This document shows positions 1 to 64,000 of a stretch of 64,000 nucleotides of DNA, one piece after another. Under the pieces are notes generated by a model, which saw nothing but the letters and a program-made list of their open reading frames with translations, searched no databases and had not been told where the DNA came from. Positions within the stretch are counted from its first letter, which is position 1. Every line of letters starts with the position of its first letter. The DNA comes from a bacterium (GTDB lineage Bacteria; Myxococcota_A; UBA9160; SZUA-336). The stretch lies in the NCBI GenBank assembly GCA_024226335.1, contig JAAELY010000529.1, positions 1 through 64,000 of the forward strand, read 5' to 3'. The translations under genes were made by a program, and so were the position numbers.

Positions 1-95
1 CGGGCTTCGTCGAGCCAACGCGCGAGCAACTCCAGCGGCGTTTCCGGTAGCGGGTCGATCAGCGAGGGATCGCTGGGAATGTCCTCAAACGGCAT
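1..95 (-). CDS. N-terminal fragment of a PNPOx-like oxidase
   Basis: An ATG at 95-93 on the minus strand opens a frame that stays open to the window edge (31 codons). The visible peptide is acidic and proline-rich and ends in PLELLARWLDEA, which resembles the N-terminal helix of pyridoxamine 5'-phosphate oxidase (PdxH) family proteins, where a similar 'DPF..F..WL.EA' stretch precedes the FMN-binding barrel. The catalytic domain lies outside the window, so the assignment rests on this short stretch only. It is 90 bp downstream of the GNAT gene on the same strand and may be the last gene of that operon. Confidence 0.45.
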   Translation of the reverse strand, partial: MPFEDIPSDPSLIDPLPETPLELLARWLDEA

Positions 96-185
96 GCCGA
101 CAAGCTAGCCCGGATTTCTTACCGCGGCGCGACTGCGGCGGTGCAACTAACTCGAGAACACGATCGGGTCGTTGGCAGGCGTCGT

Positions 186-1151
186 TCAGAAGCGATCTGA
201 AAGCCAGTAGATCGAGCCGGATTCGCCCACGATCCTGTGCAGAAGGGCTTCGTCTTCCAGTTCGCCCTCGACTCCGGTCAGAGAATGCAGCTTCTTCGAG
301 TCCAGGACCTTCCACATCGCGGAGGGATCGTCGGCGGGTTGCGGATCGGCGTCGGCGCGATTAAGGGCATCGAGCAGGCCGGAATCGTGCGACGTGTGCA
401 GTGCCATGCGAGCCGATTCCGGCGCGATTGAGAGCAGAACGGCGCTCAATTCGTCGGTGCGATCGGCCAGACGGCCGTACTCCATCGCAAAAGGGACGCC
501 TTCGATTGTGATTCCCCGCGCGTAGGCGACGAGCGCGCCGCCAGACACGACGACCCGGAAGTCCTCGTCGGGAGTTCCCGCGTAGCGCAGCTGACCTCGC
601 CAGTACGCGTCGTCGCGAATCGTCGTCCACGGGTGATCCGCGTTATAGGCTTCGTAGATTTCGCGCACCGCGGGCAAGTCTGCACTCTCGAAAACGCGTA
701 TTTGAAAAGCATCGCTCGAAACCGCTCCAGAGTCCGAGCGCCGGATCGAGAGCATCGGTCGGGGCATCTGATGCCAGCCGAGCGGTTCGTAGAAAGTGAA
801 ACGTCCGGTGAAGAGCAGTCCGATCGGCATGTCTCGAGCGCGCATCTCCTCGGCCGCCTGGCGCATCAAGGCACTGGCCAGACCCTGGCTGCGATGACTC
901 TTCAGACACGCAACGCTCCCGATTCCCCCCAGCTGCAGTTCCGCGTCGCCGAATCTCACCGGGATACGAAAAATCTGCACGCTGGAGACGGGGCGTTCTC
1001 CATCGCAGGCCAGTAGGAAATCGCCGGGTTCGAAGCCGGGAAAGTCATCCATATAGCTCGCGAAAAGATCGCGTTCCGAGAACGCTTCCTCGAGCAGATC
1101 GAGCACCGGTTCGCGCTCTTCGGCGCGCATCTTGCGGAACTCGATGGCCAA
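186..1151 (-). CDS. GNAT-family N-acetyltransferase (Eis-like)
   Basis: 321 residues. The N-terminal half is a GNAT acetyl-CoA-binding fold: beta strand IGSVACL, then the pyrophosphate loop RSQGLAS (R87-G90) and FYEPLGWHQ near residue 120. The long C-terminal half resembles the second GNAT/SCP2-like part of Eis-type acetyltransferases, although the protein is shorter than typical Eis (about 400). The start used is TTG at 1151, immediately after the yciI stop and behind an AGGA; an ATG seven codons later is an alternative. Close spacing (3 bp) makes it the third gene of an operon with the dehydrogenase and YciI genes. Its substrate, amine or peptide, cannot be inferred. Confidence 0.8.
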   Translation of the reverse strand: MAIEFRKMRAEEREPVLDLLEEAFSERDLFASYMDDFPGFEPGDFLLACDGERPVSSVQIFRIPVRFGDAELQLGGIGSVACLKSHRSQGLASALMRQAAEEMRARDMPIGLLFTGRFTFYEPLGWHQMPRPMLSIRRSDSGAVSSDAFQIRVFESADLPAVREIYEAYNADHPWTTIRDDAYWRGQLRYAGTPDEDFRVVVSGGALVAYARGITIEGVPFAMEYGRLADRTDELSAVLLSIAPESARMALHTSHDSGLLDALNRADADPQPADDPSAMWKVLDSKKLHSLTGVEGELEDEALLHRIVGESGSIYWLSDRF

Positions 1152-1154
1152 CGA

Positions 1155-1448
1155 TCAGTCGTCCTGCGGATGGACCTTGCGAGTCTCGATCACCTCGTGA
1201 CTCGCGAACACTCCCTGCACCACATACGGGTCCGTGGCGGCAAAAGCCTGTGCGGCGCTGAGATCTTCAGCTTCGAACACGATCACACTTCCGCAAGGCT
1301 GGCTCTGGGCGTCGATCAGCGGCCCTGCGTAGGAAACGCCCCCGCTATCGGCCAGAGGTTGCAGGTTTGCAAGGTGCGCCTCGCGGTGTTGCTTGCGCAA
1401 CTCGAGGCCCCGGGAACTGTCTCGACCAATCATTACGAATAGCGGCAT
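1155..1448 (-). CDS. YciI-like protein
   Basis: 97 residues, the usual length of the YciI/ferredoxin-like alpha-beta family. The conserved R-x2-H-x3-L pattern (REAHLANL) and the C-terminal DPYVVQGVFASHEV segment fit the family, whose conserved His/Asp pair forms a putative active-site pocket. YciI proteins are thought to be small dehalogenase-like or ligand-binding enzymes, but most are uncharacterised. It lies 9 bp downstream of the IDH-like gene and 3 bp upstream of the GNAT gene, so the three are almost certainly co-transcribed. Confidence 0.85.
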   Translation of the reverse strand: MPLFVMIGRDSSRGLELRKQHREAHLANLQPLADSGGVSYAGPLIDAQSQPCGSVIVFEAEDLSAAQAFAATDPYVVQGVFASHEVIETRKVHPQDD

Positions 1449-1457
1449 GCCGCTATT

Positions 1458-2477
1458 CTACGCGAGCTTCACCGCGAGTGCGTCGGCGACCACCTGGGTG
1501 AACTCCTGGGTGTTCAAATCTCCCCCGATGTCGCCGGTGCTCTTGCCGCAGGCGATCGCATCCAGCAGGGAAAGGCGCAGCGCGTGTCCGAGGTCGTAGC
1601 GGTCCACGTGGTCGAGTAGCAGAGCGAAGGCCAGCAGGATCGCGGTCGGATTGCATTTGCCCTGTCCGGCGATATCCGGTGCAGTTCCGCCCGCCGGATC
1701 GAACATGGCCACGTCGATCTCGCCATCGGGTGTGAAGCTGTAGTTGCCGCTCGCGCCAGTTCCCAGGCTTCCGACCAGACCCGAAGCCATATCTGACAGG
1801 AAGTCGCCGTATTCGTTCAGGACGAGCACCACCTGGTAGTACTGCGGGTTCAGGATGACCTTGGCGAGGAGGGCGTCAAAGAGTTCGACGTCGTGGTGAA
1901 CGTCTCCGAAATCCTGGGCGACCTCGCGCACGATCGTTTCGAAGAAGCCGTCGGTTACGGCCTGGATGGTGTGTTTGGAAGAGGACGTGACTTTCAGGTT
2001 CTTCTTGCGCGCAAACTCAAAGGCGAAACGGGCGGCTTCGAGTGTGGGCTGGCGCTCCACGATGCGCAGAGACACCGCCGCCTCGTTTCCGATCAGGCGT
2101 CCGGGATCCTCGTAGGTACCGCCGGTGGCCACCCGCACGACGTGCAGAGCCACGTTCTCTTTGAAGTTCGAAGAGATGCCCTCGATCGAGACGACTGGAC
2201 GGTGGATGACACTGAAGTCCAACCTGCGACGCAGGACGGCGTTGGGGCTCTCGGCTTCGGTGATGGTCGGATACTTCAGCGCCAGGCGCGTGCGTCGAAT
2301 CGACTCCACGGCTTCGTCGTAGACGGCCTCGCCCCGGACCCGGCGATTCTCCAGCGACAGGTCGACCGTATCGAAGTGGATGTCGATCGGCAGTGTGGCC
2401 GCGATCTCCTGGATCACCTCCCGAAGTTCCGGTCCAATTCCGTCTCCCCACAATTCGGTGATCTCGAGCCGGTCCAT
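1458..2477 (-). CDS. Isocitrate/isopropylmalate dehydrogenase-family protein
   Basis: 339 residues, matching the length of NAD(P)-dependent beta-decarboxylating dehydrogenases. It has the N-terminal GDGIGPE motif, the metal-binding EYGDFLSDMASGLVGSLG (conserved Asp residues and GSLG) and the C-terminal AGGTAPDIAGQGKCNP region. The substrate-discriminating region near residues 85-115 (SPNAVLRRRLDFSVIHRPV) keeps the S-x-N-x2-LR pattern but is not clearly that of ICDH, LeuB or tartrate dehydrogenase, so the precise hydroxy-acid substrate is left open. It is the first gene of the minus-strand operon with yciI and GNAT and is divergent from the TPR gene. Confidence 0.85.
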   Translation of the reverse strand: MDRLEITELWGDGIGPELREVIQEIAATLPIDIHFDTVDLSLENRRVRGEAVYDEAVESIRRTRLALKYPTITEAESPNAVLRRRLDFSVIHRPVVSIEGISSNFKENVALHVVRVATGGTYEDPGRLIGNEAAVSLRIVERQPTLEAARFAFEFARKKNLKVTSSSKHTIQAVTDGFFETIVREVAQDFGDVHHDVELFDALLAKVILNPQYYQVVLVLNEYGDFLSDMASGLVGSLGTGASGNYSFTPDGEIDVAMFDPAGGTAPDIAGQGKCNPTAILLAFALLLDHVDRYDLGHALRLSLLDAIACGKSTGDIGGDLNTQEFTQVVADALAVKLA

Positions 2478-2549
2478 TGGCCAATCCCCCGTTACGGCTC
2501 AGCCTTCAGACACGGCAGCCGCGCAACATAGGTCCTGCTTATCGGACGT

Positions 2550-2567
2550 CGCCGGAAAATTCCGGCG
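2550..2567. promoter_or_regulatory. Inverted repeat between divergent genes (possible operator)
   Basis: Arms CGCCGGAA and TTCCGGCG are perfect 8-bp inverted repeats separated by AA. They sit in the 121-bp divergent region between the dehydrogenase gene (start 2477, minus) and the TPR gene (start 2599, plus). The position suits a dimeric repressor site or a short hairpin in the TPR leader; neither can be distinguished from sequence alone. Confidence 0.3.
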
Positions 2568-2598
2568 GGCTGCTAGACTCCGCACCTCGGGAGGATGC

Positions 2599-2913
2599 AT
2601 GGCCGATCTCAAGCAACTGTACCAGCAGGCATTTGACGCCTTCGCGCGCGGCGACCACGAAGCTGCCATCGAGGCGTATCAGCAAGTGATCGAGGTCGAC
2701 TCCGGGTTTTCGCTGGCCTACCAGGGGCTCGCGGAGGTCTACGGCCGAACCGAACAGCTCGACGAAGCCGTGGCGACGATCCGCAGAGCCATCGAAGTCG
2801 ACCCCGAAGAGTCGCTGTACTACACGAGTCTTTCGCGCTTCTTGCAACGGCAGGGCCGGATGGCGGAAGCGGAGGAAGCCGCCGCACGCGCTGCTCAGAC
2901 GCAGTCTCGCTGA
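2599..2913 (+). CDS. Small TPR protein
   Basis: 104 residues made of about three tetratricopeptide repeats, for example AFARGDHEAAIEAYQQVIEV and AVATIRRAIEVDPEESLYY. TPRs are helical hairpins that mediate protein contacts, so this is probably a cytoplasmic adaptor; there is no signal peptide. The ATG at 2599 is chosen because a strong GGGAGGA lies just upstream; longer in-frame starts overlap the divergent promoter region. The PHP gene follows 13 bp downstream, suggesting co-transcription. Confidence 0.85.
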   Translation: MADLKQLYQQAFDAFARGDHEAAIEAYQQVIEVDSGFSLAYQGLAEVYGRTEQLDEAVATIRRAIEVDPEESLYYTSLSRFLQRQGRMAEAEEAAARAAQTQSR

Positions 2914-2926
2914 GGGCGCGCCGAGC

Positions 2927-3850
2927 TTGGCAGCCAAAGAGCTACTGCTCGCCGCGCTGGTCGGTGTCATCCACGTCCACCATGCGCCTTCTCACGACAG
3001 TGACGCGCCGTTCGAGGCGGTGCTCGATGCGGCCTGGCACACGGGTGTTGATTTTCTCGTCCTGACCGAACACGCAGCCGACTCGGAGCAGTCTGCTCCG
3101 CTTCCCGCCGCCGAGCGCGCCGGAATCCATCGCAGTCCGGATGGGCGAGAACTCCTGGTGATGGTCGGTGCGGAGTTCGGCAGCAGCGACGGCCATGTCC
3201 TGGGCCTGCAGATTCGACGGACCGTGCCTTCACTGCAACGCAGGGGAGGGCAGGTTCTGCAACGCAGTGGAGCGCAGGTGATTCGGGCGATCCACGCACA
3301 GGGCGGATTCGCCGTGATCCCACATCCATTCACTCACGGCGGCTGGCACGATTGGGAGGCCGACTTCGATGGTCTGGAAGTGCAGAACACCGCGTCGGAC
3401 TTCGCGAAGCTATACGGCCCGCTGCTCCCGTTGCGCCTGCTACGGCATCGGATCTTTCGTCGGGCTTCCCTGCGCCGACTCTGGGTGCGCCCCGATCGCG
3501 AACTCGAAAAGTGGGAAAGCCTATTGGTCGCGGGCCGCAGGCCTGTCGCCTTCTCGGGTGCGGATGCCCATCGCAATGTTTCGTTGCTCGGCTGGCAACT
3601 CGATCCATATGAGCAGGCCTTTGCCGGAGTGCGCACCGTCTGCCCGGGAAATGATCTCGACCCTTCCGCGATCTGGAAGGACCTGCGCGCGGGGCGCTGC
3701 TACATCCACTACGCCGTCCACGAGCCCCAGCGCGCCGTTGCGGTAGAGCATCGCCTGCCCTCCGGACGGGTCGAACTGCGGATCGACGACGGGCGTCGCA
3801 TTCTCGAAATCCGGAATCCGGAAACACCCGGTTATACTGCGGACCCATGA
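2927..3850 (+). CDS. PHP-domain metal-dependent phosphoesterase-like protein
   Basis: 307 residues with the PHP metal-ligand pattern in order: [10 protein letters not shown] near the N terminus, FLVLTEH about residue 45, VIPHPF near 130 and FSGADAH near 205. PHP proteins hydrolyse phosphoesters using a trinuclear metal centre. No signal peptide is evident. The start is TTG at 2927 and the stop TGA overlaps the start codon of the threonine aldolase gene (ATGA), so translation is probably coupled. A specific substrate is not predictable; stand-alone PHP proteins act on nucleotides, histidinol phosphate or oligonucleotides. Confidence 0.8.
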
Positions 3851-4857
3851 GTACGATCGATCTGCGCAGCGATACCGTTACCCGACCGAATACCGAAATG
3901 CTCGAAGCCATGATGGGTGCCGAAGTCGGAGACGACGTCTACGGTGAAGACCCGACCATCAACCGACTCCAGGCGATGGCCGCCGAGCGTCTGGGCAAAG
4001 AAGCCGCGCTCTTCGTGCCCTCGGGAAGCATGGCGAATCAGATTGCATTGCGCGCGCACACCGAGCCAGGTGATGCCGTGATTGCCGGTCAGGACGTACA
4101 TATGTTCTTGTACGAATCGGGAGCGGCCGCCGCGATCTCAGGTGTGCAGTTCAATCTCGTCGGCGAGGATGGAATTTTCGGAGCCGACGACGTGCGGTTC
4201 GGAATTCACCCCGGCGACGATCACTTTCCCCGCACGCGACTGGTCTGTGTGGAAAATACGCACAACCGCAGCGGCGGACGCGTCTTCCCCCCAGACAATC
4301 TGAAGGGGATCACTCAGATGGCGCGCGAGGCGGGTTTGGGCACCCACCTGGATGGTGCGCGAATCTTCAATGCAGAGGTCGCCAGCGGAATCCCGGCGGC
4401 CGTTCTGGCAGAGGGTTTCGACTCGGTTTCGTTCTGCCTGTCGAAGGGACTCGGTGCACCGGTCGGTTCTCTACTCGTGGCCTCGAACGAGTTGATCGAG
4501 CGCGCACATCGTTTCCGCAAGATGCTCGGTGGTGGCCTGCGCCAGGCCGGTTATCTGGCCGCCGCGGGCATTTTCTCGCTGGAGAACAATGTGAAGCGAC
4601 TCGCCGAGGATCACGCCAATGCGCGACGCCTCGCGGATGGACTGCGGACGATTCCGGGTGTGTGCCTTCACGCCGAACCCGAGACGAATATGGTCCTGTT
4701 CGGATGCGAAGACATCCTGGGTCTGTGCGTGAGGCTGAGAGAGAAATCCGTGCTGATCAATCCGATCAGTTTCGAAGCGCTGCGCGCCGTCACACACCTG
4801 GATGTGTCGGCTGAAGAAATCGATCGAGCGATCGAGGCCATCGGGACTTCGCTCTGA
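3847..4857 (+). CDS. ltaE: Low-specificity threonine aldolase
   Basis: 336 residues, standard for the PLP fold-type I beta-eliminating aldolases that cleave L-(allo)threonine to glycine and acetaldehyde. It begins with the family hallmark [12 protein letters not shown], and the Schiff-base lysine is K200 in [24 protein letters not shown] provides the conserved Asp and Arg that bind the PLP pyridine and substrate carboxylate. ATG overlaps the upstream PHP stop and its own stop overlaps the ATG of the YkgJ gene, so the three genes form one translationally coupled operon. Cytoplasmic. Confidence 0.93.
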
Positions 4858-5294
4858 TGGCCCAGGCCGACAAGGTGCCAGCCGAGGGTCTGCGCTTCGA
4901 GTGTACCCAGTGTGGGGAATGCTGTACCGCTCGCGGCGAGTACGCCTATGTGTATCTGAATGCCGAAGAGGTCGAAAGGCTGGCAGACTTCACCGGTGTT
5001 TCGATCCCCGTCTTCAAGCGCGAACGCACGTTTCGCGACGAGGAAGGCTGGAGGCAATTGCGTTTCGAGGGTGATCGGTGTTTCTTTCTGGACTCCGAAA
5101 CCAATGCGTGTAGTGTGTACGAAGCGCGACCGATCCAGTGTCGAACATTTCCTTTCTGGAACAGCATGATCGATCGCGGAAACTGGAGCGAAGACGCGCT
5201 TCGACTGTGTGAGGGCCTCGGTCGCGGACGGCTCTACTCGGTTGAGGAGATCCACAAGAGAATGGTCGAAATGGACGAGTCCGAGGAAGATTGA
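4857..5294 (+). CDS. YkgJ-family cysteine cluster protein
   Basis: 145 residues with the UPF0153/YkgJ signature: an N-terminal C-x2-C-x2-CC cluster (C16, C19, C22, C23) followed by FLDSETNACSVYEARPIQCRTFPFW. The Cys pattern implies a Zn or Fe-S site. The family is poorly characterised and was named from cysteine-rich proteins of unknown role; some members associate with flagellar or envelope genes. The start overlaps the ltaE stop by one base. Cytoplasmic by absence of a signal peptide. Confidence 0.85.
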   Translation: MAQADKVPAEGLRFECTQCGECCTARGEYAYVYLNAEEVERLADFTGVSIPVFKRERTFRDEEGWRQLRFEGDRCFFLDSETNACSVYEARPIQCRTFPFWNSMIDRGNWSEDALRLCEGLGRGRLYSVEEIHKRMVEMDESEED

Positions 5295-5377
5295 CCCCGC
5301 GGAGATTCCTTTTTCGAATATTTCACGCCCGCACATCGACCTACTTCTCGATGCCTACAACCAGGAGATCAAACCCG

Positions 5378-5956
5378 ATGTCAGAGACGAGAAAGCGTGA
5401 TTCTACCACTGTGACCGGAGCTGAGCTTTCGCTCGAACTGTCGCTGAACAGGCGCCAGATTCTCGGGGCCGCGGCTCTGGGAACGGCAGCACTCCTGCTT
5501 CCGCGGGTGTCGTATGCCGACACGGCTTTCGAACTTCCGGCCCAGACGGTCAAGGCGTTGGAGAAGAGCACCCTGATCTATCTGTCCCCGCTGAAGAAGG
5601 ACGGCGACGAGAGTACCTGTCACGGTGAAGTCTGGTTCATGCACGATCAGGGCTCGGTCCTCATGATGACCGGCACGAAGAGCTGGAAGGCAAAGGCTTT
5701 GCGCAGCGGGCTGGACACTGCGCGAATCTGGGTCGGTGATTTCGGCACCATCAAGCAAGCTGGCCAACGCTATCGCGAGGCACCTGGCTTCAAGGCAAAG
5801 GCGAGTCGCGAACTCGATGGAGCGGCCTTCGATCGGCTGAAGAGGAAGTACAGCGAGAAGTATGCGGATGGGTGGGGCAAGTGGGGACCGCGATTCCAGG
5901 AAGGCTGGGACGACGGTTCACGCACACTGATCCGCTACACGCCGATTTCCGGCTAG
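5378..5956 (+). CDS. Tat-exported protein, PNPOx-like (tentative)
   Basis: 192 residues from ATG 5378, chosen for the AGGAGA 9 nt upstream; an in-frame upstream ATG lacks such a site. A twin-arginine signal (NRRQILGAAALGTAALLLP, R25-R26) precedes a cleavage region around SYADTAF, so the protein is exported folded, usually because it binds a cofactor. The mature part (STLIYLSPLKK, CHGEVWFMHDQG, VLMMTGTKSWKAKAL, ARIWVGDFG) looks like the split beta-barrel of flavin-dependent pyridoxamine-oxidase-like proteins; that fold call is inference. It lies 83 bp after the YkgJ gene and ends before a convergent hairpin. Confidence 0.7.
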   Translation: MSETRKRDSTTVTGAELSLELSLNRRQILGAAALGTAALLLPRVSYADTAFELPAQTVKALEKSTLIYLSPLKKDGDESTCHGEVWFMHDQGSVLMMTGTKSWKAKALRSGLDTARIWVGDFGTIKQAGQRYREAPGFKAKASRELDGAAFDRLKRKYSEKYADGWGKWGPRFQEGWDDGSRTLIRYTPISG

Positions 5957-6007
5957 GAACCCGGCCTCAAGACTGCTCGCGATGCCTGGCCGCCGCGCAA
6001 ACGAAAC

Positions 6008-6038
6008 GGGCCTCGACACCCCGGAGGGGTCGAGGCCC
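6008..6038. terminator. Bidirectional terminator-like hairpin
   Basis: Arms GGGCCTCGAC (6008-6017) and GTCGAGGCCC (6029-6038) form a perfect 10-bp GC-rich stem with a possible CCC/GGG extension in the loop. It lies between the convergent Tat-protein gene (ends 5956, plus) and the PII gene (ends 6099, minus). No U-tract follows on either side, so it may act as a transcript end or stabiliser rather than a classical intrinsic terminator. Confidence 0.6.
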
Positions 6039-6098
6039 GAACGCGCGAATCACCGGAAGGGAATTCTGGTGGTGAATCGCTCGTTCCAACCTCTCGGG

Positions 6099-7864
<1,766 letters not shown>

Positions 7865-7922
7865 GGTTTCCCTCCTGTACCGCCGCCCGGCACGCTGCCG
7901 CTCGGTTCTCCCGATCGTCCAG

Positions 7923-7938
7923 AGCAACGACTGTGCCA
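7923..7938 (-). promoter_or_regulatory. Sigma-54 (RpoN) promoter of amt-glnK
   Basis: Read on the minus strand the sequence is TGGCAC-N5-TTGCT, an exact match to the -24 (GG) / -12 (GC) sigma-54 consensus with the invariant spacing. It lies 59 bp before the amt start codon, giving an mRNA leader of roughly 48 nt. This predicts activation by an NtrC-type enhancer-binding protein under nitrogen limitation. I did not find a convincing NtrC box upstream. Confidence 0.8.
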
Positions 7939-8079
7939 ACCCGAAAAGGGGCGTAACGGCCCGGAATACCGCCTTTGGGCGGGCTCGTGCCCAGTGTCTG
8001 ATCAGCGACTGCACAAGCCGTGACCTGCTCGCACCCGCTCAAGTTGCCGCCATTTTTCAGCCGATTATCAGGCGGAACC

Positions 8080-9507
8080 ATGTTGGGAAGACACTCGCTA
8101 CTGGCGCTGGTCCTCGTTCTCCTGGTCGGGCCGACTCCCGCCCCGGCGGAGGTGTACACCTGGGTCGACGAACAGGGGAAGGTGCACTTCTCGGATACTC
8201 CGCGCGGAGGCGCGACACGCGTTGTACCGCACACGGAGAAACCGGCCGCTTCGCTCGAACGCGACGCACGAGTCCCGTCGAAAGCGATCCCTTACAGGGG
8301 CCAACTCCCGTCCCTGCGACTGGCGGTTGCGGACGTCGAAGTCGATCTGCCTGCCCGGGGACGGACACGCCTGCCCGTGGGAAGACAGTACCGCGGCTAC
8401 TACTGCAATAGTGGCGCCGAAGATCTGCTCGTGAACCTCGAAAGGAAGCTGAAGGGTTCGACGCTCCTGCCTCGGGATTTTCATCGTCGGCTCGCAGAAC
8501 TGGCCTACCAGCCCCCGGAGTTCGCCTCGACCGGGCGCAAGAAAGTGACGATCGCCGATCTACAAGCCGTTCCCACGGTGACTCGACTCTCGCTTCGATC
8601 GTGTATGGGCCGGGGTCGCAGGAACGGCCAGTCCCTTCCCAACAAGAATCTCGTCGAAGTCCGTATTCACTGGCGGGTTTTCGACCGCCTGAGTCAACAG
8701 ACGGTCTTTGAAGGCACGACTGAAGCTCGCTTCGATCGCTGGAACCAGGAGTACCTTCCCGAGGAAAAGGACAAGGGCATCGTCACGGCGACGCGTCACG
8801 CCTTGCTGGCCGCCGCCGAGAAACTCCTGGCCGATCCCGAGTTCGTCGCCGTGCTTTCTCCAGATGGAAGCCTTCCCGCACAGGAGGAATCGACGCCCGC
8901 CGCGCTGACGGAGGTGACGCCGGATTTCCAGAATCTGCTACCGCAGGTACGCAGCGCCACCCCGATGATTCGCACCGTGCGCAGAAACGGCCACGGTGTC
9001 CTGATCTCTGACGAAGGTCACGTCTTGACCAACTACCGAGTGGTTGCAGACGGTCGCGAGGTCACCCGTGATTCGGTCATGGTCGTTTTCGAGTCCGAAT
9101 CGATTCCGGGTCGGGTCGTGCGTTCGGACAAGCCTCACCGTGTCGCGCTGATCCTGCTCGAACGAATACCCGGAATTCGCCCGGTCCCCATTGCAAGCAG
9201 CGGTGTCCGCATCAGCGAACCCGTATTCGTATTGGGCGGCCCGCTCGAAGACTCGCTCGAACACACGCTCAGCGAGGGTGTCATCACGACCGTGCGAAAC
9301 CTGCGCGGCAGCGAGAGGCGCTACTACCACACGAACGCGCCGGTCGATCGTGACAATCCGACCGGCCCCGTACTGAACCAGCGCGGCGAACTCGTCGCAC
9401 TCGCTACCGGACTCGGTTTCAGCCGCACACCGGGCGCCAACTATCTGATCCCGATCGACGACGCTCTGGAGGCGCTGGGTGTTTCCCGTCAGCAGAAGTC
9501 GGACTGA
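8080..9507 (+). CDS. DUF4124 protein with inactive trypsin-like domain
   Basis: 475 residues. ATG 8080 gives a clean signal peptide (LLALVLVLLVGPTPAPA) directly followed by a DUF4124 module, VYTWVDEQGKVHFSDTP, as in many envelope proteins. The central 80-300 region is unassigned. Residues 305-470 have the strand order of an HtrA/trypsin-like protease (GVLISDEGHVLTNYRVV ... VALILLE ... GPVLNQRGELVAL) but all three catalytic positions are changed: His is R320, Asp is R354 and Ser is P427 (N-P-T-G-P in place of N-S-G-G-P). It is therefore probably a periplasmic binding or scaffold pseudoprotease. It is divergent from amt, with a hairpin 28 bp downstream. Confidence 0.8.
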   Translation: MLGRHSLLALVLVLLVGPTPAPAEVYTWVDEQGKVHFSDTPRGGATRVVPHTEKPAASLERDARVPSKAIPYRGQLPSLRLAVADVEVDLPARGRTRLPVGRQYRGYYCNSGAEDLLVNLERKLKGSTLLPRDFHRRLAELAYQPPEFASTGRKKVTIADLQAVPTVTRLSLRSCMGRGRRNGQSLPNKNLVEVRIHWRVFDRLSQQTVFEGTTEARFDRWNQEYLPEEKDKGIVTATRHALLAAAEKLLADPEFVAVLSPDGSLPAQEESTPAALTEVTPDFQNLLPQVRSATPMIRTVRRNGHGVLISDEGHVLTNYRVVADGREVTRDSVMVVFESESIPGRVVRSDKPHRVALILLERIPGIRPVPIASSGVRISEPVFVLGGPLEDSLEHTLSEGVITTVRNLRGSERRYYHTNAPVDRDNPTGPVLNQRGELVALATGLGFSRTPGANYLIPIDDALEALGVSRQQKSD

Positions 9508-9535
9508 TTGTGGGTCTAAGCTAAGAGACACTTTG

Positions 9536-9552
9536 CGGGGTCTTTGACCCCG
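9536..9552. terminator. Hairpin downstream of the DUF4124 gene
   Basis: CGGGGTC-TTT-GACCCCG: a perfect 7-bp stem with a three-base loop, 28 bp after the stop of the 8080-9507 gene. It has no U-tract. It also immediately precedes the AGGAGAG of the 13-codon frame, so it could instead structure that leader. Confidence 0.45.
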
Positions 9553-9566
9553 AGGAGAGTCTCAAG

Positions 9567-9608
9567 ATGTCGAGAACGAAGAAACAATCGACCGAAGCCG
9601 CAGTGTGA
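9567..9608 (+). CDS. Possible 13-residue small ORF or truncated gene start
   Basis: ATG 9567 is preceded by AGGAGAG at a 7-nt spacing and opens a 13-codon frame (MSRTKKQSTEAAV) ending in TGA at 9606. The basic-then-polar peptide looks like the start of a DNA- or RNA-binding protein and may be a gene cut at the island edge, or a genuine small ORF. A 12-bp hairpin begins at the stop codon. There is no evidence of the rest of the gene nearby. Confidence 0.25.
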   Translation: MSRTKKQSTEAAV

Positions 9609-9639
9609 GAGATCCGGCGGGCGTGGCCGGCGATCTCTC
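9607..9639. terminator. Strong hairpin overlapping the small-ORF stop
   Basis: GAGAGATC (9607-9614) pairs perfectly with GATCTCTC (9632-9639). An inner CGGC/GCCG helix is separated by a two-base bulge. The first arm overlaps the TGA of the 13-codon frame. No U-tract follows. Possible roles are transcription termination, an attenuator, or the end of a lost mobile element. Confidence 0.45.
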
Positions 9640-9822
9640 TGATAGCTGCTTCGTAGTTCATGGGTACCAGCCGTCAGACGCCTTGCTCGCAGCTGCCAGC
9701 CCCATCAATTTGCCGAGACAACGTGTCGCTCTCGATAGCTCTCGCCGACGGTGGTGCGGATCTTCCATCCCGCGATTGTCCCGCGCTACACGCTGTGCGG
9801 CGTTGAGAGGAACCTCGCGCCG

Positions 9823-11073
9823 CTAGTCGGAGGTCGGAAAGACGGGGATCGCCGGCAACAATCCGATGGCATGTGGCGACAGGTCCGTGGCCACAATCTC
9901 CAGCGTATTCGCGATCGGATCTCGGACGGTCGGCAAAGCTATCCATTCACAGTTCACTCCGGGAATGCAGCCCGGGAACGGGCTTACGAAGTGAAAGATC
10001 GCAAGTAGCTGCTCCTGAACCGGCATTAGGCCTTCATCGCTGTACCCGAACGTCACAGCAATACTCGAGAACTCGCCCGAGAAGTCGAGATTCCAGAAGA
10101 ACGCCGGCGCCGTCGGTGTGATGAAGGTTAGTCCGCTGGGATCGATAAGGCACAACGCAAGGTCGTCCGTCTCGCAGAGTTGACCGCCGAACCACCCATC
10201 GGTCGTTGCATCTACCTCGGCCGAGACACCCCCTGGCTGTGAAGCTCCGCCGAGGATCTGACACTGCACTCCGGTTCCGGCCGCGATGAGACAGGCGCCT
10301 TCAGCGCCCGAGAGCACATCGGCGAGCGCGTCGCCCACACGAAGGGCATCGATATGTGATCCCCGGGGCGCCGACAGCAGCAGCTTGCGCCAGCTGGAGT
10401 CAGCGTTGTAGCCATCGATAACCAACTGAGGCGCGCCCAAGCCTGCTTCTCCGCCGAGCAGATTCGTCGGATTGATCCAGACGGAAACGCGCTCCTGCAC
10501 CCCACTGGAATGGTCAAACTCGAGCTTGCCGAGGACCAAGTGGACGGGCCTGCTGAAGTCAGGGATAGCTCCTGAACACAGATGCCCAGTTCCTGATTGG
10601 GGAAAGAATGCACAGGTGTTGGGTGGCGACGTGCTTGCTCCCGCGAAGCCCAGCTCAATGGCCTGCTGGCCCGGCGCATCTTGACCAGACCCGACGAACA
10701 AACTTGGACCATTTCCCGGGGAGCGACTCGCCAGAAAGCTGAGCCATGAGGTGCCCGCTCGCTGCACTGAGAATTCTCGGCTCGGATCCGTGCCGAACCC
10801 GGTTCCCCCGTAGCGTCCGCCGGAGAGGTCGTTGCCGAGGTTGGAATACCCGGCCTGGTTCAATGTCATGTTCTCGCACTCGTAGATGCGACTTGTGTTC
10901 CCGGTACTCCATGCGACTGCGAAGCCGCTGCCCCCGCCTCTGCCTCCGATCGGCTGATCGCAGCCACTCTGGGCGTAGTTGAAGTGCTCAAAAATCAGCT
11001 CGGCCCGCGCCGTCCGAGACGACGCCATCCACACGATCATCGAGGCAAGTATCAAAAGCGAGACAGTTTTCAT
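9823..11073 (-). CDS. Secreted hypothetical protein
   Basis: 416 residues with an N-terminal signal peptide (MKTVSLLILASMIVWMASSRTARA) and a mature region rich in Gly, Ser and aromatic residues. The composition and motifs (LIFEHFNYA, GGRYGGTGFGTDPS, ERVSVWINPTNLLGG, DALRVGDALADVL) resemble the jelly-roll/lectin-like secreted proteins of planctomycetes and myxobacteria that begin 'FEPFDY..G'. Several Cys residues suggest disulfides. No PEP-CTERM tail, LPxTG or lipobox is present, so an extracellular or periplasmic location is inferred. It stands alone in the island, with no operon partner, and I do not recognise a function. Confidence 0.65.
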   Translation of the reverse strand: MKTVSLLILASMIVWMASSRTARAELIFEHFNYAQSGCDQPIGGRGGGSGFAVAWSTGNTSRIYECENMTLNQAGYSNLGNDLSGGRYGGTGFGTDPSREFSVQRAGTSWLSFLASRSPGNGPSLFVGSGQDAPGQQAIELGFAGASTSPPNTCAFFPQSGTGHLCSGAIPDFSRPVHLVLGKLEFDHSSGVQERVSVWINPTNLLGGEAGLGAPQLVIDGYNADSSWRKLLLSAPRGSHIDALRVGDALADVLSGAEGACLIAAGTGVQCQILGGASQPGGVSAEVDATTDGWFGGQLCETDDLALCLIDPSGLTFITPTAPAFFWNLDFSGEFSSIAVTFGYSDEGLMPVQEQLLAIFHFVSPFPGCIPGVNCEWIALPTVRDPIANTLEIVATDLSPHAIGLLPAIPVFPTSD

Positions 11074-11598
11074 CCCGCTCGCACGCTACGCCGACCGGTC
11101 GAACCTTGCAACCGCCGGAATCATGCCGTTTTTCCTCAGCTCCAACCTCGCTATTGCCGGGCTGCGGTCCCGCGAAAACTCCGTCGCTCCTGAAGCTCCG
11201 AGCCTTTCGCGACGGCCAGAGTCGACGGCCCATGAGGACCCTCCTTAGCTTCATCCTAGCGATCCCTCGCGCTGCAGTGATCTCACGGCGCGATCTTGCC
11301 CTCAACAACCCTGATCTTCGGCAACAGCTCGCAGAGCATCAGCGCCGCAAGACGTGCCGAGTTCCTGGAGATGAACAACTTGCTAGGCCTCGAGCGCGCG
11401 GTCCATTGCTGCCTGAAACTTGTGCGCCATCTTCTTGAAACCCGCGCTCTTCGGGTGTATCTCGTCGTCCCACTGGCGCACTGAAGTGAGGGTGTTCCGC
11501 AGGTCGATGGGGTTCTACCCTGATTTCCCGGACACATCCAAGATAAGGCGCTAATTCGTCTACGGAAGTGGGTTAACTCCAAATTCCAGGGGTAGGTC
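11074..11598. other. Gene-poor stretch with one pseudogene fragment
   Basis: Between the secreted protein and the amidohydrolase lie 525 bp with no intact gene. The only recognisable coding relic is the SGNH-hydrolase C-terminus at 11383-11514 (minus). The sequence just before 11599 has an AGGGGTAGG-type ribosome-binding site for the amidohydrolase. Nothing else could be assigned. Confidence 0.5.
11383..11514 (-). pseudogene. C-terminal remnant of an SGNH/GDSL hydrolase
   Basis: On the minus strand a 43-codon open stretch, bounded upstream by an in-frame TAG and lacking a start codon, encodes VRQWDDEIHPKSAGFKKMA and ends EA-stop. W-x-DEIHP-x-SAGF is the block V motif (catalytic Asp-x-x-His) of SGNH/GDSL esterases near their C terminus. 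The N-terminal four-fifths of the enzyme is missing, so this is a dead fragment left by deletion or insertion. It is good evidence of past rearrangement in this island. Confidence 0.7.
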
Positions 11599-12939
11599 AT
11601 GGGAATTAAGGTCGACACCTTTGTGGACACGCATTGTCATATGTTTACCGCAGCGGACATTCCGCTGCTTACGTTGATCGAACGACAGATCGACCACCCG
11701 TTGAGGTTGCTCGTGGCTGCGGCGTTTGGCCCTATCGCTCAGAGGATCGGAATCATCGACTACAGACGATTCGTCAGGTTTCTCGACTCGGAGTCAATTC
11801 AGAACGTGAAGCAGGTAACGAGGGAGCTGAACAGGGCGATCAAGAGCGACCGGCTGGGGGATTGGAGTGTGGATGCGCGGGAGAGAATCCTCACCCCGCT
11901 CGTGATGGATTTTGATCTTAACGGCAAGGTCGAGAAGTTTGAGGCGCAGCTCTCACGTTTGATTGCGGCGGCATCGAGCCATGGAGCGGTGCCCCGGAAC
12001 GCAAATGTCAAGGTTCTTCCGTTTGTGGGGCTCGATCCTCGGAGGATCGTATTCAAGAATCGAAAGGGCGGTGAGTTGTGCGTTCGCGAAGTGATTCGGA
12101 GCCGCGTGGATGCCTATCTCGAAGATCATGGTGTCAAGTTGGCTATCGAACGAAGAAAGCGGGCTAACCTCAAGAGTGGCGACGTCATCGGACTCAAGCT
12201 CTATCCACCGCTTGGCTTCAACGTCTACCCCCGCAACCCTGGGGAGCGAGAGGCCTACTTGGATCTCTACGAGCGTCTCGCCGAACTCGAGATCCCCATT
12301 ACAGTACACTGCCAAGAGGGCTCCTTCGACTTGACTGATGGTCAGGTCAAGCTCTTCACGCGCCCAGAGAACTGGGCCCGTGTCATGAAGTCCAGACCCG
12401 GCCTACGTAGGTTGCGGATCAACTTCGGTCACTTCGGGGGTGAGCGGGGTGTAGCAGAGGCAATCAACTGGAAAGAGACGGAGGAGGATGACCTATTTGA
12501 CGATACGGTCATCTCCCACCGGGCCGAAGGTGTATCGGAGCGCGGCTGGACCCATGGGATCGTCCAGTTGCTCAAGCGCTACGAGCACACCTATGCGGAT
12601 ATCTCAGCTTTCGACTTCGGTAACAGTCGCGCAGTGGCATCGTTGTTATGGCTTCTAGCCTACGATCGGCAGGGGAATCTTGATGCAGACGATGCGGAAT
12701 GCCACAACTACCCAATTGCCCAGAAGCTGTTATGGGGCTCAGACTACCCAATGATCCTCGACAAGAACTGCAAGAACTACTCGCAGTACTTCTCGCACTT
12801 CATCAACACGCTGATCGACCGCCATGAAATCCGAGCCGCTGAAGAATACCCCATCCCTGCAGAGGGAAAACTCCCGAGTTCGTCTGCGTTGCTGAAAGCC
12901 TTGGTGGGCACAAACCCAGTTCGGTTTCTTTTCGGTTAG
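11599..12939 (+). CDS. Amidohydrolase-family (TIM-barrel) metal-dependent hydrolase
   Basis: 446 residues. Metal-ligand motifs run in order: DTHCHMF (H12, H14), GLKLYPPLGF, ITVHCQEG, NFGHFGG and LLWGSDYPM (conserved Asp), the pattern of amidohydrolase_2/ACMSD-like enzymes. It has a long insertion between residues 60 and 190. Substrate is unknown. Codon use is unlike its neighbours, with many AGG, AGA, TTG and GGG codons, in keeping with horizontal acquisition. The ATG at 11599 has AGGGGTAGG upstream. Cytoplasmic; no operon partner. Confidence 0.8.
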   Translation: MGIKVDTFVDTHCHMFTAADIPLLTLIERQIDHPLRLLVAAAFGPIAQRIGIIDYRRFVRFLDSESIQNVKQVTRELNRAIKSDRLGDWSVDARERILTPLVMDFDLNGKVEKFEAQLSRLIAAASSHGAVPRNANVKVLPFVGLDPRRIVFKNRKGGELCVREVIRSRVDAYLEDHGVKLAIERRKRANLKSGDVIGLKLYPPLGFNVYPRNPGEREAYLDLYERLAELEIPITVHCQEGSFDLTDGQVKLFTRPENWARVMKSRPGLRRLRINFGHFGGERGVAEAINWKETEEDDLFDDTVISHRAEGVSERGWTHGIVQLLKRYEHTYADISAFDFGNSRAVASLLWLLAYDRQGNLDADDAECHNYPIAQKLLWGSDYPMILDKNCKNYSQYFSHFINTLIDRHEIRAAEEYPIPAEGKLPSSSALLKALVGTNPVRFLFG

Positions 12940-13045
12940 CATCCACAGCTGCAGGGCAGCGGGTGACATTGCAGATCCAGCCGGACATCCCGCCTTCCAA
13001 GTTGGTAGGACGGCCAAGGAGATCGGAATGACACACGATCAGTGA

Positions 13046-13253
13046 GAGATTCATCGAAAGAAGCGAATCATCGAGTACGCAGAGCGGATTGGGAAAAATG
13101 GGACCTGTCGATACTTCGGAGTTGCAAGATCGACCTTCTACCTGCGGAGAGAACGATTTGGCGAGATCGGAGACGAGGGATTGAAAGCTGGAGGCGCTGG
13201 GTTTCAATCCCTAAAATCGCTGCGCCGTTCGTCGCTGGCGTCGAGCTGTCTGT
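13046..13253 (+). pseudogene. Transposase N-terminal remnant (HTH, IS3/IS481-like)
   Basis: An open frame after TGA 13043 without a start codon encodes KKRIIEYAERIGKNGTCRYF followed by GVARSTFYLRRERFGEIGDEGL. Together this is the helix-turn-helix head of IS3/IS481-type transposases, whose usual form is 'A..hGNv..aCRyFGiSR.tFY.W...Y...GeeGL'. The catalytic DDE domain is missing: after GL the frame runs into sequence antisense to the comM 3' end and stops at about 13253. It is therefore a decayed insertion-sequence end at the right border of the island. Confidence 0.7.
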
Positions 13254-14748
13254 AACCGATCGCTTCGGCGAGGTGCTCGGTGGCGATTTCCGGGCTCCCG
13301 TCCAGGTCGGCGATCGTGCGCGCAACCCGCAGGACGCGCACGTAGGCGCGCATCGACAGTCCCAGCGAACGCACGGAACGCTCGAGTAGCGACGAGCCTT
13401 TGGCCGACACCGGGCAGTGTGAGGCCAGTTCTGCCGAGGGCAGCTGGGCGTTCAGCTCGAATTCTTGCCCGCGGTAGCGCTGGCTCTGCCGGGCGCGGGC
13501 GGCGAGCACGCGTTCGCGCACGACCTGGCTCGTCTCCCCGCGGGCCGTCTGATCGCTCATGTGTTTCCACTCCACCGGCGCGACGGGTACGTGCAGGTCG
13601 ATGCGATCCAGTAGCGGACCCGAGAGTCTGGCGCGGTAGCGCCCGATCTCGGGATCGCCACAACTGCACTCGCGCCGCGCGTCGCCCCGGTAGCCGCACG
13701 GGCAGGGATTCATGGCCGCGATCAGCTGGAAGTGTGCGGGCAGGCACTCGATCGCGTGCGCGCGTCCGATGCGGATCTCGTGTTCTTCGAGCGGCTGGCG
13801 AAGTGCTTCGAGTACGTTTCGGCGAAACTCGGGCAATTCGTCCAGGAACAACACGCCGCGATGGGCCAGCGAGATCTCGCCGGGTCGAAGCGGCCGTCCG
13901 CCACCGGCCATGCCCGCATCCGATGTCGTGTGATGAGGAGCGCGAAACGGCGGCGTGCTGAGCAGGCCGGGGCGCGCAAGCGTTCCGGCGACGCTGTGGA
14001 TGCGCGTGGCTTCGAGCGCATCGCGGTATTCGAGCGGCGGAAGCAACCCAGGCAGACGCTTCGCGAGCAGGGTTTTCCCGCTGCCCGGTGGGCCGATGAA
14101 GAGCAGGTTATGTCCTCCGGCCGCCGCCACTTCGAGTGCGCGACGTCCGCTCTCCTGTCCGCGTACATCGGACAGGTCGAGCGCTGTTCCGGGCGTCGCG
14201 TTCGTCGCATCGGGTGCGAGATCAGCCAGGGTGTCGAGCGCAGTTTCGCCGCGCAGGAAGCGGATCACCTGAATCAGATCGTTCGCGCCGAACGCCCGAA
14301 CGCGCGGGTAAAGAGCCGCTTCGGTCAGGTTGCCCAGCGCCACGACGCTGCGTTCGAGTCCGTCGGCCGCCGCGAGCAGGGCGAGCGTTCCGCGCACCGG
14401 ATGCAACGCCCCGTCGAGTCCGAGTTCCCCGACAAAGAGTGTGCTCGCCAGTTCTTCCTCTGGAATCTCGACGCGCGTCGCGGCGATGCCCACTGCCAGA
14501 GCCAGGTCGAGCCCGGTTCCGGTCTTGGGAATCTCGGCCGGGGCCAGGTTCACCGTGACGCGCCCGGGTGGAAACTCGAGTCCGCTCTGGCGAAACGCAG
14601 CGCGCACGCGATCGCGGCTCTCCCGTACGACGCGATCTCCCTGGCCGACGATCTGGAAGGAAGGCAGGCCGCGTCCCGCGTCGACCTCCACCGAAACGCG
14701 CACACCGCCCAGACCTCGTAAGCTCGCACCCCAGACGCGGATCAACAT
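13204..14748 (-). CDS. comM: ComM/YifB Mg-chelatase-like AAA+ helicase
   Basis: 514 residues from ATG 14748 (GGAGT upstream). It has the three-part ComM architecture: an N-terminal ChlI/Lon-like domain (MLIRVWGASLRGLGGVRVSV; NLAPAEIPKTG), a Mg-chelatase AAA+ core with Walker A GPPGSGKT and Walker B GVLFLDELPEF plus the family motif FRAPHHTTSDAGM, and a C-terminal domain ending EHLAEAIGYRQLD. ComM is a hexameric helicase that extends branch migration during natural transformation. The gene looks intact although a transposase remnant abuts its 3' end. It is divergent from the TMTC-like gene. Confidence 0.92.
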   Translation of the reverse strand: MLIRVWGASLRGLGGVRVSVEVDAGRGLPSFQIVGQGDRVVRESRDRVRAAFRQSGLEFPPGRVTVNLAPAEIPKTGTGLDLALAVGIAATRVEIPEEELASTLFVGELGLDGALHPVRGTLALLAAADGLERSVVALGNLTEAALYPRVRAFGANDLIQVIRFLRGETALDTLADLAPDATNATPGTALDLSDVRGQESGRRALEVAAAGGHNLLFIGPPGSGKTLLAKRLPGLLPPLEYRDALEATRIHSVAGTLARPGLLSTPPFRAPHHTTSDAGMAGGGRPLRPGEISLAHRGVLFLDELPEFRRNVLEALRQPLEEHEIRIGRAHAIECLPAHFQLIAAMNPCPCGYRGDARRECSCGDPEIGRYRARLSGPLLDRIDLHVPVAPVEWKHMSDQTARGETSQVVRERVLAARARQSQRYRGQEFELNAQLPSAELASHCPVSAKGSSLLERSVRSLGLSMRAYVRVLRVARTIADLDGSPEIATEHLAEAIGYRQLDASDERRSDFRD

Positions 14749-14921
14749 CTTCGAGACTCCAGCGGGACCGGAGTGGGGCAGGGGAAGCCAGGCCGAGTGC
14801 GGACTCAAGGCTCCCTGTTTCAGGTAACCCCAAGCCGTTCAAAGTGGCGGACGATCGACTCGCATGTCTTCAGCAAGCCGCCCGGCTGTGGTTAACTGAT
14901 TCGAATGATTTTCCGGGTCCG

Positions 14922-16718
14922 ATGAGAATGGGCGCGAAGCGCGAGATTCTGGCGATCTGCTGCGGCCTCGCGCTCGCGACCGTCTTCGCATTCGCACAAC
15001 TGCGAAACGCCGAGTTTCTCGACTTCGACGACGACGAGTATGTGACGGCTAATCAACACGTTCTCGACGGTCTGACATCTGAGGGATTTCGCTGGGCGCT
15101 GGTCAGTTTCGACGCCAATAACTGGCACCCACTCACCTGGCTCTCGCATATGCTCGATCAGGAACTCTTTCCGGGCGATCCGGGTACCCAGCACCTGGTG
15201 AACGTGGCTTTTCATCTCCTGAACGCCCTGGGATGGTTCCTCTTGCTCGCCTGGATGACGGATTCGATCTGGCCTAGCGCGCTGGTCGCCGCGCTCTTCG
15301 CTCTCCACCCCTTGCACGTGGAGTCGGTGGCCTGGATATCGGAGCGCAAGGACGTCTTGAGCGGACTGTTCTGGATTGCGACCAGTGCCGCCTGGGTCGC
15401 CTGGCTGCGCAGCGGTCGGCGAGTTCTCTACGGTGCGGCCATCGCTGTGTTTGCGCTCGGGCTCGCGACGAAACCCATGCTCGTGACCCTCCCGTTCACA
15501 CTCTTGCTCTTCGACTTCTGGCCGCTATCGCGTCTCCGGGCAGCGCGTCTTGGAGCCGCGCGCGTGCCATTGCGACGGCTCGTCGTCGAGAAACTGCCGT
15601 TGTTCGCTCTGTCACTGCTGGCCAGTGCCCTGACGTACTCCGCGCATCTGTCCGGAGGCAGCATGCAGGGTGTGGCTCAGTTGGGGCTCTGGCCGCGCGT
15701 CGCCAACGCGCTCGTCGCCTACGCCCGGTATCTGGGCAAGGCGATCTGGCCGACGAACCTGTCCATCTACTATCCGTACACGCACGCCTGGACGTCCGGA
15801 CAGGTTCTGGCCAGCGCGCTCGCCCTGGCCGCAATCAGCTTCGCGGCATTTCAGCAGCGAGCCCGGCGCCCCTATCTGATCGTCGGCTGGCTGTTCTTTC
15901 TGGGAACGCTGGTGCCCACGATCGGAATCGTGCAGGTCGGGGGGCAGTCGATGGCCGAGCGCTACACCTACCTGCCCTATGTCGGGATTTTCATGGCGCT
16001 GGCCTGGGCGAGTGTGGACGCTCTTCGTTTCGCGCCGAGACTCAAAGGGGCAGGGGTCGTTCTGGTCGCACTCCTGCTGGTCGCTTGTGCTGTGCAGACA
16101 CACCGCTATGTGTCGCAATGGCAGGATACGTTGAGCGTGTTTTCCCACGCGATCCGTTCCTATCCCGACAACCCGGTGGCATTGGTGACCGCGGGTCGCC
16201 AGCACGCGTTTCGCGGGGAAAGTGAGCTGGCCATCGAGATGTTCGAGCGAGCCCTGGTCCTGACGCCAGGCTACGAAAAGGCCCATTACAATCTGGGGGA
16301 TGCGCGGCTTGCGCGCGGTGAACTCGATGCGGCGGCCGGGCACTTCGAGGCAGCTGTTCAGATCGCCCCCGAGGCCTGGTACGCCTGGCTCAAGCTCGGC
16401 GTCGCACACGAGGGCCGCGGGCACCCAGCGGAGGCCGAGGCCGCCTATCGATCGGGCCTGGCCCTACGCCCCGGCAATATCCCGCCGCGCTGTCGGCTCG
16501 CGGCGTTGCTCGCGCGCAGGGGGCAACGCACCGAGGCCGAAGCCCAACTGGGTCTGGCGCTGCGCTCCGCACAGGCCCGACTGGACTCGGGCCGGCGCGC
16601 CATGGCACGCGAATCGGGTCGGATGATTCAGTCGTATTCGCGGGACCTGGGTTTCGAGCAACTGGCCGAGCAGACCGGAAACTGGTTGGCAGACCTCGAA
16701 TCCCACGCAGTCGAGTAG
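14922..16718 (+). CDS. TMTC-like membrane protein with C-terminal TPRs
   Basis: 598 residues from ATG 14922. The N-terminal 400 residues are multi-pass membrane sequence with the family hallmarks FDDDEYV, WHPLTWLSHMLD and HPLHVESVAWISERKDVL, as in TMTC/PMT-type O-mannosyltransferase-like proteins (GT-C fold; DD near the first loop is the usual catalytic acid pair). Residues 410-560 are TPRs (AFRGESELAIEMFERALVL, HYNLGDARLARGELDAAAGH). Such proteins are predicted to glycosylate exported proteins from a lipid-linked sugar. Substrate unknown. It is a single gene, divergent from comM. Confidence 0.8.
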   Translation: MRMGAKREILAICCGLALATVFAFAQLRNAEFLDFDDDEYVTANQHVLDGLTSEGFRWALVSFDANNWHPLTWLSHMLDQELFPGDPGTQHLVNVAFHLLNALGWFLLLAWMTDSIWPSALVAALFALHPLHVESVAWISERKDVLSGLFWIATSAAWVAWLRSGRRVLYGAAIAVFALGLATKPMLVTLPFTLLLFDFWPLSRLRAARLGAARVPLRRLVVEKLPLFALSLLASALTYSAHLSGGSMQGVAQLGLWPRVANALVAYARYLGKAIWPTNLSIYYPYTHAWTSGQVLASALALAAISFAAFQQRARRPYLIVGWLFFLGTLVPTIGIVQVGGQSMAERYTYLPYVGIFMALAWASVDALRFAPRLKGAGVVLVALLLVACAVQTHRYVSQWQDTLSVFSHAIRSYPDNPVALVTAGRQHAFRGESELAIEMFERALVLTPGYEKAHYNLGDARLARGELDAAAGHFEAAVQIAPEAWYAWLKLGVAHEGRGHPAEAEAAYRSGLALRPGNIPPRCRLAALLARRGQRTEAEAQLGLALRSAQARLDSGRRAMARESGRMIQSYSRDLGFEQLAEQTGNWLADLESHAVE

Positions 16719-16815
16719 ACGCGGTTCGGGCCAAGCGAGCCCGCCCCCTGTTGCGCGACGGGGGTCGAGCGTGCGACCTATGCAAATCGGTTCACTTGAC
16801 CGGAGGTCTGCTCAG

Positions 16816-17790
16816 TTGGCGGCGAAACGAAGCAAGCGGGTGTTCGCCTGGCTGGTCGCACTCTCTCTGGTAGAGGGGTGTGGCGCGAGCGAGGTCGATC
16901 CATCTGAAATTCCGACGACTCGGGCCTTCGATTCCGAGCGCGCCTTCGCCGACCTGAAGGCGCTCGTGAACATCGGCCCACGTCACAGTGGCTCAGAAGG
17001 GGCGGAGCGGGCCCGCGCCCTGATCGCCAGCAGCCTGCGCCAGGCCGGCTGGCGGGTCGAGGAGCAAGGCTTCTCCGCCGGGCTTCCGGGTCGAGCGCCG
17101 ATCCAGATGAAGAACATCGTCGGAACTCGCGAAGGCACACGCGATCGCCACATCTGGATCATCACCCACTACGACACCAAGGACATTCCGGGCATGCGCT
17201 TCGTGGGTGCGAACGACGGAGGCTCGGGCGTGGCGCTGCTGCTGGAGTTTGCTCGGGTCTTCAGCGCGATACGGCTGGAGTACGGCGTTTCGCTGGTCTT
17301 CTTCGATGGTGAAGAGGCGCTGGGCCGGTCAATCAACCAGAACGACGGACTCTACGGCAGCCGCTGGCTGGCTCGGGAAATGGAGCAGAAAAATCAGATC
17401 GCCTCGATCGCCGGGCTGATCCTGGTCGACATGGTGGCCGACAAGCAACTCAATCTGGCAGTGGACATGAGTTCTTCGCCTCGTCTGCGCCGCATCATGG
17501 TGCAGGCCGCGCGCAAGATTGGTGATCCAGAGCTCATAGATCCCGCGCAAACGCTCGCATTGATCGATGATCACACGCCTTTTCAGGAGCGCGGGGTCTC
17601 CAACTCATTGGGGATCATCGATTTCGAGTTCGGGGCGGGTCACTCTCCAGGGCCGCTCTGGCACACTCGAGGCGACGATCTGTCCGCGGTTTCGGCAGAC
17701 AGTTTGAATAGGGTCGGAAGACTTCTGGTCGAACTCTTTCGCGGGATAGAGCGGGATCTACAGTCCAAAGAACGTGCAAACGCGCCTTGA
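16816..17790 (+). CDS. M28-family lipoprotein, glutaminyl-cyclase-like
   Basis: 324 residues from TTG 16816, chosen because GGAGG lies 9 nt upstream and the product then starts with a textbook lipoprotein signal (AAKRSKRVFAWLVALSL, lipobox LVEGC); GTG 16771 is an alternative. The zinc ligands and catalytic acids of clan MH are visible: THYDT, GANDGGSG, FFDGEEA, LVDMVADK and WHTRGDD. HYDTK...FVGANDG and DGLYGSRWLA are closer to glutaminyl-peptide cyclotransferases than to aminopeptidases. It is the first gene of the plus-strand run that leads into the OmpA/VWA/ExbBD genes and could act on their N termini; that link is inference. Confidence 0.8.
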   Translation: MAAKRSKRVFAWLVALSLVEGCGASEVDPSEIPTTRAFDSERAFADLKALVNIGPRHSGSEGAERARALIASSLRQAGWRVEEQGFSAGLPGRAPIQMKNIVGTREGTRDRHIWIITHYDTKDIPGMRFVGANDGGSGVALLLEFARVFSAIRLEYGVSLVFFDGEEALGRSINQNDGLYGSRWLAREMEQKNQIASIAGLILVDMVADKQLNLAVDMSSSPRLRRIMVQAARKIGDPELIDPAQTLALIDDHTPFQERGVSNSLGIIDFEFGAGHSPGPLWHTRGDDLSAVSADSLNRVGRLLVELFRGIERDLQSKERANAP

Positions 17791-17888
17791 GGACCCTACT
17801 TTCAGCGACCCGCTGGCGAAACGGATGCTGGCGAGGATGCTGGCCAAGAGCCACCACGAGCTACCAAGAGAAGGTAAGGGGAACTTCG

Positions 17889-18548
17889 ATGCATATTCGA
17901 TCTGCACTGGTCTTGAGTCTGCTGGCCTGTGTTTCAATGGGTTGCGAGACGGCCGGGTCGGTTCTCGATACCAAGGCGAAGCGGGGTGCGGTACTGGGAA
18001 CTCTGGCGGGTGCGGCCGCGGGTGCCGCCATTGGTGGCAAGGACCACAGGGCCGGAGGGGCGTTGATTGGTGCAGCGGCCGGTGCGATCTCCGGCGGGCT
18101 GGTCGGAAAGTATCTGGATCAGCAGGCCGCCGATCTCGATGCAATCCCGGGTGCGGACGTCGAGAAGCGCGACGATTCGATTCTCGTGAACTTCCAGGGC
18201 GGGCTGTTGTTCGACAGCGGTTCGTCGAATCTGCAAGCCGGTGGCTACGATCGACTGCGCTCGATGGCGCGTACGCTCAACAATTACCCAAAGAGTCGCG
18301 TCATCGTGAAGGGCCACACCGACTCCGCCGGGACCGACGATTTCAACCAGAAACTCTCGGAAAAGCGCGCAGATCGCGTGCGCAACTTCCTGGTCTCTGA
18401 AGGCGTGTCTTCTGGACGCATCCAATCATTGGGTTTTGGTGAGTCGCTACCGATGTCCACGAACGCGACCGCCGAAGGGCGTGCGCAGAATCGTCGCGTC
18501 GAGGTCGAGATCCGGCCGGACGCGGAAGTCATGCGGAGTACGCAGTAA
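17889..18548 (+). CDS. OmpA-family (Pal-like) lipoprotein with glycine zipper
   Basis: 219 residues from ATG 17889. The lipobox VSMGC gives lipidated C19. Residues 40-85 form a glycine-zipper segment (GAVLGTLAGAAAGAAIGG, GGALIGAAAGAISGGLVGKY) that may insert in the outer membrane. The C-terminal OmpA_C domain has the peptidoglycan-binding pattern: VKGHTDSAGTDDFNQKLSEK, a GFGESLP turn and GRAQNRRVEVEI. It is the peptidoglycan anchor of the locus, taking the role Pal has in the Tol system. It is 98 bp after the M28 gene and 61 bp before the VWA gene. Confidence 0.9.
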   Translation: MHIRSALVLSLLACVSMGCETAGSVLDTKAKRGAVLGTLAGAAAGAAIGGKDHRAGGALIGAAAGAISGGLVGKYLDQQAADLDAIPGADVEKRDDSILVNFQGGLLFDSGSSNLQAGGYDRLRSMARTLNNYPKSRVIVKGHTDSAGTDDFNQKLSEKRADRVRNFLVSEGVSSGRIQSLGFGESLPMSTNATAEGRAQNRRVEVEIRPDAEVMRSTQ

Positions 18549-18568
18549 GGCGCTGTATTTCGCACAGA

Positions 18569-18582
18569 CTCCGCAACCGGAG
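18569..18582 (+). promoter_or_regulatory. Hairpin in the OmpA-VWA intergenic region
   Basis: CTCCG-CAAC-CGGAG forms a small stem between the OmpA lipoprotein stop and the VWA start. It competes with a longer pairing of AGGCGCT (18548-18554) and AGCGCCT (18581-18587). Mutually exclusive hairpins here could modulate read-through or stability within the operon. Evidence is structural only. Confidence 0.25.
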
Positions 18583-18609
18583 CGCCTCTAGCGCGAAGGG
18601 GCGTTGGGT

Positions 18610-19896
18610 ATGCGTACGAAGATTACACTGACCAGTTTGCTTTTCGCCCTGACGATTGTCGGGTGGACAGGCCCCACGCTCGGTGCAGGGGACGAGAATC
18701 TGGTGCGCGTGGTCGTCGAATCCCCGCGCCCGGGAGAGGTCGTGAAGTCCCGGACCGATATGGCTCCCCTGAACGGGATTGCCACGGCCGGAGAGCGCCC
18801 CAGCAATTTTGACGTGATGCTCGTGATCGACGTATCCGGTTCGACCAAATACCCCAGCGGGATCGACATCGATGGCGATGGCGAGATTGGCGAGACCAAG
18901 CGCGCGCTGGTGCGCGCACTTCCGGACACTGAGAATACCGATCCCGAAGATTCGATCCTCGCCGCCGAGGTCACCGCCGGGATGAGTTTGCTCGAGGGGC
19001 TCAATCCGGAGCGCGTCCGCGTGGGGATCGTCTCGTTTTCCGGCGAGATCGACCCGATCACACACAGGCGTCGCTCTGTCGATCAAAAGGACGCCCTTCT
19101 GGAGCAGCCGCTTACGGACGACTACGCGCGGCTGAATCAGGCGCTCGAAGCTGTGTTGTTGCGCGGTCCCCACGGGGGCACGAATATGGAGGCCGGTGTG
19201 AAACTGGCCCTGCGCGAATTGGCTGGCCTGTCCGGAGCGCAATCGCAGCCCCGCCCGCGAGCCAAGCGGGTAATCCTGTTCCTGACTGATGGCAAGCCAT
19301 CGCTGCCCTTTGGTCTGGCCAATCTGGAAGATCCCGAAGACACTGAAGCGGTCATCGCAGCCGCGCGGCTGGCGAAGGCGGCCGGCGTGACGATGAACGT
19401 CTACGGAATGGGTCCGCCAGCAATCGACTATCCGATTGCGGCGACCGAGATGGCTCGCGTCACCGGTGGGCTCTACACCCCGGTGCGCCGGCCGGGCGAT
19501 ATCGTGTCGCTGCTCACGGGCGTCTCCTTCGCCAATGTGGAAGCCGTCGTAGCGGTGAACCTGACGCTTCGGGAATCCTCGGGTCCCGACGACATCTGGT
19601 TGGCGCCGGACGGGTCTTTCCGTGGGTTTGTACCGGTTCGACTGGGCAAGAACCGCATCCGTGTTTCAGCGCTGGCGTCAGACGGTACGCGCGGATCGAC
19701 AGAGTTGGACATAGTTTTCAAGCATCAGGGCCTTACTGATGCCGAACGGCGTGCGGAACTCGAACGAATCCGCGAACGTAACCGGGAAATCCAGTTGCGA
19801 CTCGAACGCGAGCGGCAAGATACCTTCCGGAAACAGGAGCGTGAGCGCGCGCTGGAGATCGAAGTCGAAGACGACGACGAGGAGAGCCAACCTTGA
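18610..19896 (+). CDS. Secreted von Willebrand factor A protein with DxDxDG loop
   Basis: 428 residues from ATG 18610. A signal peptide (TKITLTSLLFALTIVGW...) is followed by a VWA domain (about 66-300) with an intact MIDAS: D74-V-S-G-S78, GGTNM and FLTDGKPS. Directly after the MIDAS strand is an inserted DIDGDGEIGE loop (from D86), the same calcium-loop style as the repeats of the neighbouring giant protein. After a beta region comes a highly charged Arg/Glu coiled-coil tail (about 375-428) ending in an acidic cluster. VWA proteins bind metal-dependently to protein ligands; here the likely site is periplasm or outer surface. Its stop overlaps the exbB start (TTGA), so the two are translationally coupled. 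Confidence 0.88.
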   Translation: MRTKITLTSLLFALTIVGWTGPTLGAGDENLVRVVVESPRPGEVVKSRTDMAPLNGIATAGERPSNFDVMLVIDVSGSTKYPSGIDIDGDGEIGETKRALVRALPDTENTDPEDSILAAEVTAGMSLLEGLNPERVRVGIVSFSGEIDPITHRRRSVDQKDALLEQPLTDDYARLNQALEAVLLRGPHGGTNMEAGVKLALRELAGLSGAQSQPRPRAKRVILFLTDGKPSLPFGLANLEDPEDTEAVIAAARLAKAAGVTMNVYGMGPPAIDYPIAATEMARVTGGLYTPVRRPGDIVSLLTGVSFANVEAVVAVNLTLRESSGPDDIWLAPDGSFRGFVPVRLGKNRIRVSALASDGTRGSTELDIVFKHQGLTDAERRAELERIRERNREIQLRLERERQDTFRKQERERALEIEVEDDDEESQP

Positions 19897-20741
19897 TCAA
19901 GTGGATCTCGGGGGCGCTGTTGGCAGTGTCCCTCATGACGTTCGCTGTCCCCGCCTACGCTCAGGAGGCCGGGAGCGCGACGGAGTCTGCCACGGAATCC
20001 GCGCCCGCGAGCCCGAGCGCTGTCGTGGTGGCTGCCCAGCGGGCTAGTTCGAGAGGTGCCGAAGAGGCCATCGACAAGGCGGCCGCGGCTCGCACGCTCA
20101 GGGACTACTACGACATGGGCGGCTGGATCATGCACTTCCTGGTGGCCCTCTCGATCATCAGCGGAGCGGTCATCCTCGAGCGGCTCTGGGGTCTCAGGCG
20201 AGGGTCCGTCATTCCCCGTCGTTTCCTGCAGAAGCTGCGCGATCACTCGCATCGCCGCGAAATGAAGCAGGTGCTCGAACTCTGTGCTTCTTCGGACAAC
20301 GCCATTGCACGGGTGCTTCGCTCCGGACTGCTGCACTTCGACCAGGGTCTGGCGAACATGGAAGACGCGGTCGAGACGTCCGGTCAGCACGAGGCGACCG
20401 TACTGCGTCGCAACCTTCCCCTGCTGGCGGCCCTGGGGAATATGGCCACGATGATGGGCTTGCTCGGAACGGTGCTCGGCATGATCGAGGCCTTCGAACT
20501 GATTGCCAAGACCGGAACGGGTGATGCGCGAGTCGTCGCCTCGGGAATCTTCCAGGCGCTGATTACCACCGCCGCTGGGCTGATGGTGGGTCTGTTCGCG
20601 ATCGGCTTTCACTCCTACTTGCGGCGCAAGGTAGAGGTCCTCGAAATCGATCTCGAGGAGAAGAGCTTTCGCATGCTCGAAGATCTCTGGGTCGGTCGTG
20701 AGCAAGGGCCGCGAAGCGACACGCCACCCGCGAAGGCCTGA
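19893..20741 (+). CDS. exbB: ExbB/TolQ/MotA-family proton channel subunit
   Basis: 282 residues. An N-terminal signal-like segment (MIKWISGALLAVSLMTFAVPAYA) and an Ala/Ser-rich periplasmic stretch precede three helices: TM1 about 76-98, TM2 about 175-200 (LAALGNMATMMGLLGTVLG) and TM3 about 217-241 (GIFQALITTAAGLMVGL). The TM2/TM3 motifs are those of the proton-conducting pentamer; the position held by a glutamate in E. coli ExbB TM3 appears as Q221. The signal-peptide-bearing layout is typical of ExbB rather than TolQ. It overlaps the VWA gene by 4 bp and is 2 bp from exbD. Confidence 0.92.
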   Translation: MIKWISGALLAVSLMTFAVPAYAQEAGSATESATESAPASPSAVVVAAQRASSRGAEEAIDKAAAARTLRDYYDMGGWIMHFLVALSIISGAVILERLWGLRRGSVIPRRFLQKLRDHSHRREMKQVLELCASSDNAIARVLRSGLLHFDQGLANMEDAVETSGQHEATVLRRNLPLLAALGNMATMMGLLGTVLGMIEAFELIAKTGTGDARVVASGIFQALITTAAGLMVGLFAIGFHSYLRRKVEVLEIDLEEKSFRMLEDLWVGREQGPRSDTPPAKA

Positions 20742-20743
20742 GC

Positions 20744-21145
20744 ATGGCGCGTCGCACCTCACAGGAGGACGAAGCCAGCCTCACCATGACGCCCTTGATC
20801 GACGTGGTGTTGTTGCTGCTGATCTTCTTCGTGGTCACGACCGTGTTCGTCGATCGCGAGATCGAGCTGCAACTGCCCGATTCGCAGTCTTCGAAGGTTC
20901 CCGATGAGAAGAAGAAGTTCACCGTCGAACTGGGCCGCGACGGCAGACTTGCGCTCAATGGCGAGACCATGACCGTTTTGAGGTTTGATCAGATGATCGA
21001 GGTCGAGGCCTCTGCGGACAATATCCGGTCTGTCGAGATCCGAGCTGACAAGATGACGGTCCACGGTCGCGTAGTCGAGGTGCTCGGCATCGTGAAGAAG
21101 CACGGCGTCGACAACGTGGGGATCGCGGTCAAACAGGCGACCTAG
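20744..21145 (+). CDS. exbD: ExbD/TolR-family protein
   Basis: 133 residues. A short cytoplasmic N terminus is followed by a single helix with the essential aspartate D20 (MTPLIDVVLLLLIFFVVTTV) and a periplasmic domain ending GVDNVGIAVK, the canonical ExbD/TolR layout. Together with ExbB it should use the proton gradient to drive a periplasmic partner. It ends only 6 bp from the convergent repeat-lipoprotein gene, so the two transcription units collide with no room for a terminator. Confidence 0.93.
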   Translation: MARRTSQEDEASLTMTPLIDVVLLLLIFFVVTTVFVDREIELQLPDSQSSKVPDEKKKFTVELGRDGRLALNGETMTVLRFDQMIEVEASADNIRSVEIRADKMTVHGRVVEVLGIVKKHGVDNVGIAVKQAT

Positions 21146-21151
21146 CCCGGA

Positions 21152-22540
21152 CTACTCAACCAGATCGGGATCGTCGATGTCTTTTCGCACCAGCTTGCCC
21201 TTCTTGTAGTGCGAGGTGACGTCGACGCGCCCATCGTGGTTCATGTCCTCTTCCTTGCGTGCGAGGACGATCTTGGCCGCATCTCGGCCTTCGTAGTGTT
21301 CCCAGATGTCGGTCTTGCCGTCTCCATTGGTATCGCGTTCGTTGCGAACCGGAATTCCGTCGTCCCCGAAGAAGGTGCTGGAGTCCATCTGGCCGTTGTG
21401 GTTAGAGTCTTCCAGTTCGACGACACGGCGCTTGCCCTCGTAGTTGACGCGGCGGTCGACTCTCCCATCGCCGTTGGTATCGTGCTCTTCGTAGGTGAGC
21501 GTGCCGTCCTCGTAGACGTAGAAGCCATCGCGCTTGCCGTCGTAATCACGGTCCACTTCGACCCGAGTGCCTTTGCCGTTCTGGTAGACGATCCAGCGAT
21601 CCGGAAGCCCGTCGCCGTTTGAGTCTTCCTGACGCGCCTTCACCTGGCCATCGGATTGATAGGACGTATGAGCATCGAGGATGCCGTCGTAGTCGGTGTC
21701 CTCGGCGCGGGTGAGAATGGTTCCGTCTTTCGCGTCGATCACGATTTCGAGTTCGGGCCGGCCGTCGCGATCCGCATCGAGTGTCTTGATGAGCCGCTCT
21801 TGCCGGCCTTCCTTGCGAACTGATTTGTCGAAGATCGAATCCGGAATCTTGCGCTCACAAGGCGGTTCCGGAGAAGCCATCGTGTCGGTGGAAACTCCGG
21901 TGGAGTCGCATTCATCAACCTGATCGCGGACCGTGTTTACTTCTTCCTGCTTCGAGATCGCCGCCAGCAATTGCTCCTGACGCCTCAGCTCAGCTTCAAT
22001 TTCAGATTCCAGCGCTTCCTGGCGCTCGAGTTCTTCTTCGATCTCGCGCTCCATCGCCTGGTCGGCGTTTTCGTTGCGCCGCCTCCCGGTGGGGCCCGGG
22101 TTGCCGCGACCCGAATCGAAGGGCACGTCGCCGGTCACGAAGCCGTAGACTCCAAACAGCGCCGCCCCGATCGCCGCGCCGTAAACGCTGCCGATCTGGC
22201 CCCCGACTACCGTGCCGATGATCATGGCCTCGACGCCCGCTTCTGCGCGGCGTCTGACCTGGACGCCCGGACCGCGCTGCGATTGTCTGTCGCCAGTCGC
22301 CGATTCCTGGCCAGCGTCGACATCGTGGGTTTCATCGCTGGCTTCGGCAGTAGTGACGGCGACCGCTGCATCTGGAGTCGGTTCTTGCGCATCCGGTGCC
22401 GGTGCCTCGGCGCTCGGTTCGGAATGGACGGGTCCGCTCACGGGCCGCCGTGCGGTGCATGCAACGCTGGTCGACACAGCGGCAATCAGCAAGATCGCCA
22501 GCGCGCGACTCGACGGCGATGCGGATCGAGATGGATTCAT
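21152..22540 (-). CDS. Lipoprotein with glycine zipper, coiled coil and DxDxDG repeats
   Basis: 462 residues from ATG 22540 (GGGAGA upstream). Order: lipoprotein signal (lipobox TSVAC, C28), a Pro/Ala/Glu linker, a glycine-zipper hydrophobic segment (IIGTVVGGQIGSVYGAAIGA), a Glu/Arg/Gln coiled coil about 190-230, then eight repeats of about 24 residues (255-462; for example DTNGDGRVDRRVNYEGKRRV), each with an EF-loop-like D-x-N/D-x-D-G-x-x-D and a short beta pair. The repeats are of the same type as in the giant protein upstream, suggesting these are partners or paralogues. Outer-membrane anchoring is inferred. No known function. Confidence 0.8.
   Translation of the reverse strand: MNPSRSASPSSRALAILLIAAVSTSVACTARRPVSGPVHSEPSAEAPAPDAQEPTPDAAVAVTTAEASDETHDVDAGQESATGDRQSQRGPGVQVRRRAEAGVEAMIIGTVVGGQIGSVYGAAIGAALFGVYGFVTGDVPFDSGRGNPGPTGRRRNENADQAMEREIEEELERQEALESEIEAELRRQEQLLAAISKQEEVNTVRDQVDECDSTGVSTDTMASPEPPCERKIPDSIFDKSVRKEGRQERLIKTLDADRDGRPELEIVIDAKDGTILTRAEDTDYDGILDAHTSYQSDGQVKARQEDSNGDGLPDRWIVYQNGKGTRVEVDRDYDGKRDGFYVYEDGTLTYEEHDTNGDGRVDRRVNYEGKRRVVELEDSNHNGQMDSSTFFGDDGIPVRNERDTNGDGKTDIWEHYEGRDAAKIVLARKEEDMNHDGRVDVTSHYKKGKLVRKDIDDPDLVE
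21155..21778 (-). repeat. Eight DxDxDG coding repeats of the lipoprotein
   Basis: The C-terminal 208 codons are eight degenerate units of about 24 residues. Each carries D-x-[DN]-x-[DN]-G-x-x-D followed by an aromatic-rich strand and a Gly-Lys turn. Similarity is at protein level; the DNA copies have diverged, so this is not a young minisatellite. Confidence 0.8.
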
Positions 22541-22560
22541 CGGTGTCTCCCGGACCACGC

Positions 22561-22578
22561 GAGTGCATGGTAGCACTC
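22561..22578 (-). promoter_or_regulatory. Hairpin between giant-repeat and lipoprotein genes
   Basis: GAGTGC-ATGGTA-GCACTC is a perfect 6-bp stem in the 91-bp gap upstream of the lipoprotein gene. It could be a processing site, an attenuator, or a weak terminator that sets the ratio of the two repeat proteins. No U-tract follows on the minus strand. Confidence 0.3.
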
Positions 22579-22631
22579 CTGTCCACCCAAAGGATATGCA
22601 GTGTAGGGGGAGTCTGTAGGGTCGAATGAAT

Positions 22632-25600
22632 TCACAGGTTCTTCCAGAAATTGCTGAACGCACCGCATTTGATGCGTGCGAAACCATCTTTCGAAGGCGG
22701 GCTGCGATCCCCGTTCAGTTCGATGGCCGTTTCCGTACTCAGATCGAATCGCGCATCGAGAGACCCATCGAAGTCCGAGTCTTCATCCTGGGTTCGGGCG
22801 GTTCCGTTCACGTAACTAACCCACACATCGGGCTTGTGATCGGCATTGGTGTCGGCGTCGAATCGAGTCTGCACACCTTCACTGAATACCTGTCGGCGAT
22901 CTGCGTAGCCGTCCTTCGTCGTGTCTTCGAGGCTGATCTGTGCAATGCCCGAGACGAAGCTCGTGCTCGTGCGGGGTGTGCACCGGAAGATCGGGTTGCC
23001 GTCTGTTTCGAAGCGAGTCAGGCGGTCGGGGCGTTTGTTGCAATTGGTGTCTTCTTCCTGCACCAGGATTTCACCGGAATCGCCAAAGTGGAAGACCATG
23101 TTCGGCGTTTTGCAGCGTCCGCGTGCCTCGGCCTGAATCACCTTGCGCTCACCTTCGTAGAATTCCCAGACATCGACGATCTTGTTTGCATTCGTGTCGA
23201 CTTCGCGGCGCGTAACTTCGGTGCCCTCGAGAAAACTCCAGGTGTCGAACTTGCAGTCTGAATCGGAGTCCACAATGTCCTGCTTGAGAGCGCCTTTCGA
23301 GTCGAAAACCTGTCGGTGGTCAAAGCAGCCGTTGCCGTTCGAGTCCTCTACCACGTCGGTCAGCACTCCGGCTGCGAAACGCGTGACTCGGTTCGGCTTG
23401 CCGTCACCTTCTGGATCCTCGATCTGCTCGGAGGGGCGGCCTTTGCCGTCGAACTTGACGATCAGGTCGACTTTCTCGTCGTGGTCGGTGTCTTCGCGCT
23501 TGCGCGTCACGCTTCCGTTCGCAGCCAGATCGAGCCACTGGTCCACTTTGCCATCGCCGTTCGTGTCGAGTTCCTGTCCTGTCTCCGTGCCTCCAGACAT
23601 CAGGACTCGAGCTTCGAAGCTGCCGTCGAAATCCGCGTCCTTCTCCACGCGGTAGGGTTCGGACTCACCGGGTTTGAAGTGCGACACGATATCGATCTTC
23701 TCATCGCCGTTCGTGTCGTTCTCGATGCGAGTGCGTTTTCCGGCCAGGAAGAAGGTCGAGGTCTCGAAGCGTCCATCGCTATCGAGATCGGCCTTTTGAC
23801 TGGCGACCAGGTCGTTCTCGAAGATTGAGATCGCGTCGACTGTGCCGTCGTGATTCGTATCTTCTTCCTGGCGTTGACGCTTCCCGCCCGCCATCAAGAG
23901 CATGGTGTCGAAGACGCCGCTGAAGTTCGTGTCGGTCTCGATGCGTTTCGCCTCGCCGCCTTTGTAGTGCGCAAGCATGTCGTTCTTGCCGTCGAAGTCC
24001 CGGTCCTCGAGTTGTTGCGTCTGCACGCCGGCCTCATACTTCTTGACCACGTCCGCTGTGCCGTCGGAATTCGTATCGAGTTTTTCCTCGCGGGGCTTCC
24101 CGCCGGCGTCAAAAACCGACCACTGATCCGTCTTGCCATCCCCTTTGGTGTCGCGCTCCTGACGGACGAGCTTCGCGCCTTCGAAAAAGCTGATCGTCTC
24201 GGGATGGCCATCCTCGTCTTCGTCGCGCTCTTCCTTGACGCGAATCTCACCGGTCGCGTCGTACTCGACCCGGCCCTGTACAAGTCCGTCTCCGTCGGGA
24301 TCGAGCTCGACGACGCTGCGCTTTCCGTTCAAGTACGTGGTCGTAGCCTCGAAGACGCCGTTGAAGTCATCGTCACTGCGATCGCTGACGATCTCGCCCT
24401 TGTCGTTGTACTTGGCTGTGTAATCCGTCTTGCCGTCGTGATTGCGGTCTTCAGTCACGCCTGTGGCGACTTCACCCGCTAGCGTAGCCACCGAATCGGG
24501 TTTGCCGTCGAAGTCAGTGTCCCTTTCCAGTGACGTGCGTTTTCCGTCCTCGAAGCTGGTCCAGGAGTCGACGCGACCATCGGAGTTCGTGTCCTCCAGA
24601 ACACGCGTCGGTCGACCTTCTGGGTCAAGTGTCGCGTAGGTGTCGGGTTTGCCGTCACCCGTGGTGTCTCTTTCCTGTTTCTCCAGCACGCCCTTGTGGT
24701 AGAAGTTCCAGAGTTCGACGCGTCCGTCGAAATCGGCATCGCTTTCCTGCTGGCTCGTAACTCCATCCTTCAGTACTTCGACGAAGTCGACGTTGCCATC
24801 GGCGTTCCGATCCTGCTCCCTGCGCGCGGGTTTGCCGTCCTTCATGCGCAGCCTCAGATCGAATCGGGTATCGCCGGTCGTGTCTTCGCGCTGCTCTAGC
24901 AGGGTTTCTCCGTCGAAGTCGTACTGCGCGTCGACCTTTCCGTTGAAGTCGCGATCCTCTTCCTGGCTCACCCGGACACCTTTCAGGTATCCGATCCAGG
25001 TATCTACTGCGCCGTCCTTGTTCGTGTCGAGCTCGTGCTTCTTGATCGCTCCGTCGTCGAAGGTTCGAATACTCTCGACCTTTCCATCGCCGTCCATGTC
25101 TCGTGTCTCGCGCGCGATGATGTCGTTCTCGTAGAAACGCTCGGTATCGACATTGCCGTCGGCGTTCCCATCGACTTCTTCGCGAATGCGGACTTCGTTC
25201 GCGTCGTAGTGCACGATGATCTCGGTCTTGCCGTCGCCGTCGGCGTCTCGCTCCTGACGCAATCGTTTTCCCATATTGAAGAACAGGGTCGTTTCACGGC
25301 GGCCGTCGTGATCGGTGTCGATTTCCTCGCGCTCGATCCGCTCGTCCTTGAATCGGGAAATGCGGTCGAATTTCCCGTCGGCGTTGCTGTCGGTTTCCGT
25401 TCTCACCTTCACGGCGGCCTCGTAGACGATGCGCGTGTCGATGCGTCCGTTGCGACTCGTATCGAGTTCCTCGAGTTCCTTCTTCTGGTCAGCGCCGATC
25501 GTTGCGCGGCTCTCGACTCGCCCGTCCTCGTCCTCGTCGATCAGGATCTGATGAAGCCTGTCGTCGACGTATAAACGGGTCTCGTTGGGCTTGCCGTTCC

Positions 25601-26030
25601 CGTCGGGATCTCTTTCGAGCTTGACCCGCCGACCCGATTTAAAGAACAGCACCGTGTCCTGCTGGCGGTCGCCGCTCGTATCTTCTCGCTGAACGCTCGG
25701 CTTTCCGTTCTCGTCGAGCTCGATCCAGAGATCGATCTTTCGGTTGAAATCGCGATCTTCCTCCTGGCGCACGAGTTTCTTGTTCTCGAAGAACTGCCAG
25801 AGGTCGATCTCGTGGTCGAAGTTCGTGTCCTTCTCGATGCGCACGACCGCTCCGTCGACGAGATGTTCCCACTGGTCGACGTACTTGTCCTTGTTCGTGT
25901 CGCGTTCGATCCGCATGAGCAACTCGTTGTCATCGTAGAGATGCGAGATGGGACGTGCGTCCTGCGCTGCGCTGATTCCGGCGTATACGAGCGCCGCTCC
26001 CACGAAGACGAGGAATCGAAACGAGTTCAT
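22632..26030 (-). CDS. Giant secreted protein of ~42 DxDxDG calcium-loop repeats
   Basis: 1132 residues. A signal peptide (FRFLVFVGAALVYAGISA) is followed from residue 44 almost to the end by about 42 tandem units of about 24 residues. Each has an EF-loop-like D-x-[DN]-x-[DN]-G-x-x-D, a W/F-containing strand, a turn (DGK, ENK, NGK) and a charged strand (RxExD). There is no catalytic domain, lipobox or LPxTG. Cysteines are confined to the last ~200 residues (NGCFD, SDCKFD, GRCKTP, DTNCNK, FRCTP, IKCGAF), suggesting a disulfide-locked C-terminal cap. The likely fold is a calcium-stabilised beta solenoid or fibre in the periplasm or on the surface. It is 21 bp downstream of the TonB-like gene and 91 bp upstream of the lipoprotein gene, in one operon. 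Confidence 0.85.
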   Translation of the reverse strand: MNSFRFLVFVGAALVYAGISAAQDARPISHLYDDNELLMRIERDTNKDKYVDQWEHLVDGAVVRIEKDTNFDHEIDLWQFFENKKLVRQEEDRDFNRKIDLWIELDENGKPSVQREDTSGDRQQDTVLFFKSGRRVKLERDPDGNGKPNETRLYVDDRLHQILIDEDEDGRVESRATIGADQKKELEELDTSRNGRIDTRIVYEAAVKVRTETDSNADGKFDRISRFKDERIEREEIDTDHDGRRETTLFFNMGKRLRQERDADGDGKTEIIVHYDANEVRIREEVDGNADGNVDTERFYENDIIARETRDMDGDGKVESIRTFDDGAIKKHELDTNKDGAVDTWIGYLKGVRVSQEEDRDFNGKVDAQYDFDGETLLEQREDTTGDTRFDLRLRMKDGKPARREQDRNADGNVDFVEVLKDGVTSQQESDADFDGRVELWNFYHKGVLEKQERDTTGDGKPDTYATLDPEGRPTRVLEDTNSDGRVDSWTSFEDGKRTSLERDTDFDGKPDSVATLAGEVATGVTEDRNHDGKTDYTAKYNDKGEIVSDRSDDDFNGVFEATTTYLNGKRSVVELDPDGDGLVQGRVEYDATGEIRVKEERDEDEDGHPETISFFEGAKLVRQERDTKGDGKTDQWSVFDAGGKPREEKLDTNSDGTADVVKKYEAGVQTQQLEDRDFDGKNDMLAHYKGGEAKRIETDTNFSGVFDTMLLMAGGKRQRQEEDTNHDGTVDAISIFENDLVASQKADLDSDGRFETSTFFLAGKRTRIENDTNGDEKIDIVSHFKPGESEPYRVEKDADFDGSFEARVLMSGGTETGQELDTNGDGKVDQWLDLAANGSVTRKREDTDHDEKVDLIVKFDGKGRPSEQIEDPEGDGKPNRVTRFAAGVLTDVVEDSNGNGCFDHRQVFDSKGALKQDIVDSDSDCKFDTWSFLEGTEVTRREVDTNANKIVDVWEFYEGERKVIQAEARGRCKTPNMVFHFGDSGEILVQEEDTNCNKRPDRLTRFETDGNPIFRCTPRTSTSFVSGIAQISLEDTTKDGYADRRQVFSEGVQTRFDADTNADHKPDVWVSYVNGTARTQDEDSDFDGSLDARFDLSTETAIELNGDRSPPSKDGFARIKCGAFSNFWKNL
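22710..25901 (-). repeat. Tandem coding repeats, about 42 units of ~72 bp
   Basis: The units average 24 codons (range about 23-26) and share a D-x-[DN]-x-[DN]-G-x-x-D core. At DNA level they recur as GTCG/GACG-rich segments but with heavy third-position drift. Two units near the C-terminal end (around residues 940-1010) have lost the acidic loop, which is where the cysteines occur. Confidence 0.85.
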
Positions 26031-26051
26031 CGAAAGGCAACCACCGTGGAA

Positions 26052-27071
26052 TTACTTGGAAGTGAAGTTGGCGGAGATGTTCTTGTTGATGATGTAGTGG
26101 ATCGACTTGGGGGGAGGAGGGAAGGGACTGGCTCGGCGGAAGGCCGCGAGGCAGGTCTCTCCTAGAACGTCATTGCTGGCGGAAGAGACCGAAACGCTAT
26201 GCGCGGAACCGCCGCGGTCGATGCGGAAACGCAGCTTTACCCTGCCGCCTGTCGAATCCTCCCAGCGGGCGTAGACGCGGCGTTCGATCTCCTTGAGGTA
26301 CTGCACGCAGATCGGGTCATTCCTGCAGTCCTTCTCTTCACCGGAGAGCACACCGCGATCGCCGTCTCCCTTCAGGAAGCGGTCCGACGTGCCCGACTCG
26401 ATATCCGCGACTTCGGCGCCTTCGACATCACCGGCAACGGCGTTGTTGGAGATCACGCCGCGGGTCAATGTGGGCGCCGTCACGCTCGCAGCCTTGGCGG
26501 TGACGGTCGGACTCGCCGCTTTGAGCCTGCGCGGGCCGGCCGTGGGTTTGGCGGCCTGGATCTGGGTGATCGATTTCGGCTGCGATATTTGCACCGGTTG
26601 CGGGACGGCCTCGCGCTCGGAGAACACGCTCACGTTCTTGGTAACGACCTGCTTGTGCTCGATCTGCTTGGGCGCTTCGGTCAGTTTTATGGGTTCAACT
26701 TCGACCCGCTTGACCTGATCGAGCACGGGCACCGGTTTTACTTTGGTGATTTCTCTTTGGACGAGCTGCTTGTGCAATTGCACGGACGCGTCGAGTACGC
26801 GCTGTTGGAGCACCTTCCGGCGCAACTTTGGAGGCTCGGGTTTCTTCTCCTCGAGCATCTTCACGACGACCGTCTCTTCCTTCTCGATCACTACGCCGAC
26901 GATCATGTCCCAGAAAAGCAGCAGGAGGATCCCGTGGATCAGTAGCGAGATCAGCATCAAGGTACGACGGGCCGTCGTACCCTTCTCCCGCGCGAGCGGG
27001 TCGTAGCGGGGGAGCGTCGCGGCGAACTCCGCCGTGATCTCCGAACCGTGGATCGCACCTTGATCGACCAT
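26052..27071 (-). CDS. TonB/TolA-like energy transducer
   Basis: 339 residues from ATG 27071. A 36-residue cytoplasmic tail precedes a single helix with the TonB S-x3-H motif (ISLLIHGILLLLFW; S42, H46) that contacts ExbB/ExbD. Residues 65-250 are a Lys/Pro/Val/Gln-rich periplasmic spacer. The C-terminal domain has the TonB pattern: CVQYLKEIERRVYARW, GRVKLRFRIDRGGSAHSVSV and FRRASPFPPPPKS. It is the likely mechanical link between the ExbBD motor and an outer partner. It heads the minus operon with the two repeat proteins; no TonB-dependent receptor is encoded in the window. Confidence 0.88.
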   Translation of the reverse strand: MVDQGAIHGSEITAEFAATLPRYDPLAREKGTTARRTLMLISLLIHGILLLLFWDMIVGVVIEKEETVVVKMLEEKKPEPPKLRRKVLQQRVLDASVQLHKQLVQREITKVKPVPVLDQVKRVEVEPIKLTEAPKQIEHKQVVTKNVSVFSEREAVPQPVQISQPKSITQIQAAKPTAGPRRLKAASPTVTAKAASVTAPTLTRGVISNNAVAGDVEGAEVADIESGTSDRFLKGDGDRGVLSGEEKDCRNDPICVQYLKEIERRVYARWEDSTGGRVKLRFRIDRGGSAHSVSVSSASNDVLGETCLAAFRRASPFPPPPKSIHYIINKNISANFTSK

Positions 27072-27551
27072 CAGAAGCTTGGAGTTCCTTTCTGAGCTTT
27101 CTCTTCGGAATTCGACAAAAAAATTCCTGCGCAGGATCCGCGCACCCGACCCGCTCCGTCTGGACCTGCGAGTGGTTTCAACCGGCAAGTTCTCAGCAGA
27201 GGACGCGCTAGAGGCGCGCCGGTCAAGCGCCTTCCCGATCCGGAAAAGAACCGGAAACGGACGTGTAAAGTACCGGGTTCGTAGCGCTTTTCCCAGTCCG
27301 ATCGGTACCGGGAAGAGAGCCTGGCGGAGGGGTCCCGAACGTCTCGAACAGCCTCGCCAGGAGTGTCGTTCGCTTGACAATCGCGCGCCGCCCCATAACC
27401 TCGATCGGGAGTCGGCGACGCCGCCGGCCCTTGAGTCACCCTCCCGCAGGACCGATCCAGAGTGAAGTAGAATGCCCGGACCGCAGAACCCGGGCCTTTG
27501 GAAGTACTCGCGAACAGATCCGGTCGAATCGGCCGGGCCGAGGAGGGTGAA
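27072..27551. other. Divergent intergenic region tonB-like / patatin
   Basis: This 480-bp region separates the minus-strand TonB-like operon from the patatin gene and must hold both promoters. A plausible plus-strand sigma-70 promoter is at 27374-27401. I could not find a convincing minus-strand promoter. It contains several short GC palindromes but no gene. Confidence 0.5.
27374..27401 (+). promoter_or_regulatory. Putative sigma-70 promoter of the patatin gene
   Basis: TTGACA (27374-27379), 16-bp spacer, TAACCT (27396-27401). The -35 is perfect and the -10 matches at four positions. It lies about 150 bp upstream of the patatin start. Confidence 0.45.
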
Positions 27552-28874
27552 TTGGGGCTCACGCTGATCCAGCGCAGCTCGGGGCACAAGCCTCCCAAGA
27601 ACCCCAAGATCGCCCTGGTACTCGCGGGGGGCGCCGTTACGGGCGGGGCCTTCAAGGTCGGCGGTCTGAAAGCGCTCGACCAGTTTCTCGTGGGGCGCAG
27701 CGTCAACGAGTTCGACCTCTACGTAGGTCTATCGGCAGGTGCGTTCCTGGCCACCTCACTTGCCGCGGGCATCACTCCCGACGAGATGATCGGCGCGCTC
27801 GAGGGGACTTCCGACAATCTGGCGCAGCTGCGCCCGATCGATTTCTACAGTCCGAACATCGGCGAAATGCTCGGTCGAACAGCTGTTTTCTCGACGATGC
27901 TCGCGGGCTATCTGCCCGGCATGTTGATTGATCTGTTCTCGGTATTGCCCGAGTTGCCTTCGCGCATGGGACCCGCCGCGCGACGTATGATCGAGGAGCC
28001 CAGTTACACGCACCTCGAAGCGTTGCTCCTGCAGCTGTACGAGGAAGTGTCTCCGAAGCGTGAGGTTCCGTCGCTGTCGCGGCTGATTCCATCGGGTCTG
28101 TTTGACAACGCACCCCTCGAGCGCTGGCTTGCGAAGAACATGCAGGCCGTCGGAACGCCCAATCACTTTGCGGATTTCTATCGCGAGACCGGACGAAAGC
28201 TCTACATCACCGCCACGAATCTGGACACGGCGGAACGGGTGGTGTTCGGTCCCGAGAATGACCACGGTGTTGCCATTTCCGAGGCGGTGCAGGCCTCGAG
28301 TGCGCTACCGGGATTCTTCAAGCCCGCCCGTCTCAACGGCGTGGACTACGTCGACGGGGCCGTGCGCCGCACCGCGAACATCGATGTGGCGGTGGAGCAG
28401 GGCGCCGACCTGGTCATCTGTTACAACCCCTTCCGCCCCTATCTGAACCTGCCCGATGAGGACGAGGGCAAGGCTCGCAGCTTCCTGGCCGATCGCGGCA
28501 TGAGAACGGTCATCAACCAGGTGTTCCGAACCCTTTTGCACACGCGTCTGGCAATGGGCCTGCGTTCCTATCTGCACGACGATCGCTTCCGGGGCGACAT
28601 CCTGGTGATCGAGGCGCGCGAGACGGACGAGCAGTTTTTCGACCTCAATCCGCTGGTTTTCTGGAAGCGGGCTGACGCAACGCGGCACGGCTATGAGTCG
28701 GTCCGCCGCACGCTGCTCGATTCCGAGGAGGTGCTGAGCGAGGTCCTGGACCGCTACGGTCTGGAATTCCGCGTTCCTGAAGCCGAGCGCGCGGCACCCT
28801 CATCGGAGGACCGCGAAGCTGCTCCCGGCTCCGAGCCAAAACTTCGAGTCGTCCGGAATCGCGAGGCCGGCTGA
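27552..28874 (+). CDS. Patatin-like phospholipase
   Basis: About 440 residues. TTG 27552 is preferred because AGGAGGG lies 4 nt before it; TTG 27498 is a longer alternative. The Ser-Asp dyad of patatins is complete: oxyanion loop LAGGAVTGGAFKVGG, nucleophile elbow GLSAGAF (S61) and the aspartate in YVDGAVRR. These are cytoplasmic or peripheral lipid acyl hydrolases. The C-terminal 60 residues are Glu/Arg-rich and unassigned. Transcribed alone, with a hairpin terminator just downstream. Confidence 0.9.
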   Translation: MGLTLIQRSSGHKPPKNPKIALVLAGGAVTGGAFKVGGLKALDQFLVGRSVNEFDLYVGLSAGAFLATSLAAGITPDEMIGALEGTSDNLAQLRPIDFYSPNIGEMLGRTAVFSTMLAGYLPGMLIDLFSVLPELPSRMGPAARRMIEEPSYTHLEALLLQLYEEVSPKREVPSLSRLIPSGLFDNAPLERWLAKNMQAVGTPNHFADFYRETGRKLYITATNLDTAERVVFGPENDHGVAISEAVQASSALPGFFKPARLNGVDYVDGAVRRTANIDVAVEQGADLVICYNPFRPYLNLPDEDEGKARSFLADRGMRTVINQVFRTLLHTRLAMGLRSYLHDDRFRGDILVIEARETDEQFFDLNPLVFWKRADATRHGYESVRRTLLDSEEVLSEVLDRYGLEFRVPEAERAAPSSEDREAAPGSEPKLRVVRNREAG

Positions 28875-28898
28875 GCGCACGCCGCCCTGTTGAGGTCA

Positions 28899-28923
28899 AA
28901 AGCCCTGAATCTAGAAGGGCTTT
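28899..28923 (+). terminator. Intrinsic terminator-like hairpin after patatin
   Basis: AAAGCCCT (28899-28906) pairs with AGGGCTTT (28916-28923) around a 9-base loop; the descending arm ends in TTT. It is 25 bp after the patatin stop and before the NRDE promoter. Confidence 0.65.
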
Positions 28924-28948
28924 CCCATCTTGCCGGGGAGTTGCACCC

Positions 28949-28977
28949 TTGAGGCGAGATTCTGCACGTGCTAGAAT
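28949..28977 (+). promoter_or_regulatory. Sigma-70-type promoter of the NRDE gene
   Basis: TTGAGG (28949-28954), exact 17-bp spacer, TAGAAT (28972-28977). Expected transcription start is near 28984, giving a leader of about 44 nt to the ATG at 29028. Confidence 0.55.
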
Positions 28978-29027
28978 GCGCTCCAGGTCGACCGTATCGC
29001 GCCTCCGGCACTGGATCTGCGGAACTT

Positions 29028-29783
29028 ATGTGCACCCTGATTCTTCTGGATCGTGTCGTGCGCCAGTTTCCCATCGTCGTGGCTGCGAATCGGGACGAGT
29101 TCTTTGCACGGCCGGCGGGTCCTCCCGCCATCAGTGCTGAAAACGAAGCGGGTCGGCCAAAAATCATTGCCCCCCAGGATCTCGAAGCTGGGGGCACCTG
29201 GATGGGATTGAATTCGGCCGGCTTGTTCGTCGGACTCACAAATCGACCGACGGAAGCAATTCGCGAGAATCGCCGCTCTCGAGGCCTGCTGGTACGGGAT
29301 GCCCTGAGCGCCAATCGCGCAATTCAGGTCGCTGACGAGATGAAGGAGAGGAAAAACCGCGTGGAGGGGACGTACAACCCATTCCATCTGCTCTACAGCG
29401 ATGGTTCCCAGGCGTTCCTGACGTGGCTCGACGAGACGGGTGTCCGTACCCGGGAACTCGAACCCGGCGTCCATGTGGTCTGCAATCGCGACGAGGACGA
29501 TCCCAGTTCGGCCAAGACCGCAAGCATACGCCGAGCGGTGGAGGCGATTCCCCTCTCGGACCCGATCGAAACGGTTCTGAAGGGGCTCACAAAGGTGCTG
29601 GGATCCCACCCGAATCCGGACCGCCCGCTCGAGAATGCCTGCGTCCACACGGCCGAATACGGCACCCGCTCTTCTTCCCTGATCGCCGTGGGCGATTCGG
29701 GGTCGATCTACCGCTACTCGCACGGCGCCCCGTGCGAATCAACATACGAAGATATCACTCGCCTGCTGGATGAACTCCACTAG
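29028..29783 (+). CDS. NRDE (TANGO2-like) family protein
   Basis: 251 residues from ATG 29028. It begins MCTLIL, with the invariant Cys2 that would be N-terminal after Met removal, and has the eponymous NRDE motif (N21-R-D-E24), then WMGLNSAGLFVGLTNRP. The C-terminal TRSSSLIAVGDSGSIYRY is also typical. The family resembles Ntn hydrolases and is linked to haem or lipid handling in eukaryotes; in bacteria its function is unsettled. Cytoplasmic. It has its own promoter. Confidence 0.85.
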   Translation: MCTLILLDRVVRQFPIVVAANRDEFFARPAGPPAISAENEAGRPKIIAPQDLEAGGTWMGLNSAGLFVGLTNRPTEAIRENRRSRGLLVRDALSANRAIQVADEMKERKNRVEGTYNPFHLLYSDGSQAFLTWLDETGVRTRELEPGVHVVCNRDEDDPSSAKTASIRRAVEAIPLSDPIETVLKGLTKVLGSHPNPDRPLENACVHTAEYGTRSSSLIAVGDSGSIYRYSHGAPCESTYEDITRLLDELH

Positions 29784-29807
29784 GCATCGAACGATCGAGG
29801 TACGGAA

Positions 29808-30128
29808 ATGAGACGAATCGGAAGCAACCTGCGCCCAGCGGATCAGAAGCCCCAGCGGAATCTCCGCAACATCATTCGTTACAACGACAAAGAGAAGCCG
29901 CGTAACGACTATCCGAAGCGCATCATCTCGCCAACGCTCCCCAAGGAGTGCTGCAAAGACGAGAATCGCGATCTCGTCGGCAACATCAAAGAGATCGACG
30001 GTTTCAAGTTCTGCTACAAGATCTGCCGCGAGTGCGGACATGCGGTTCGCTATTTCTACCCGGCGATCACGACCAATGACGAGGCCGTCCGCGAGTACCG
30101 CGCCTGGAAGCGGTACATGGTTCAATAG
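29808..30128 (+). CDS. Small cysteine-containing conserved hypothetical protein
   Basis: 106 residues, basic and hydrophilic, without a signal peptide. Cysteines C48, C49, C69, C73 and C76 (C-x3-C-x2-C plus CC) suggest a small zinc site, with aromatic residues around it (FKFCYKICRECGHAVRYFYP). I do not recognise the family. It lies 24 bp after the NRDE gene and 53 bp before the radical SAM gene and may be co-transcribed with either. Confidence 0.65.
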   Translation: MRRIGSNLRPADQKPQRNLRNIIRYNDKEKPRNDYPKRIISPTLPKECCKDENRDLVGNIKEIDGFKFCYKICRECGHAVRYFYPAITTNDEAVREYRAWKRYMVQ

Positions 30129-30181
30129 AACCGGTATTCCCGCCCAGCGAGACGACCGAAGCGCTTCGGGGAGACGACCCG

Positions 30182-31219
30182 TTGTCCACGGTTTCTGAAC
30201 GGTTTTCCATCCTGCGAGAAGAGTTGCGCTTCCTCACACCGCGCAAGCTGTACAACCGCGCGATGGAAACGATCGGGCCCAAGCTCAAACTGACCCGGCT
30301 TCCATACGGCCCGACCAAGATCACGGTCGAGTCGGGAAACGTGTGCAATCTGCGCTGTCCGCTTTGTCCCACGGGCCAGGGTGATCGCAATACGGCCCGG
30401 GGCATGATGCCCTACGAGACTTTCGAGAAGCTGCTCGACCAGGCGGGGAAGGATCTGATCACGGTTCGGCTCTACAACTGGGGCGAGCCGTTGCTCAACA
30501 AAGACCTGATCCGCATGTGCGAACTCGCGTATGCCCGGCGCGTGTCGGTGAAGATCTCGTCCCACCTGAACAACCTGACCCCCGAACTGGCCGAGAGCCT
30601 GCTACGGGCAAAGGTGAAGAAGATCTACATCTCCGCCGACGGTGCGACCCCCGAGAGCTACGCCATTTACCGAAGGGGTGGCGACTTCGAAACCGTGATG
30701 AACAACATCAAGATGCTCATCGCCATGAAGAAGCGGATGAAGGCGCACTTCACGCGCGTCATCTGGCTTTTTCACGTATTCAGTCACAACGAGCACGAAG
30801 TCGGGACCGCCCGCAAGCTCGCTGAGGATCTGGGAATCAAGTTGCAGCTCAATGTCGCGCGTACCGACATGGGCAAGGAGATCTTCGAGACCGCCGAACA
30901 GGCGCTGGAGCGAGACGGCCACTGGTTGCCGACAGATGACGAGTTCTGTGCCTACGATCGCGACGAAAAGCAGGCGCAACGTGAGGTCATGTGCACGCTG
31001 CCCTGGAAGGACTCAGCCGTGAATTGGGACGGTAAGGTCCTGGCGTGCTGCAGTGTGTTCAATGAAGAGCACGCGTTTGGTGACATACACGAGGCGTCTT
31101 TTCGCGAAGTCTGGAACGGCCAGGCCTACGTAGAGGCACGCCGCGAAATCGTCGGTCAGTCACCTACGCAGGACACAATCTGCAAGACCTGCAAACACAA
31201 CGGCTATCTGTTCGCGTAG
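30182..31219 (+). CDS. Radical SAM/SPASM-domain enzyme
   Basis: 345 residues from TTG 30182 (GGGGAGA upstream). The radical SAM 4Fe-4S motif is C55-x3-C59-x2-C62 in NVCNLRCPLCPTG. The C-terminal SPASM-like region has Cys in CTLPWKDSAVNWDGKVLACC and a final CKTCKHNG, so auxiliary Fe-S clusters are likely. SPASM enzymes commonly modify peptides or carry out sugar and cofactor chemistry; no precursor peptide gene is obvious nearby. It is convergent with the kinase gene, 14 bp apart. Confidence 0.85.
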   Translation: MSTVSERFSILREELRFLTPRKLYNRAMETIGPKLKLTRLPYGPTKITVESGNVCNLRCPLCPTGQGDRNTARGMMPYETFEKLLDQAGKDLITVRLYNWGEPLLNKDLIRMCELAYARRVSVKISSHLNNLTPELAESLLRAKVKKIYISADGATPESYAIYRRGGDFETVMNNIKMLIAMKKRMKAHFTRVIWLFHVFSHNEHEVGTARKLAEDLGIKLQLNVARTDMGKEIFETAEQALERDGHWLPTDDEFCAYDRDEKQAQREVMCTLPWKDSAVNWDGKVLACCSVFNEEHAFGDIHEASFREVWNGQAYVEARREIVGQSPTQDTICKTCKHNGYLFA

Positions 31220-31233
31220 TCGTCCGGCTCGTA

Positions 31234-32457
31234 TCAGGGACTGAGTTCGAACGCGAGAGGGTTTCGCAGCAGAGACCCGTCCGCTCCATCGATCCATTCG
31301 GTCTTGTCGTTCAGCCGTCCGTAGAACTCCAGTTCGCGACGCGCACGCCTCCGCTGCTGTGAACGCTGCGTCAGGCCGAGCGACGACGCCTGGCCCGGGT
31401 CCAGTAGCGAGACGCCCGATTTGTCCAGGCGCACGGGTCGAAGCGCCGGCAGTTCGAGTCGTTCGAGCTGATGGGCTTTGATCCACACCTCTTGCGCCTG
31501 TTCCTCCGGAAGATCGAAATGGATGCACTTTGCGTCGCGTCGCGTCCGGACGACCCAGGCCTCGCCCACGTGTTCGACATGACGCCCGAGCTTGAAGGCG
31601 GCGTTGGCGGCACGCCGGGCGTCGCGTTGTCGAATCTCGCGGAACGCGGATAGGATGAATTCAATGGCCTCGTGAACCTCCTGGCGATCTGCATTCGCTC
31701 CCAGGTAGAGGCGCAGGAAGCGCACGCGCTCGCTCGTGCTCAGACACGGTTCGCGCCGGACGAGCTTCGCCAGAAGAGTGAGACCGCGCTCGCGCCGAAG
31801 CGGCTTGCCCACCGAGCAGCGCTCGAAGTCGATGAGCGCGAAGTGTCCATCGGCAAAGACCAGGAAGTTGTTCGTCGAGTAATCGTCCTGATCGATTCCC
31901 GCATCGTGGACCTGTCGTGTGAAGACCGCGAAACTCTCGATCAGGGCGCGTCGACGCTCGGGTGAGAGTTCCGGGTCGCGGATCTCGGCGCGGACGTCGC
32001 GCGCCGGAAGCTCCTGGATGACCGAGAAGCTGCGCGAAAGGATGCCGAATCGGCGCTCTTCTCCGACCGCGAGCGGGACGGCTGCTTCGAAGCCCCGTTC
32101 CACCACCTGGCGGGCAATCTTCGACTCGCGTCGCGCCTTCGACGGCCGAAACGCGTAGCGCCAGCGCTGGCCGCGCGGCAGGCTGAAGACCTTCACGAAC
32201 AGGCCGGGCTCCTCGCCAGCCGCTGCCAGGCGATACAGGCGTTTGCGCCCACCGGCTTCGCGCGCGACACTGCCCGGGCCGCTCAACACGGCATCGGGAT
32301 CGGAAAGCAGGGTGCGCAGTCGCGGAGACGGCTCCCCTTCCACCCACCAGCGCAAGCGTGTCCCTTTCAAGGGAATGGTACCGGGGCGCGTTTCAACGCC
32401 GGCACCGACGGAACGAGTCGCAGTTGAGTCTCGACCACGGTCTGCGAAGGCTAGCAA
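31234..32457 (-). CDS. WaaP/InaA-like lipopolysaccharide kinase-family protein
   Basis: 407 residues. An N-terminal Gly-rich region and KARRESKIARQVVERG precede the kinase catalytic loop VHDAGIDQDDYSTNNFLV (H-D/D/N pattern) and the metal-binding ALIDFERC (DFE in place of DFG), as in the WaaP/Kdo-kinase family that phosphorylates LPS core heptose. The C-terminal 150 residues are Arg-rich and less conserved. The ATG at 32457 lies only 2 bp from the divergent folC ATG, so either the true start is further in (for example TTG at 32370) or promoters lie inside the opposing gene. Confidence 0.75.
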   Translation of the reverse strand: MLAFADRGRDSTATRSVGAGVETRPGTIPLKGTRLRWWVEGEPSPRLRTLLSDPDAVLSGPGSVAREAGGRKRLYRLAAAGEEPGLFVKVFSLPRGQRWRYAFRPSKARRESKIARQVVERGFEAAVPLAVGEERRFGILSRSFSVIQELPARDVRAEIRDPELSPERRRALIESFAVFTRQVHDAGIDQDDYSTNNFLVFADGHFALIDFERCSVGKPLRRERGLTLLAKLVRREPCLSTSERVRFLRLYLGANADRQEVHEAIEFILSAFREIRQRDARRAANAAFKLGRHVEHVGEAWVVRTRRDAKCIHFDLPEEQAQEVWIKAHQLERLELPALRPVRLDKSGVSLLDPGQASSLGLTQRSQQRRRARRELEFYGRLNDKTEWIDGADGSLLRNPLAFELSP

Positions 32458-32459
32458 AA

Positions 32460-33749
32460 ATGAAGCTCCAAACGCTGCAGGATGCCGAACTCTACCTGGA
32501 CGGTTTCGTCAATCGAGAACGTCAGGTGAGCTACGACTACGAGCGCCTGGGACTGGGGCGGATCGAGGCGCTACTCGGAGCGCTCGGGAATCCGCACAAG
32601 GGACTGCCTTGTATTCACGTCGCCGGGTCCAATGGCAAGGGTTCTGTGGCGTTGGCCGCCGAGCAGCTCCTGCGTGCGGCCGGCTGCCGGACCGGAACAT
32701 TTACTTCTCCCCACCTCGAATCGTGGCGAGAGCGCTTTCGCATCGCCGGCGAGCCGGTCCAACCCGAGCGACTGGTCGAGGCGTTGAACGCGATGCAACC
32801 GGGCCTGGAGCGACTGCGGGCGGATCCGGCGCTCTGTCCGAGTTTTTTCGACGTATCGACAGCCCTCGCGCTATGGCTGTTCCGCGAGTCCGGCGTCGAC
32901 GCGGGCGTCATCGAGGTCGGGCTCGGCGGCCGGATTGATTCCACGAATCTGGTGGAGTCGTCGGTTGCGGTCGTGACGTCGATCGAGCTCGAACACACCG
33001 ACAAGCTCGGCGATACACACGAGCAGATCGCCAGCGAAAAGGCGGGCATCGCCAAACCCGGAGTTCCCCTGCTTCACGGACCGCTCAGTCCCGAAGCCTG
33101 GGGCGCGGTGGCCGCGGCAGCTGTCGCCCAGGATGCGCCGCTGGAAGAAGTCGAGTTGCGCGAGTCCGTGCTGGACGCGAACGGCGTGCGCTTTCAGATG
33201 GCGGATGGTCGAACCGTTCACAGTGGCGTGCTCGGCGATCACCAGGCGACCAATCTGGCCCTGGCGATCCGCGCGGTGGAACTCTTCCTGGGGCGCGATC
33301 TCAGTGCGAAGGAACTCAGCGCGCTCGCCGATCTGAAGTTACCGGCGCGTCAGGAGCGCATCGGTCGGGTGATTCTCGACTCCGCGCATACGACCGGAGC
33401 GGCCGCATCACTGGCTCGCACACTCGATCGCATCGCGCCTTCGGACCCGCGCGTACTCGTGGTTTCGATCTCCAGCGACAAGGACGCGGCCGGAATGCTT
33501 CTGGAACTGGGGCGCGGTGCGCGCGCATGCGTGGTCACCACCGTGGAACCGACTCGTTCCCGGGATCCCGAGGAGTTGCTGCCGATCGCCTGGGCTTCGG
33601 GGATCGAACAGGTCGAGGCCGTGCCCGAACCGATCGCTGCGCTCGAGCGTGCACTCGAACTGGCGGGCGAGGATGCGTGGCTGGTCGTGGCCGGATCCGT
33701 GTATTTCGCGGGAGCCGTCCGAGAGCATTTATTGGCAAAGGTGCAGTAG
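32460..33749 (+). CDS. folC: Folylpolyglutamate/dihydrofolate synthase
   Basis: 429 residues from ATG 32460. It has the Mur-ligase P-loop HVAGSNGKGS, the omega-loop FTSPHL, the FDVSTALAL region and VGLGGRIDSTN with the metal ligands, then EKAGIAKPG. The C-terminal domain has LDSAHTTGAAASLARTL, where most FolC proteins have D-x-AHN. FolC adds glutamate to dihydropteroate or folates in the cytoplasm. A short GC hairpin with TTT follows at 33757-33779. Confidence 0.92.
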   Translation: MKLQTLQDAELYLDGFVNRERQVSYDYERLGLGRIEALLGALGNPHKGLPCIHVAGSNGKGSVALAAEQLLRAAGCRTGTFTSPHLESWRERFRIAGEPVQPERLVEALNAMQPGLERLRADPALCPSFFDVSTALALWLFRESGVDAGVIEVGLGGRIDSTNLVESSVAVVTSIELEHTDKLGDTHEQIASEKAGIAKPGVPLLHGPLSPEAWGAVAAAAVAQDAPLEEVELRESVLDANGVRFQMADGRTVHSGVLGDHQATNLALAIRAVELFLGRDLSAKELSALADLKLPARQERIGRVILDSAHTTGAAASLARTLDRIAPSDPRVLVVSISSDKDAAGMLLELGRGARACVVTTVEPTRSRDPEELLPIAWASGIEQVEAVPEPIAALERALELAGEDAWLVVAGSVYFAGAVREHLLAKVQ

Positions 33750-33756
33750 ACTGCGC

Positions 33757-33779
33757 GCGCGCCACTCGGGTGCGCGTTT
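33757..33779 (+). terminator. Possible terminator after folC
   Basis: CGCGC (33758-33762) pairs with GCGCG (33772-33776) around a 9-base loop, followed by TTT. Short but GC-only; it sits between folC and the MaoC-like gene. Confidence 0.35.
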
Positions 33780-33800
33780 CTGGAACTGGAGGTATTGGCG

Positions 33801-34865
33801 GTGGCGTTGATTCGAAAAAAGACAGGAAACTTCCTCGAGGATTTCCGGCTCGGCCAGGTATTTCGCCACAAAGGCGGCCGCACGATCAGCGAGGGTATGA
33901 CCGCCCACTTCACGGATTTCTCGTTCACCGCAAATCCGCTGCACAAGAACCTGCGTTACGCGCAGATCTACGGCTACGACGCGATGCCGGTGACCAGCGG
34001 TCTGGTGATGGTGGTCGCGTTCAGTCAGACGGTCGAGGACATCAGCGAGAACGCGCGGGCAAATCTCGAGTACATCGACATGCGTTTCGGTGCGACGGTC
34101 TACGTCGGTGACACGATTGAGACCGAGACTGTGATTCTGGGTGTCAAGCCTTCTAGTAGTCGTCCAGAACTGGGCGTCGTCCACGTGCAGAGCGTAGCCC
34201 GCAAGCAGACCGGCGAGATCGTGTTGGCCTACGAGCGCAAGGTCCAGGTCTTCAAGGACGACATGGATGCCGAACTCGATGCTGGACAGATAGAAGCAAC
34301 CTCGGTTGATGTGGAGCTGGAGCTGCCCGCGTACGATCCCAATGCCGGTTATGCCGAACTCGCACATCTGTCGAATGACGACACCTACTTCGAGAGCTTC
34401 AATCCCGGCGATACGATTGAACACTCGCGCGGACGCACGATGACCGACGAGCACATCTTTCTCACGGGCATGCTCGACAACACCTCACAGGTGCACTGCA
34501 ACCAGGCGATGATCGACCGCGACCCGGATCGCTATCTGGGCGGGCAGCTGGTCGTATTCGGTGGCATCCCCTTTACGCTTTGTCTGGGGCTCTCGAGTCC
34601 CGACATCTCAGACAACAGTCTGGGCGATGTGCGCTACGCGACCGGCAAACACACCGCGCCGATCTTCTCGGGCGACACGGTCTTCACCTCGACCGAGATC
34701 ACGGGCAAGCGCGACTATCCGGGGCGCGACGACCTGGGAATCATCGAAGTCAATCTGCGCGGTCACAAGTTTCAGCGCGACGGAGGCGACGAGAAGCGCG
34801 TCGAGATCTTCTATCTCGAGCGCGAGATCGCGATCAAGCGACGCTCGCACTACGCCAAAGGCTGA
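33801..34865 (+). CDS. Tandem MaoC-like hydratase (mesaconyl-CoA hydratase type)
   Basis: About 354 residues from GTG 33801, picked because GGAGG ends 8 nt upstream (TTG 33795 is too close). Two MaoC hot-dog halves: the first with GRTISEGM...FTANPLH and the second with GRTMTDEHIFLTGMLDN...VHCNQAM. The segments NARANLEYIDMRFGATVYVG and SSRPELGVVHVQSV resemble mesaconyl-CoA (beta-methylmalyl-CoA) hydratases of propionyl-CoA/ethylmalonyl pathways. The reaction would be reversible hydration of a methyl-branched enoyl-CoA. No pathway partners are adjacent, so substrate is not fixed. Confidence 0.75.
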   Translation: MALIRKKTGNFLEDFRLGQVFRHKGGRTISEGMTAHFTDFSFTANPLHKNLRYAQIYGYDAMPVTSGLVMVVAFSQTVEDISENARANLEYIDMRFGATVYVGDTIETETVILGVKPSSSRPELGVVHVQSVARKQTGEIVLAYERKVQVFKDDMDAELDAGQIEATSVDVELELPAYDPNAGYAELAHLSNDDTYFESFNPGDTIEHSRGRTMTDEHIFLTGMLDNTSQVHCNQAMIDRDPDRYLGGQLVVFGGIPFTLCLGLSSPDISDNSLGDVRYATGKHTAPIFSGDTVFTSTEITGKRDYPGRDDLGIIEVNLRGHKFQRDGGDEKRVEIFYLEREIAIKRRSHYAKG

Positions 34866-34887
34866 ACGCGGCGGGAGCCCTCCCGAG

Positions 34888-35817
34888 CTACGGCGTGAGG
34901 CCTTCGATGCGCCCGTACGCGCGCAAGACCTGCAGTGTGTGCAGGGCTTCGTGCCCGCGCCAATCGCGCAGCGCCTGTTGCCAGGCCTCGGGATAGGCCG
35001 GTCCCCAGCTCCAACGCGGTTCCCAGTAGCCTTGCTCGCTCTGACGCGCGATCTCTTCGTCGAGGCTCGCCTCGATTTCGTCGGCGAGGGACTCGGCGAG
35101 CCAGGCTTCCGGGGACTCGGCGAGCCACCAGACCGGAAAGTGCCCGCTTGCCAGGGCGGCCGGGTCGAGATCGAGGATGCGCCGAGCATCACTGCGCAGA
35201 CGCGTCTCGATGGCAGCGCGAACTTCGCCCGGAGTCACGGCTCCGAGGCGCAGATAGCACAGGGAAACATAGGGAGGCGGCGCTCCGGCGATATTCTGGA
35301 GCCGCTCCAAGGCCAGGGAGGTCAGCGTTTTCAGAAGGGCCGCGGGAATCTGCTCGGCGTGCTCGTGGAAGAACGCGATGATGTCGGCGTCCGGATTGCC
35401 CCAGACATCCTCGGGCCCCAGGGTTCCCGAGTCGCTGCGCTCCCACCACGGAGCATGGGGGTGCTCGTTCACCTGCGCAGGCACGTCTCGCCAGCCGGGT
35501 CGCTCGGGCTCGTAGCGGGCCATCAGATAGTCCAGAGCGCCACGCACCAGCGGCTCGTCTCCGGAGGCGCCGACCGGGCGTAGGAAGTAGAAGGCCGTCG
35601 CCGTTGCCGATGCCGAAGAAAGCGGCAGGCGCAGATCGGGTTCCAGGGCGTTGCCGAAGCCGCCATCGGAGTTCTGGTAGGCGGCGAGTTCCGACAGGAC
35701 ATCGCGTTTTTCGCCGCCCTCGAATTCCGCCAGAAACAGCGCGCGGTCCACAGGTCGCCCGTGGTCGAGCAGGTAGGTGCGCGCCCGTTCGAAGCTCCCG
35801 GTGTCGAGTTTCTTCAC
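34888..35817 (-). CDS. Hypothetical protein, alpha/alpha-toroid-like
   Basis: 309 residues, no signal peptide. The segment AYQNSDGGFGNALEPDL matches the QxxDGGFG-style repeat of prenyltransferase/squalene-oxidase (alpha-alpha toroid) domains, and helical repeats continue to the end (ARQSEQGYWEPRWSWGP). Catalytic motifs of terpene cyclases (DxDD) are not seen, so it is probably a structural relative rather than an active cyclase. It is 9 bp upstream of the SDR stop and convergent with the MaoC gene. Confidence 0.6.
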   Translation of the reverse strand: MKKLDTGSFERARTYLLDHGRPVDRALFLAEFEGGEKRDVLSELAAYQNSDGGFGNALEPDLRLPLSSASATATAFYFLRPVGASGDEPLVRGALDYLMARYEPERPGWRDVPAQVNEHPHAPWWERSDSGTLGPEDVWGNPDADIIAFFHEHAEQIPAALLKTLTSLALERLQNIAGAPPPYVSLCYLRLGAVTPGEVRAAIETRLRSDARRILDLDPAALASGHFPVWWLAESPEAWLAESLADEIEASLDEEIARQSEQGYWEPRWSWGPAYPEAWQQALRDWRGHEALHTLQVLRAYGRIEGLTP

Positions 35818-35826
35818 GTCGCCCGC

Positions 35827-36642
35827 CTATCCACCCGCAGTCTGTAGAGTCGAGCCTCCGTCGAGGGCGATCACCTGACCGGTGAGGTTGTGTGCGTCGT
35901 CGCTACAGAGAAACGCCGCAAGCTTGCCGATGTCCTCGGGGGTCTGCTCTCGCCCCAGCGGGGTTTGTTTGCGCACGATCTCCATGAAGACGTCGTGGGG
36001 ATCCTTGTCAGCGTGTTTCGGCGAACCCTTCTGGATTCGCGAAGCAAGGACCTGCCAGGCGCGCGTGTAGAGCAACCCGGGACAGATCGCGTGCACGCGG
36101 ATGTCGTCTCCAGCGAGTTCCACGGCCAGAGTGCGGGTCAGTGAGATCACCGCGGCCTTGGCGGCTCCGTAGGCGGGCATCGCCGGCGAGGGGACGAGCC
36201 CCGCTATCGAGGCGATGTTGACGATCACTCCCTGTTCCTGTTGTTTCAGATGGGCAATTGCAGTCTTGGTGCTGGCAAAGGTCGTCCGCAGGTTCAAGAC
36301 CATCTGCTCGTCCCACCCCTCCTGGGCGACACCTGTGAAGGGTGGACCGTAGGCCGTAGAGGCCTTGCGATTGCCACCGCCCGCGTTGTTGATCAGGAAA
36401 TCCATGCGGCCGCATCGATGTACGACCTCTTCCATCGCAGCTGCGGCCGTGAGTTCATCTGAAACATCCGCGGCGATGCCCACGTGTTCTGCGCCGAGGT
36501 CTTCGGCGCTCTCGGCCGCAGCATCTCCATCGAGATCGAGGATCGCCACGCGCGCGCCGTCTTGGGCAAGGCAGCGCGCAATACCCTCGCCGATCCCCCG
36601 TGCTCCCCCCGTGACGACCGCAACCCTGCCTTTCAGACGCAT
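35827..36642 (-). CDS. Short-chain dehydrogenase/reductase
   Basis: 271 residues with the classical SDR fold: nucleotide-binding TGGARGIGEGIA, NNAGG, the catalytic Ser in NIASIAG and Y-x3-K in AYGAAK. D-L-D after strand 2 (AILDLDGD) favours NAD(H) over NADP(H). Substrate unknown. It lies 74 bp downstream of the TPP-enzyme gene on the same strand, and its product may act on that enzyme's aldehyde or ketol product (inference). Confidence 0.9.
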   Translation of the reverse strand: MRLKGRVAVVTGGARGIGEGIARCLAQDGARVAILDLDGDAAAESAEDLGAEHVGIAADVSDELTAAAAMEEVVHRCGRMDFLINNAGGGNRKASTAYGPPFTGVAQEGWDEQMVLNLRTTFASTKTAIAHLKQQEQGVIVNIASIAGLVPSPAMPAYGAAKAAVISLTRTLAVELAGDDIRVHAICPGLLYTRAWQVLASRIQKGSPKHADKDPHDVFMEIVRKQTPLGREQTPEDIGKLAAFLCSDDAHNLTGQVIALDGGSTLQTAGG

Positions 36643-36716
36643 CTGCTTCCTTTCAACGCGTAAGAGCGCATTCGGCGCTGCCTACGGCTGTTCATTTCCC
36701 ATCCGATTGAAAGGTC

Positions 36717-38321
36717 TCAGCCTGTTAGTTTCGGATCGAGTATCACGTTGAGACAGGCGGGCAAGCCGCTATCGCGCGCGCGTTCGAGGGCCGGACGGAT
36801 CTGCTCCGGATCTTCGACCCGCTCGCCATAGCCACCGAGAGCCTGCGCCATCTTCTCGTAGGGTCGATCTCCGAGTACTGCAGCGGGAGTCCTGTCTTCG
36901 CCGAACATGGGGCGTTGTGAACGCTCGATCATTCCCCACAGGCCATCGTTTCCGATCACGCAGATGAAGGGGATGTCCAGGCGAACCGCCGTATCGAGTT
37001 CCATGGCACCGAAGCCGAAGGCTCCATCACCGGTCAAACAGATCACTGTATCGTCTGGCTGGGCGAGCTTGGCCCCCAGCGCAAAGGGCAGCCCCGGTCC
37101 CAGCGAACCCAGGATGCTGGCATTGGTGAGCTGTGAGCCCGGATGCTCGGCGACCAGGTGTCGCGCGGCCGCAACACCGATGTCGCCACCGTCGACACAG
37201 AAGGTGGTGTTGGCATCGGCGAATTCATTGAGCTCGTGCATCAGCCGCATGGGATGGATCGGTGTGGAACTCGACTTGAAACCGGCGGCGAACTTGGTCT
37301 TGCGCTTTTCCACCGCGCCGTCCAGCGTTGCGATCCATCCCTCTGGTGTCCGGTAACCGTCCAGGGCTCCGCCGAGCTGTTCGAGCACCAGCCGCGCATC
37401 GCCGCAGATCCCGAGGTCGAGGCCGCGGTTGTCTCCGAGGGCAGCGGAGTTGCAGTCCACCTGAATCACCTTTGCGTCGGGTGCGAACTCGCCGTAGTAG
37501 AAGGTGGCGTTGAAGCGCGAGCCGATTACGAAAACGAGATCGGATTTGAAAACACCGAGCCCCGGTGAACCGCCGTAACACTGCGGATGCGAGTCAGGCA
37601 GCAGGCCGCGAGCGGCATTTCGCGTGAAGACCGGCAAGCCCGTCTGCTCGGCGAGCTTCTGGAGTGCGTCACCCGCTCCCGACCAGAAGCTGCCACTGCC
37701 CGCGACCAGTACCGGACGTTCCGCCTGTCGCAGTAGTTCGGCTGCGCGCTCGATGTCGATCGGATTGCCCGCCGAGCGCGGCGTTTCGCGAGGACCGAAG
37801 TCCGTGCGCGCATCCTCGGGCAATGGCTTGTAGAAAACGTCCTGCGGAATTTCCAGGAAAGAGGGGCCGGGCGTAGGACCCGTCATGTGCTGAAAGGCGT
37901 TTTCGACGTACTGCGGGATGCGCTCCGTCCGGCGTATGGTCTTGGCGTAGCGAGTGTAGATCTCGGCGACGCGTAGCTGCTCCAGTTCCTGAGGAGCGCC
38001 TTTGTCATCTTCTTTCGTCGGATTGGCGCCGGTGATGCAAAGCGTAGGGGCGAGGGTTACCGAGGCATGAGCCAGGCCCGCTACCGCATTTGCAAAGCCC
38101 GGCCCCGCCGTCACCAGATAGGCCGCGGGTTTTCCGGTTCGCAGTGCCCAGCCTTCTGCCGCAAAAGCGGCCGCCTGCTCGTGCCGCGTGTCCACGACAC
38201 GGATGCCCGCGTCGAGGCATCCGTCGAGCAGCGGGAAGATGTGCCCGCCGGTCAGCGTGAAGAGCGTGTCGATCCCACGCGATTTCAGATATTCGGCCAG
38301 CCAACCACCAACGGTTTCCAT
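36717..38321 (-). CDS. Thiamine-diphosphate enzyme (acetolactate-synthase-like)
   Basis: 534 residues from ATG 38321, selected since GAGGAG sits 6-7 nt upstream; an ATG two codons earlier is an alternative. The three domains of ALS-type enzymes are visible: PYR domain with the catalytic glutamate in TRHEQAAAFAAEG, the central FAD/ADP-like domain, and the PP domain with GDGAFGFGAMELDTAVRLD followed by GNDGLWG (metal-diphosphate motif). The family includes acetolactate synthase, oxalyl-CoA decarboxylase and benzaldehyde lyase; there is no small subunit nearby. Divergent from the dienelactone hydrolase gene. Confidence 0.85.
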   Translation of the reverse strand: METVGGWLAEYLKSRGIDTLFTLTGGHIFPLLDGCLDAGIRVVDTRHEQAAAFAAEGWALRTGKPAAYLVTAGPGFANAVAGLAHASVTLAPTLCITGANPTKEDDKGAPQELEQLRVAEIYTRYAKTIRRTERIPQYVENAFQHMTGPTPGPSFLEIPQDVFYKPLPEDARTDFGPRETPRSAGNPIDIERAAELLRQAERPVLVAGSGSFWSGAGDALQKLAEQTGLPVFTRNAARGLLPDSHPQCYGGSPGLGVFKSDLVFVIGSRFNATFYYGEFAPDAKVIQVDCNSAALGDNRGLDLGICGDARLVLEQLGGALDGYRTPEGWIATLDGAVEKRKTKFAAGFKSSSTPIHPMRLMHELNEFADANTTFCVDGGDIGVAAARHLVAEHPGSQLTNASILGSLGPGLPFALGAKLAQPDDTVICLTGDGAFGFGAMELDTAVRLDIPFICVIGNDGLWGMIERSQRPMFGEDRTPAAVLGDRPYEKMAQALGGYGERVEDPEQIRPALERARDSGLPACLNVILDPKLTG

Positions 38322-38500
38322 GCCCATCTCCTCTTTCGCCCGGGTCCGTCCCGGTCGCACTCCGCCTGCGCGAAGCGGTCAGGAAGGCAGCTTAGCAGCG
38401 ATGGAGGTCGGCGTGTCCGGTGGGAATTCTCGACGACCCGTTCTGAAGATGTAGCGTCTTGCGCTGCATGGTTTCATCTGAGCCTGATTGGAGTACAGCC

Positions 38501-39226
38501 ATGAATCCCGATTCGCACGAACTCGAGATTGAATCGGGTCGCCACGGCCCGATCAACGCTTTCCTTTCTCTGCCCCGCAAGGACGAAAGGCTCGCTCCTG
38601 GTGTGATCGTGATCCACGAAATCGTGGGCCTCAACGACGATATTCGTCGGATCAGTGAGCACTTTTCCGCCGAGGGCTACGGGGCGCTGGCACCGGATCT
38701 CTATTCGGGATCTGTGCCTCGGCCGATCTGCATCATGAAAACACTGCGGAGCCTCGCAAAAGGGGAGGGCCCCGCTCTAGATGCGCTCGAGGCCTGTCGA
38801 GCCTGGCTCGCGGCGCGGCCCGAGATCGACCCGAGTCGCATCGGGGTGGCGGGTTTCTGTATGGGAGGAGGCTTCGCGTTGATGTTCGCCGTGCGGGCAC
38901 CTGTTCGCGTGGCCGCCACGTTCTACGGAGATGTGCCGCGCCGAGCGGAAGAACTCGCGGGGAGTTGCCCGGTCGTAGGCGGCTACGGTGCAAAGGATCA
39001 TGTCTTCGCACCAGCCGGTCGGCGACTGGACCGCATGCTCGGCGATCTGGAAGTGGAGCGCGATGTCGTCATGTATCCGGATGTCGGCCACAGCTACATG
39101 AATCAGCACGGTCCGGTGCTGCGGCGCCTCGGCGCCATCTCGCCGATGCGAACCGGCTACGACGAGCACGCGGCCGAGGATAGTTGGCGCCGCATGCTGG
39201 CCTTCTTCGCGCGCCACCTCGAGTGA
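38501..39226 (+). CDS. Dienelactone hydrolase-family protein
   Basis: 241 residues from ATG 38501 (GGAG 7 nt upstream). The alpha/beta-hydrolase triad of DLH enzymes is present: nucleophile C120 in GFCMGGG, Asp in YGAKDHVFAP and His in VGHSYMNQ. DLHs hydrolyse the enol lactone of the modified ortho-cleavage pathway, but many family members act on other esters. It stands alone between the divergent TPP enzyme and the convergent methyltransferase. Confidence 0.88.
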   Translation: MNPDSHELEIESGRHGPINAFLSLPRKDERLAPGVIVIHEIVGLNDDIRRISEHFSAEGYGALAPDLYSGSVPRPICIMKTLRSLAKGEGPALDALEACRAWLAARPEIDPSRIGVAGFCMGGGFALMFAVRAPVRVAATFYGDVPRRAEELAGSCPVVGGYGAKDHVFAPAGRRLDRMLGDLEVERDVVMYPDVGHSYMNQHGPVLRRLGAISPMRTGYDEHAAEDSWRRMLAFFARHLE

Positions 39227-39260
39227 AGCTCGTTCCGCCGGCGGTTTTGATGCGCGAAAA

Positions 39261-40340
39261 CTACGGACGCACCTCGTAGTACAGATTGGCCGGGTCTTCG
39301 AAGTCGTGAGGAATGAAGCGAGTGAAGCCCGCCTCGCGGGTCATGCGTTGCGCGACTTCGGGGTTGAAGCCCAGCGTGCCGAGGCCGGCTCCGTCGGGCT
39401 CGGACAGAGCTGAAGACATACAAGCCGATACCGAAAAGCCGTAGAACATGGCCAGCAGCGGATTGCGCAGGTTGTCTTCAAAACGCGGCTGACTGCGGAT
39501 GTCCTTGATCAGCCAGGTGCCATCTGGCTGGAGCGCGCGCCGGATCGACGCGATCACGTCAGCGGGATGCGTCATATCGTGAATGCAGTCCAGCGTGATG
39601 ACGAGGTCGTAGGTCGCCTCGTCCGGTAGTTTCTCGCCGCCCGCCTCGTGAAGTTCCACGTTCGCCAGCCCGCGTTTGCGCATCTGCTCGCCCGCCCGTT
39701 CGATGGCGTGCCCGCTGGGATCGTAGCCGTGAAATTCCGATGCGGGGAAGGCTTCCGCCATGGCCAGCAACGCCACGCCCGCGCCACAGCCCACGTCAGC
39801 CACGCGCGCTCCGGCGCGCAGCTTGGCCTCTACGCCGTCGAGCGCGGGGATGATCTGGGGTACGAGTGCGCGGCGGGTCCACGGTCCGAGCATGCGCTCC
39901 GTGCGATGTGCTGCGTTCGGTCCGTGATCCTGGTAGGACAGGCCGATGCCGGTGCGGAATGCGTCGGCGAGACGGTCGACCAATTCGGGACCCGAGGGAG
40001 CGCCGAAGGCTCCAGCCGCGAAGGCCGTGCTGCCTTCCTCGTCGGCGAGAACGGCCTCACCCACTTCCGAGAGTTCGAAGCGATCGCCTTCGTGATAGTT
40101 GAGCAATCGCGCGGCGGCCTGGCCGCGTAGCCACTCGAGCAGCCAGCGCTGCTTCAGCCCGGTCCGCTCCGCAAGTTCTTCAGCCGAGACCGGCCCCGCT
40201 TTCGCGAGCGCGCGGTACAGACCGAGGCGATCGCCGAGGTGGATCATCAACGAGACCATCTCGCCCTGTTTGTAGCTCCAGACATTGAAAGAAAAGGCCT
40301 GGAGTTCGGTGGGTTTGTTCGCGGACTTCTGGGCTGTCAT
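39261..40340 (-). CDS. SAM-dependent methyltransferase with winged-helix N terminus
   Basis: 359 residues. The N-terminal helix-turn-helix dimerisation domain (DRLGLYRALAKAGPVSAEEL, then LLEWLRGQAAARLL) is followed by a class I Rossmann methyltransferase domain: VADVGCGAGVALLAM (motif I), GYDPS and DLVITLDCIHDM. This layout is shared by small-molecule O- and C-methyltransferases. Substrate unknown. The gene is convergent with the DLH gene and lies 84 bp from the DUF362 gene. Confidence 0.85.
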   Translation of the reverse strand: MTAQKSANKPTELQAFSFNVWSYKQGEMVSLMIHLGDRLGLYRALAKAGPVSAEELAERTGLKQRWLLEWLRGQAAARLLNYHEGDRFELSEVGEAVLADEEGSTAFAAGAFGAPSGPELVDRLADAFRTGIGLSYQDHGPNAAHRTERMLGPWTRRALVPQIIPALDGVEAKLRAGARVADVGCGAGVALLAMAEAFPASEFHGYDPSGHAIERAGEQMRKRGLANVELHEAGGEKLPDEATYDLVITLDCIHDMTHPADVIASIRRALQPDGTWLIKDIRSQPRFEDNLRNPLLAMFYGFSVSACMSSALSEPDGAGLGTLGFNPEVAQRMTREAGFTRFIPHDFEDPANLYYEVRP

Positions 40341-40424
40341 CGGCTTCCTCCTGGAGCAAGCCTACACCGTCGGGGCGACTGTGGGTGAACGCGGTGCGCT
40401 GTCTGCGAATTTCCTCTCGCCGCA

Positions 40425-41543
40425 TCAGCCCGGCCAGTTCACCGGCTCTCCGAAGCCGTCGAAGAGGTTGATCGAGTTCGGGTCGTTGGTTCCCAGTCCC
40501 AGACGCGCCGCCGATTCGATGTACAGGGCGCGACGAGCGATGCGCTCGATCTCTCGATCCTTTCTGGCGCCGTCGATCAGCGACAGAACGTAGGCGTCGA
40601 GCGCGACCGGATCGGTCGCAAGCAAGAGACTCTTCGGCTCCAGCTGGGGCTTCCCCCAGGGGCCGCCGTCGCAGATTGCACGCAGGGAATCGCAGAGATG
40701 AACCCGGACTTTTCCAGATATACACTCATTCGCGTATAATTCCGCGATCTGCGGATCGCCGCGATTGGCGTGCATGCGATCGGCATTGGCCGGACGAAAG
40801 GCATCCCACAGGGGTACGCAGCCGAAAAAATTCTTGAGTGCGCAGGTCATGCCCGTGACGCGATGGTCCTTGGGTACGGGGACGTTGATGATATGGTCGC
40901 AGACCTGGGTGACAATCCGCGAGACGGGCAGGCGCAGGTTCTGTGAAGGGATCTCGGCCCGAACTCGGCGATCGTATCCCAGGCCGGGAAGCCGGGGAAC
41001 GGTGCACAGAACACGCGGAGTGCCTCGCGAATCGAGCGAGAAACCCGCGCGTTCCATGCCCTGATAGTAGGCGCCTTCGGGTCGTTCCAGATCGCCGTAG
41101 ATGCGCATGCGCAAAGGTCCGAGGCGTCCGAGGTTGTCCCAGATGACGACATCGCGCGGCTCGATTCCGAACTCGGCCAGGCTTTCGATGAGTGCATCCA
41201 CGACTTGACGGTGGGGGGCCAGGTGAACCGCGACCGTGTTGAGCTTGATCCCGACGGTGTGTCCCGGACGAAACCCGGTTAGCAGCGATGCCCAGGCACT
41301 TCGTTCATCGGGTTCGCCGGTCAGCACCGTGAGGCCACGAGCCAGCATCGCGCGAACGATCTCGCCGCGAGGTGCGCCGGAGTCAGCCAGAGCGGCATCG
41401 TCTCCGGAAATGACCAGGCGGCTCGTGGGACCCGGGACCGGTTCTGGATCTCGCCCGTCCTCTGGTCCCGGAGGCCGGGCCTCGATCCAGCGCTCGTACT
41501 CGCGCTCGCGGACTCCGCGATTGAAGAAGCCAAAACCCTTCAT
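40425..41543 (-). CDS. DUF362-domain protein
   Basis: 372 residues. The region from VGIKLN to CALKNFFGCVP and KSLLLATDPVALDAYVLSLID matches DUF362, a domain often joined to ferredoxin modules; here no CxxCxxC ferredoxin motif is present. The C-terminal part (NINLFDGF-like end) is conserved. Function unknown, though DUF362 proteins are suspected Fe-S or electron-transfer proteins. It is the last gene of the minus operon (18 bp after the acyl-CoA dehydrogenase). Confidence 0.75.
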   Translation of the reverse strand: MKGFGFFNRGVREREYERWIEARPPGPEDGRDPEPVPGPTSRLVISGDDAALADSGAPRGEIVRAMLARGLTVLTGEPDERSAWASLLTGFRPGHTVGIKLNTVAVHLAPHRQVVDALIESLAEFGIEPRDVVIWDNLGRLGPLRMRIYGDLERPEGAYYQGMERAGFSLDSRGTPRVLCTVPRLPGLGYDRRVRAEIPSQNLRLPVSRIVTQVCDHIINVPVPKDHRVTGMTCALKNFFGCVPLWDAFRPANADRMHANRGDPQIAELYANECISGKVRVHLCDSLRAICDGGPWGKPQLEPKSLLLATDPVALDAYVLSLIDGARKDREIERIARRALYIESAARLGLGTNDPNSINLFDGFGEPVNWPG

Positions 41544-41561
41544 GTCCTGGATCTTCGTTTC

Positions 41562-42710
41562 CTACAGTCCGATTTCCCGCGCGATCATATCGCGTTGGAG
41601 TTCGCTCGAACCCTCGCCGAGTTCGAATACCTTGCAGTCGCGGTAAAAGCGCTGGATCGGAGATTCAGACATGAATCCCGCTGCGCCGTTGTAGTGGAGC
41701 GCGCGCTCCACGACTCGCGTGCAGGTCTCTGTCGCGAAGAGTTTCGCCATATTGGATTCGCGCCCGTGGGGCAGGCCCCGGTCAGCGGCGATGGCGGCGC
41801 GGTGACAGAGCAGGCGCGCGGCTTCGATCTGTGTCGCCATGTCTGCGACGCCAAAACGCACGGCCTGGAACGAGCCGATCGGTTGCCCGAACTGGACCCG
41901 CTCCCCGGCGTGCGCCAGAGTCGCGTCGAAGGCGGCGCGCGCAACGCCCGTGGCGAAGGCGGCTGATGCGATCCGGCCCAGGGTGAGCGTGCGCAGAGAA
42001 TCCAGGAAGCCACGATGTTCCCGTCCCAGCAGATTCTCGCGCGGTATGCGGCAGTCCTCGAAGACGAGTTCCGCCATCTCCGAGGCGCGCACGCCCAGCT
42101 TCGAAAGAGATCCTGCGACGCGAAAGCCCGGCCGGTCGCGCTCCACGAGGAAGAGCGAGAGTCCCTTGAGGCGCTGCTCGGGTGCTGTGGAAGCGACCAC
42201 CACCAGGAAATCCGCGATCGGCCCGTTGGTGATGAAGAGTTTCGAGCCGTTGAGTACGTAGTCATCGCCGTCGGCCACCGCACGCGTTGCGATCGAACCC
42301 GCGTCAGATCCGGCACCGGCTTCTGCGAAAGCCCACGCTCCGATCTTCTCGCCGCGCAGGCCGGGTGCCAGCCAGGTCTTTTTCAGATCTTCACTGCCGT
42401 ACGCCTCGAGTGCTGCGCACGCCAGCGCCACGTGGACGTAGATCCCCAGTGCGATACCCGCCGAGCCGTAGGCCAGTTCCTCACACAGGATCGCGTAGTC
42501 CAGGTTCGTGCCGCCGGATCCGCCCGCTTCTTCGGGGAAACGCAGGCCCAGGTATCCGAGTTCACCCAGCTTCGAGAACAGGTCCAGCGGATAGCGTTCC
42601 TCGGCGTCGCAGGCGGCCGCGATCGGCTCGATTTCCTTCGCGACGAACTCCTTCAGCGTTCTCTGCAGTTCGCGTTGCTCGTCGGAGAGATAGAAGTCGG
42701 GTTCGGCCAT
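41562..42710 (-). CDS. Acyl-CoA dehydrogenase (SCAD/MCAD-type)
   Basis: 382 residues. FAD-binding GAWAFAEAGAGSDAGSIATR and the C-terminal RFYRDCKVFELGEGSSELQ with the catalytic glutamate in the SCAD/MCAD position (GEGSSE). The segment LRTLTLGRIASAAFATG has no competing glutamate, so the base is the C-terminal one. It desaturates an acyl-CoA and passes electrons to ETF. It begins 1 bp before the enoyl-CoA hydratase-like gene ends, in the minus arm of the TetR-linked island. Confidence 0.92.
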   Translation of the reverse strand: MAEPDFYLSDEQRELQRTLKEFVAKEIEPIAAACDAEERYPLDLFSKLGELGYLGLRFPEEAGGSGGTNLDYAILCEELAYGSAGIALGIYVHVALACAALEAYGSEDLKKTWLAPGLRGEKIGAWAFAEAGAGSDAGSIATRAVADGDDYVLNGSKLFITNGPIADFLVVVASTAPEQRLKGLSLFLVERDRPGFRVAGSLSKLGVRASEMAELVFEDCRIPRENLLGREHRGFLDSLRTLTLGRIASAAFATGVARAAFDATLAHAGERVQFGQPIGSFQAVRFGVADMATQIEAARLLCHRAAIAADRGLPHGRESNMAKLFATETCTRVVERALHYNGAAGFMSESPIQRFYRDCKVFELGEGSSELQRDMIAREIGL

Positions 42711-42711
42711 C

Positions 42712-43491
42712 TCAGCTCCCCTTGAACACCGGTGCGCGCTTCTCGTCGAAGAACGCCCGGACCCCTTCCCGGTGGTCCTCGGTCTGAATGCAGTTCACCT
42801 GGGCGTGGACCTCGTAGTCGAACTCCGCGTCGCGATCCAGATCGAGCGAGCGACGAATGGCTCGCTTCGTGAATGCGAGCGCGACGGGCGGACCCTTGAG
42901 GAGCTTTTGCGCCAGCTTGTCGACCTCACCGTCGAGATCCTCGGCGGCGACTGCGCGGTGGACGAGTCCCAGCGCGAGTGCTTCTTCGGCCTTTACGAGC
43001 TTTCCCGTCATCATCATCTCGGTCGCTGCACCCAGAGGGATGAGTCGGGGCAGGTAGTACCCGGCCGACATATCGCAGCCCGCCAGGCCGATGCGCACGA
43101 ACGGTGCGCCGAGCCGGATCCCGAGCGCGGCCACGCGGAAGTCGCTGGCGATCGCGAGTCCAAAGCCTCCACCCACGGTATCTCCCTGGAGTTTCGCGAT
43201 TACAGGAATATCGAGATCTGCGATGCGTCGCACGGGATCCAGATAGTGATCGACGATCGGTTCCCACTCGGCGGGCTTGCGCTCGATCATCTCTGCGCGA
43301 TCCGCTCCCGCACAGAAGGCGCGGCCTTCCGCGGCGAGGATGAGTACGCGATCGTCGCCGGCGCGGACCGCGTCCAGAGCTTCGACCAGTGCGTCGAGCA
43401 TTTCGAATCCCAGGGCATTCATCCGTTCGGGCTGGGCCAGCGTGATCGTCGCGATACCGTCCTTGCTTTCCAGTCGCAGCGGTGCCGTCAT
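42712..43491 (-). CDS. Crotonase-fold enoyl-CoA isomerase/hydratase-like
   Basis: 259 residues of crotonase fold: CAGADRAEM oxyanion segment and GDTVGGGFGLAIASDFRVAA. The two catalytic glutamates of true hydratases are absent (Gly in GGGFG and APFVRIGL in place of the second). An Asp in GLAGCDMSAGYYLPRL resembles PaaG-type isomerases. So the call is isomerase or another crotonase reaction rather than hydration. The next gene starts 4 bp inside its end; the operon runs toward the DUF362 gene. Confidence 0.85.
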   Translation of the reverse strand: MTAPLRLESKDGIATITLAQPERMNALGFEMLDALVEALDAVRAGDDRVLILAAEGRAFCAGADRAEMIERKPAEWEPIVDHYLDPVRRIADLDIPVIAKLQGDTVGGGFGLAIASDFRVAALGIRLGAPFVRIGLAGCDMSAGYYLPRLIPLGAATEMMMTGKLVKAEEALALGLVHRAVAAEDLDGEVDKLAQKLLKGPPVALAFTKRAIRRSLDLDRDAEFDYEVHAQVNCIQTEDHREGVRAFFDEKRAPVFKGS

Positions 43492-43946
43492 TTTTTCGTT
43501 TCTTCCTTTTTGGGGTGAGGACGGAAGGCGTAGTCCACGTCCACTTCTGCAAGTGTCTCGCCGTCGTCTCCGGACAGCCTGGCGTTGACGGTGAGTTCCG
43601 AGCGGCCTTCTCGGGCCAGTTCATCGAGCACGCGTTGGATCTCCTTGGGTTCGACTCGCGCCGTGCCGTGGACCGCGCCGCGCGCGGGCCGTCGGTAGCG
43701 GATCTCTGCGCGTCGGGCGAAGGGGAAGGCCTGTTCGAGGGTTTCGAGTCCGGCGGCTACACCGGCCAGGGTTTCCCCAAAAGTGTAGAGCAGCCCTGCG
43801 TGGACCGTTCCTGCGAGATTCCGGTTCGCCGCGGCGTCGGGGAGAGTCATCTGCACCTCTCCGTCGACGACGCGATCGAGCGTCAACCCCAGCTCACTCG
43901 TATAGGGGATCCTGGCGAGCGTGGCGCTCATCGCGCTCGCGTCCAT
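43488..43946 (-). CDS. Hot-dog-fold thioesterase-like (PaaI/DUF4442) protein
   Basis: 152 residues from ATG 43946 (ATG 43931 is an alternative). It has the hot-dog helix NRNLAGTVHAGLLYTFGETL, with H and E in positions used by PaaI-type acyl-CoA thioesterases, then a strand-rich C-terminal half. It may release a CoA intermediate. A GAGGAG directly abuts the ATG. It overlaps the crotonase gene and follows the amidohydrolase gene by 4 bp in the minus operon. Confidence 0.8.
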   Translation of the reverse strand: MDASAMSATLARIPYTSELGLTLDRVVDGEVQMTLPDAAANRNLAGTVHAGLLYTFGETLAGVAAGLETLEQAFPFARRAEIRYRRPARGAVHGTARVEPKEIQRVLDELAREGRSELTVNARLSGDDGETLAEVDVDYAFRPHPKKEETKK

Positions 43947-43950
43947 CTCC

Positions 43951-44805
43951 TCAGACCTCGAGGCTGAAGGCGCGTATCGTGTTGTCGCGCACGATCTTCT
44001 TGTAGGCCTCGTCGGAAACACCGAGTTGGCGCAACTCCTCGAGCGTGCGGTCGAAGGTGAGCAGCGGGTAGTCCGTCGCCCAGAGCACTTTGTCTTGTCC
44101 GTAGGTGCTGGCGAACTTCACGAACTCCTCGGGCCAGTGCTTGGGTGTGCGCGCGCTCGTTTCGACGTAGACGTTCGGGTGCTTCCAGGCCAGAATCATC
44201 ATCTCTTCGTGCCAGGGCTGGCCGATGTGACAGCCGATGATCACGAGTTCGGGGAAGGAGAGGGCGACCTCGTCGAGATAGATCGGGCGTCCCGCTTCCG
44301 AAGGCATCAACGGGCCCGTGTGACCTACCTGGATGGCAACGGGAAGATTCAGCTCCACGCATTTCGCGTACACGGGCCAGTACATCTTCTCGTTAGGCGC
44401 GGCGCCGACCATGCCGTCCCCATACGCATACGGCTCGAGACGCACGCCGCGCAGGCCAAGACTCTTCGACAGTCGCTCGATTTCCCGGACGACGTCCATC
44501 GGCTTGCCACGCGGATCCACCGTCCCTACACCGGTAAACCGGTCGGGGTGCTTGGCGCAGATCTCGGCGACCTCTTCGTTGCGGATGATGTGATACGGAC
44601 CGTAACCGAAGGCGGACAGCATCAGCCGATCGACACCGGCTGCGTCCATATTGTCGATGATTTCCTCGGTGGTCATGCCGCGCTCGAACAACGGAAGCGA
44701 GCCGTAGCGTTTGAAGATGCTGATGAATTCGGGCGGCCAGCGATCGATGGTCCCGGGAAGTACCAGCGTGGCCCAGGCATCGATGGCTCCAGTGTTCTGT
44801 GACAT
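43951..44805 (-). CDS. Amidohydrolase_2-family protein lacking the HxH motif
   Basis: 284 residues of TIM-barrel type with VRLEPYAYGDG, VGHTG, GCHIGQPWHEE and LWATDYPLL (conserved Asp). The N-terminal beta-1 HxH metal pair of typical amidohydrolases is replaced by AWATL. It is therefore either a mononuclear decarboxylase-like enzyme with fewer ligands or a non-hydrolytic relative. It is the first gene of the minus operon, divergent from the tetR-like gene, and starts 140 bp from it across the shared operator. Confidence 0.8.
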   Translation of the reverse strand: MSQNTGAIDAWATLVLPGTIDRWPPEFISIFKRYGSLPLFERGMTTEEIIDNMDAAGVDRLMLSAFGYGPYHIIRNEEVAEICAKHPDRFTGVGTVDPRGKPMDVVREIERLSKSLGLRGVRLEPYAYGDGMVGAAPNEKMYWPVYAKCVELNLPVAIQVGHTGPLMPSEAGRPIYLDEVALSFPELVIIGCHIGQPWHEEMMILAWKHPNVYVETSARTPKHWPEEFVKFASTYGQDKVLWATDYPLLTFDRTLEELRQLGVSDEAYKKIVRDNTIRAFSLEV

Positions 44806-44897
44806 TCGGGTCTTCCTCGCGGATTGGCCTTTGGCGATTCGCCGTAGGGGCTCATTTTTGTCTCTGCGGGCGGCGCGATGCCGCCCATGTCTCGAAC

Positions 44898-44936
44898 ATG
44901 CTAACAGGTTGACAAATGGTCATCAACTGTTAATCT
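44898..44936. promoter_or_regulatory. Divergent promoters and TetR operator
   Basis: Plus strand: TTGACA (44909-44914), 16-bp spacer, TAATCT (44931-44936). Minus strand: TTGATG (44926-44921), 17-bp spacer, TAGCAT (44903-44898). Between them lies a near-palindrome AACAGGTTGA (44903-44912) / TCAACTGTT (44923-44931), arms of 9-10 bp with one unmatched base. It overlaps both promoters, so the TetR protein should repress itself and the minus operon, and through the plus operon the downstream genes. Confidence 0.6.
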
Positions 44937-44944
44937 CGCTCAGT

Positions 44945-45595
44945 ATGAGTGATGAGCGCGTATCCGAGGTCGCAACGGAGCCCGAATCCGGGGTCGCGTC
45001 GGGGATGTCGGCTCAGGCCAGCACGACCCGGGGTGTCATTCTCGCCGCAGCGCGCGAGCGCTTTCTGCGCTTCGGCCCGCGCAAGACCACGATGGAGGAG
45101 GTGGCTCGCGAGGCGGGCTGTTCGCGCACCACTCTCTATTCGCACTTTCGCAACATGGAAGATCTCTACGGAAGCCTGCTCCGGCAAGGCGCCGAGGATT
45201 TCATCCGCGAGGCCGAATCCGTACTCGACTCAAGCGATAGCGCCCGCAAGAAGATCCGCCGCATCGTCGAGCTGACTCGCTCGACCTACGCGCGCAATCC
45301 GGTTTTGCGAATGGCGCTCTCGGGTGACGCAGAGATGAGTCTCGCGCCCATCGCCCACGCCTTCACCCGCGAGCAGGAGCGACGCATCATCGATCTTCTG
45401 CATCGGGCCATCGCAGAGGGCGTCGAAGAGGGTTCGCTGCGCGCCAGCGATCCCGAGCGCGTCGCCTATCTGATGTTCCATCTGGGCAGCTTCCTCGTGG
45501 AACGCGAAACCTCGGGTATGGCCGACTACCCGTTCGACGAGATCATCTTTTTGATGGACGACGTCTTCTCCCATGGGATCGCGGCGGATCGCTGA
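44945..45595 (+). CDS. TetR-family transcriptional regulator
   Basis: 216 residues from ATG 44945. HTH: FGPRKTTMEEVAREAGCSRT, then TLYSHFRNMEDLYGSLL. The C-terminal ligand domain (AFTREQERRIIDLLHRAIAE) resembles those that bind acyl-CoA-type effectors. It is the first gene of the plus operon, and the predicted transcription start falls at about its ATG, so the mRNA may be leaderless; a later ATG at 45008 is an alternative start. It is a likely pathway-specific autoregulator of the island. Confidence 0.88.
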   Translation: MSDERVSEVATEPESGVASGMSAQASTTRGVILAAARERFLRFGPRKTTMEEVAREAGCSRTTLYSHFRNMEDLYGSLLRQGAEDFIREAESVLDSSDSARKKIRRIVELTRSTYARNPVLRMALSGDAEMSLAPIAHAFTREQERRIIDLLHRAIAEGVEEGSLRASDPERVAYLMFHLGSFLVERETSGMADYPFDEIIFLMDDVFSHGIAADR

Positions 45596-45641
45596 ACATC
45601 CCATCAGCCCTGTCAGTAGCAGGAATCAGGAGTTCCAAGAA

Positions 45642-46799
45642 ATGGCATTCCCCCAATGGACCGAAGAGCACGGAGCTTTTCGCGCGAGCGTACGCCGCTT
45701 TGCCGAGCAGGAGATCCGGCCCTACGCCGAAAAGTGGCAGGCCGAGGGTTACTTCCCGGACGACTTGTTCCGCAAGGCGGGAGAGGTCGGTCTGCTGGGA
45801 ATTCGCTTCGATCCAAAGTGGGGTGGGAGCGGGCTCGACTACTGGTACACCGCGATTCTCGTCGAAGAACTCGTGCGCGGCCGCGATATCGGCTGTGTGG
45901 TCGGCCTGCTCGTGCAATGCGAGATGGCGACGGCCGTGATGCACGACCACGGCAGCGATGAGATCCGACAGGAGTGGCTGGTTCCCGCGATCAAGGGTGA
46001 GCGCATCGCTGCTCTCGGCGTGTCAGAACCCGGCGGAGGTTCTGATGTCGCCTCGCTTCAGACCACGGCGACGCTCGATGGGGATGATTATGTGATCAAT
46101 GGTTCGAAGATCTTCATTTCCAATGGCGCTCGCGCGGATTTCGTGACACTCGCCGTGCGCACGGGCGGGCCCGGAGTCGATGGCGTCAGCCTCGTGGTCT
46201 GTCCCACCGACGCCAAGGGTTTTCAGGTGAGCCGACGCTTGAAGAAGGTCGATCTCCACTCGAGCGACACTGCAGAGCTCTTCTTCGACGACATGAGGAT
46301 CCCACGGCGTTACCTGATCGGCGAAGAGGGCCGCGGCTTCCGCTACATCATGGGTGCTTTTCAGGGTGAGCGTCTGGTGCTCTCGGTGATGATGAACGCG
46401 CTGTGTGACGATGTATTGGCTGAGACGCTCGGCTATCTGGCTGAGCGTAAGGTCTTCGGTCGCTCCGTCGCCTCCATGCAGGTCTGGCGACACCGGATGG
46501 CAGACTGGATGACCCGATTGGAGGCTTCGCGGGCGCTCACCTATCGTGCGGCCGAGCAACTCGCGACGGGGGATCGCGATGGCGACCTGTCGGTCAGCAT
46601 GTCGAAGCTATTTGCGGCCGATATGATTCGCGGACTGATTCTCGACTGCGCGCACGCTTTTGGCGGTTACGGTTTCATGGAAGAGAACTACGTAGCCCGC
46701 TGTTCGCGCGGGGTGCAGAACTGGGGGATCGGCGCGGGTACCAGCGACGTCATGCGCGAGATCATTGCGAAGCGACGCATGCCTGCGGAATCTCAATGA
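45642..46799 (+). CDS. Acyl-CoA dehydrogenase (IVD/LCAD-type)
   Basis: 385 residues from ATG 45642 (CAGGAG upstream). It has the FAD/acyl motifs LGVSEPGGGSDVASLQTTAT and the C-terminal CAHAFGGYGFMEENYVAR. The usual C-terminal catalytic glutamate is absent (IGAGTSD), but a glutamate is in the position used by isovaleryl- and long-chain acyl-CoA dehydrogenases (FQGERLVLS). This suggests a branched or bulky acyl-CoA substrate. The thiolase gene starts 4 bp inside its end. Confidence 0.92.
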   Translation: MAFPQWTEEHGAFRASVRRFAEQEIRPYAEKWQAEGYFPDDLFRKAGEVGLLGIRFDPKWGGSGLDYWYTAILVEELVRGRDIGCVVGLLVQCEMATAVMHDHGSDEIRQEWLVPAIKGERIAALGVSEPGGGSDVASLQTTATLDGDDYVINGSKIFISNGARADFVTLAVRTGGPGVDGVSLVVCPTDAKGFQVSRRLKKVDLHSSDTAELFFDDMRIPRRYLIGEEGRGFRYIMGAFQGERLVLSVMMNALCDDVLAETLGYLAERKVFGRSVASMQVWRHRMADWMTRLEASRALTYRAAEQLATGDRDGDLSVSMSKLFAADMIRGLILDCAHAFGGYGFMEENYVARCSRGVQNWGIGAGTSDVMREIIAKRRMPAESQ

Positions 46800-47929
46800 C
46801 CCGTCGCGCCGTCATCTCAGGTGTCGGTCACACCGACTTCGGAAAACTCGAAGGGCGCAGTCCGTGGCATCTGGAAGCGGAAGCTGCTGCGGCAGCGGTA
46901 GCGGATGCCGGACTTCAGCCTTCGGATGTGGATGGTCTGCTCACCGATCCCGGTCCCTCGCAGGGGATCCTCGACGGCATTACTCCCCACTTCCTGCGGA
47001 TGGGCGCACAACTGGGCCTGGATCCCGACTACGCGGGATCGGAGATCCTGGGTGGGGCCGGAAGCGTCGCGATCGTGGAGCGCGCCGCACTCGCCGTCGA
47101 GGCGGGGTTATGCGATGTGTGTTTGTGCATCTATGGCGACAGTCCTCTTTCGAGTCCGGGTTCATTCGACTACGCGCGTGGCGATGAATCGGCTTTCGGC
47201 TTTTTCGGCGCCGCCGGCCTGCACGCATTGGCCACTCGACGTCATATGCACCGCTTCGGTACGCGCTTCGAGCACCTCGGAGAAGTCGCCGTAGCAGCGA
47301 GAGCCCACGGAGCGCGCACGCCACACGCACAGAAGCGCAAGCCGATCTCGATGGACGACTATCTGGCCTCGGGACAACTGGTCGAACCGCTGCGCAAGCT
47401 CGATTGTTGTCTGGTTTCAGACGGAGCTGCGGCAGTGCTGGTCACGACCGCGGAGCGAGCCAGAGATCTGCGCACTCCCGCCGTCCGCATCCTCGGTCAC
47501 GCCCAGGCTCACAGTCTGTCCACCTATGCAACGCCGGAACACTTCGACCGACTGCCCGCTGCGCGTTGTGGTCCCCGGGCACTTGGCGCCGCGGGGCTCG
47601 GCGCCAAAGACATCGATGTGGCACTTCTGTACGACTGTTTCACGATCGTCGTCCTGCTTCAGTTGGAGGACTACGGTTTCTGCAAGCAGGGGGAATCGGG
47701 ACCCTTCGTCGAAGGCGGGCGCATCGGCCCGGCTGGCAGCCTGCCGGTGAATCCCAGCGGCGGACTTCTGGCGGAGGGCTACGGCAGCGGCATGCTGCAC
47801 GTGATCGAAGCCGTACGTCAGTTGCGCGGCGAAACGGGTGATCGTCAGGTGGCCGGCGCCGAGACCGCGCTCGTATCGGGTCACGGTCTCGGCATGAATA
47901 CCCACGCCACCCTGGTCCTCGGGAGCTGA
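46796..47929 (+). CDS. Thiolase-family (SCP2/Ltp2-type) protein, possible aldolase
   Basis: 377 residues of thiolase fold: VISGVGHTDFG, EILGGAGSVAIVERAALAVE, DCFTIVVLLQLEDYG, VNPSGGLLAEGYGSGM and VSGHGLGMN. The nucleophilic Cys region is GGAGS and the C-terminal catalytic Cys is absent (GHGLG). A tyrosine replaces the usual His (EGY). This resembles lipid-transfer/thiolase-type aldolases (Ltp2) that work with a DUF35 partner, which here is encoded 4 bp downstream. The aldolase call is inference. Confidence 0.8.
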   Translation: MTRRAVISGVGHTDFGKLEGRSPWHLEAEAAAAAVADAGLQPSDVDGLLTDPGPSQGILDGITPHFLRMGAQLGLDPDYAGSEILGGAGSVAIVERAALAVEAGLCDVCLCIYGDSPLSSPGSFDYARGDESAFGFFGAAGLHALATRRHMHRFGTRFEHLGEVAVAARAHGARTPHAQKRKPISMDDYLASGQLVEPLRKLDCCLVSDGAAAVLVTTAERARDLRTPAVRILGHAQAHSLSTYATPEHFDRLPAARCGPRALGAAGLGAKDIDVALLYDCFTIVVLLQLEDYGFCKQGESGPFVEGGRIGPAGSLPVNPSGGLLAEGYGSGMLHVIEAVRQLRGETGDRQVAGAETALVSGHGLGMNTHATLVLGS

Positions 47930-47933
47930 ACTC

Positions 47934-48353
47934 TTGTCCGACCCTCGACCTCCCCAGCCGCAGCCCGACGCTCTGACGAAGGCCTACTGGGAGGCGTGTC
48001 GCCGGGGTTCACTGGAAGTCTCGGCCTGCGAAGACTGCGGACATCTCTTTCTGCCACCCGGCCCCTGCTGTCCGCAGTGCTGGTCGATGCAACTCGGCGT
48101 TCGACCGGTCTCGGGTCGGGGACACGTGTTCAGCTTTACCATCTATCGCCGGACCTACCATCCGGGAATGCCAGAACCCTATGTGGTCGCGCTCGTGCAA
48201 CTCGACGAGGGGCCGCGCCTCATCTCGAATATCGTGGGTTGCGAGCCGGAAGAAGTCAGTGTCGATATGCCGGTTCGGGTTCGCTTCGAAGATGTGGGAG
48301 ACTTCAAGCTGCCGCGCTTCGAAAGGGCGGTCGACGGCGGAGGAACTTCATGA
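47934..48353 (+). CDS. DUF35 OB-fold/zinc-ribbon partner protein
   Basis: 139 residues from TTG 47934. A zinc ribbon (CEDCGHLFLPPGPCCPQC) is followed by an OB fold (SGRGHVFSFTIYRRTYHPG, PYVVALVQLDEGPRLISNIV). DUF35 proteins pair with SCP2-type thiolases and supply an acyl-CoA-binding OB domain. Adjacent to the thiolase-like gene, with 4 bp between them, and overlapping the next gene's ATG. Cytoplasmic. Confidence 0.88.
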   Translation: MSDPRPPQPQPDALTKAYWEACRRGSLEVSACEDCGHLFLPPGPCCPQCWSMQLGVRPVSGRGHVFSFTIYRRTYHPGMPEPYVVALVQLDEGPRLISNIVGCEPEEVSVDMPVRVRFEDVGDFKLPRFERAVDGGGTS

Positions 48354-49141
48354 GTATCCGTTTTGAAATTGAGGGAGCCGTTGCGCTTCTGACGATCGAC
48401 CGACCCAAAGTGCACAACGCACTGGACTTCGAGACGAGCGATGGGCTGGTGGACGCGTGGATGCGCTTCCGCGACGACGACGCCCTGCGGGTTGCGATCC
48501 TGACCGGCGCGGGCGAACGGGCTTTCTGTGCCGGTGCAGACCTCCGCGGTGTCGGCGATTTCTACAAGACACTTACTTCGACGCAACGCCTCCGCCGCTC
48601 CGAACAGGTCCCGGGTCTCGGTGGAATCACGAAGAACCTCGCGATCGACAAACCGATCATCGCTGCGGTCAATGGGCACTGTCTGGCCGGCGGACTCGAG
48701 ATCGCGCTGGCCTGCGATCTGCGCATCGCCTCTGAGAACGCGAGCTTCGGTTTGCCAGAAGTGACCCGTGGCATCATCCCCGGTGCCGGCGGTACCCAGC
48801 GGCTTCCCCGACTCGTCGGCCCCGAACGCGCACTCGATCTGATCTTGACGGGTCGGCGCATCGATGCGGGCGAAGCAGAGCGCATGGGTCTGGTCTCGCG
48901 TGTGGTTGCACTCGAGAATCTGCAAGAAGAGGCGCTGGCCACGGCGAATGCGATCGCGACGAACGGTCCGCTGGCCGTGCGGGCCGCCAAGGCTGCCGTC
49001 TGGCGCGGCCTCGAGACTTCGCTGGAGGAAGGCCTGCGCCTGGAGCAGTTGCTGGCCGAACCCGTGCGCCAGAGTGAAGACGCGCAGGAGGGCCCGCGCG
49101 CATTCCTCGAGAAACGCAAACCCGTGTTCAAGGGGAGATAG
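48350..49141 (+). CDS. Enoyl-CoA hydratase
   Basis: 263 residues from ATG 48350, overlapping the DUF35 stop. Crotonase fold with both catalytic glutamates: GGLEIALACD and FGLPEVTRGIIPGAGGTQRL. Oxyanion-hole segments are FCAGADLRG and AVNGHCLAGG. It should hydrate trans-2-enoyl-CoA. The gene runs into the citrate-synthase-like gene 4 bp downstream. Confidence 0.92.
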   Translation: MSIRFEIEGAVALLTIDRPKVHNALDFETSDGLVDAWMRFRDDDALRVAILTGAGERAFCAGADLRGVGDFYKTLTSTQRLRRSEQVPGLGGITKNLAIDKPIIAAVNGHCLAGGLEIALACDLRIASENASFGLPEVTRGIIPGAGGTQRLPRLVGPERALDLILTGRRIDAGEAERMGLVSRVVALENLQEEALATANAIATNGPLAVRAAKAAVWRGLETSLEEGLRLEQLLAEPVRQSEDAQEGPRAFLEKRKPVFKGR

Positions 49142-49145
49142 TCGC

Positions 49146-49994
49146 ATGCCCAGCCCCCCGCGTCGCCACGTTGGTCAGTACGTTTCCTCCGGAGACTGGA
49201 GCGACTACTGGACCACGCGCATCAGTCGCGCAGAGAGCGGAAAGATCCGCGTGCGCGGCTATCCAATCGAAGAACTGATCGAACACCTCTCGTATACCGA
49301 GTCCGCGTTCCTGCTATTGCGCGGAGAACTTCCAGACGAGCGCGAGACTGCTCTCTTCGACCTCGCATTGCGCAGCGGCATGGATCAGCAGTTCATCAGT
49401 TCGGCCGCCTGCGCCGCTCGCTACACGGCCTCCGCGTTTCCCGACTCTCCGGTTCCCGCACTGGCCAGCGGCATACTTGCCAGCGGTTCCGTGACGGGTT
49501 CGCCCCAGGAACCGGCGGAGATGCTGATCGAGGCGCTGGAGTGGAAACTTCCCGAAGGGGAAGCGGCGTCACGCGTGCTCGAAACCTGGTTCGAGCGACG
49601 CGGTGCGGTGCCGGGTCTGGGGCACCCGATGCACAAGCAGGCGGAACCTCGAGCGGTAACACTGCGTCGAATTGCCTGCGAGCGCGGTGGTTGGCGAGAA
49701 CACGGAAACTTGCTCGACGCCATCGAAGCCGAACTAGAACGAAAGAAGGGCCGTCGCATTCCGATCAATCTCGCGGGAGCACTCGGCGCACTTCTGGCCG
49801 ACCTCGGTTTCGACCCGCTGGCGATCGGTGGCCTCGGCGCACTCAGCTATGGCATGGCACTACTCAGTCACATCGTCGAAGAGATTCGCGAGGGAGTTCC
49901 GCTCCGGATCATTCCGGATGCATTGGGTGCGCACTACGCTGGACCGGAAGCGCGTTCCCTGCCTGAAGAACGCAAACGGAGGGGCGAGCGATGA
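49146..49994 (+). CDS. Citrate-synthase-family (citryl-CoA-lyase-like) protein, divergent active site
   Basis: 282 residues, the small-form length of citryl-CoA lyase. It retains the SYTESAFLLLRGELPD start, the histidine in PGLGHPMHKQAEPRA and a C-terminal ALLSHIVEEI. The DH(G) of the lyase helix is DQQ, and GPxHGGA is GSPQEPAEM, so two expected active-site elements are altered. It may cleave or form a related C-C bond, or be a regulatory relative. It sits between the enoyl-CoA hydratase and AMP-ligase genes, co-directional and closely spaced. Confidence 0.75.
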   Translation: MPSPPRRHVGQYVSSGDWSDYWTTRISRAESGKIRVRGYPIEELIEHLSYTESAFLLLRGELPDERETALFDLALRSGMDQQFISSAACAARYTASAFPDSPVPALASGILASGSVTGSPQEPAEMLIEALEWKLPEGEAASRVLETWFERRGAVPGLGHPMHKQAEPRAVTLRRIACERGGWREHGNLLDAIEAELERKKGRRIPINLAGALGALLADLGFDPLAIGGLGALSYGMALLSHIVEEIREGVPLRIIPDALGAHYAGPEARSLPEERKRRGER

Positions 49995-51550
49995 TTCATC
50001 CCTATTCACACTACCCCGCGCGGGCGGCGCGGCGCTGGCCCGATCGCATCGCCCTCGTGGAAGCCGAGCGACGTCGCAACTATCGCGAACTCGATGAGCG
50101 GGCGACCCGACTGGCGCGTGCGCTGGTCGGGCTGGGTCTCGAACCTGGAGAGCGCGTGTCGCTGGTTCAGGAGAACCGGATCGAATACGTCGAGACGGTG
50201 ATTGCGATCGCGCGTGCCGGAGGTGTGCTGGTGCCGCTACTCGGTGCGCTCACCGCGGGCGAGCACGCCTTCATGGTGCGTGACGCCGAATCCCGCTTCG
50301 TGATCGCCCTCGGAGCAGAGACGATCGTGCGCGCCAGGCAGGCGGCCGGAGAGAACGCCAAGGTTCTCGCACTGGTCGCCGAGGAAGGCGTGACGAATCT
50401 CGCGGCGCTCGCGGAAGGCGAGTCTGCGGAGCCTTTCTCGGTCGATCGCTCGCCCGATTCGCTGGCCCAGATCCTCTACACCTCGGGCACCACCGGTCAT
50501 CCCAAGGGAGTCACACATAGTTATGCGAGCGTGGCGGCGGCGATGGGCGCCTGGGTGACCTCGTTTGGTGTCGGTCCCGAGGACCGTCTACTCGGCCAAC
50601 TCGCGCTCAGTCACTTCGGTGGACGAGCAATGGATACTTCCTGGGTCGCCGGCGCGACTCTCGTGATCTTGCCCGGGCCGGATCCCAAGGAGATGCTTGC
50701 CACCATCGCCCAGCACCGTGTCAGCATGGTTCTGATCATCCCGACGCTTCTGCGTATGCTCCTGGACCATCCCGACGCCGCGGACGCGGATCTTTCGAGT
50801 CTGCGCGCGGTCGTCTACGCGGCCGCACCCGCAGCACCCGCTCTGGTGCGTCGTTCGTTCGAGCGTCTGGGACCGGTTCTGTACACGGGCTTCGGTCAGA
50901 CCGAAGCCTACGCACTCAATACCTTCATGGATCCCGACGAGCACGAAGCGGCTCTGGCCGCAGGTGGTGAGAGACTCACCTCGGTGGGGCGCGAACGGTC
51001 GGGCTTTGCACAGGTCCGCATCTGTGACGAAGACGGAAATGAGATGCCGCGCGGCGAGGTAGGCGAAATCTGTATGTGTGCGCCCTGGACGACACCGGGT
51101 TTCTGGAAGCGCCCCGATCTCGATCGCGAACGACTCGACGGAGGTTGGTTACGCACCGGAGATCTGGGTCGCATGGACGCGCAAGACTTCGTCTTCCTGG
51201 CCGATCGCAAGGAAGACAAGATCATCACCGGTGGTTTCAATGTCTATCCCGCGGAGATCGAAGGAACCCTCGCCGAACACCCGGCCGTGGCGGAGTGCGC
51301 GGTCTTCGCGATCCCCGATCCGAAGTGGGGCGAAGCGATCCGCGCCGCTGTCACATTGCGCCCCGGTCACGAAACGGACGCCGAGCAACTGATTGCCTTC
51401 TGCAAGGAGCACTTGGCCCGCTTCAAGGTGCCCAAGGCCATCGACGTGCTCGCGGAACTTCCGAAGACGGGTGTTGGCAAGATTTTGCGTCGCGCTCTGC
51501 GCGATCCGTGGTGGAAGGACCAGGAACGAGGCGTTCATGGAGCGGAGTGA
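49991..51550 (+). CDS. Acyl-CoA synthetase (AMP-forming)
   Basis: 519 residues of the ANL superfamily: ILYTSGTTGHPKGV (P-loop), FGQTEAYALN (A5), LRTGDLGRM (A7), DRKEDKIITGGFNVYPAEIE (A8 hinge) and KTGVGKILRRALRD with the catalytic lysine. Likely activates the pathway's carboxylic acid substrate. Substrate not predictable from the pocket by eye. The citrate-synthase-like gene overlaps its start by 4 bp. A strong candidate for the entry step of the island. Confidence 0.92.
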   Translation: MIHPYSHYPARAARRWPDRIALVEAERRRNYRELDERATRLARALVGLGLEPGERVSLVQENRIEYVETVIAIARAGGVLVPLLGALTAGEHAFMVRDAESRFVIALGAETIVRARQAAGENAKVLALVAEEGVTNLAALAEGESAEPFSVDRSPDSLAQILYTSGTTGHPKGVTHSYASVAAAMGAWVTSFGVGPEDRLLGQLALSHFGGRAMDTSWVAGATLVILPGPDPKEMLATIAQHRVSMVLIIPTLLRMLLDHPDAADADLSSLRAVVYAAAPAAPALVRRSFERLGPVLYTGFGQTEAYALNTFMDPDEHEAALAAGGERLTSVGRERSGFAQVRICDEDGNEMPRGEVGEICMCAPWTTPGFWKRPDLDRERLDGGWLRTGDLGRMDAQDFVFLADRKEDKIITGGFNVYPAEIEGTLAEHPAVAECAVFAIPDPKWGEAIRAAVTLRPGHETDAEQLIAFCKEHLARFKVPKAIDVLAELPKTGVGKILRRALRDPWWKDQERGVHGAE

Positions 51551-51574
51551 TTTCGACAAAGATGAGGGAAGACG

Positions 51575-52615
51575 ATGAAAGCTGTACGTCTCTACGAAGG
51601 TCCCGAAGTGCGGGTCGAGGATGTTCCGGAGCCAGAGGTGGGTCCCGACCAGTTGCGAGTCGCCATCCAGGCCGCCGGGTTATGCGGAACCGATCTGCAC
51701 GCCGCCCACGGTCGGCTTCCGGTGCCGAACCTTCCCGTGATCATGGGCCACGAAGGGGCGGGGATCGTAGAAGTAGTAGGGGAGGGCGTCAGCGGTTTCA
51801 GCCCAGGTGATCGCGTCCTGCTGTTGCCCAGCGAGACCTGCGGCACTTGCCCGGCTTGCGAAGCGGGGCATCTGGGTCTGTGTCCGGGAGCGCAAATCTT
51901 CGGCATGGCGCGCGACGGGACGTTTGCCGAGAAGATCACCGTTCCGGCCGCGTGCGCGTTGCCGCTTCCGGGTGAGATTGCATTCGAGCACGGCGCCATC
52001 CTGGCAGATGCCGTGGCGACGGCCTATCACGCCGTCGCCACGCGCGCGGGAATCAGTGGCGGGGAACGGGTTGTGGTGCTCGGCTGCGGCGGTGTCGGCT
52101 ATCACGCGATATTGCTGGCGCGCTTGATGGGTGCGAAGACGGTCGTTGCGGCCGATGCCAGCGCGGGTGCGTTGCGCCGGGCTGTGCAGGCGGGAGCCGA
52201 TTTCACCGTGGACGTGACGGCGCCAAACGCGCGCAAGGCGATTCGCCAGGCCGCGGGTGGTGGAGGACCCGAGCTGGTGATCGAGTACGCGGGCAAGAAG
52301 GCATCTGTCGAACTCGCGATGGCGTCGGTGGCGCGGGGCGGTCGCGTGATCGTCGGCGGTGTTGGTATGGAATCGCCCGAACTCGGCCCGCTGGTTTCCT
52401 TCGTGGGCAAGGAGATCGGCGTCCTGGGCTCGATGGGTTACACGCGAGACGAACTAAAGCAGGTCGTCCAACTCACGGCCACGGGCAAACTCGACCTCTC
52501 CGGTTCCATCACGGCTCGCTACCCCCTCGACCAGACGATTCAGGCGCTCGAGGATCTGGCCAACCACCACAACGACCCCGTGCGACTCGCTCTGCTTCCG
52601 CAGGGGATGTCGTGA
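51575..52615 (+). CDS. Zinc-dependent alcohol dehydrogenase (MDR)
   Basis: 346 residues of the medium-chain dehydrogenase family. Catalytic zinc ligands lie in CGTDLHAAHG and GHEGAG; the structural zinc lobe is CGTCPACEAGHLGLC. The NAD(P) Rossmann motif is GCGGVGYHAI. It probably oxidises an alcohol intermediate; substrate unknown. It overlaps the following MDR gene by 4 bp, a pair that could take two successive oxidations. Confidence 0.9.
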   Translation: MKAVRLYEGPEVRVEDVPEPEVGPDQLRVAIQAAGLCGTDLHAAHGRLPVPNLPVIMGHEGAGIVEVVGEGVSGFSPGDRVLLLPSETCGTCPACEAGHLGLCPGAQIFGMARDGTFAEKITVPAACALPLPGEIAFEHGAILADAVATAYHAVATRAGISGGERVVVLGCGGVGYHAILLARLMGAKTVVAADASAGALRRAVQAGADFTVDVTAPNARKAIRQAAGGGGPELVIEYAGKKASVELAMASVARGGRVIVGGVGMESPELGPLVSFVGKEIGVLGSMGYTRDELKQVVQLTATGKLDLSGSITARYPLDQTIQALEDLANHHNDPVRLALLPQGMS

Positions 52616-53715
52616 GCGGGTCGGTGCGAGCCCGCGCAGCCGTCGCTCACGAGCGCGGCGCACCACTGCGCATCGAAGAAGTCGAAGTGCGCGATCCCGG
52701 TCCGGGCGAAGTGCGCGTGCGCATCTCCGCCTGCGGTATCTGTGCGAGTGATCTCCACGTGTGGCGCACCGGGGAAGGAGTTGGCTTTCCCGCGGTTCTG
52801 GGCCACGAGGCTTCGGGAATCGTGGAATCCCTGGGTCCCGGCGTTTCGCACGTTTCACAAGACCAGCCTGTGGTGATCGCCTGGATTCCCCGTTGCGGAA
52901 ACTGTCGCGCCTGTCGCGCGGGTCGCACGCATCTGTGCGCCGCGATGCGCACCGATGCCAACGACGGCTCGCTCTCGCTAGGCGGAAAGTCGCTCGGCCG
53001 CTATATGAGCGTTTCCGGTCTTTCTGAACTCGTCGTCGTCGGCGAGCGCTCCGCGATCCCCGTACCGGAAGACCTGCCTCTGCGCTCCGTCTGTCCCGTG
53101 GGCTGCGGCGTAACGACCGGTTTCGGCGCCGCAGTGATCACCGGAGCGCTGCGCTGGGGCGAAAGTATCGCCGTGTTTGGCTGCGGAGGTGTCGGACTCT
53201 CGGCCATACAGGGTGCGCGCATCGCGGGTGCGGGGCGGATCATCGCCGTCGATCCGAACCGAAAACGCCTGGCTCTGGCGAAGGAACTGGGAGCAAGCGA
53301 CCTCTTCTCACCTGAAGACGGGGATCCCATTGCGGCGATCCACGCCCTGAGTGGCGGTGGCGTCGATCTGGCCGTCGAGGCCGTTGGAAACGGAACGGCC
53401 GCACGACAGGCCTTTGACTCCCTGGTTCCTGGAGGTCGCGCCGTCGTCGTCGGATTGCCGAGCTACACCGAAGAGATTCGTGTGCCGATGCTCTCGCTTC
53501 TGCTCGACAAGTCACTCCACGGTTCCATCCACGGTTCCGCCGATCCCGGGCGCGATTTCCCGAAGCTCTTCGAACTCGCGAGCCGCGGCGAGTTGAAACT
53601 CGAAGAAATGGCGGGACCCGACTACCCACTCGACAAGGTCAACGACGCCTTTGAAGCGCTGGCCAGCGGACAGGCGGTGCGACCGCGCGTGGTGTTCGAA
53701 GACGGATCCCGTTAG
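52612..53715 (+). CDS. Zinc-dependent alcohol dehydrogenase (MDR), second copy
   Basis: 367 residues from GTG 52612. Catalytic zinc: CGICASDLHVWRTG and GHEASG; structural zinc: CGNCRACRAGRTHLC; nucleotide loop GCGGVGLSAI. It is a distant paralogue of the upstream enzyme, closer to class III/formaldehyde-type or aryl-alcohol dehydrogenases (longer). Last gene of the plus operon. Its stop codon overlaps the stop of the convergent ABC gene. Confidence 0.9.
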   Translation: MSGSVRARAAVAHERGAPLRIEEVEVRDPGPGEVRVRISACGICASDLHVWRTGEGVGFPAVLGHEASGIVESLGPGVSHVSQDQPVVIAWIPRCGNCRACRAGRTHLCAAMRTDANDGSLSLGGKSLGRYMSVSGLSELVVVGERSAIPVPEDLPLRSVCPVGCGVTTGFGAAVITGALRWGESIAVFGCGGVGLSAIQGARIAGAGRIIAVDPNRKRLALAKELGASDLFSPEDGDPIAAIHALSGGGVDLAVEAVGNGTAARQAFDSLVPGGRAVVVGLPSYTEEIRVPMLSLLLDKSLHGSIHGSADPGRDFPKLFELASRGELKLEEMAGPDYPLDKVNDAFEALASGQAVRPRVVFEDGSR

Positions 53716-55730
53716 CTGCCGCCGGAATCACTCTCCCTGCCACCGCCCTGAAGTTCGGCGAAGCGGCGGTAGGCTCCTTCCGGGATCTGGATCAGCTCTT
53801 CGTGCGAGCCTCGCTCGATGATGCGCCCCTCGCGCAGGAACAGGATCTGATCTGCGCCGCGGATCGTCGACAGTCGGTGGGCGATCACGATCACGATCCT
53901 GTCGCGGGTCGCTTCTCGAAGGGCCTCGACCAGTCGCTGCTCGGTCTCAGGGTCGAGGGCTGAGGTGGGCTCGTCGAGAATCAATATCGGAGCCTGACGC
54001 ACCAGGGCGCGGGCGATTCCCAGCCGTTGTTTCTGTCCGACCGAAAGACGCGCACCCGCGCTTCCGAGTTGCGTCGCGTAGCCCTCGGGCAGGTCTCGGA
54101 TGAAGTCGTCGGCTCCCGCGATCTGTGCCGCGCGGCTTACCTCGAGCGGAGTTGCAGTGGGCTTCCCGAGTCGGATGTTCTGCTCGATCGTGCCGTCGAA
54201 AAGCGAGTTTTCTTGAAATACGAACGCTACCTGGGAGCGCAGCCACTCGTGGGTCAGGTCCGCGATGTCGGTTCCGTCGATGGATACGCGGCCGCTCGTC
54301 GCTTCGAGAAAGCGGGGAATCAGGTAGGCCAGCGTTGTCTTGCCTGCACCGGCTGGCCCGGCCAGGGCGGTGATCTGCCCGACTCGGGCTTCGAAGGAGA
54401 TATTGCTCAGCGCGTGTGTTCCGTCCTTGTAGGTGAAATCGATTTCTTCCATGCGCACGCCTTCGCGAATCGCGTCCAGCGTATGCGCGCCGGGGCGATC
54501 CTGTTCCGGCGGTAGATCCATCAGAAAGAACACCCGCGCGAGGCCCGGTGCGGAAGACTGCAGGGCGAACCAGAAACTACCGAGCATGCCCGCAAAGACT
54601 GCGAGTTGCGCGAAGTAGGTCAATAGTACCGTGAAATCGCCGATGCTGATTGCACCTGAGATCACCAGATCCGATGTGTGCAGGAAGACTTCGCGCAGTA
54701 GCCACAGTCCCGGAATCAATGTCGCGAAGGTCGTGATCAGAGCGATCCCGACCACTCCGCGGTGCTGGCGGAAGGAGTCCTCGCTGTCCCGATCGAAACG
54801 ACTTCTCTCGCGCTCTTCCCCGCCTAGACTCTGGACGGCCACGATGTTGGCCATTCCTTCTTCGAGCGCGCTCGTCGTCGTCGAACCCGCGCGGCGGCTG
54901 CGCGTACCCTGGCGACGCATCAGAGCGGCAAATGGAAACGTGATCAGCAGAACCAGCGGTAAAAAGCTCAGGCCGTACAGGGCCAGCCACGGTTGATGCA
55001 GGGTGTGCCAGATCGTCAGGACCCAGAGTGCCATTGCGATCGGCACGAGCGTAGGAATGAGCAGGATGCGGTAGCACACGCTCGTGATCGCAGGTGTGTC
55101 GTACATCAGGCGATAGATCGCATCGCCGATCTGCTCGTCCTCGAATACGGGCAGAGGCAGTTTCTGGATGCGCTCGAACAGGCTGGTGCGGTAGTACTGG
55201 TTCAGGTCCTGGGTCAGGCGCAGCGTCCAGCGGAAATCGAACAGCCCGAGCAATCCACCCGAAAAGCTGAAGCCTGCGTTGGCTGCATTCTCGGTTGCCG
55301 TGGCCTGGTCGTGACCACTCGCTACATAGCCTTCTGCACGGTCTCGTTCCCCACCGTCGGACCCCAGCATGCCGATCGTCAGCAAGAGGAAGACCTGAGC
55401 CGCGAGTGTCCAGAACAGGATCTGATCGGGTGAGGCATCGACCATTGCCGCGACCAGCGGGCGAATGAACACGGGATACGACCCGAGTGCATCGCGAATC
55501 GGGATGTCATCGATCACGTGATCGAGCAGGATCTTTACAGGATAGGGGAGTGCCAGCATCGGCAGGAAGGTGAGCAGCGTCAGCAGCATTTTCACGGCGA
55601 AACGCGCGCGGAACGGTGACATATAGCGGACTGCCCGACCCAGAACCGAGAATGTCTCGCGATTGGAGTCGAACGGGTCCTCTCCCAGTCCGGTTTCTCG
55701 CGCTCCGAGATCGGGAAGGCTCGCACTCAT
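53712..55730 (-). CDS. ABC exporter subunit (TMD-NBD) with soluble insertion
   Basis: 672 residues from ATG 55730. Fused membrane domain and nucleotide-binding domain: Walker A GPAGAGKTT, Q-loop FQENSLF, signature RLSVGQKQR, Walker [14 protein letters not shown]-loop IAHRLST. Between TM2 and the next cytoplasmic helix it has an unusual hydrophilic insertion of about 45 residues (LGSDGGERDRAEGY...). It starts 4 bp after the stop of the next ABC gene upstream, so the two probably form a heterodimeric exporter of the MsbA/LmrA type. Substrate unknown. Confidence 0.9.
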   Translation of the reverse strand: MSASLPDLGARETGLGEDPFDSNRETFSVLGRAVRYMSPFRARFAVKMLLTLLTFLPMLALPYPVKILLDHVIDDIPIRDALGSYPVFIRPLVAAMVDASPDQILFWTLAAQVFLLLTIGMLGSDGGERDRAEGYVASGHDQATATENAANAGFSFSGGLLGLFDFRWTLRLTQDLNQYYRTSLFERIQKLPLPVFEDEQIGDAIYRLMYDTPAITSVCYRILLIPTLVPIAMALWVLTIWHTLHQPWLALYGLSFLPLVLLITFPFAALMRRQGTRSRRAGSTTTSALEEGMANIVAVQSLGGEERERSRFDRDSEDSFRQHRGVVGIALITTFATLIPGLWLLREVFLHTSDLVISGAISIGDFTVLLTYFAQLAVFAGMLGSFWFALQSSAPGLARVFFLMDLPPEQDRPGAHTLDAIREGVRMEEIDFTYKDGTHALSNISFEARVGQITALAGPAGAGKTTLAYLIPRFLEATSGRVSIDGTDIADLTHEWLRSQVAFVFQENSLFDGTIEQNIRLGKPTATPLEVSRAAQIAGADDFIRDLPEGYATQLGSAGARLSVGQKQRLGIARALVRQAPILILDEPTSALDPETEQRLVEALREATRDRIVIVIAHRLSTIRGADQILFLREGRIIERGSHEELIQIPEGAYRRFAELQGGGRESDSGGS

Positions 55731-55734
55731 GGCG

Positions 55735-57657
55735 TCATCTTCCGGAACTCCGCTGCTCTGACTCGACCAGACGGCGGTACGCGGCATCGGGTCGGTCCAT
55801 CAGGGCTTCGTGAGAGCCTACCTCGACGATCTGGCCGCCGTCGAGGTAGGCGATCTGATCGGCCATGCGGATCGTGGAGAGTCGATGTGTGATCAGGAAG
55901 ACGTTGCGATCGCGCCCCCATTCCGAAAGGTTGAGGATCAGGCGGCGTTCAGTCTCGGCGTCGAGTGCCGAGGTCGGCTCGTCAAGGATCAGGATCGGCG
56001 CATCCTTCATGAGCGCGCGAGCGATCGTGATGCGCTGTCTCTGTCCGGTTGAGAGTCGAGCACCCCGCTCGCCGAGAACCGTGTCGTAACCCTCGGGCAA
56101 GCCCTCGACGAACTCATCGACACAGGCGATGCGCGCGACCTCGCGCACACGTTCGTCGTTCGCGTCTGGTACGGCGTAGCGGATGTTCTCGCGGATCGTC
56201 GTGCCGAAGAGCACATTCTCTTGTAGGGCGATCGAGATCTTCTGGCGAAGCGAACGCACGAGAAAGCGCCGCAAGTCGCAGCCGTCGATCTCGATGGATC
56301 CCCGATCGGGGTCGAACAAGCGCAGGAGCAGAGCCATGAGTGTGCTCTTTCCCGAACCCGTCGGGCCCACGAGTGCGGTGATCGTTCCGATCGGAGCTTC
56401 AAAGCTCACATCCCGCAGAACCGGGCGATCTGGTTGGTAGGCAAAACCCAGATTGCGGAAGACGATGGAAGTCTGCAATGGGGGCAGCGGTATCGCGTCC
56501 GCAAGATCGGAAACCTCCGGTTCCAGTTCCAGGATCTCGAATACCCGGTCCAGGCCGATCACGATGTCCTGTGCGCGTCCCCATACCTTGTACAGTCCGT
56601 TGATGCTGCCCGTGCCGCGGCTGAAGACGAGTTTGAAAAGGTTGTACCAGCCCAGCGCCCAGATGCTGAATCCGGCCGCGAGCAGCACGTCGCCCATGCT
56701 CGTACCGACTACCTGCTCGTACAACCACAGGGATCCGCCACTTCGCGTGAACAGAGTCGACCAGAAGGTCGATACGATCAGGAAACCGCCTAGCACCCAA
56801 AAGACCGAAACGCCAAAAAGGGCCAGCATGCTGCGCGCGCGAAACGCCTCGGCGAACGCGTGCATCGAACTGGTTTCGAAGCGCTCGCGCTCGAAGTCCT
56901 CGAGGCCGTAGGCCTTGAGGACCTTGATTCCACCCACGCTCTCCTGGATGCGTGAGGTGAGGTCGCTATTGGCCTCGCGCGCACGACGGAAGCGACTTCG
57001 CAGCCGTCGGGAGAAAACCGCGCCGAGTACCAGTACGAGCGGCCAGGCGAAGAGCAGAAGGAGTGCGAGTCCGGGAGTGAAGACTGCGACAAGCAACATC
57101 ATGCCCGTAAACTGCAGGAGCGCTCCGATCGGCCGAAGGAACAGGACATTGAGCAACTGCGTGACCATCGCGCTGTCCTGATACGTGCGATAGATCGCGT
57201 CGCCGATCCTGTTGTCCTGATGAAAGCGCAGGGAAAGCGCCTGGAGCCGGTCGACGAGGTCGAGTCGGAGTCCTTGGTTCACTTTCTGAAGGATCCATAC
57301 GTAGTAGTAGTAGAGCAGGGCCGCGAAGGCGAGCAGCGGCAGGACCAGCAGGAGTGACGGCCATGAAGTCAGGCTTCTGGCGATCTGGACGCGAACCTCC
57401 GGAGCGATCTTCTCGACGGTTACGACCTTCGTCGGGTCGAGGCCGAATGCCGCCGCTCCGAGTTCGGAAACCGGCTTCCCCTGCAAGACGCCATCCCAGA
57501 GCACCGGTGCGAAGGCCATCGTGAACAACCCGAACAGGAGCGCAACTGCGACACAACCGGCAAAGAAGAGTCCGAGGTGATATTGCATGCCTCGAAGCAA
57601 GGGAACGCATCGTATGAGGATGCCGATGACTGCGCGGATACCGAGTCGGTCCTCCAC
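55735..57657 (-). CDS. ABC exporter subunit (TMD-NBD)
   Basis: 640 residues from GTG 57657; the frame stays open upstream to about 57780 without ATG/GTG. Six TM helices, then [40 protein letters not shown] and ITHRLSTI. All motifs look catalytically competent. Encoded just upstream of the second ABC gene in an operon; the GNAT gene is divergent. Likely a homologous pair exporting a lipid or hydrophobic metabolite. Confidence 0.9.
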
Positions 57658-57843
57658 GCCGCCGCGCCCAAGCGTGTCGTTATCCGCTGCAGTAGTAGCG
57701 CCGTTGAGTCTGGATTCGCTCTGCTCGATCGTCGGGTCCTCCAGCGTCGGCGCCAGTTGCCCGAAGCTCAGTGAATTGTCTCAGATCCCGGGCTCTTGCG
57801 CTCCGCCACCCTATCGATGCTTGGCTCGGGTACTCTGTGCCGA

Positions 57844-58707
57844 ATGGTCCGTCCTCTGATCGCAGCCGATACTGCTGAAGCGCTACGCTTGTTGCGCGAG
57901 CGACCACTGCAGAACGTATTCCTGGACCACGTGGTGTCGTCCGGTCTACTCGGTCGTTTTCCTGGTTTCTTCGGCGAGTTTTCTGCTGACAGCCTCGAGG
58001 CGTTCTTGATGATCGGACCGCTCGGCGGAACGACCGTGGCGGCTCGCACGCCGGAAGCCTGCGGATTGCTTGGACCCGCAGTTGCGGAATCCGGGTATCG
58101 ACCTCGACACATCGTGGGTCGCGAGGAGGTGACTGACGCGTTCTGGCTCTCCTATCAACCTCATGCACCCGATCTGGTATGGACACGTCGCGAGCCCGTC
58201 TATGTGTTGGAGCGCGGTGAGTTGGTTCTACCGACGAAGCCCGCTCGCCTGCGCATCGAACGCGCGCGCGAGCGAGACGTCGATGAGGTCGTCTCGAATA
58301 GCGCCGAACAGCATATTGAAGACCTGGGTGACGATCGCCGCGCGATGGATCCGACGGGTTTCTTTGACCGACACCGCAAGGACGTATTGGACGGGCGCTG
58401 GTGGGTGATCCGCGATGCTGGTCGAATCTCGTTCCAGGTCCATGTCGGTGCGGAAAACGCGGCAACGGTTCAACTCGGGGGCGTGATGACCCCTCCGAGT
58501 TTGAGAAATCAAGGCCACGCGATGCGCGGGATGGCAGCCATCTGCAAGCAGTTGCTGAAGCGCAAGCCGGCGGTGAGCCTGTTCTGCGACGAGGACAATA
58601 CCGCGGCGCGCCGTGTCTACGAGCGCGCTGGCTTCCGACATCGCTTTCAAAACCGCAGCTGGTTGCTCGACGAGGAGTTCGGACCATGCGGCGACAACTA
58701 TCTCTGA
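57844..58707 (+). CDS. GNAT-family acetyltransferase with N-terminal DUF4081-like domain
   Basis: 287 residues from ATG 57844. The C-terminal half is a GNAT domain: VQLGGVMTPPSLRNQGHAMR (acetyl-CoA loop RNQGHAM), SLFCDEDNTAARRVYERAGF. The N-terminal half resembles the DUF4081-type module often preceding such domains. Substrate unknown. Divergent from the ABC operon; the PrpE-like gene follows 7 bp downstream. Confidence 0.85.
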   Translation: MVRPLIAADTAEALRLLRERPLQNVFLDHVVSSGLLGRFPGFFGEFSADSLEAFLMIGPLGGTTVAARTPEACGLLGPAVAESGYRPRHIVGREEVTDAFWLSYQPHAPDLVWTRREPVYVLERGELVLPTKPARLRIERARERDVDEVVSNSAEQHIEDLGDDRRAMDPTGFFDRHRKDVLDGRWWVIRDAGRISFQVHVGAENAATVQLGGVMTPPSLRNQGHAMRGMAAICKQLLKRKPAVSLFCDEDNTAARRVYERAGFRHRFQNRSWLLDEEFGPCGDNYL

Positions 58708-58714
58708 GGCAGGA

Positions 58715-60607
58715 ATGAAAGATCGCTACGCTCGCGCCTACGCGCATTCGCTCGAGGATCCGCAAGGTTTCTGGGCGGAGGCCGCCGAAGACATCGACTG
58801 GTACGCGTCCTGGGATCAAGTTCTGGATTCGCGCAATGCCCCCCTCTATCGCTGGTTCCCAGGTGCCCGCTGCAATACCTGCCACAACGCGCTCGATCGT
58901 CACGTCGAGGCGGGTCGTAGTGCCCAGCCCGCGTTGATCTGGGATAGCCCCGTCACCGGTCTCAAGAAATCGTTCAGCTATGGCGAGCTACTCGATCTCG
59001 TCTCACGCTGCGCGGGTGGTCTGCGCAAACTGGGCGTGGAAAGAGGAGATCGCGTACTCATCTATATGCCGAACATTCCGGAAGCTGTAATCGCGATGTT
59101 GGCTTGCGCGCGGATCGGAGCCGTACACTCGGTGGTGTTTGGGGGATTCGCAGCCAAGGAATTGGCTACACGCATCGACGATGCCAGGCCGAAGCTGGTG
59201 CTGGCCGCGTCCTGCGGCATCGAACCGACGCGGGTCGTCGAGTACCAGCCGCTCCTGAAGGGCGCAATCGAGCTCGCGACCCATACGCCGACCAATACCG
59301 TCTGGGTTCAGCGCGAGGCTTCGCCCGCAAATCTGGACGCGGCGCGAGATATGGACTGGGGTGTTCTGCTCACTGCGCAACTGGTGGATTGCGTGCCCGT
59401 GGATGCGACCGATCCCCTCTACATCCTGTACACCTCCGGTACCACGGGGGTGCCCAAGGGTGTGGTGCGAGACAACGGCGGTCATATGGTGTCGCTGTTC
59501 TGGAGCATGCGAAACGTCTACGGCGCGGAACCCGGTGAAGTCTACTGGGCTGCGTCCGACGTCGGTTGGGTCGTCGGTCACTCGTACATCGTCTATGCAC
59601 CGCTTCTGTACGGTTGCACCACGATCCTGTACGAAGGTAAACCGGTGGGTACGCCCGATGCGGGTGCCTTCTGGCGGGTACTGGCAGAGAATTCCGCGAG
59701 CATCCTGTTCACCGCGCCCACCGCATTCAGGGCGATCAAGCGCGAAGACCCGGATGCGCGCTTGATTCCCGACTACGATCTCTCCGCATTTCGCACGCTG
59801 TTCCTGGCGGGCGAGCGCGCCGATCCCGACACGGTGCAATGGGCCGAGAAGGCGCTCGGCGTGCCCGTGATCGATCACTGGTGGCAGACCGAAACCGGTT
59901 GGCCGATCGCAGCGAACTGCATGGGGCTGAGCCCGCAGCCTGTCAAGCATGGTTCTCCAACGCGCTCGGTCCCAGGCTATCGCGTATCCGCGCTCGACGA
60001 GTCGGGCCAGCCGGTCGCTGCGGGAGAGACCGGTGCCATCTGTATCGAATTGCCGCTGCCTCCGGGAACCCTTCCCACTCTGTGGAATAACGACCAGGGC
60101 TATATCGAGACCTATCTTTCCCGCTTCCCGGGCTGGTACGAGACGGCTGATGCGGGTTTCGTCGATGAAGATGACTACCTGTGGATCATGAGTCGCACGG
60201 ACGACATCATCAACGTCGCAGGTCACCGCCTGTCGACCGGGGGTATGGAAGAGGTACTTGCCTCTCACAGCGACGTGGCCGAGTGCGCCGTGATCGGAGT
60301 GCATGACCCGCTCAAGGGTCAGGTTCCGCTCGGACTCGTGGTGCTCAAGGCCGGTGTCGAGCGTTCGCACGAGCAGATCGAGAGTGAGTTGGTGCAACTC
60401 GTTCGCGAACGAATCGGACCCGTTGCAGCTTTCAGGCAGGCGTCCGTGATTGCGCGCCTGCCCAAGACGCGTTCGGGAAAAGTGCTGCGGGGGACCATGC
60501 GCAAGATTGCGGACTCGGAAGCGTACAGCGTACCGGCGACGATCGAGGATCCCGAGGTTCTCGAGGAGATTCGCGAAGCGTTGAGCGCTATCGGCTACGC
60601 GGGCTGA
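58715..60607 (+). CDS. prpE: Propionyl-/acetyl-CoA synthetase-like ligase
   Basis: 630 residues from ATG 58715 (GAGGCAGGA upstream). It has the ACAS N-terminal domain (YARAYAHSLEDPQGFWAEAA), P-loop ILYTSGTTGVPKGVV, HWWQTETGW, GWYETADAG, the hinge SRTDDIINVAGHRLSTGG and the regulatory/catalytic lysine in TRSGKVLRGTMRKI. The N-terminal residues fit PrpE-type propionyl-CoA synthetases better than Acs. Convergent with the sulfatase gene, 7 bp apart. Confidence 0.88.
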   Translation: MKDRYARAYAHSLEDPQGFWAEAAEDIDWYASWDQVLDSRNAPLYRWFPGARCNTCHNALDRHVEAGRSAQPALIWDSPVTGLKKSFSYGELLDLVSRCAGGLRKLGVERGDRVLIYMPNIPEAVIAMLACARIGAVHSVVFGGFAAKELATRIDDARPKLVLAASCGIEPTRVVEYQPLLKGAIELATHTPTNTVWVQREASPANLDAARDMDWGVLLTAQLVDCVPVDATDPLYILYTSGTTGVPKGVVRDNGGHMVSLFWSMRNVYGAEPGEVYWAASDVGWVVGHSYIVYAPLLYGCTTILYEGKPVGTPDAGAFWRVLAENSASILFTAPTAFRAIKREDPDARLIPDYDLSAFRTLFLAGERADPDTVQWAEKALGVPVIDHWWQTETGWPIAANCMGLSPQPVKHGSPTRSVPGYRVSALDESGQPVAAGETGAICIELPLPPGTLPTLWNNDQGYIETYLSRFPGWYETADAGFVDEDDYLWIMSRTDDIINVAGHRLSTGGMEEVLASHSDVAECAVIGVHDPLKGQVPLGLVVLKAGVERSHEQIESELVQLVRERIGPVAAFRQASVIARLPKTRSGKVLRGTMRKIADSEAYSVPATIEDPEVLEEIREALSAIGYAG

Positions 60608-60614
60608 CGCGCGA

Positions 60615-62669
60615 TCAACCCGGTCCCGCAGGGTCGCCGCCAAATGCGTGTTCGCGCAGGTTCAACACTTCCCAGGTTCGCAGGAGTTCGGCGAACTCAG
60701 CGCGATATTCATCGGGGTCGAGGGGCGTGAGTTTCCCGGACGCGCTCTCGCTTTCCAGGCTGGCGCGCCGGAACGCGTAGTGGATCGTCCCGTCGACACC
60801 TCTCAGCGCCACGAGTCGCGGTCGGGCCAGCTTCGACATGTACTGGAAGATCCGCCGCCCCGAGTCGGAGATCAGGTGCGGCTGGGGAATCCGATCGCCC
60901 TCTCGTCCCAGGTCGAGATTGCGCTGGATCAAACCGCGAAGATCCGCGACGCCAATCGGTTCCGGGATATCACCACCGATGCCCCAGAGAACCATCGGCA
61001 CGCGCGTCTGTTCGATGTTCAGCGCCTGGCCGTGTCCGAGGTGCCCAAAGTCGAAAAGCGACTCACCGTGATCCGCAGTCAACAGGATCACGTGGGGTTC
61101 ATTGTGGATCGAAGCGCGAAACGCCTCGACCAGTTGTTCGACGGCGCGATCCACGTTGGCCGAGGCATTGGCGTAGGTCGCCCACAATTCATCGCGGGTT
61201 TCGGGGCCGATCCTGCCTCGAGCCAGCGGATCGATGTCGAAGATTCGATCCAGTTCGGCGTGATGATAGGGGAAGTGAGTGTCGTGGTAATTCACGTACA
61301 TGAACAGAGGTGAGTTCTCGGGGCGTTCGCCCAGAAACACCGCGATTCTTCGATTCAGAAGTTTCCATGAAACCGACAGACTGCCGGGGCTCGTGAAGCG
61401 CGAGGCGCGGTTTTCGGGATCCTGGCGCGCGTCGTAGAAAACATCGGGTTTCGCCTGGCCCAGTTGCTGATCGCGCCCCCCGAAGGAGTCGTCCTGACCG
61501 GAGAAATAGGCGACCGTGTACCCGTTGCGTTTGAAATCATCCACGAGAGATGTCTGGCCGTCGTAGGGGTCGAGCCGACCACCGAAGAGCTGTGCACGTG
61601 ACTTCGATGTGTAGGGAACATTGGTAAAGCCGAATCGGGAACTCGCTCCCTCTCGGCCGAGGCGGCTGATGAATGGCGTGATCTCTCGACCCAGGAAGCT
61701 GCGTTCCAGCACGTCGCCCCGCAGGCTCTCGCCGAATATCAACAGAACGTGGGGGCGCTTCTTCCAGAGAGGCGCGATTTCGAGTGCCGACTCTGGCGCG
61801 CGCATGTCGATTGGAAGATCACCGGCGAGTCCATTTTCATCGATGGCATTGCCGGGGATTTCGAGTGCGTAGCCGTGAATGCCCGAGTCGAAGGGGTCCG
61901 GATCCGGGGGCGTCGAGAGCAGGCCCGCGCCGTCGCGATCGACGTCGGTCAGCTGCTGTACGGCGATCTTGATCAGGCTTCCACTGGGTTTGATTCCCAA
62001 TCCGAGGCAGACAGCGCTTTCGCTCAAGCAGAAACCCGGAAGGAGTACGGCGCTGAGCCCGAATGCCGCTCCGAACACTGGAGTGATCGCGCTCCAGCGC
62101 GGCATCTGGAGCAGACGTTCGGTCTCGGGCCCCCCTTTCCAGATACGTCGGATCGCCCAGAGCAAGCCAATCGCGGCGACTAGCACGGCTCCGAAGATCA
62201 CTGCAACACCCAGGAGCTGATCACTGGCCTGCGCGAACATCTCGACACCGAAGCCGCCCGCGAGTGTCAGGATCAGGTCGAGGTCGATCAGGTCGCCGAG
62301 ATAGCGTTGCAGCTGATATCTGAGGAATGTGTATATGCCCGGTCCCGCTACGCCGAGCATCCCCGCCAGCAGCCACTTCTGAAGCGCGGTCAGCGGAATT
62401 CGGCCAAGCAGCGGCCAGCTGATCAACCAGGCTCCCAGGATGATGACCGCGTCCACTGCGATCGAAGCGCCGAGAAACGAAGCGACCAGTCCGGTGCTGG
62501 AAAGAAAGGTGAGCGCGTTGAACCCGCCTGAAAAATAGTGATGGTTGAACTGCAAGAGGACGGCATCGATCGCGGTCAGAGCAACGGCGCAACCTAGCAG
62601 CAGGGCCCACCAGGCGGGAGTCCAGCCCGTACCCGGCATGGCCGAGTCGCGGGCTGCCGATCGAGTCAT
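60615..62669 (-). CDS. Membrane sulfatase (LTA-synthase/EptA-like transferase)
   Basis: 684 residues. Five or six N-terminal TM helices (1-200), then an alkaline-phosphatase-superfamily domain: HVLLIFGESLRGDVL, FTNVPYTSKSRAQLF (nucleophile region), LTADHGESLFDFGHLGHG. It resembles phosphoglycerol- or phosphoethanolamine-transferases. It starts with ATG overlapping the EpsI-like stop (ATGA), the last gene of an exosortase operon, so it may modify the exported polysaccharide or a lipid there. Confidence 0.88.
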   Translation of the reverse strand: MTRSAARDSAMPGTGWTPAWWALLLGCAVALTAIDAVLLQFNHHYFSGGFNALTFLSSTGLVASFLGASIAVDAVIILGAWLISWPLLGRIPLTALQKWLLAGMLGVAGPGIYTFLRYQLQRYLGDLIDLDLILTLAGGFGVEMFAQASDQLLGVAVIFGAVLVAAIGLLWAIRRIWKGGPETERLLQMPRWSAITPVFGAAFGLSAVLLPGFCLSESAVCLGLGIKPSGSLIKIAVQQLTDVDRDGAGLLSTPPDPDPFDSGIHGYALEIPGNAIDENGLAGDLPIDMRAPESALEIAPLWKKRPHVLLIFGESLRGDVLERSFLGREITPFISRLGREGASSRFGFTNVPYTSKSRAQLFGGRLDPYDGQTSLVDDFKRNGYTVAYFSGQDDSFGGRDQQLGQAKPDVFYDARQDPENRASRFTSPGSLSVSWKLLNRRIAVFLGERPENSPLFMYVNYHDTHFPYHHAELDRIFDIDPLARGRIGPETRDELWATYANASANVDRAVEQLVEAFRASIHNEPHVILLTADHGESLFDFGHLGHGQALNIEQTRVPMVLWGIGGDIPEPIGVADLRGLIQRNLDLGREGDRIPQPHLISDSGRRIFQYMSKLARPRLVALRGVDGTIHYAFRRASLESESASGKLTPLDPDEYRAEFAELLRTWEVLNLREHAFGGDPAGPG

Positions 62670-63310
62670 GGCGAGCAGACCGCCCAGTACGTGTCGAGCG
62701 AGTTCAAGATCCAGTGGATTCCCCGTTCTTCACTGCGGTCGTATTCCGCAGTCGGAACGTGGCCGGACACAATCAACAGCGTCATCGGCTGGCTTCCGCG
62801 AATCAGCATCGACGGCGCAGCCAATAGTTGAGTCCAGTACGGATTGGCGACGGGTTGCGAATCATAGAGAAGGGCATAGACGGACAGAGAACGCACGCCG
62901 CCGAGGGTGCGCTTCCCGAAGTCCCCGACGTGGATGGGAATCCGTTCGCCCTTGTGCTCGACCCACTTCAGGTGCTCTCCGCTGGGCTTGCGCGCGGGGG
63001 CGATTCGATGCGCCGGCCGGTAGTAGACTCGCTTGGCGTTCCAGGAGCGGATGATCGAGTAGGAAAGAGGAGTTTCTCCGCGATCCCCGTGTACTCGCCC
63101 CTCCCGCCACTGGTCCGCGGCGAATGCGGATTTCATGAAGCTCTGGCGCTTTTCTGGTTGTCGTTCGGCATAGCTATCGGGAATCAGAACGCCGGGATTG
63201 GCGCAATCATCGCGGCGCCAGCCCACGTAGTCGTGGATCACGACGGGAATCAAGACCACGGCCAGCATGACGGCGATATGTGGCGCGTAGCGTGCCGAGA
63301 TGCTGTTCAT
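62666..63310 (-). CDS. EpsI-family (DUF3485) exosortase-associated protein
   Basis: 214 residues with an N-terminal TM helix (YAPHIAVMLAVVLIPVVIHDYVGW) and a periplasmic DUF3485-like domain (SYSIIRSWNAKRVYYRPAHR, MTLLIVSGHV). EpsI accompanies exosortase genes in exopolysaccharide clusters. Overlaps the exosortase stop and the sulfatase start by 4 bp each, indicating a tight operon. Confidence 0.8.
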   Translation of the reverse strand: MNSISARYAPHIAVMLAVVLIPVVIHDYVGWRRDDCANPGVLIPDSYAERQPEKRQSFMKSAFAADQWREGRVHGDRGETPLSYSIIRSWNAKRVYYRPAHRIAPARKPSGEHLKWVEHKGERIPIHVGDFGKRTLGGVRSLSVYALLYDSQPVANPYWTQLLAAPSMLIRGSQPMTLLIVSGHVPTAEYDRSEERGIHWILNSLDTYWAVCSP

Positions 63311-64000
63311 TCGCTTCGCTCTGGTTCGGGGCCACGGAAAGTCTCGCGACCAGACATCCAGAACAAGATCGCGATGACGACTGCGAAGGACACAATGCCC
63401 GAGCCCTCGTGTAGCGACGTTTCGAGCAGGTCCGCATGACCGTAATAGACTACCAGCACCAGAAAGCTGACGCGGATGATGTTGCAGATGATTGCGAGCA
63501 CGACCGAGGTGGCGATCAGCATAAGGCCGCGGCTCTTGGACGGGTTGAGGTGCGACAGGATCAATCCCGTGGTGACGGCCGCATACATGGTCGAAAAACC
63601 GCTACACGCATCTGCGACGGAGACCGAGTGTCCGGGAACATTGAGGACGGTGCCGTTCTTGGACAAGGGAATATCGAGCAGTGGGACCACATAAGAGGTC
63701 CCAAATGCTGTGATCTCGCGCAGAAACAGGTGGATCTTCGTTACAAAGCCGGCGGGGATCGGCAGCATGAAGGCCGCGATCACCAGAGCGAACACCAGTC
63801 CGCGAGTGCGATCTCCACCCAGAACGAGTAGCGAAAGGCCGGGCAGGCAGACGACCAGTCCCGCAGCGGCCAGCAGGTCCGTCTGGATGGCCGCGTCGAG
63901 GGCCAGCATCGCCAGGCCTGTGAACAGAAACACAAAGCCCCAGGCCGAAGAATGCGACCCGGACACGGGATCTTCGTGCAAACGCTCCCAGAGCAGGTAC
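63307..64000 (-). CDS. Exosortase (partial)
   Basis: At least 231 codons; the frame continues open past 64000 (YLLWERLHEDP...), so the N terminus is outside the window. Multi-pass membrane protein with the exosortase triad: Cys in VADACSGFSTMYAA, Arg in NIIRVSFLV and His in SLHEGSGIVSF. Exosortases process PEP-CTERM-type tails on exported proteins. With EpsI and the sulfatase-like gene it belongs to an EPS/sorting operon. Confidence 0.9.
   Translation of the reverse strand, partial: YLLWERLHEDPVSGSHSSAWGFVFLFTGLAMLALDAAIQTDLLAAAGLVVCLPGLSLLVLGGDRTRGLVFALVIAAFMLPIPAGFVTKIHLFLREITAFGTSYVVPLLDIPLSKNGTVLNVPGHSVSVADACSGFSTMYAAVTTGLILSHLNPSKSRGLMLIATSVVLAIICNIIRVSFLVLVVYYGHADLLETSLHEGSGIVSFAVVIAILFWMSGRETFRGPEPERSE

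What the first reader, a model, noticed from the sequence alone, without database searches (positions are those of the whole stretch)
22632..26030. Giant protein of about 42 calcium-loop repeats with a cysteine cap
About 42 units of ~24 residues fill residues 44-1107, each with D-x-[DN]-x-[DN]-G-x-x-D plus a short beta pair. Cysteines occur only in the C-terminal ~200 residues, where two loops have degenerated. No enzymatic domain. This suggests a rod-like, calcium-dependent solenoid with a disulfide-locked end, either a spacer, ligand fibre or adhesin stalk.
Basis: partly seen in the sequence, partly recalled or inferred. Interest (0 to 1): 0.7.

Follow-up and report, generated by a model that had tools for sequence, protein, structure and literature searches.

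The report
Calcium-loop ribbon paired with Tol-type motor
An uncultured bacterium exports a very long ribbon-shaped protein, built from 43 calcium-binding hairpins and kept at nearly the same length across its whole class, and its gene travels with the genes of a proton-driven envelope motor, so it is probably a mechanical part of the cell envelope rather than an adhesin.

Summary
ORF 22632-26030 (minus strand, 1132 aa) is a signal peptide plus 43 units of 24-26 residues; 38 units keep all four calcium-ligand positions tested, and all six cysteines lie at residues 902-1122. The interpretation changes in three ways. (1) It is not a solenoid: AlphaFold gives an all-beta chain of hairpins joined by 9-residue calcium loops (pLDDT 86.7 whole; 96.4 for a 12-unit piece), closest in geometry to engineered OspA and MORN ribbons and locally like Rhs/teneurin shells. 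(2) The repeat number is nearly fixed: 32 full-length orthologues are 1012-1149 aa, co-linear unit by unit, with cysteines gained and lost in pairs. (3) It is genetically tied to a second, non-canonical TolQ-TolR-TonB/TolA motor: a TonB-like gene lies directly upstream in every locus with enough sequence, TolQ-TolR sit alongside, and one genus that lost the ribbon also lacks the TonB and that TolQ, while canonical tol-pal is elsewhere in the window's genome. Shorter relatives sit in similar operons in other lineages. Most likely it is a dedicated periplasmic partner of this motor. The biological output and direct contact with the motor are inferred. I found no description of this system in the papers searched.

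The parts
22632..26030 (-). ribbon protein ('ROD'), 1132 aa, 43 calcium-loop hairpins
25965..26030 (-). predicted signal peptide of the ribbon protein (residues 1-22, ...YAGISAA|QD)
   Evidence: sequence inspection; low-confidence N-terminus in the model; hydrophobic N-termini in orthologues
22710..25913 (-). array of 43 units of 24-26 aa (residues 40-1107)
22632..23021 (-). disulphide-stapled C-terminal end (residues 1004-1132): C1017 and C1122 invariant, tail motif C-G-x-F-x-x-F-W type in 32/32 orthologues
26052..27071 (-). TonB/TolA-like transducer directly upstream (339 aa from this ATG; the ORF is open to 27587), TM segment with SxxxH, TonB_C domain; gap to the ribbon gene 21 bases
21152..22540 (-). 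lipoprotein-like gene with 8 units of the same repeat at its C-terminus ('LIPOrep')
20744..21145 (+). TolR/ExbD-like motor subunit with the membrane aspartate (PLIDVVLL)
19893..20741 (+). TolQ/ExbB-like proton channel
18604..19896 (+). secreted von Willebrand A domain protein, accompanies LIPOrep in relatives
17787..18548 (+). YiaD-type glycine-zipper/OmpA lipoprotein; membership of the module not established

Best explanation
The protein is exported to the periplasm and folds, with calcium, into a long single-layer ribbon of 43 antiparallel beta-hairpins whose C-terminal end is locked by disulphides. It is the dedicated periplasmic partner of a second, non-canonical TolQ-TolR-TonB/TolA-like motor. 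Proposed mechanism: TolQ-TolR use the proton gradient to move the TonB-like transducer; its C-terminal domain engages the ribbon, and the ribbon carries or positions that force or contact towards the outer membrane, where the adjacent hairpin-bearing lipoprotein is a candidate docking point in the window's lineage. The nearly fixed length (at most about 41 nm if straight: 43 x 2 strands x 0.48 nm) fits a span or ruler role. SHOWN by computation: repeat and loop chemistry, hairpin model, near-fixed length, paired cysteines, operon linkage, joint absence of ribbon, TonB and module TolQ. INFERRED: periplasmic location, calcium occupancy, direct contact of ribbon and TonB, force transmission, the lipoprotein as outer end.
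For: A TonB-like gene is directly upstream and co-directional in all orthologous loci with enough upstream sequence (about 33, including L061 checked separately), mostly overlapping the ribbon start or within a few bases of it; all complete ones have a TM histidine and most the SxxxH motif. TolQ-TolR are adjacent, divergent or convergent. Genus g26: 6/6 genomes lack the ribbon and this TonB and have only distant TolQ (<=85 bits); all 11 ribbon-bearing genomes tested from the same family have the TonB on the ribbon's contig, and 9 have the module TolQ there at 293-598 bits, the other two having the module at a contig end. The canonical tolQ-R-A-B-pal operon is separate in the same genome. Shorter relatives in other lineages lie in TonB-ribbon-LIPOrep-VWA-TolQ-TolR or ribbon-TolQ-TolR operons (L073, L128, L129, L138, L072). 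Fold. Near-fixed length and co-linearity. Cysteine pairs: Fisher P 1e-4 to 4e-8 (sequences are related, so nominal).
Against: Linkage is not universal: in one Methylomirabilota group (L130-L136) the short relative has no TolQ/TolR/TonB detected within about 5 kb. No complex was modelled; no contact between TonB and ribbon is shown. The nearest named family, Lsa25.6, is described as an adhesin, so surface exposure is possible for some members. A straight 41 nm ribbon is longer than a typical periplasm (general knowledge), so it would have to bend or run obliquely. Whole-chain pTM is only 0.38, so the global shape is not established. TonB/ExbBD genes can lie beside unrelated partners.
Confidence: 0.5

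Rival explanations
1. Surface adhesin stalk or ligand fibre: the ribbon is exported across the outer membrane and holds or is a binding element.
For: Its best family hit is the Leptospira adhesin family Lsa25.6 (E 8e-24); calcium-stabilised repeat rods are common in adhesins (general knowledge).
Against: 84 bits against a cut-off of 150; no head domain, no sorting or anchor motif; near-fixed repeat number and unit-by-unit conservation are unlike adhesin stalks; locked to TonB/TolQ/TolR.
Confidence: 0.15
2. Rhs/YD-type cocoon: the hairpin ribbon spirals into a closed shell that holds a cargo or a folded C-terminal plug.
For: The top 39 solved-structure matches of the whole model are Rhs, teneurin, Tc-type and one related mosquito shell protein (E 4e-20 to 5e-8); a near-fixed unit number fits a closed shell; stapled end.
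Against: TM-scores about 0.1, rmsd about 80 A; the confident 12-unit model fits engineered OspA (TM 0.50) better than any Rhs-type shell listed (TM at most 0.26); no Rhs Pfam match, no Rhs plug motif, no toxin domain.
Confidence: 0.1
3. Periplasmic calcium store or buffer: the protein binds about 38 calcium ions and the motor linkage is regulatory or incidental.
For: 38 complete loops, net charge about -102.
Against: Does not explain near-fixed length, position-specific unit conservation, the stapled C-terminus, or joint absence with TonB and TolQ.
Confidence: 0.1
4. Transport module: the TonB-like protein energises an outer-membrane transporter and the ribbon is a substrate-handling or chaperone component (for example of a glycan or lipid) rather than a force element.
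For: TonB_C domain above its cut-off; SxxxH motor-coupling motif.
Against: No TonB-dependent transporter was recognised among the neighbours tested; strand faces are not strongly amphipathic, so no obvious lipid groove.
Confidence: 0.15

Closest known systems
Tol-Pal system (tolQ-tolR-tolA-tolB-pal)
   Same: TolQ/TolR-type motor, TolA/TonB-type transducer with SxxxH membrane segment, then a secreted all-beta protein and, in the window's type, a lipoprotein: a similar order of roles
   Different: The partner is a 43-hairpin ribbon, not the TolB propeller; a separate canonical tol-pal operon exists in the same genome
ExbB-ExbD-TonB and the vWA force transducers of Williams-Jones et al. 2025 (PMC12204202)
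   Same: Motor genes next to new periplasmic partners; a VWA protein also occurs here
   Different: Here the VWA protein looks secreted (signal-peptide-like N-terminus) and the transducer has a TonB domain; a calcium-hairpin ribbon is not mentioned in the passages found
Lsa25.6 family adhesin of Leptospira (NCBIfam NF050087)
   Same: Same kind of repeat; six stretches of the ribbon match (E 8e-24)
   Different: Family model is 196 positions; the ribbon scores 84 bits against a cut-off of 150; much longer, different gene context
Rhs/YD-repeat shells, teneurins, TcB-TcC
   Same: Local hairpin-ribbon structure
   Different: No sequence match, no fit to the closed shell in the models, no plug motif or toxin
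OspA single-layer sheet and MORN repeats
   Same: Ribbon of short hairpins; engineered OspA TM 0.50 to the 12-unit model; MORN proteins dominate the viral library matches
   Different: No sequence match; calcium loops between hairpins here

Membership tests
Tol/Ton-type energy transduction system | TolQ/ExbB and TolR/ExbD motor subunits encoded alongside | tested here: met
   PF01618 E 2e-28, PF02472 E 5e-28; adjacent in relatives
Tol/Ton-type energy transduction system | Transducer with SxxxH membrane helix and TonB/TolA C-terminal domain | tested here: met
   PF03544 28.2 bits against cut-off 24.6; SxxxH in the window and most orthologues, TM histidine in all complete ones
Tol-Pal proper | TolB propeller and Pal lipoprotein in the same operon | tested here: not met
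   The one TolB match, with tolQ, tolR and a Pal-like gene, is on another contig
Lsa25.6 (NF050087) | Score at or above the curated cut-off of 150 bits | tested here: not met
   84.2 bits
Rhs/YD-repeat proteins | RHS repeat sequence family and core/plug motif | tested here: not met
   No Pfam match at E<=1; no DPxGL-type motif; no Rhs sequence in a profile search of solved structures
Rhs/YD-repeat proteins | Closed spiral beta shell | tested here: inconclusive
   Local match E 4e-20 but TM about 0.1; whole-chain pTM 0.38
MORN repeats | MORN sequence family | tested here: not met
   No Pfam match at E<=1; no MORN-like pattern
EF-hand-like calcium loop (Dx[DN]xDG) | Ligand residues at loop positions 1, 3, 5 and a later carboxylate | tested here: met
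   38/43 units with residues at 1, 3, 5 and 9; profile hits lanmodulin EF loops E 9e-5
EF-hand-like calcium loop (Dx[DN]xDG) | Measured calcium binding | not testable with these tools
   needs purified protein
RTX or sortase-anchored adhesins | GGxGxD nonapeptides or LPXTG anchor | tested here: not met
   patterns absent

The most novel reading that the evidence does not exclude
A third kind of proton-driven envelope machine, beside Tol-Pal and Ton, in which a calcium-hairpin ribbon of nearly fixed length spans the periplasm and acts as the mechanical linker or ruler between a TolQ-TolR-TonB motor and outer-membrane lipoproteins made of the same hairpins.
Probability: 0.25. Interest if true: 0.85.

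Novelty: new variant of a known kind. Interest (0 to 1): 0.62.

Why it matters
If true, an uncultured bacterial class carries a second Tol-like force system whose periplasmic element is a 43-hairpin calcium ribbon of conserved length. That would add a new structural solution for spanning or mechanically coupling the two membranes, give the poorly understood Lsa25.6-type repeat a cellular context outside adhesion, and offer a natural long single-layer beta-ribbon for studying calcium-dependent mechanics.

Tried and rejected
Pfam and solved-structure sequence searches of the single protein found nothing. A raw best-match test of single units is weak (7.4 of 40 units find their own position against 1 by chance), so I used a register-shift test with profiles from the window's family (-0.16 bits per unit in register, -4.4 to -6.0 at every shift). 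Rhs cocoon: rejected as first choice because the confident 12-unit model fits OspA better. Variable repeat number: rejected at the level of families; near-identical strains were not available. Papers: no description found with terms for ExbB/ExbD plus calcium-binding and VWA, or TolA/TonB plus calcium and repeat protein; the most relevant paper does not mention EF-hand. The paper library holds open-licence papers only, so absence there is weak evidence. A sigma-70 promoter scan found none, uninformative for this lineage.

Full report
OBSERVATION. The ORF at 22632-26030 is on the minus strand and encodes 1132 aa. A chained repeat search and a ligand check give 43 units of mostly 24-26 residues between residue 44 and about 1107; the chain score is far outside the shuffled range (1375 against a maximum of 8.6 bits) and the strict loop motif occurs 23 times against 0.11 expected. 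Position 1 is Asp in 42 of 43 units, position 5 Asp/Asn in 41, position 6 Gly in 31, position 9 Asp/Glu in 39; 38 units keep all four ligand positions. The six cysteines are at 902, 926, 973, 997, 1017 and 1122. No Pfam family matches at E<=1; NCBIfam finds the Lsa25.6 repeat below its cut-off (84.2 of 150 bits).

FOLD. With an alignment of 32 sequences AlphaFold2 gives mean pLDDT 86.7 and pTM 0.38: hairpins of 6- and 7-residue strands, mostly with 2-residue turns, joined by 9-residue loops that are the calcium motifs, and one 4-residue helix at the C-terminus. A 12-unit piece (residues 427-723) gives pLDDT 96.4 and pTM 0.82. So the local fold is confident and the overall curvature is not. The best Foldseek matches of the whole model are Rhs, teneurin and Tc shells by local structure, with TM about 0.1; the 12-unit piece fits engineered OspA at TM 0.50 and Rhs-type shells at 0.13-0.26; in the viral library MORN proteins dominate. 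This is a ribbon of hairpins, not a solenoid. A profile search of solved-structure sequences finds only EF-hand loops of lanmodulin and a relative (E about 1e-4). Both strand faces have mixed composition, except position 14, which is aromatic or aliphatic in 91%.

NEAR-FIXED LENGTH. The genome search found matches in 51 of 60 relatives and, at a stricter threshold, in 50 of 284 phylum genomes, every one of them in the window's class. 32 full-length orthologues measure 1012-1149 aa (mean 1089, sd 31). They align unit by unit; two units (at 872 and 945) are absent in all 26 sequences of the other type, and few further unit losses occur. In a register test, profiles of each unit built from the window's family score best at shift 0 and 4-6 bits per unit worse at every shift from -8 to +8. 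MAFFT chose the register, so this is not fully independent, but a free-running repeat array would not give such a contrast.

DISULPHIDES. Cysteine columns come in pairs: 25/49 (10 and 11 of 32), 902/926 (27 and 28; the odd one, L062, has a cysteine at 900 instead), 973/997 (6 and 6), 1082/1094 (9 and 9), 1017/1122 (32 and 32). In L008 of the first alignment both 973 and 997 are lost together. The tail motif with C1122, F1125-type residue and W1129 is in all 32. Pairing is inferred from co-occurrence.

GENE CONTEXT. Directly upstream lies a TonB/TolA-like gene with an SxxxH membrane segment. In relatives the same gene is upstream in every locus with enough sequence, often overlapping the ribbon start (L061 checked). 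TolQ and TolR genes are next to it: divergent in most families, convergent in the window's type; in L036 they lie about 10 kb downstream. In the window's type the set sits between a patatin gene and an M28 peptidase gene together with LIPOrep and VWA; in L083, L085, L086 and L087 LIPOrep and VWA lie together without the ribbon, TonB or TolQR, so the four-gene set appears to move as a block. One member of the window's family (G007, L140) carries the other type of block.

JOINT ABSENCE. Six genomes of genus g26 lack the ribbon. The module's TonB-like gene is absent from all six and present in all 11 tested ribbon-bearing genomes of the same family. The best TolQ matches in g26 are 68-85 bits, against 293-598 bits for the module TolQ in 9 of 11 ribbon genomes; in the other two (G013, G057) the module lies near a contig end. 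These genomes are incomplete (76-95%), but six misses of linked genes argue for real loss. The six share one ancestor, so this is probably one evolutionary event.

WIDER OCCURRENCE. In Methylomirabilota and another deltaproteobacterial MAG, shorter relatives (about 15 units) lie in clusters with TonB, LIPOrep, VWA, TolQ and mostly TolR (L073, L128, L129, L138), and in a Desulfobacterales MAG a 633-aa relative is followed by TolQ and TolR (L072). In seven other Methylomirabilota-class loci (L130-L136) no motor gene was found nearby. The short forms read here lack the stapled tail.

INTERPRETATION. The anatomy - export signal, hairpin ribbon with calcium loops, stapled end, near-fixed length, operon with a proton-driven motor and its transducer, joint absence - is best explained by a periplasmic structural partner of a second Tol-like machine. 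A canonical tol-pal operon is present elsewhere in the same genome, so this is an additional system. The survey of force transducers in PMC12204202 shows that motor-linked new partners are an open class; the passages found there do not mention this protein. What the machine does (outer-membrane stabilisation, division, motility, transport) cannot be told from these data.

LIMITS. No coordinates were available, so the contour length is an estimate from strand number. Organism names come only from MAG record titles (Deltaproteobacteria, Myxococcota). No experiment is available.

Noticed in passing
L080 8346-9623 (own genome G000:C269, about 13345-14622), L081, L082, L084: A third protein, lipoprotein-like, with about 6-7 of the same calcium-hairpin units at its C-terminus, away from the TolQR module, conserved in the family.
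   Followed up: partly
L042 4138-7250, L062 4237-7298, L055 561-3677: In divergent-type loci the TolR end faces an ABC ATPase, an ABC-2 permease and an ABC_transp_aux protein (GldA/GldF/GldG-like set by domain content).
   Followed up: partly
L130-L136: Genomes of the Methylomirabilota class with a short (about 412 aa) relative of near-constant length but no TolQ/TolR/TonB detected within about 5 kb.
   Followed up: partly
window 17787-18548: YiaD-type glycine-zipper OmpA lipoprotein next to the VWA gene; could be a peptidoglycan anchor of the same system.
   Followed up: no
window 8020-9507: Trypsin-like peptidase combined with a DUF4124 domain.
   Followed up: no
window 30182-32457: Radical SAM/SPASM protein convergent with a Kdo/WaaP-type kinase-like gene.
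   Followed up: no
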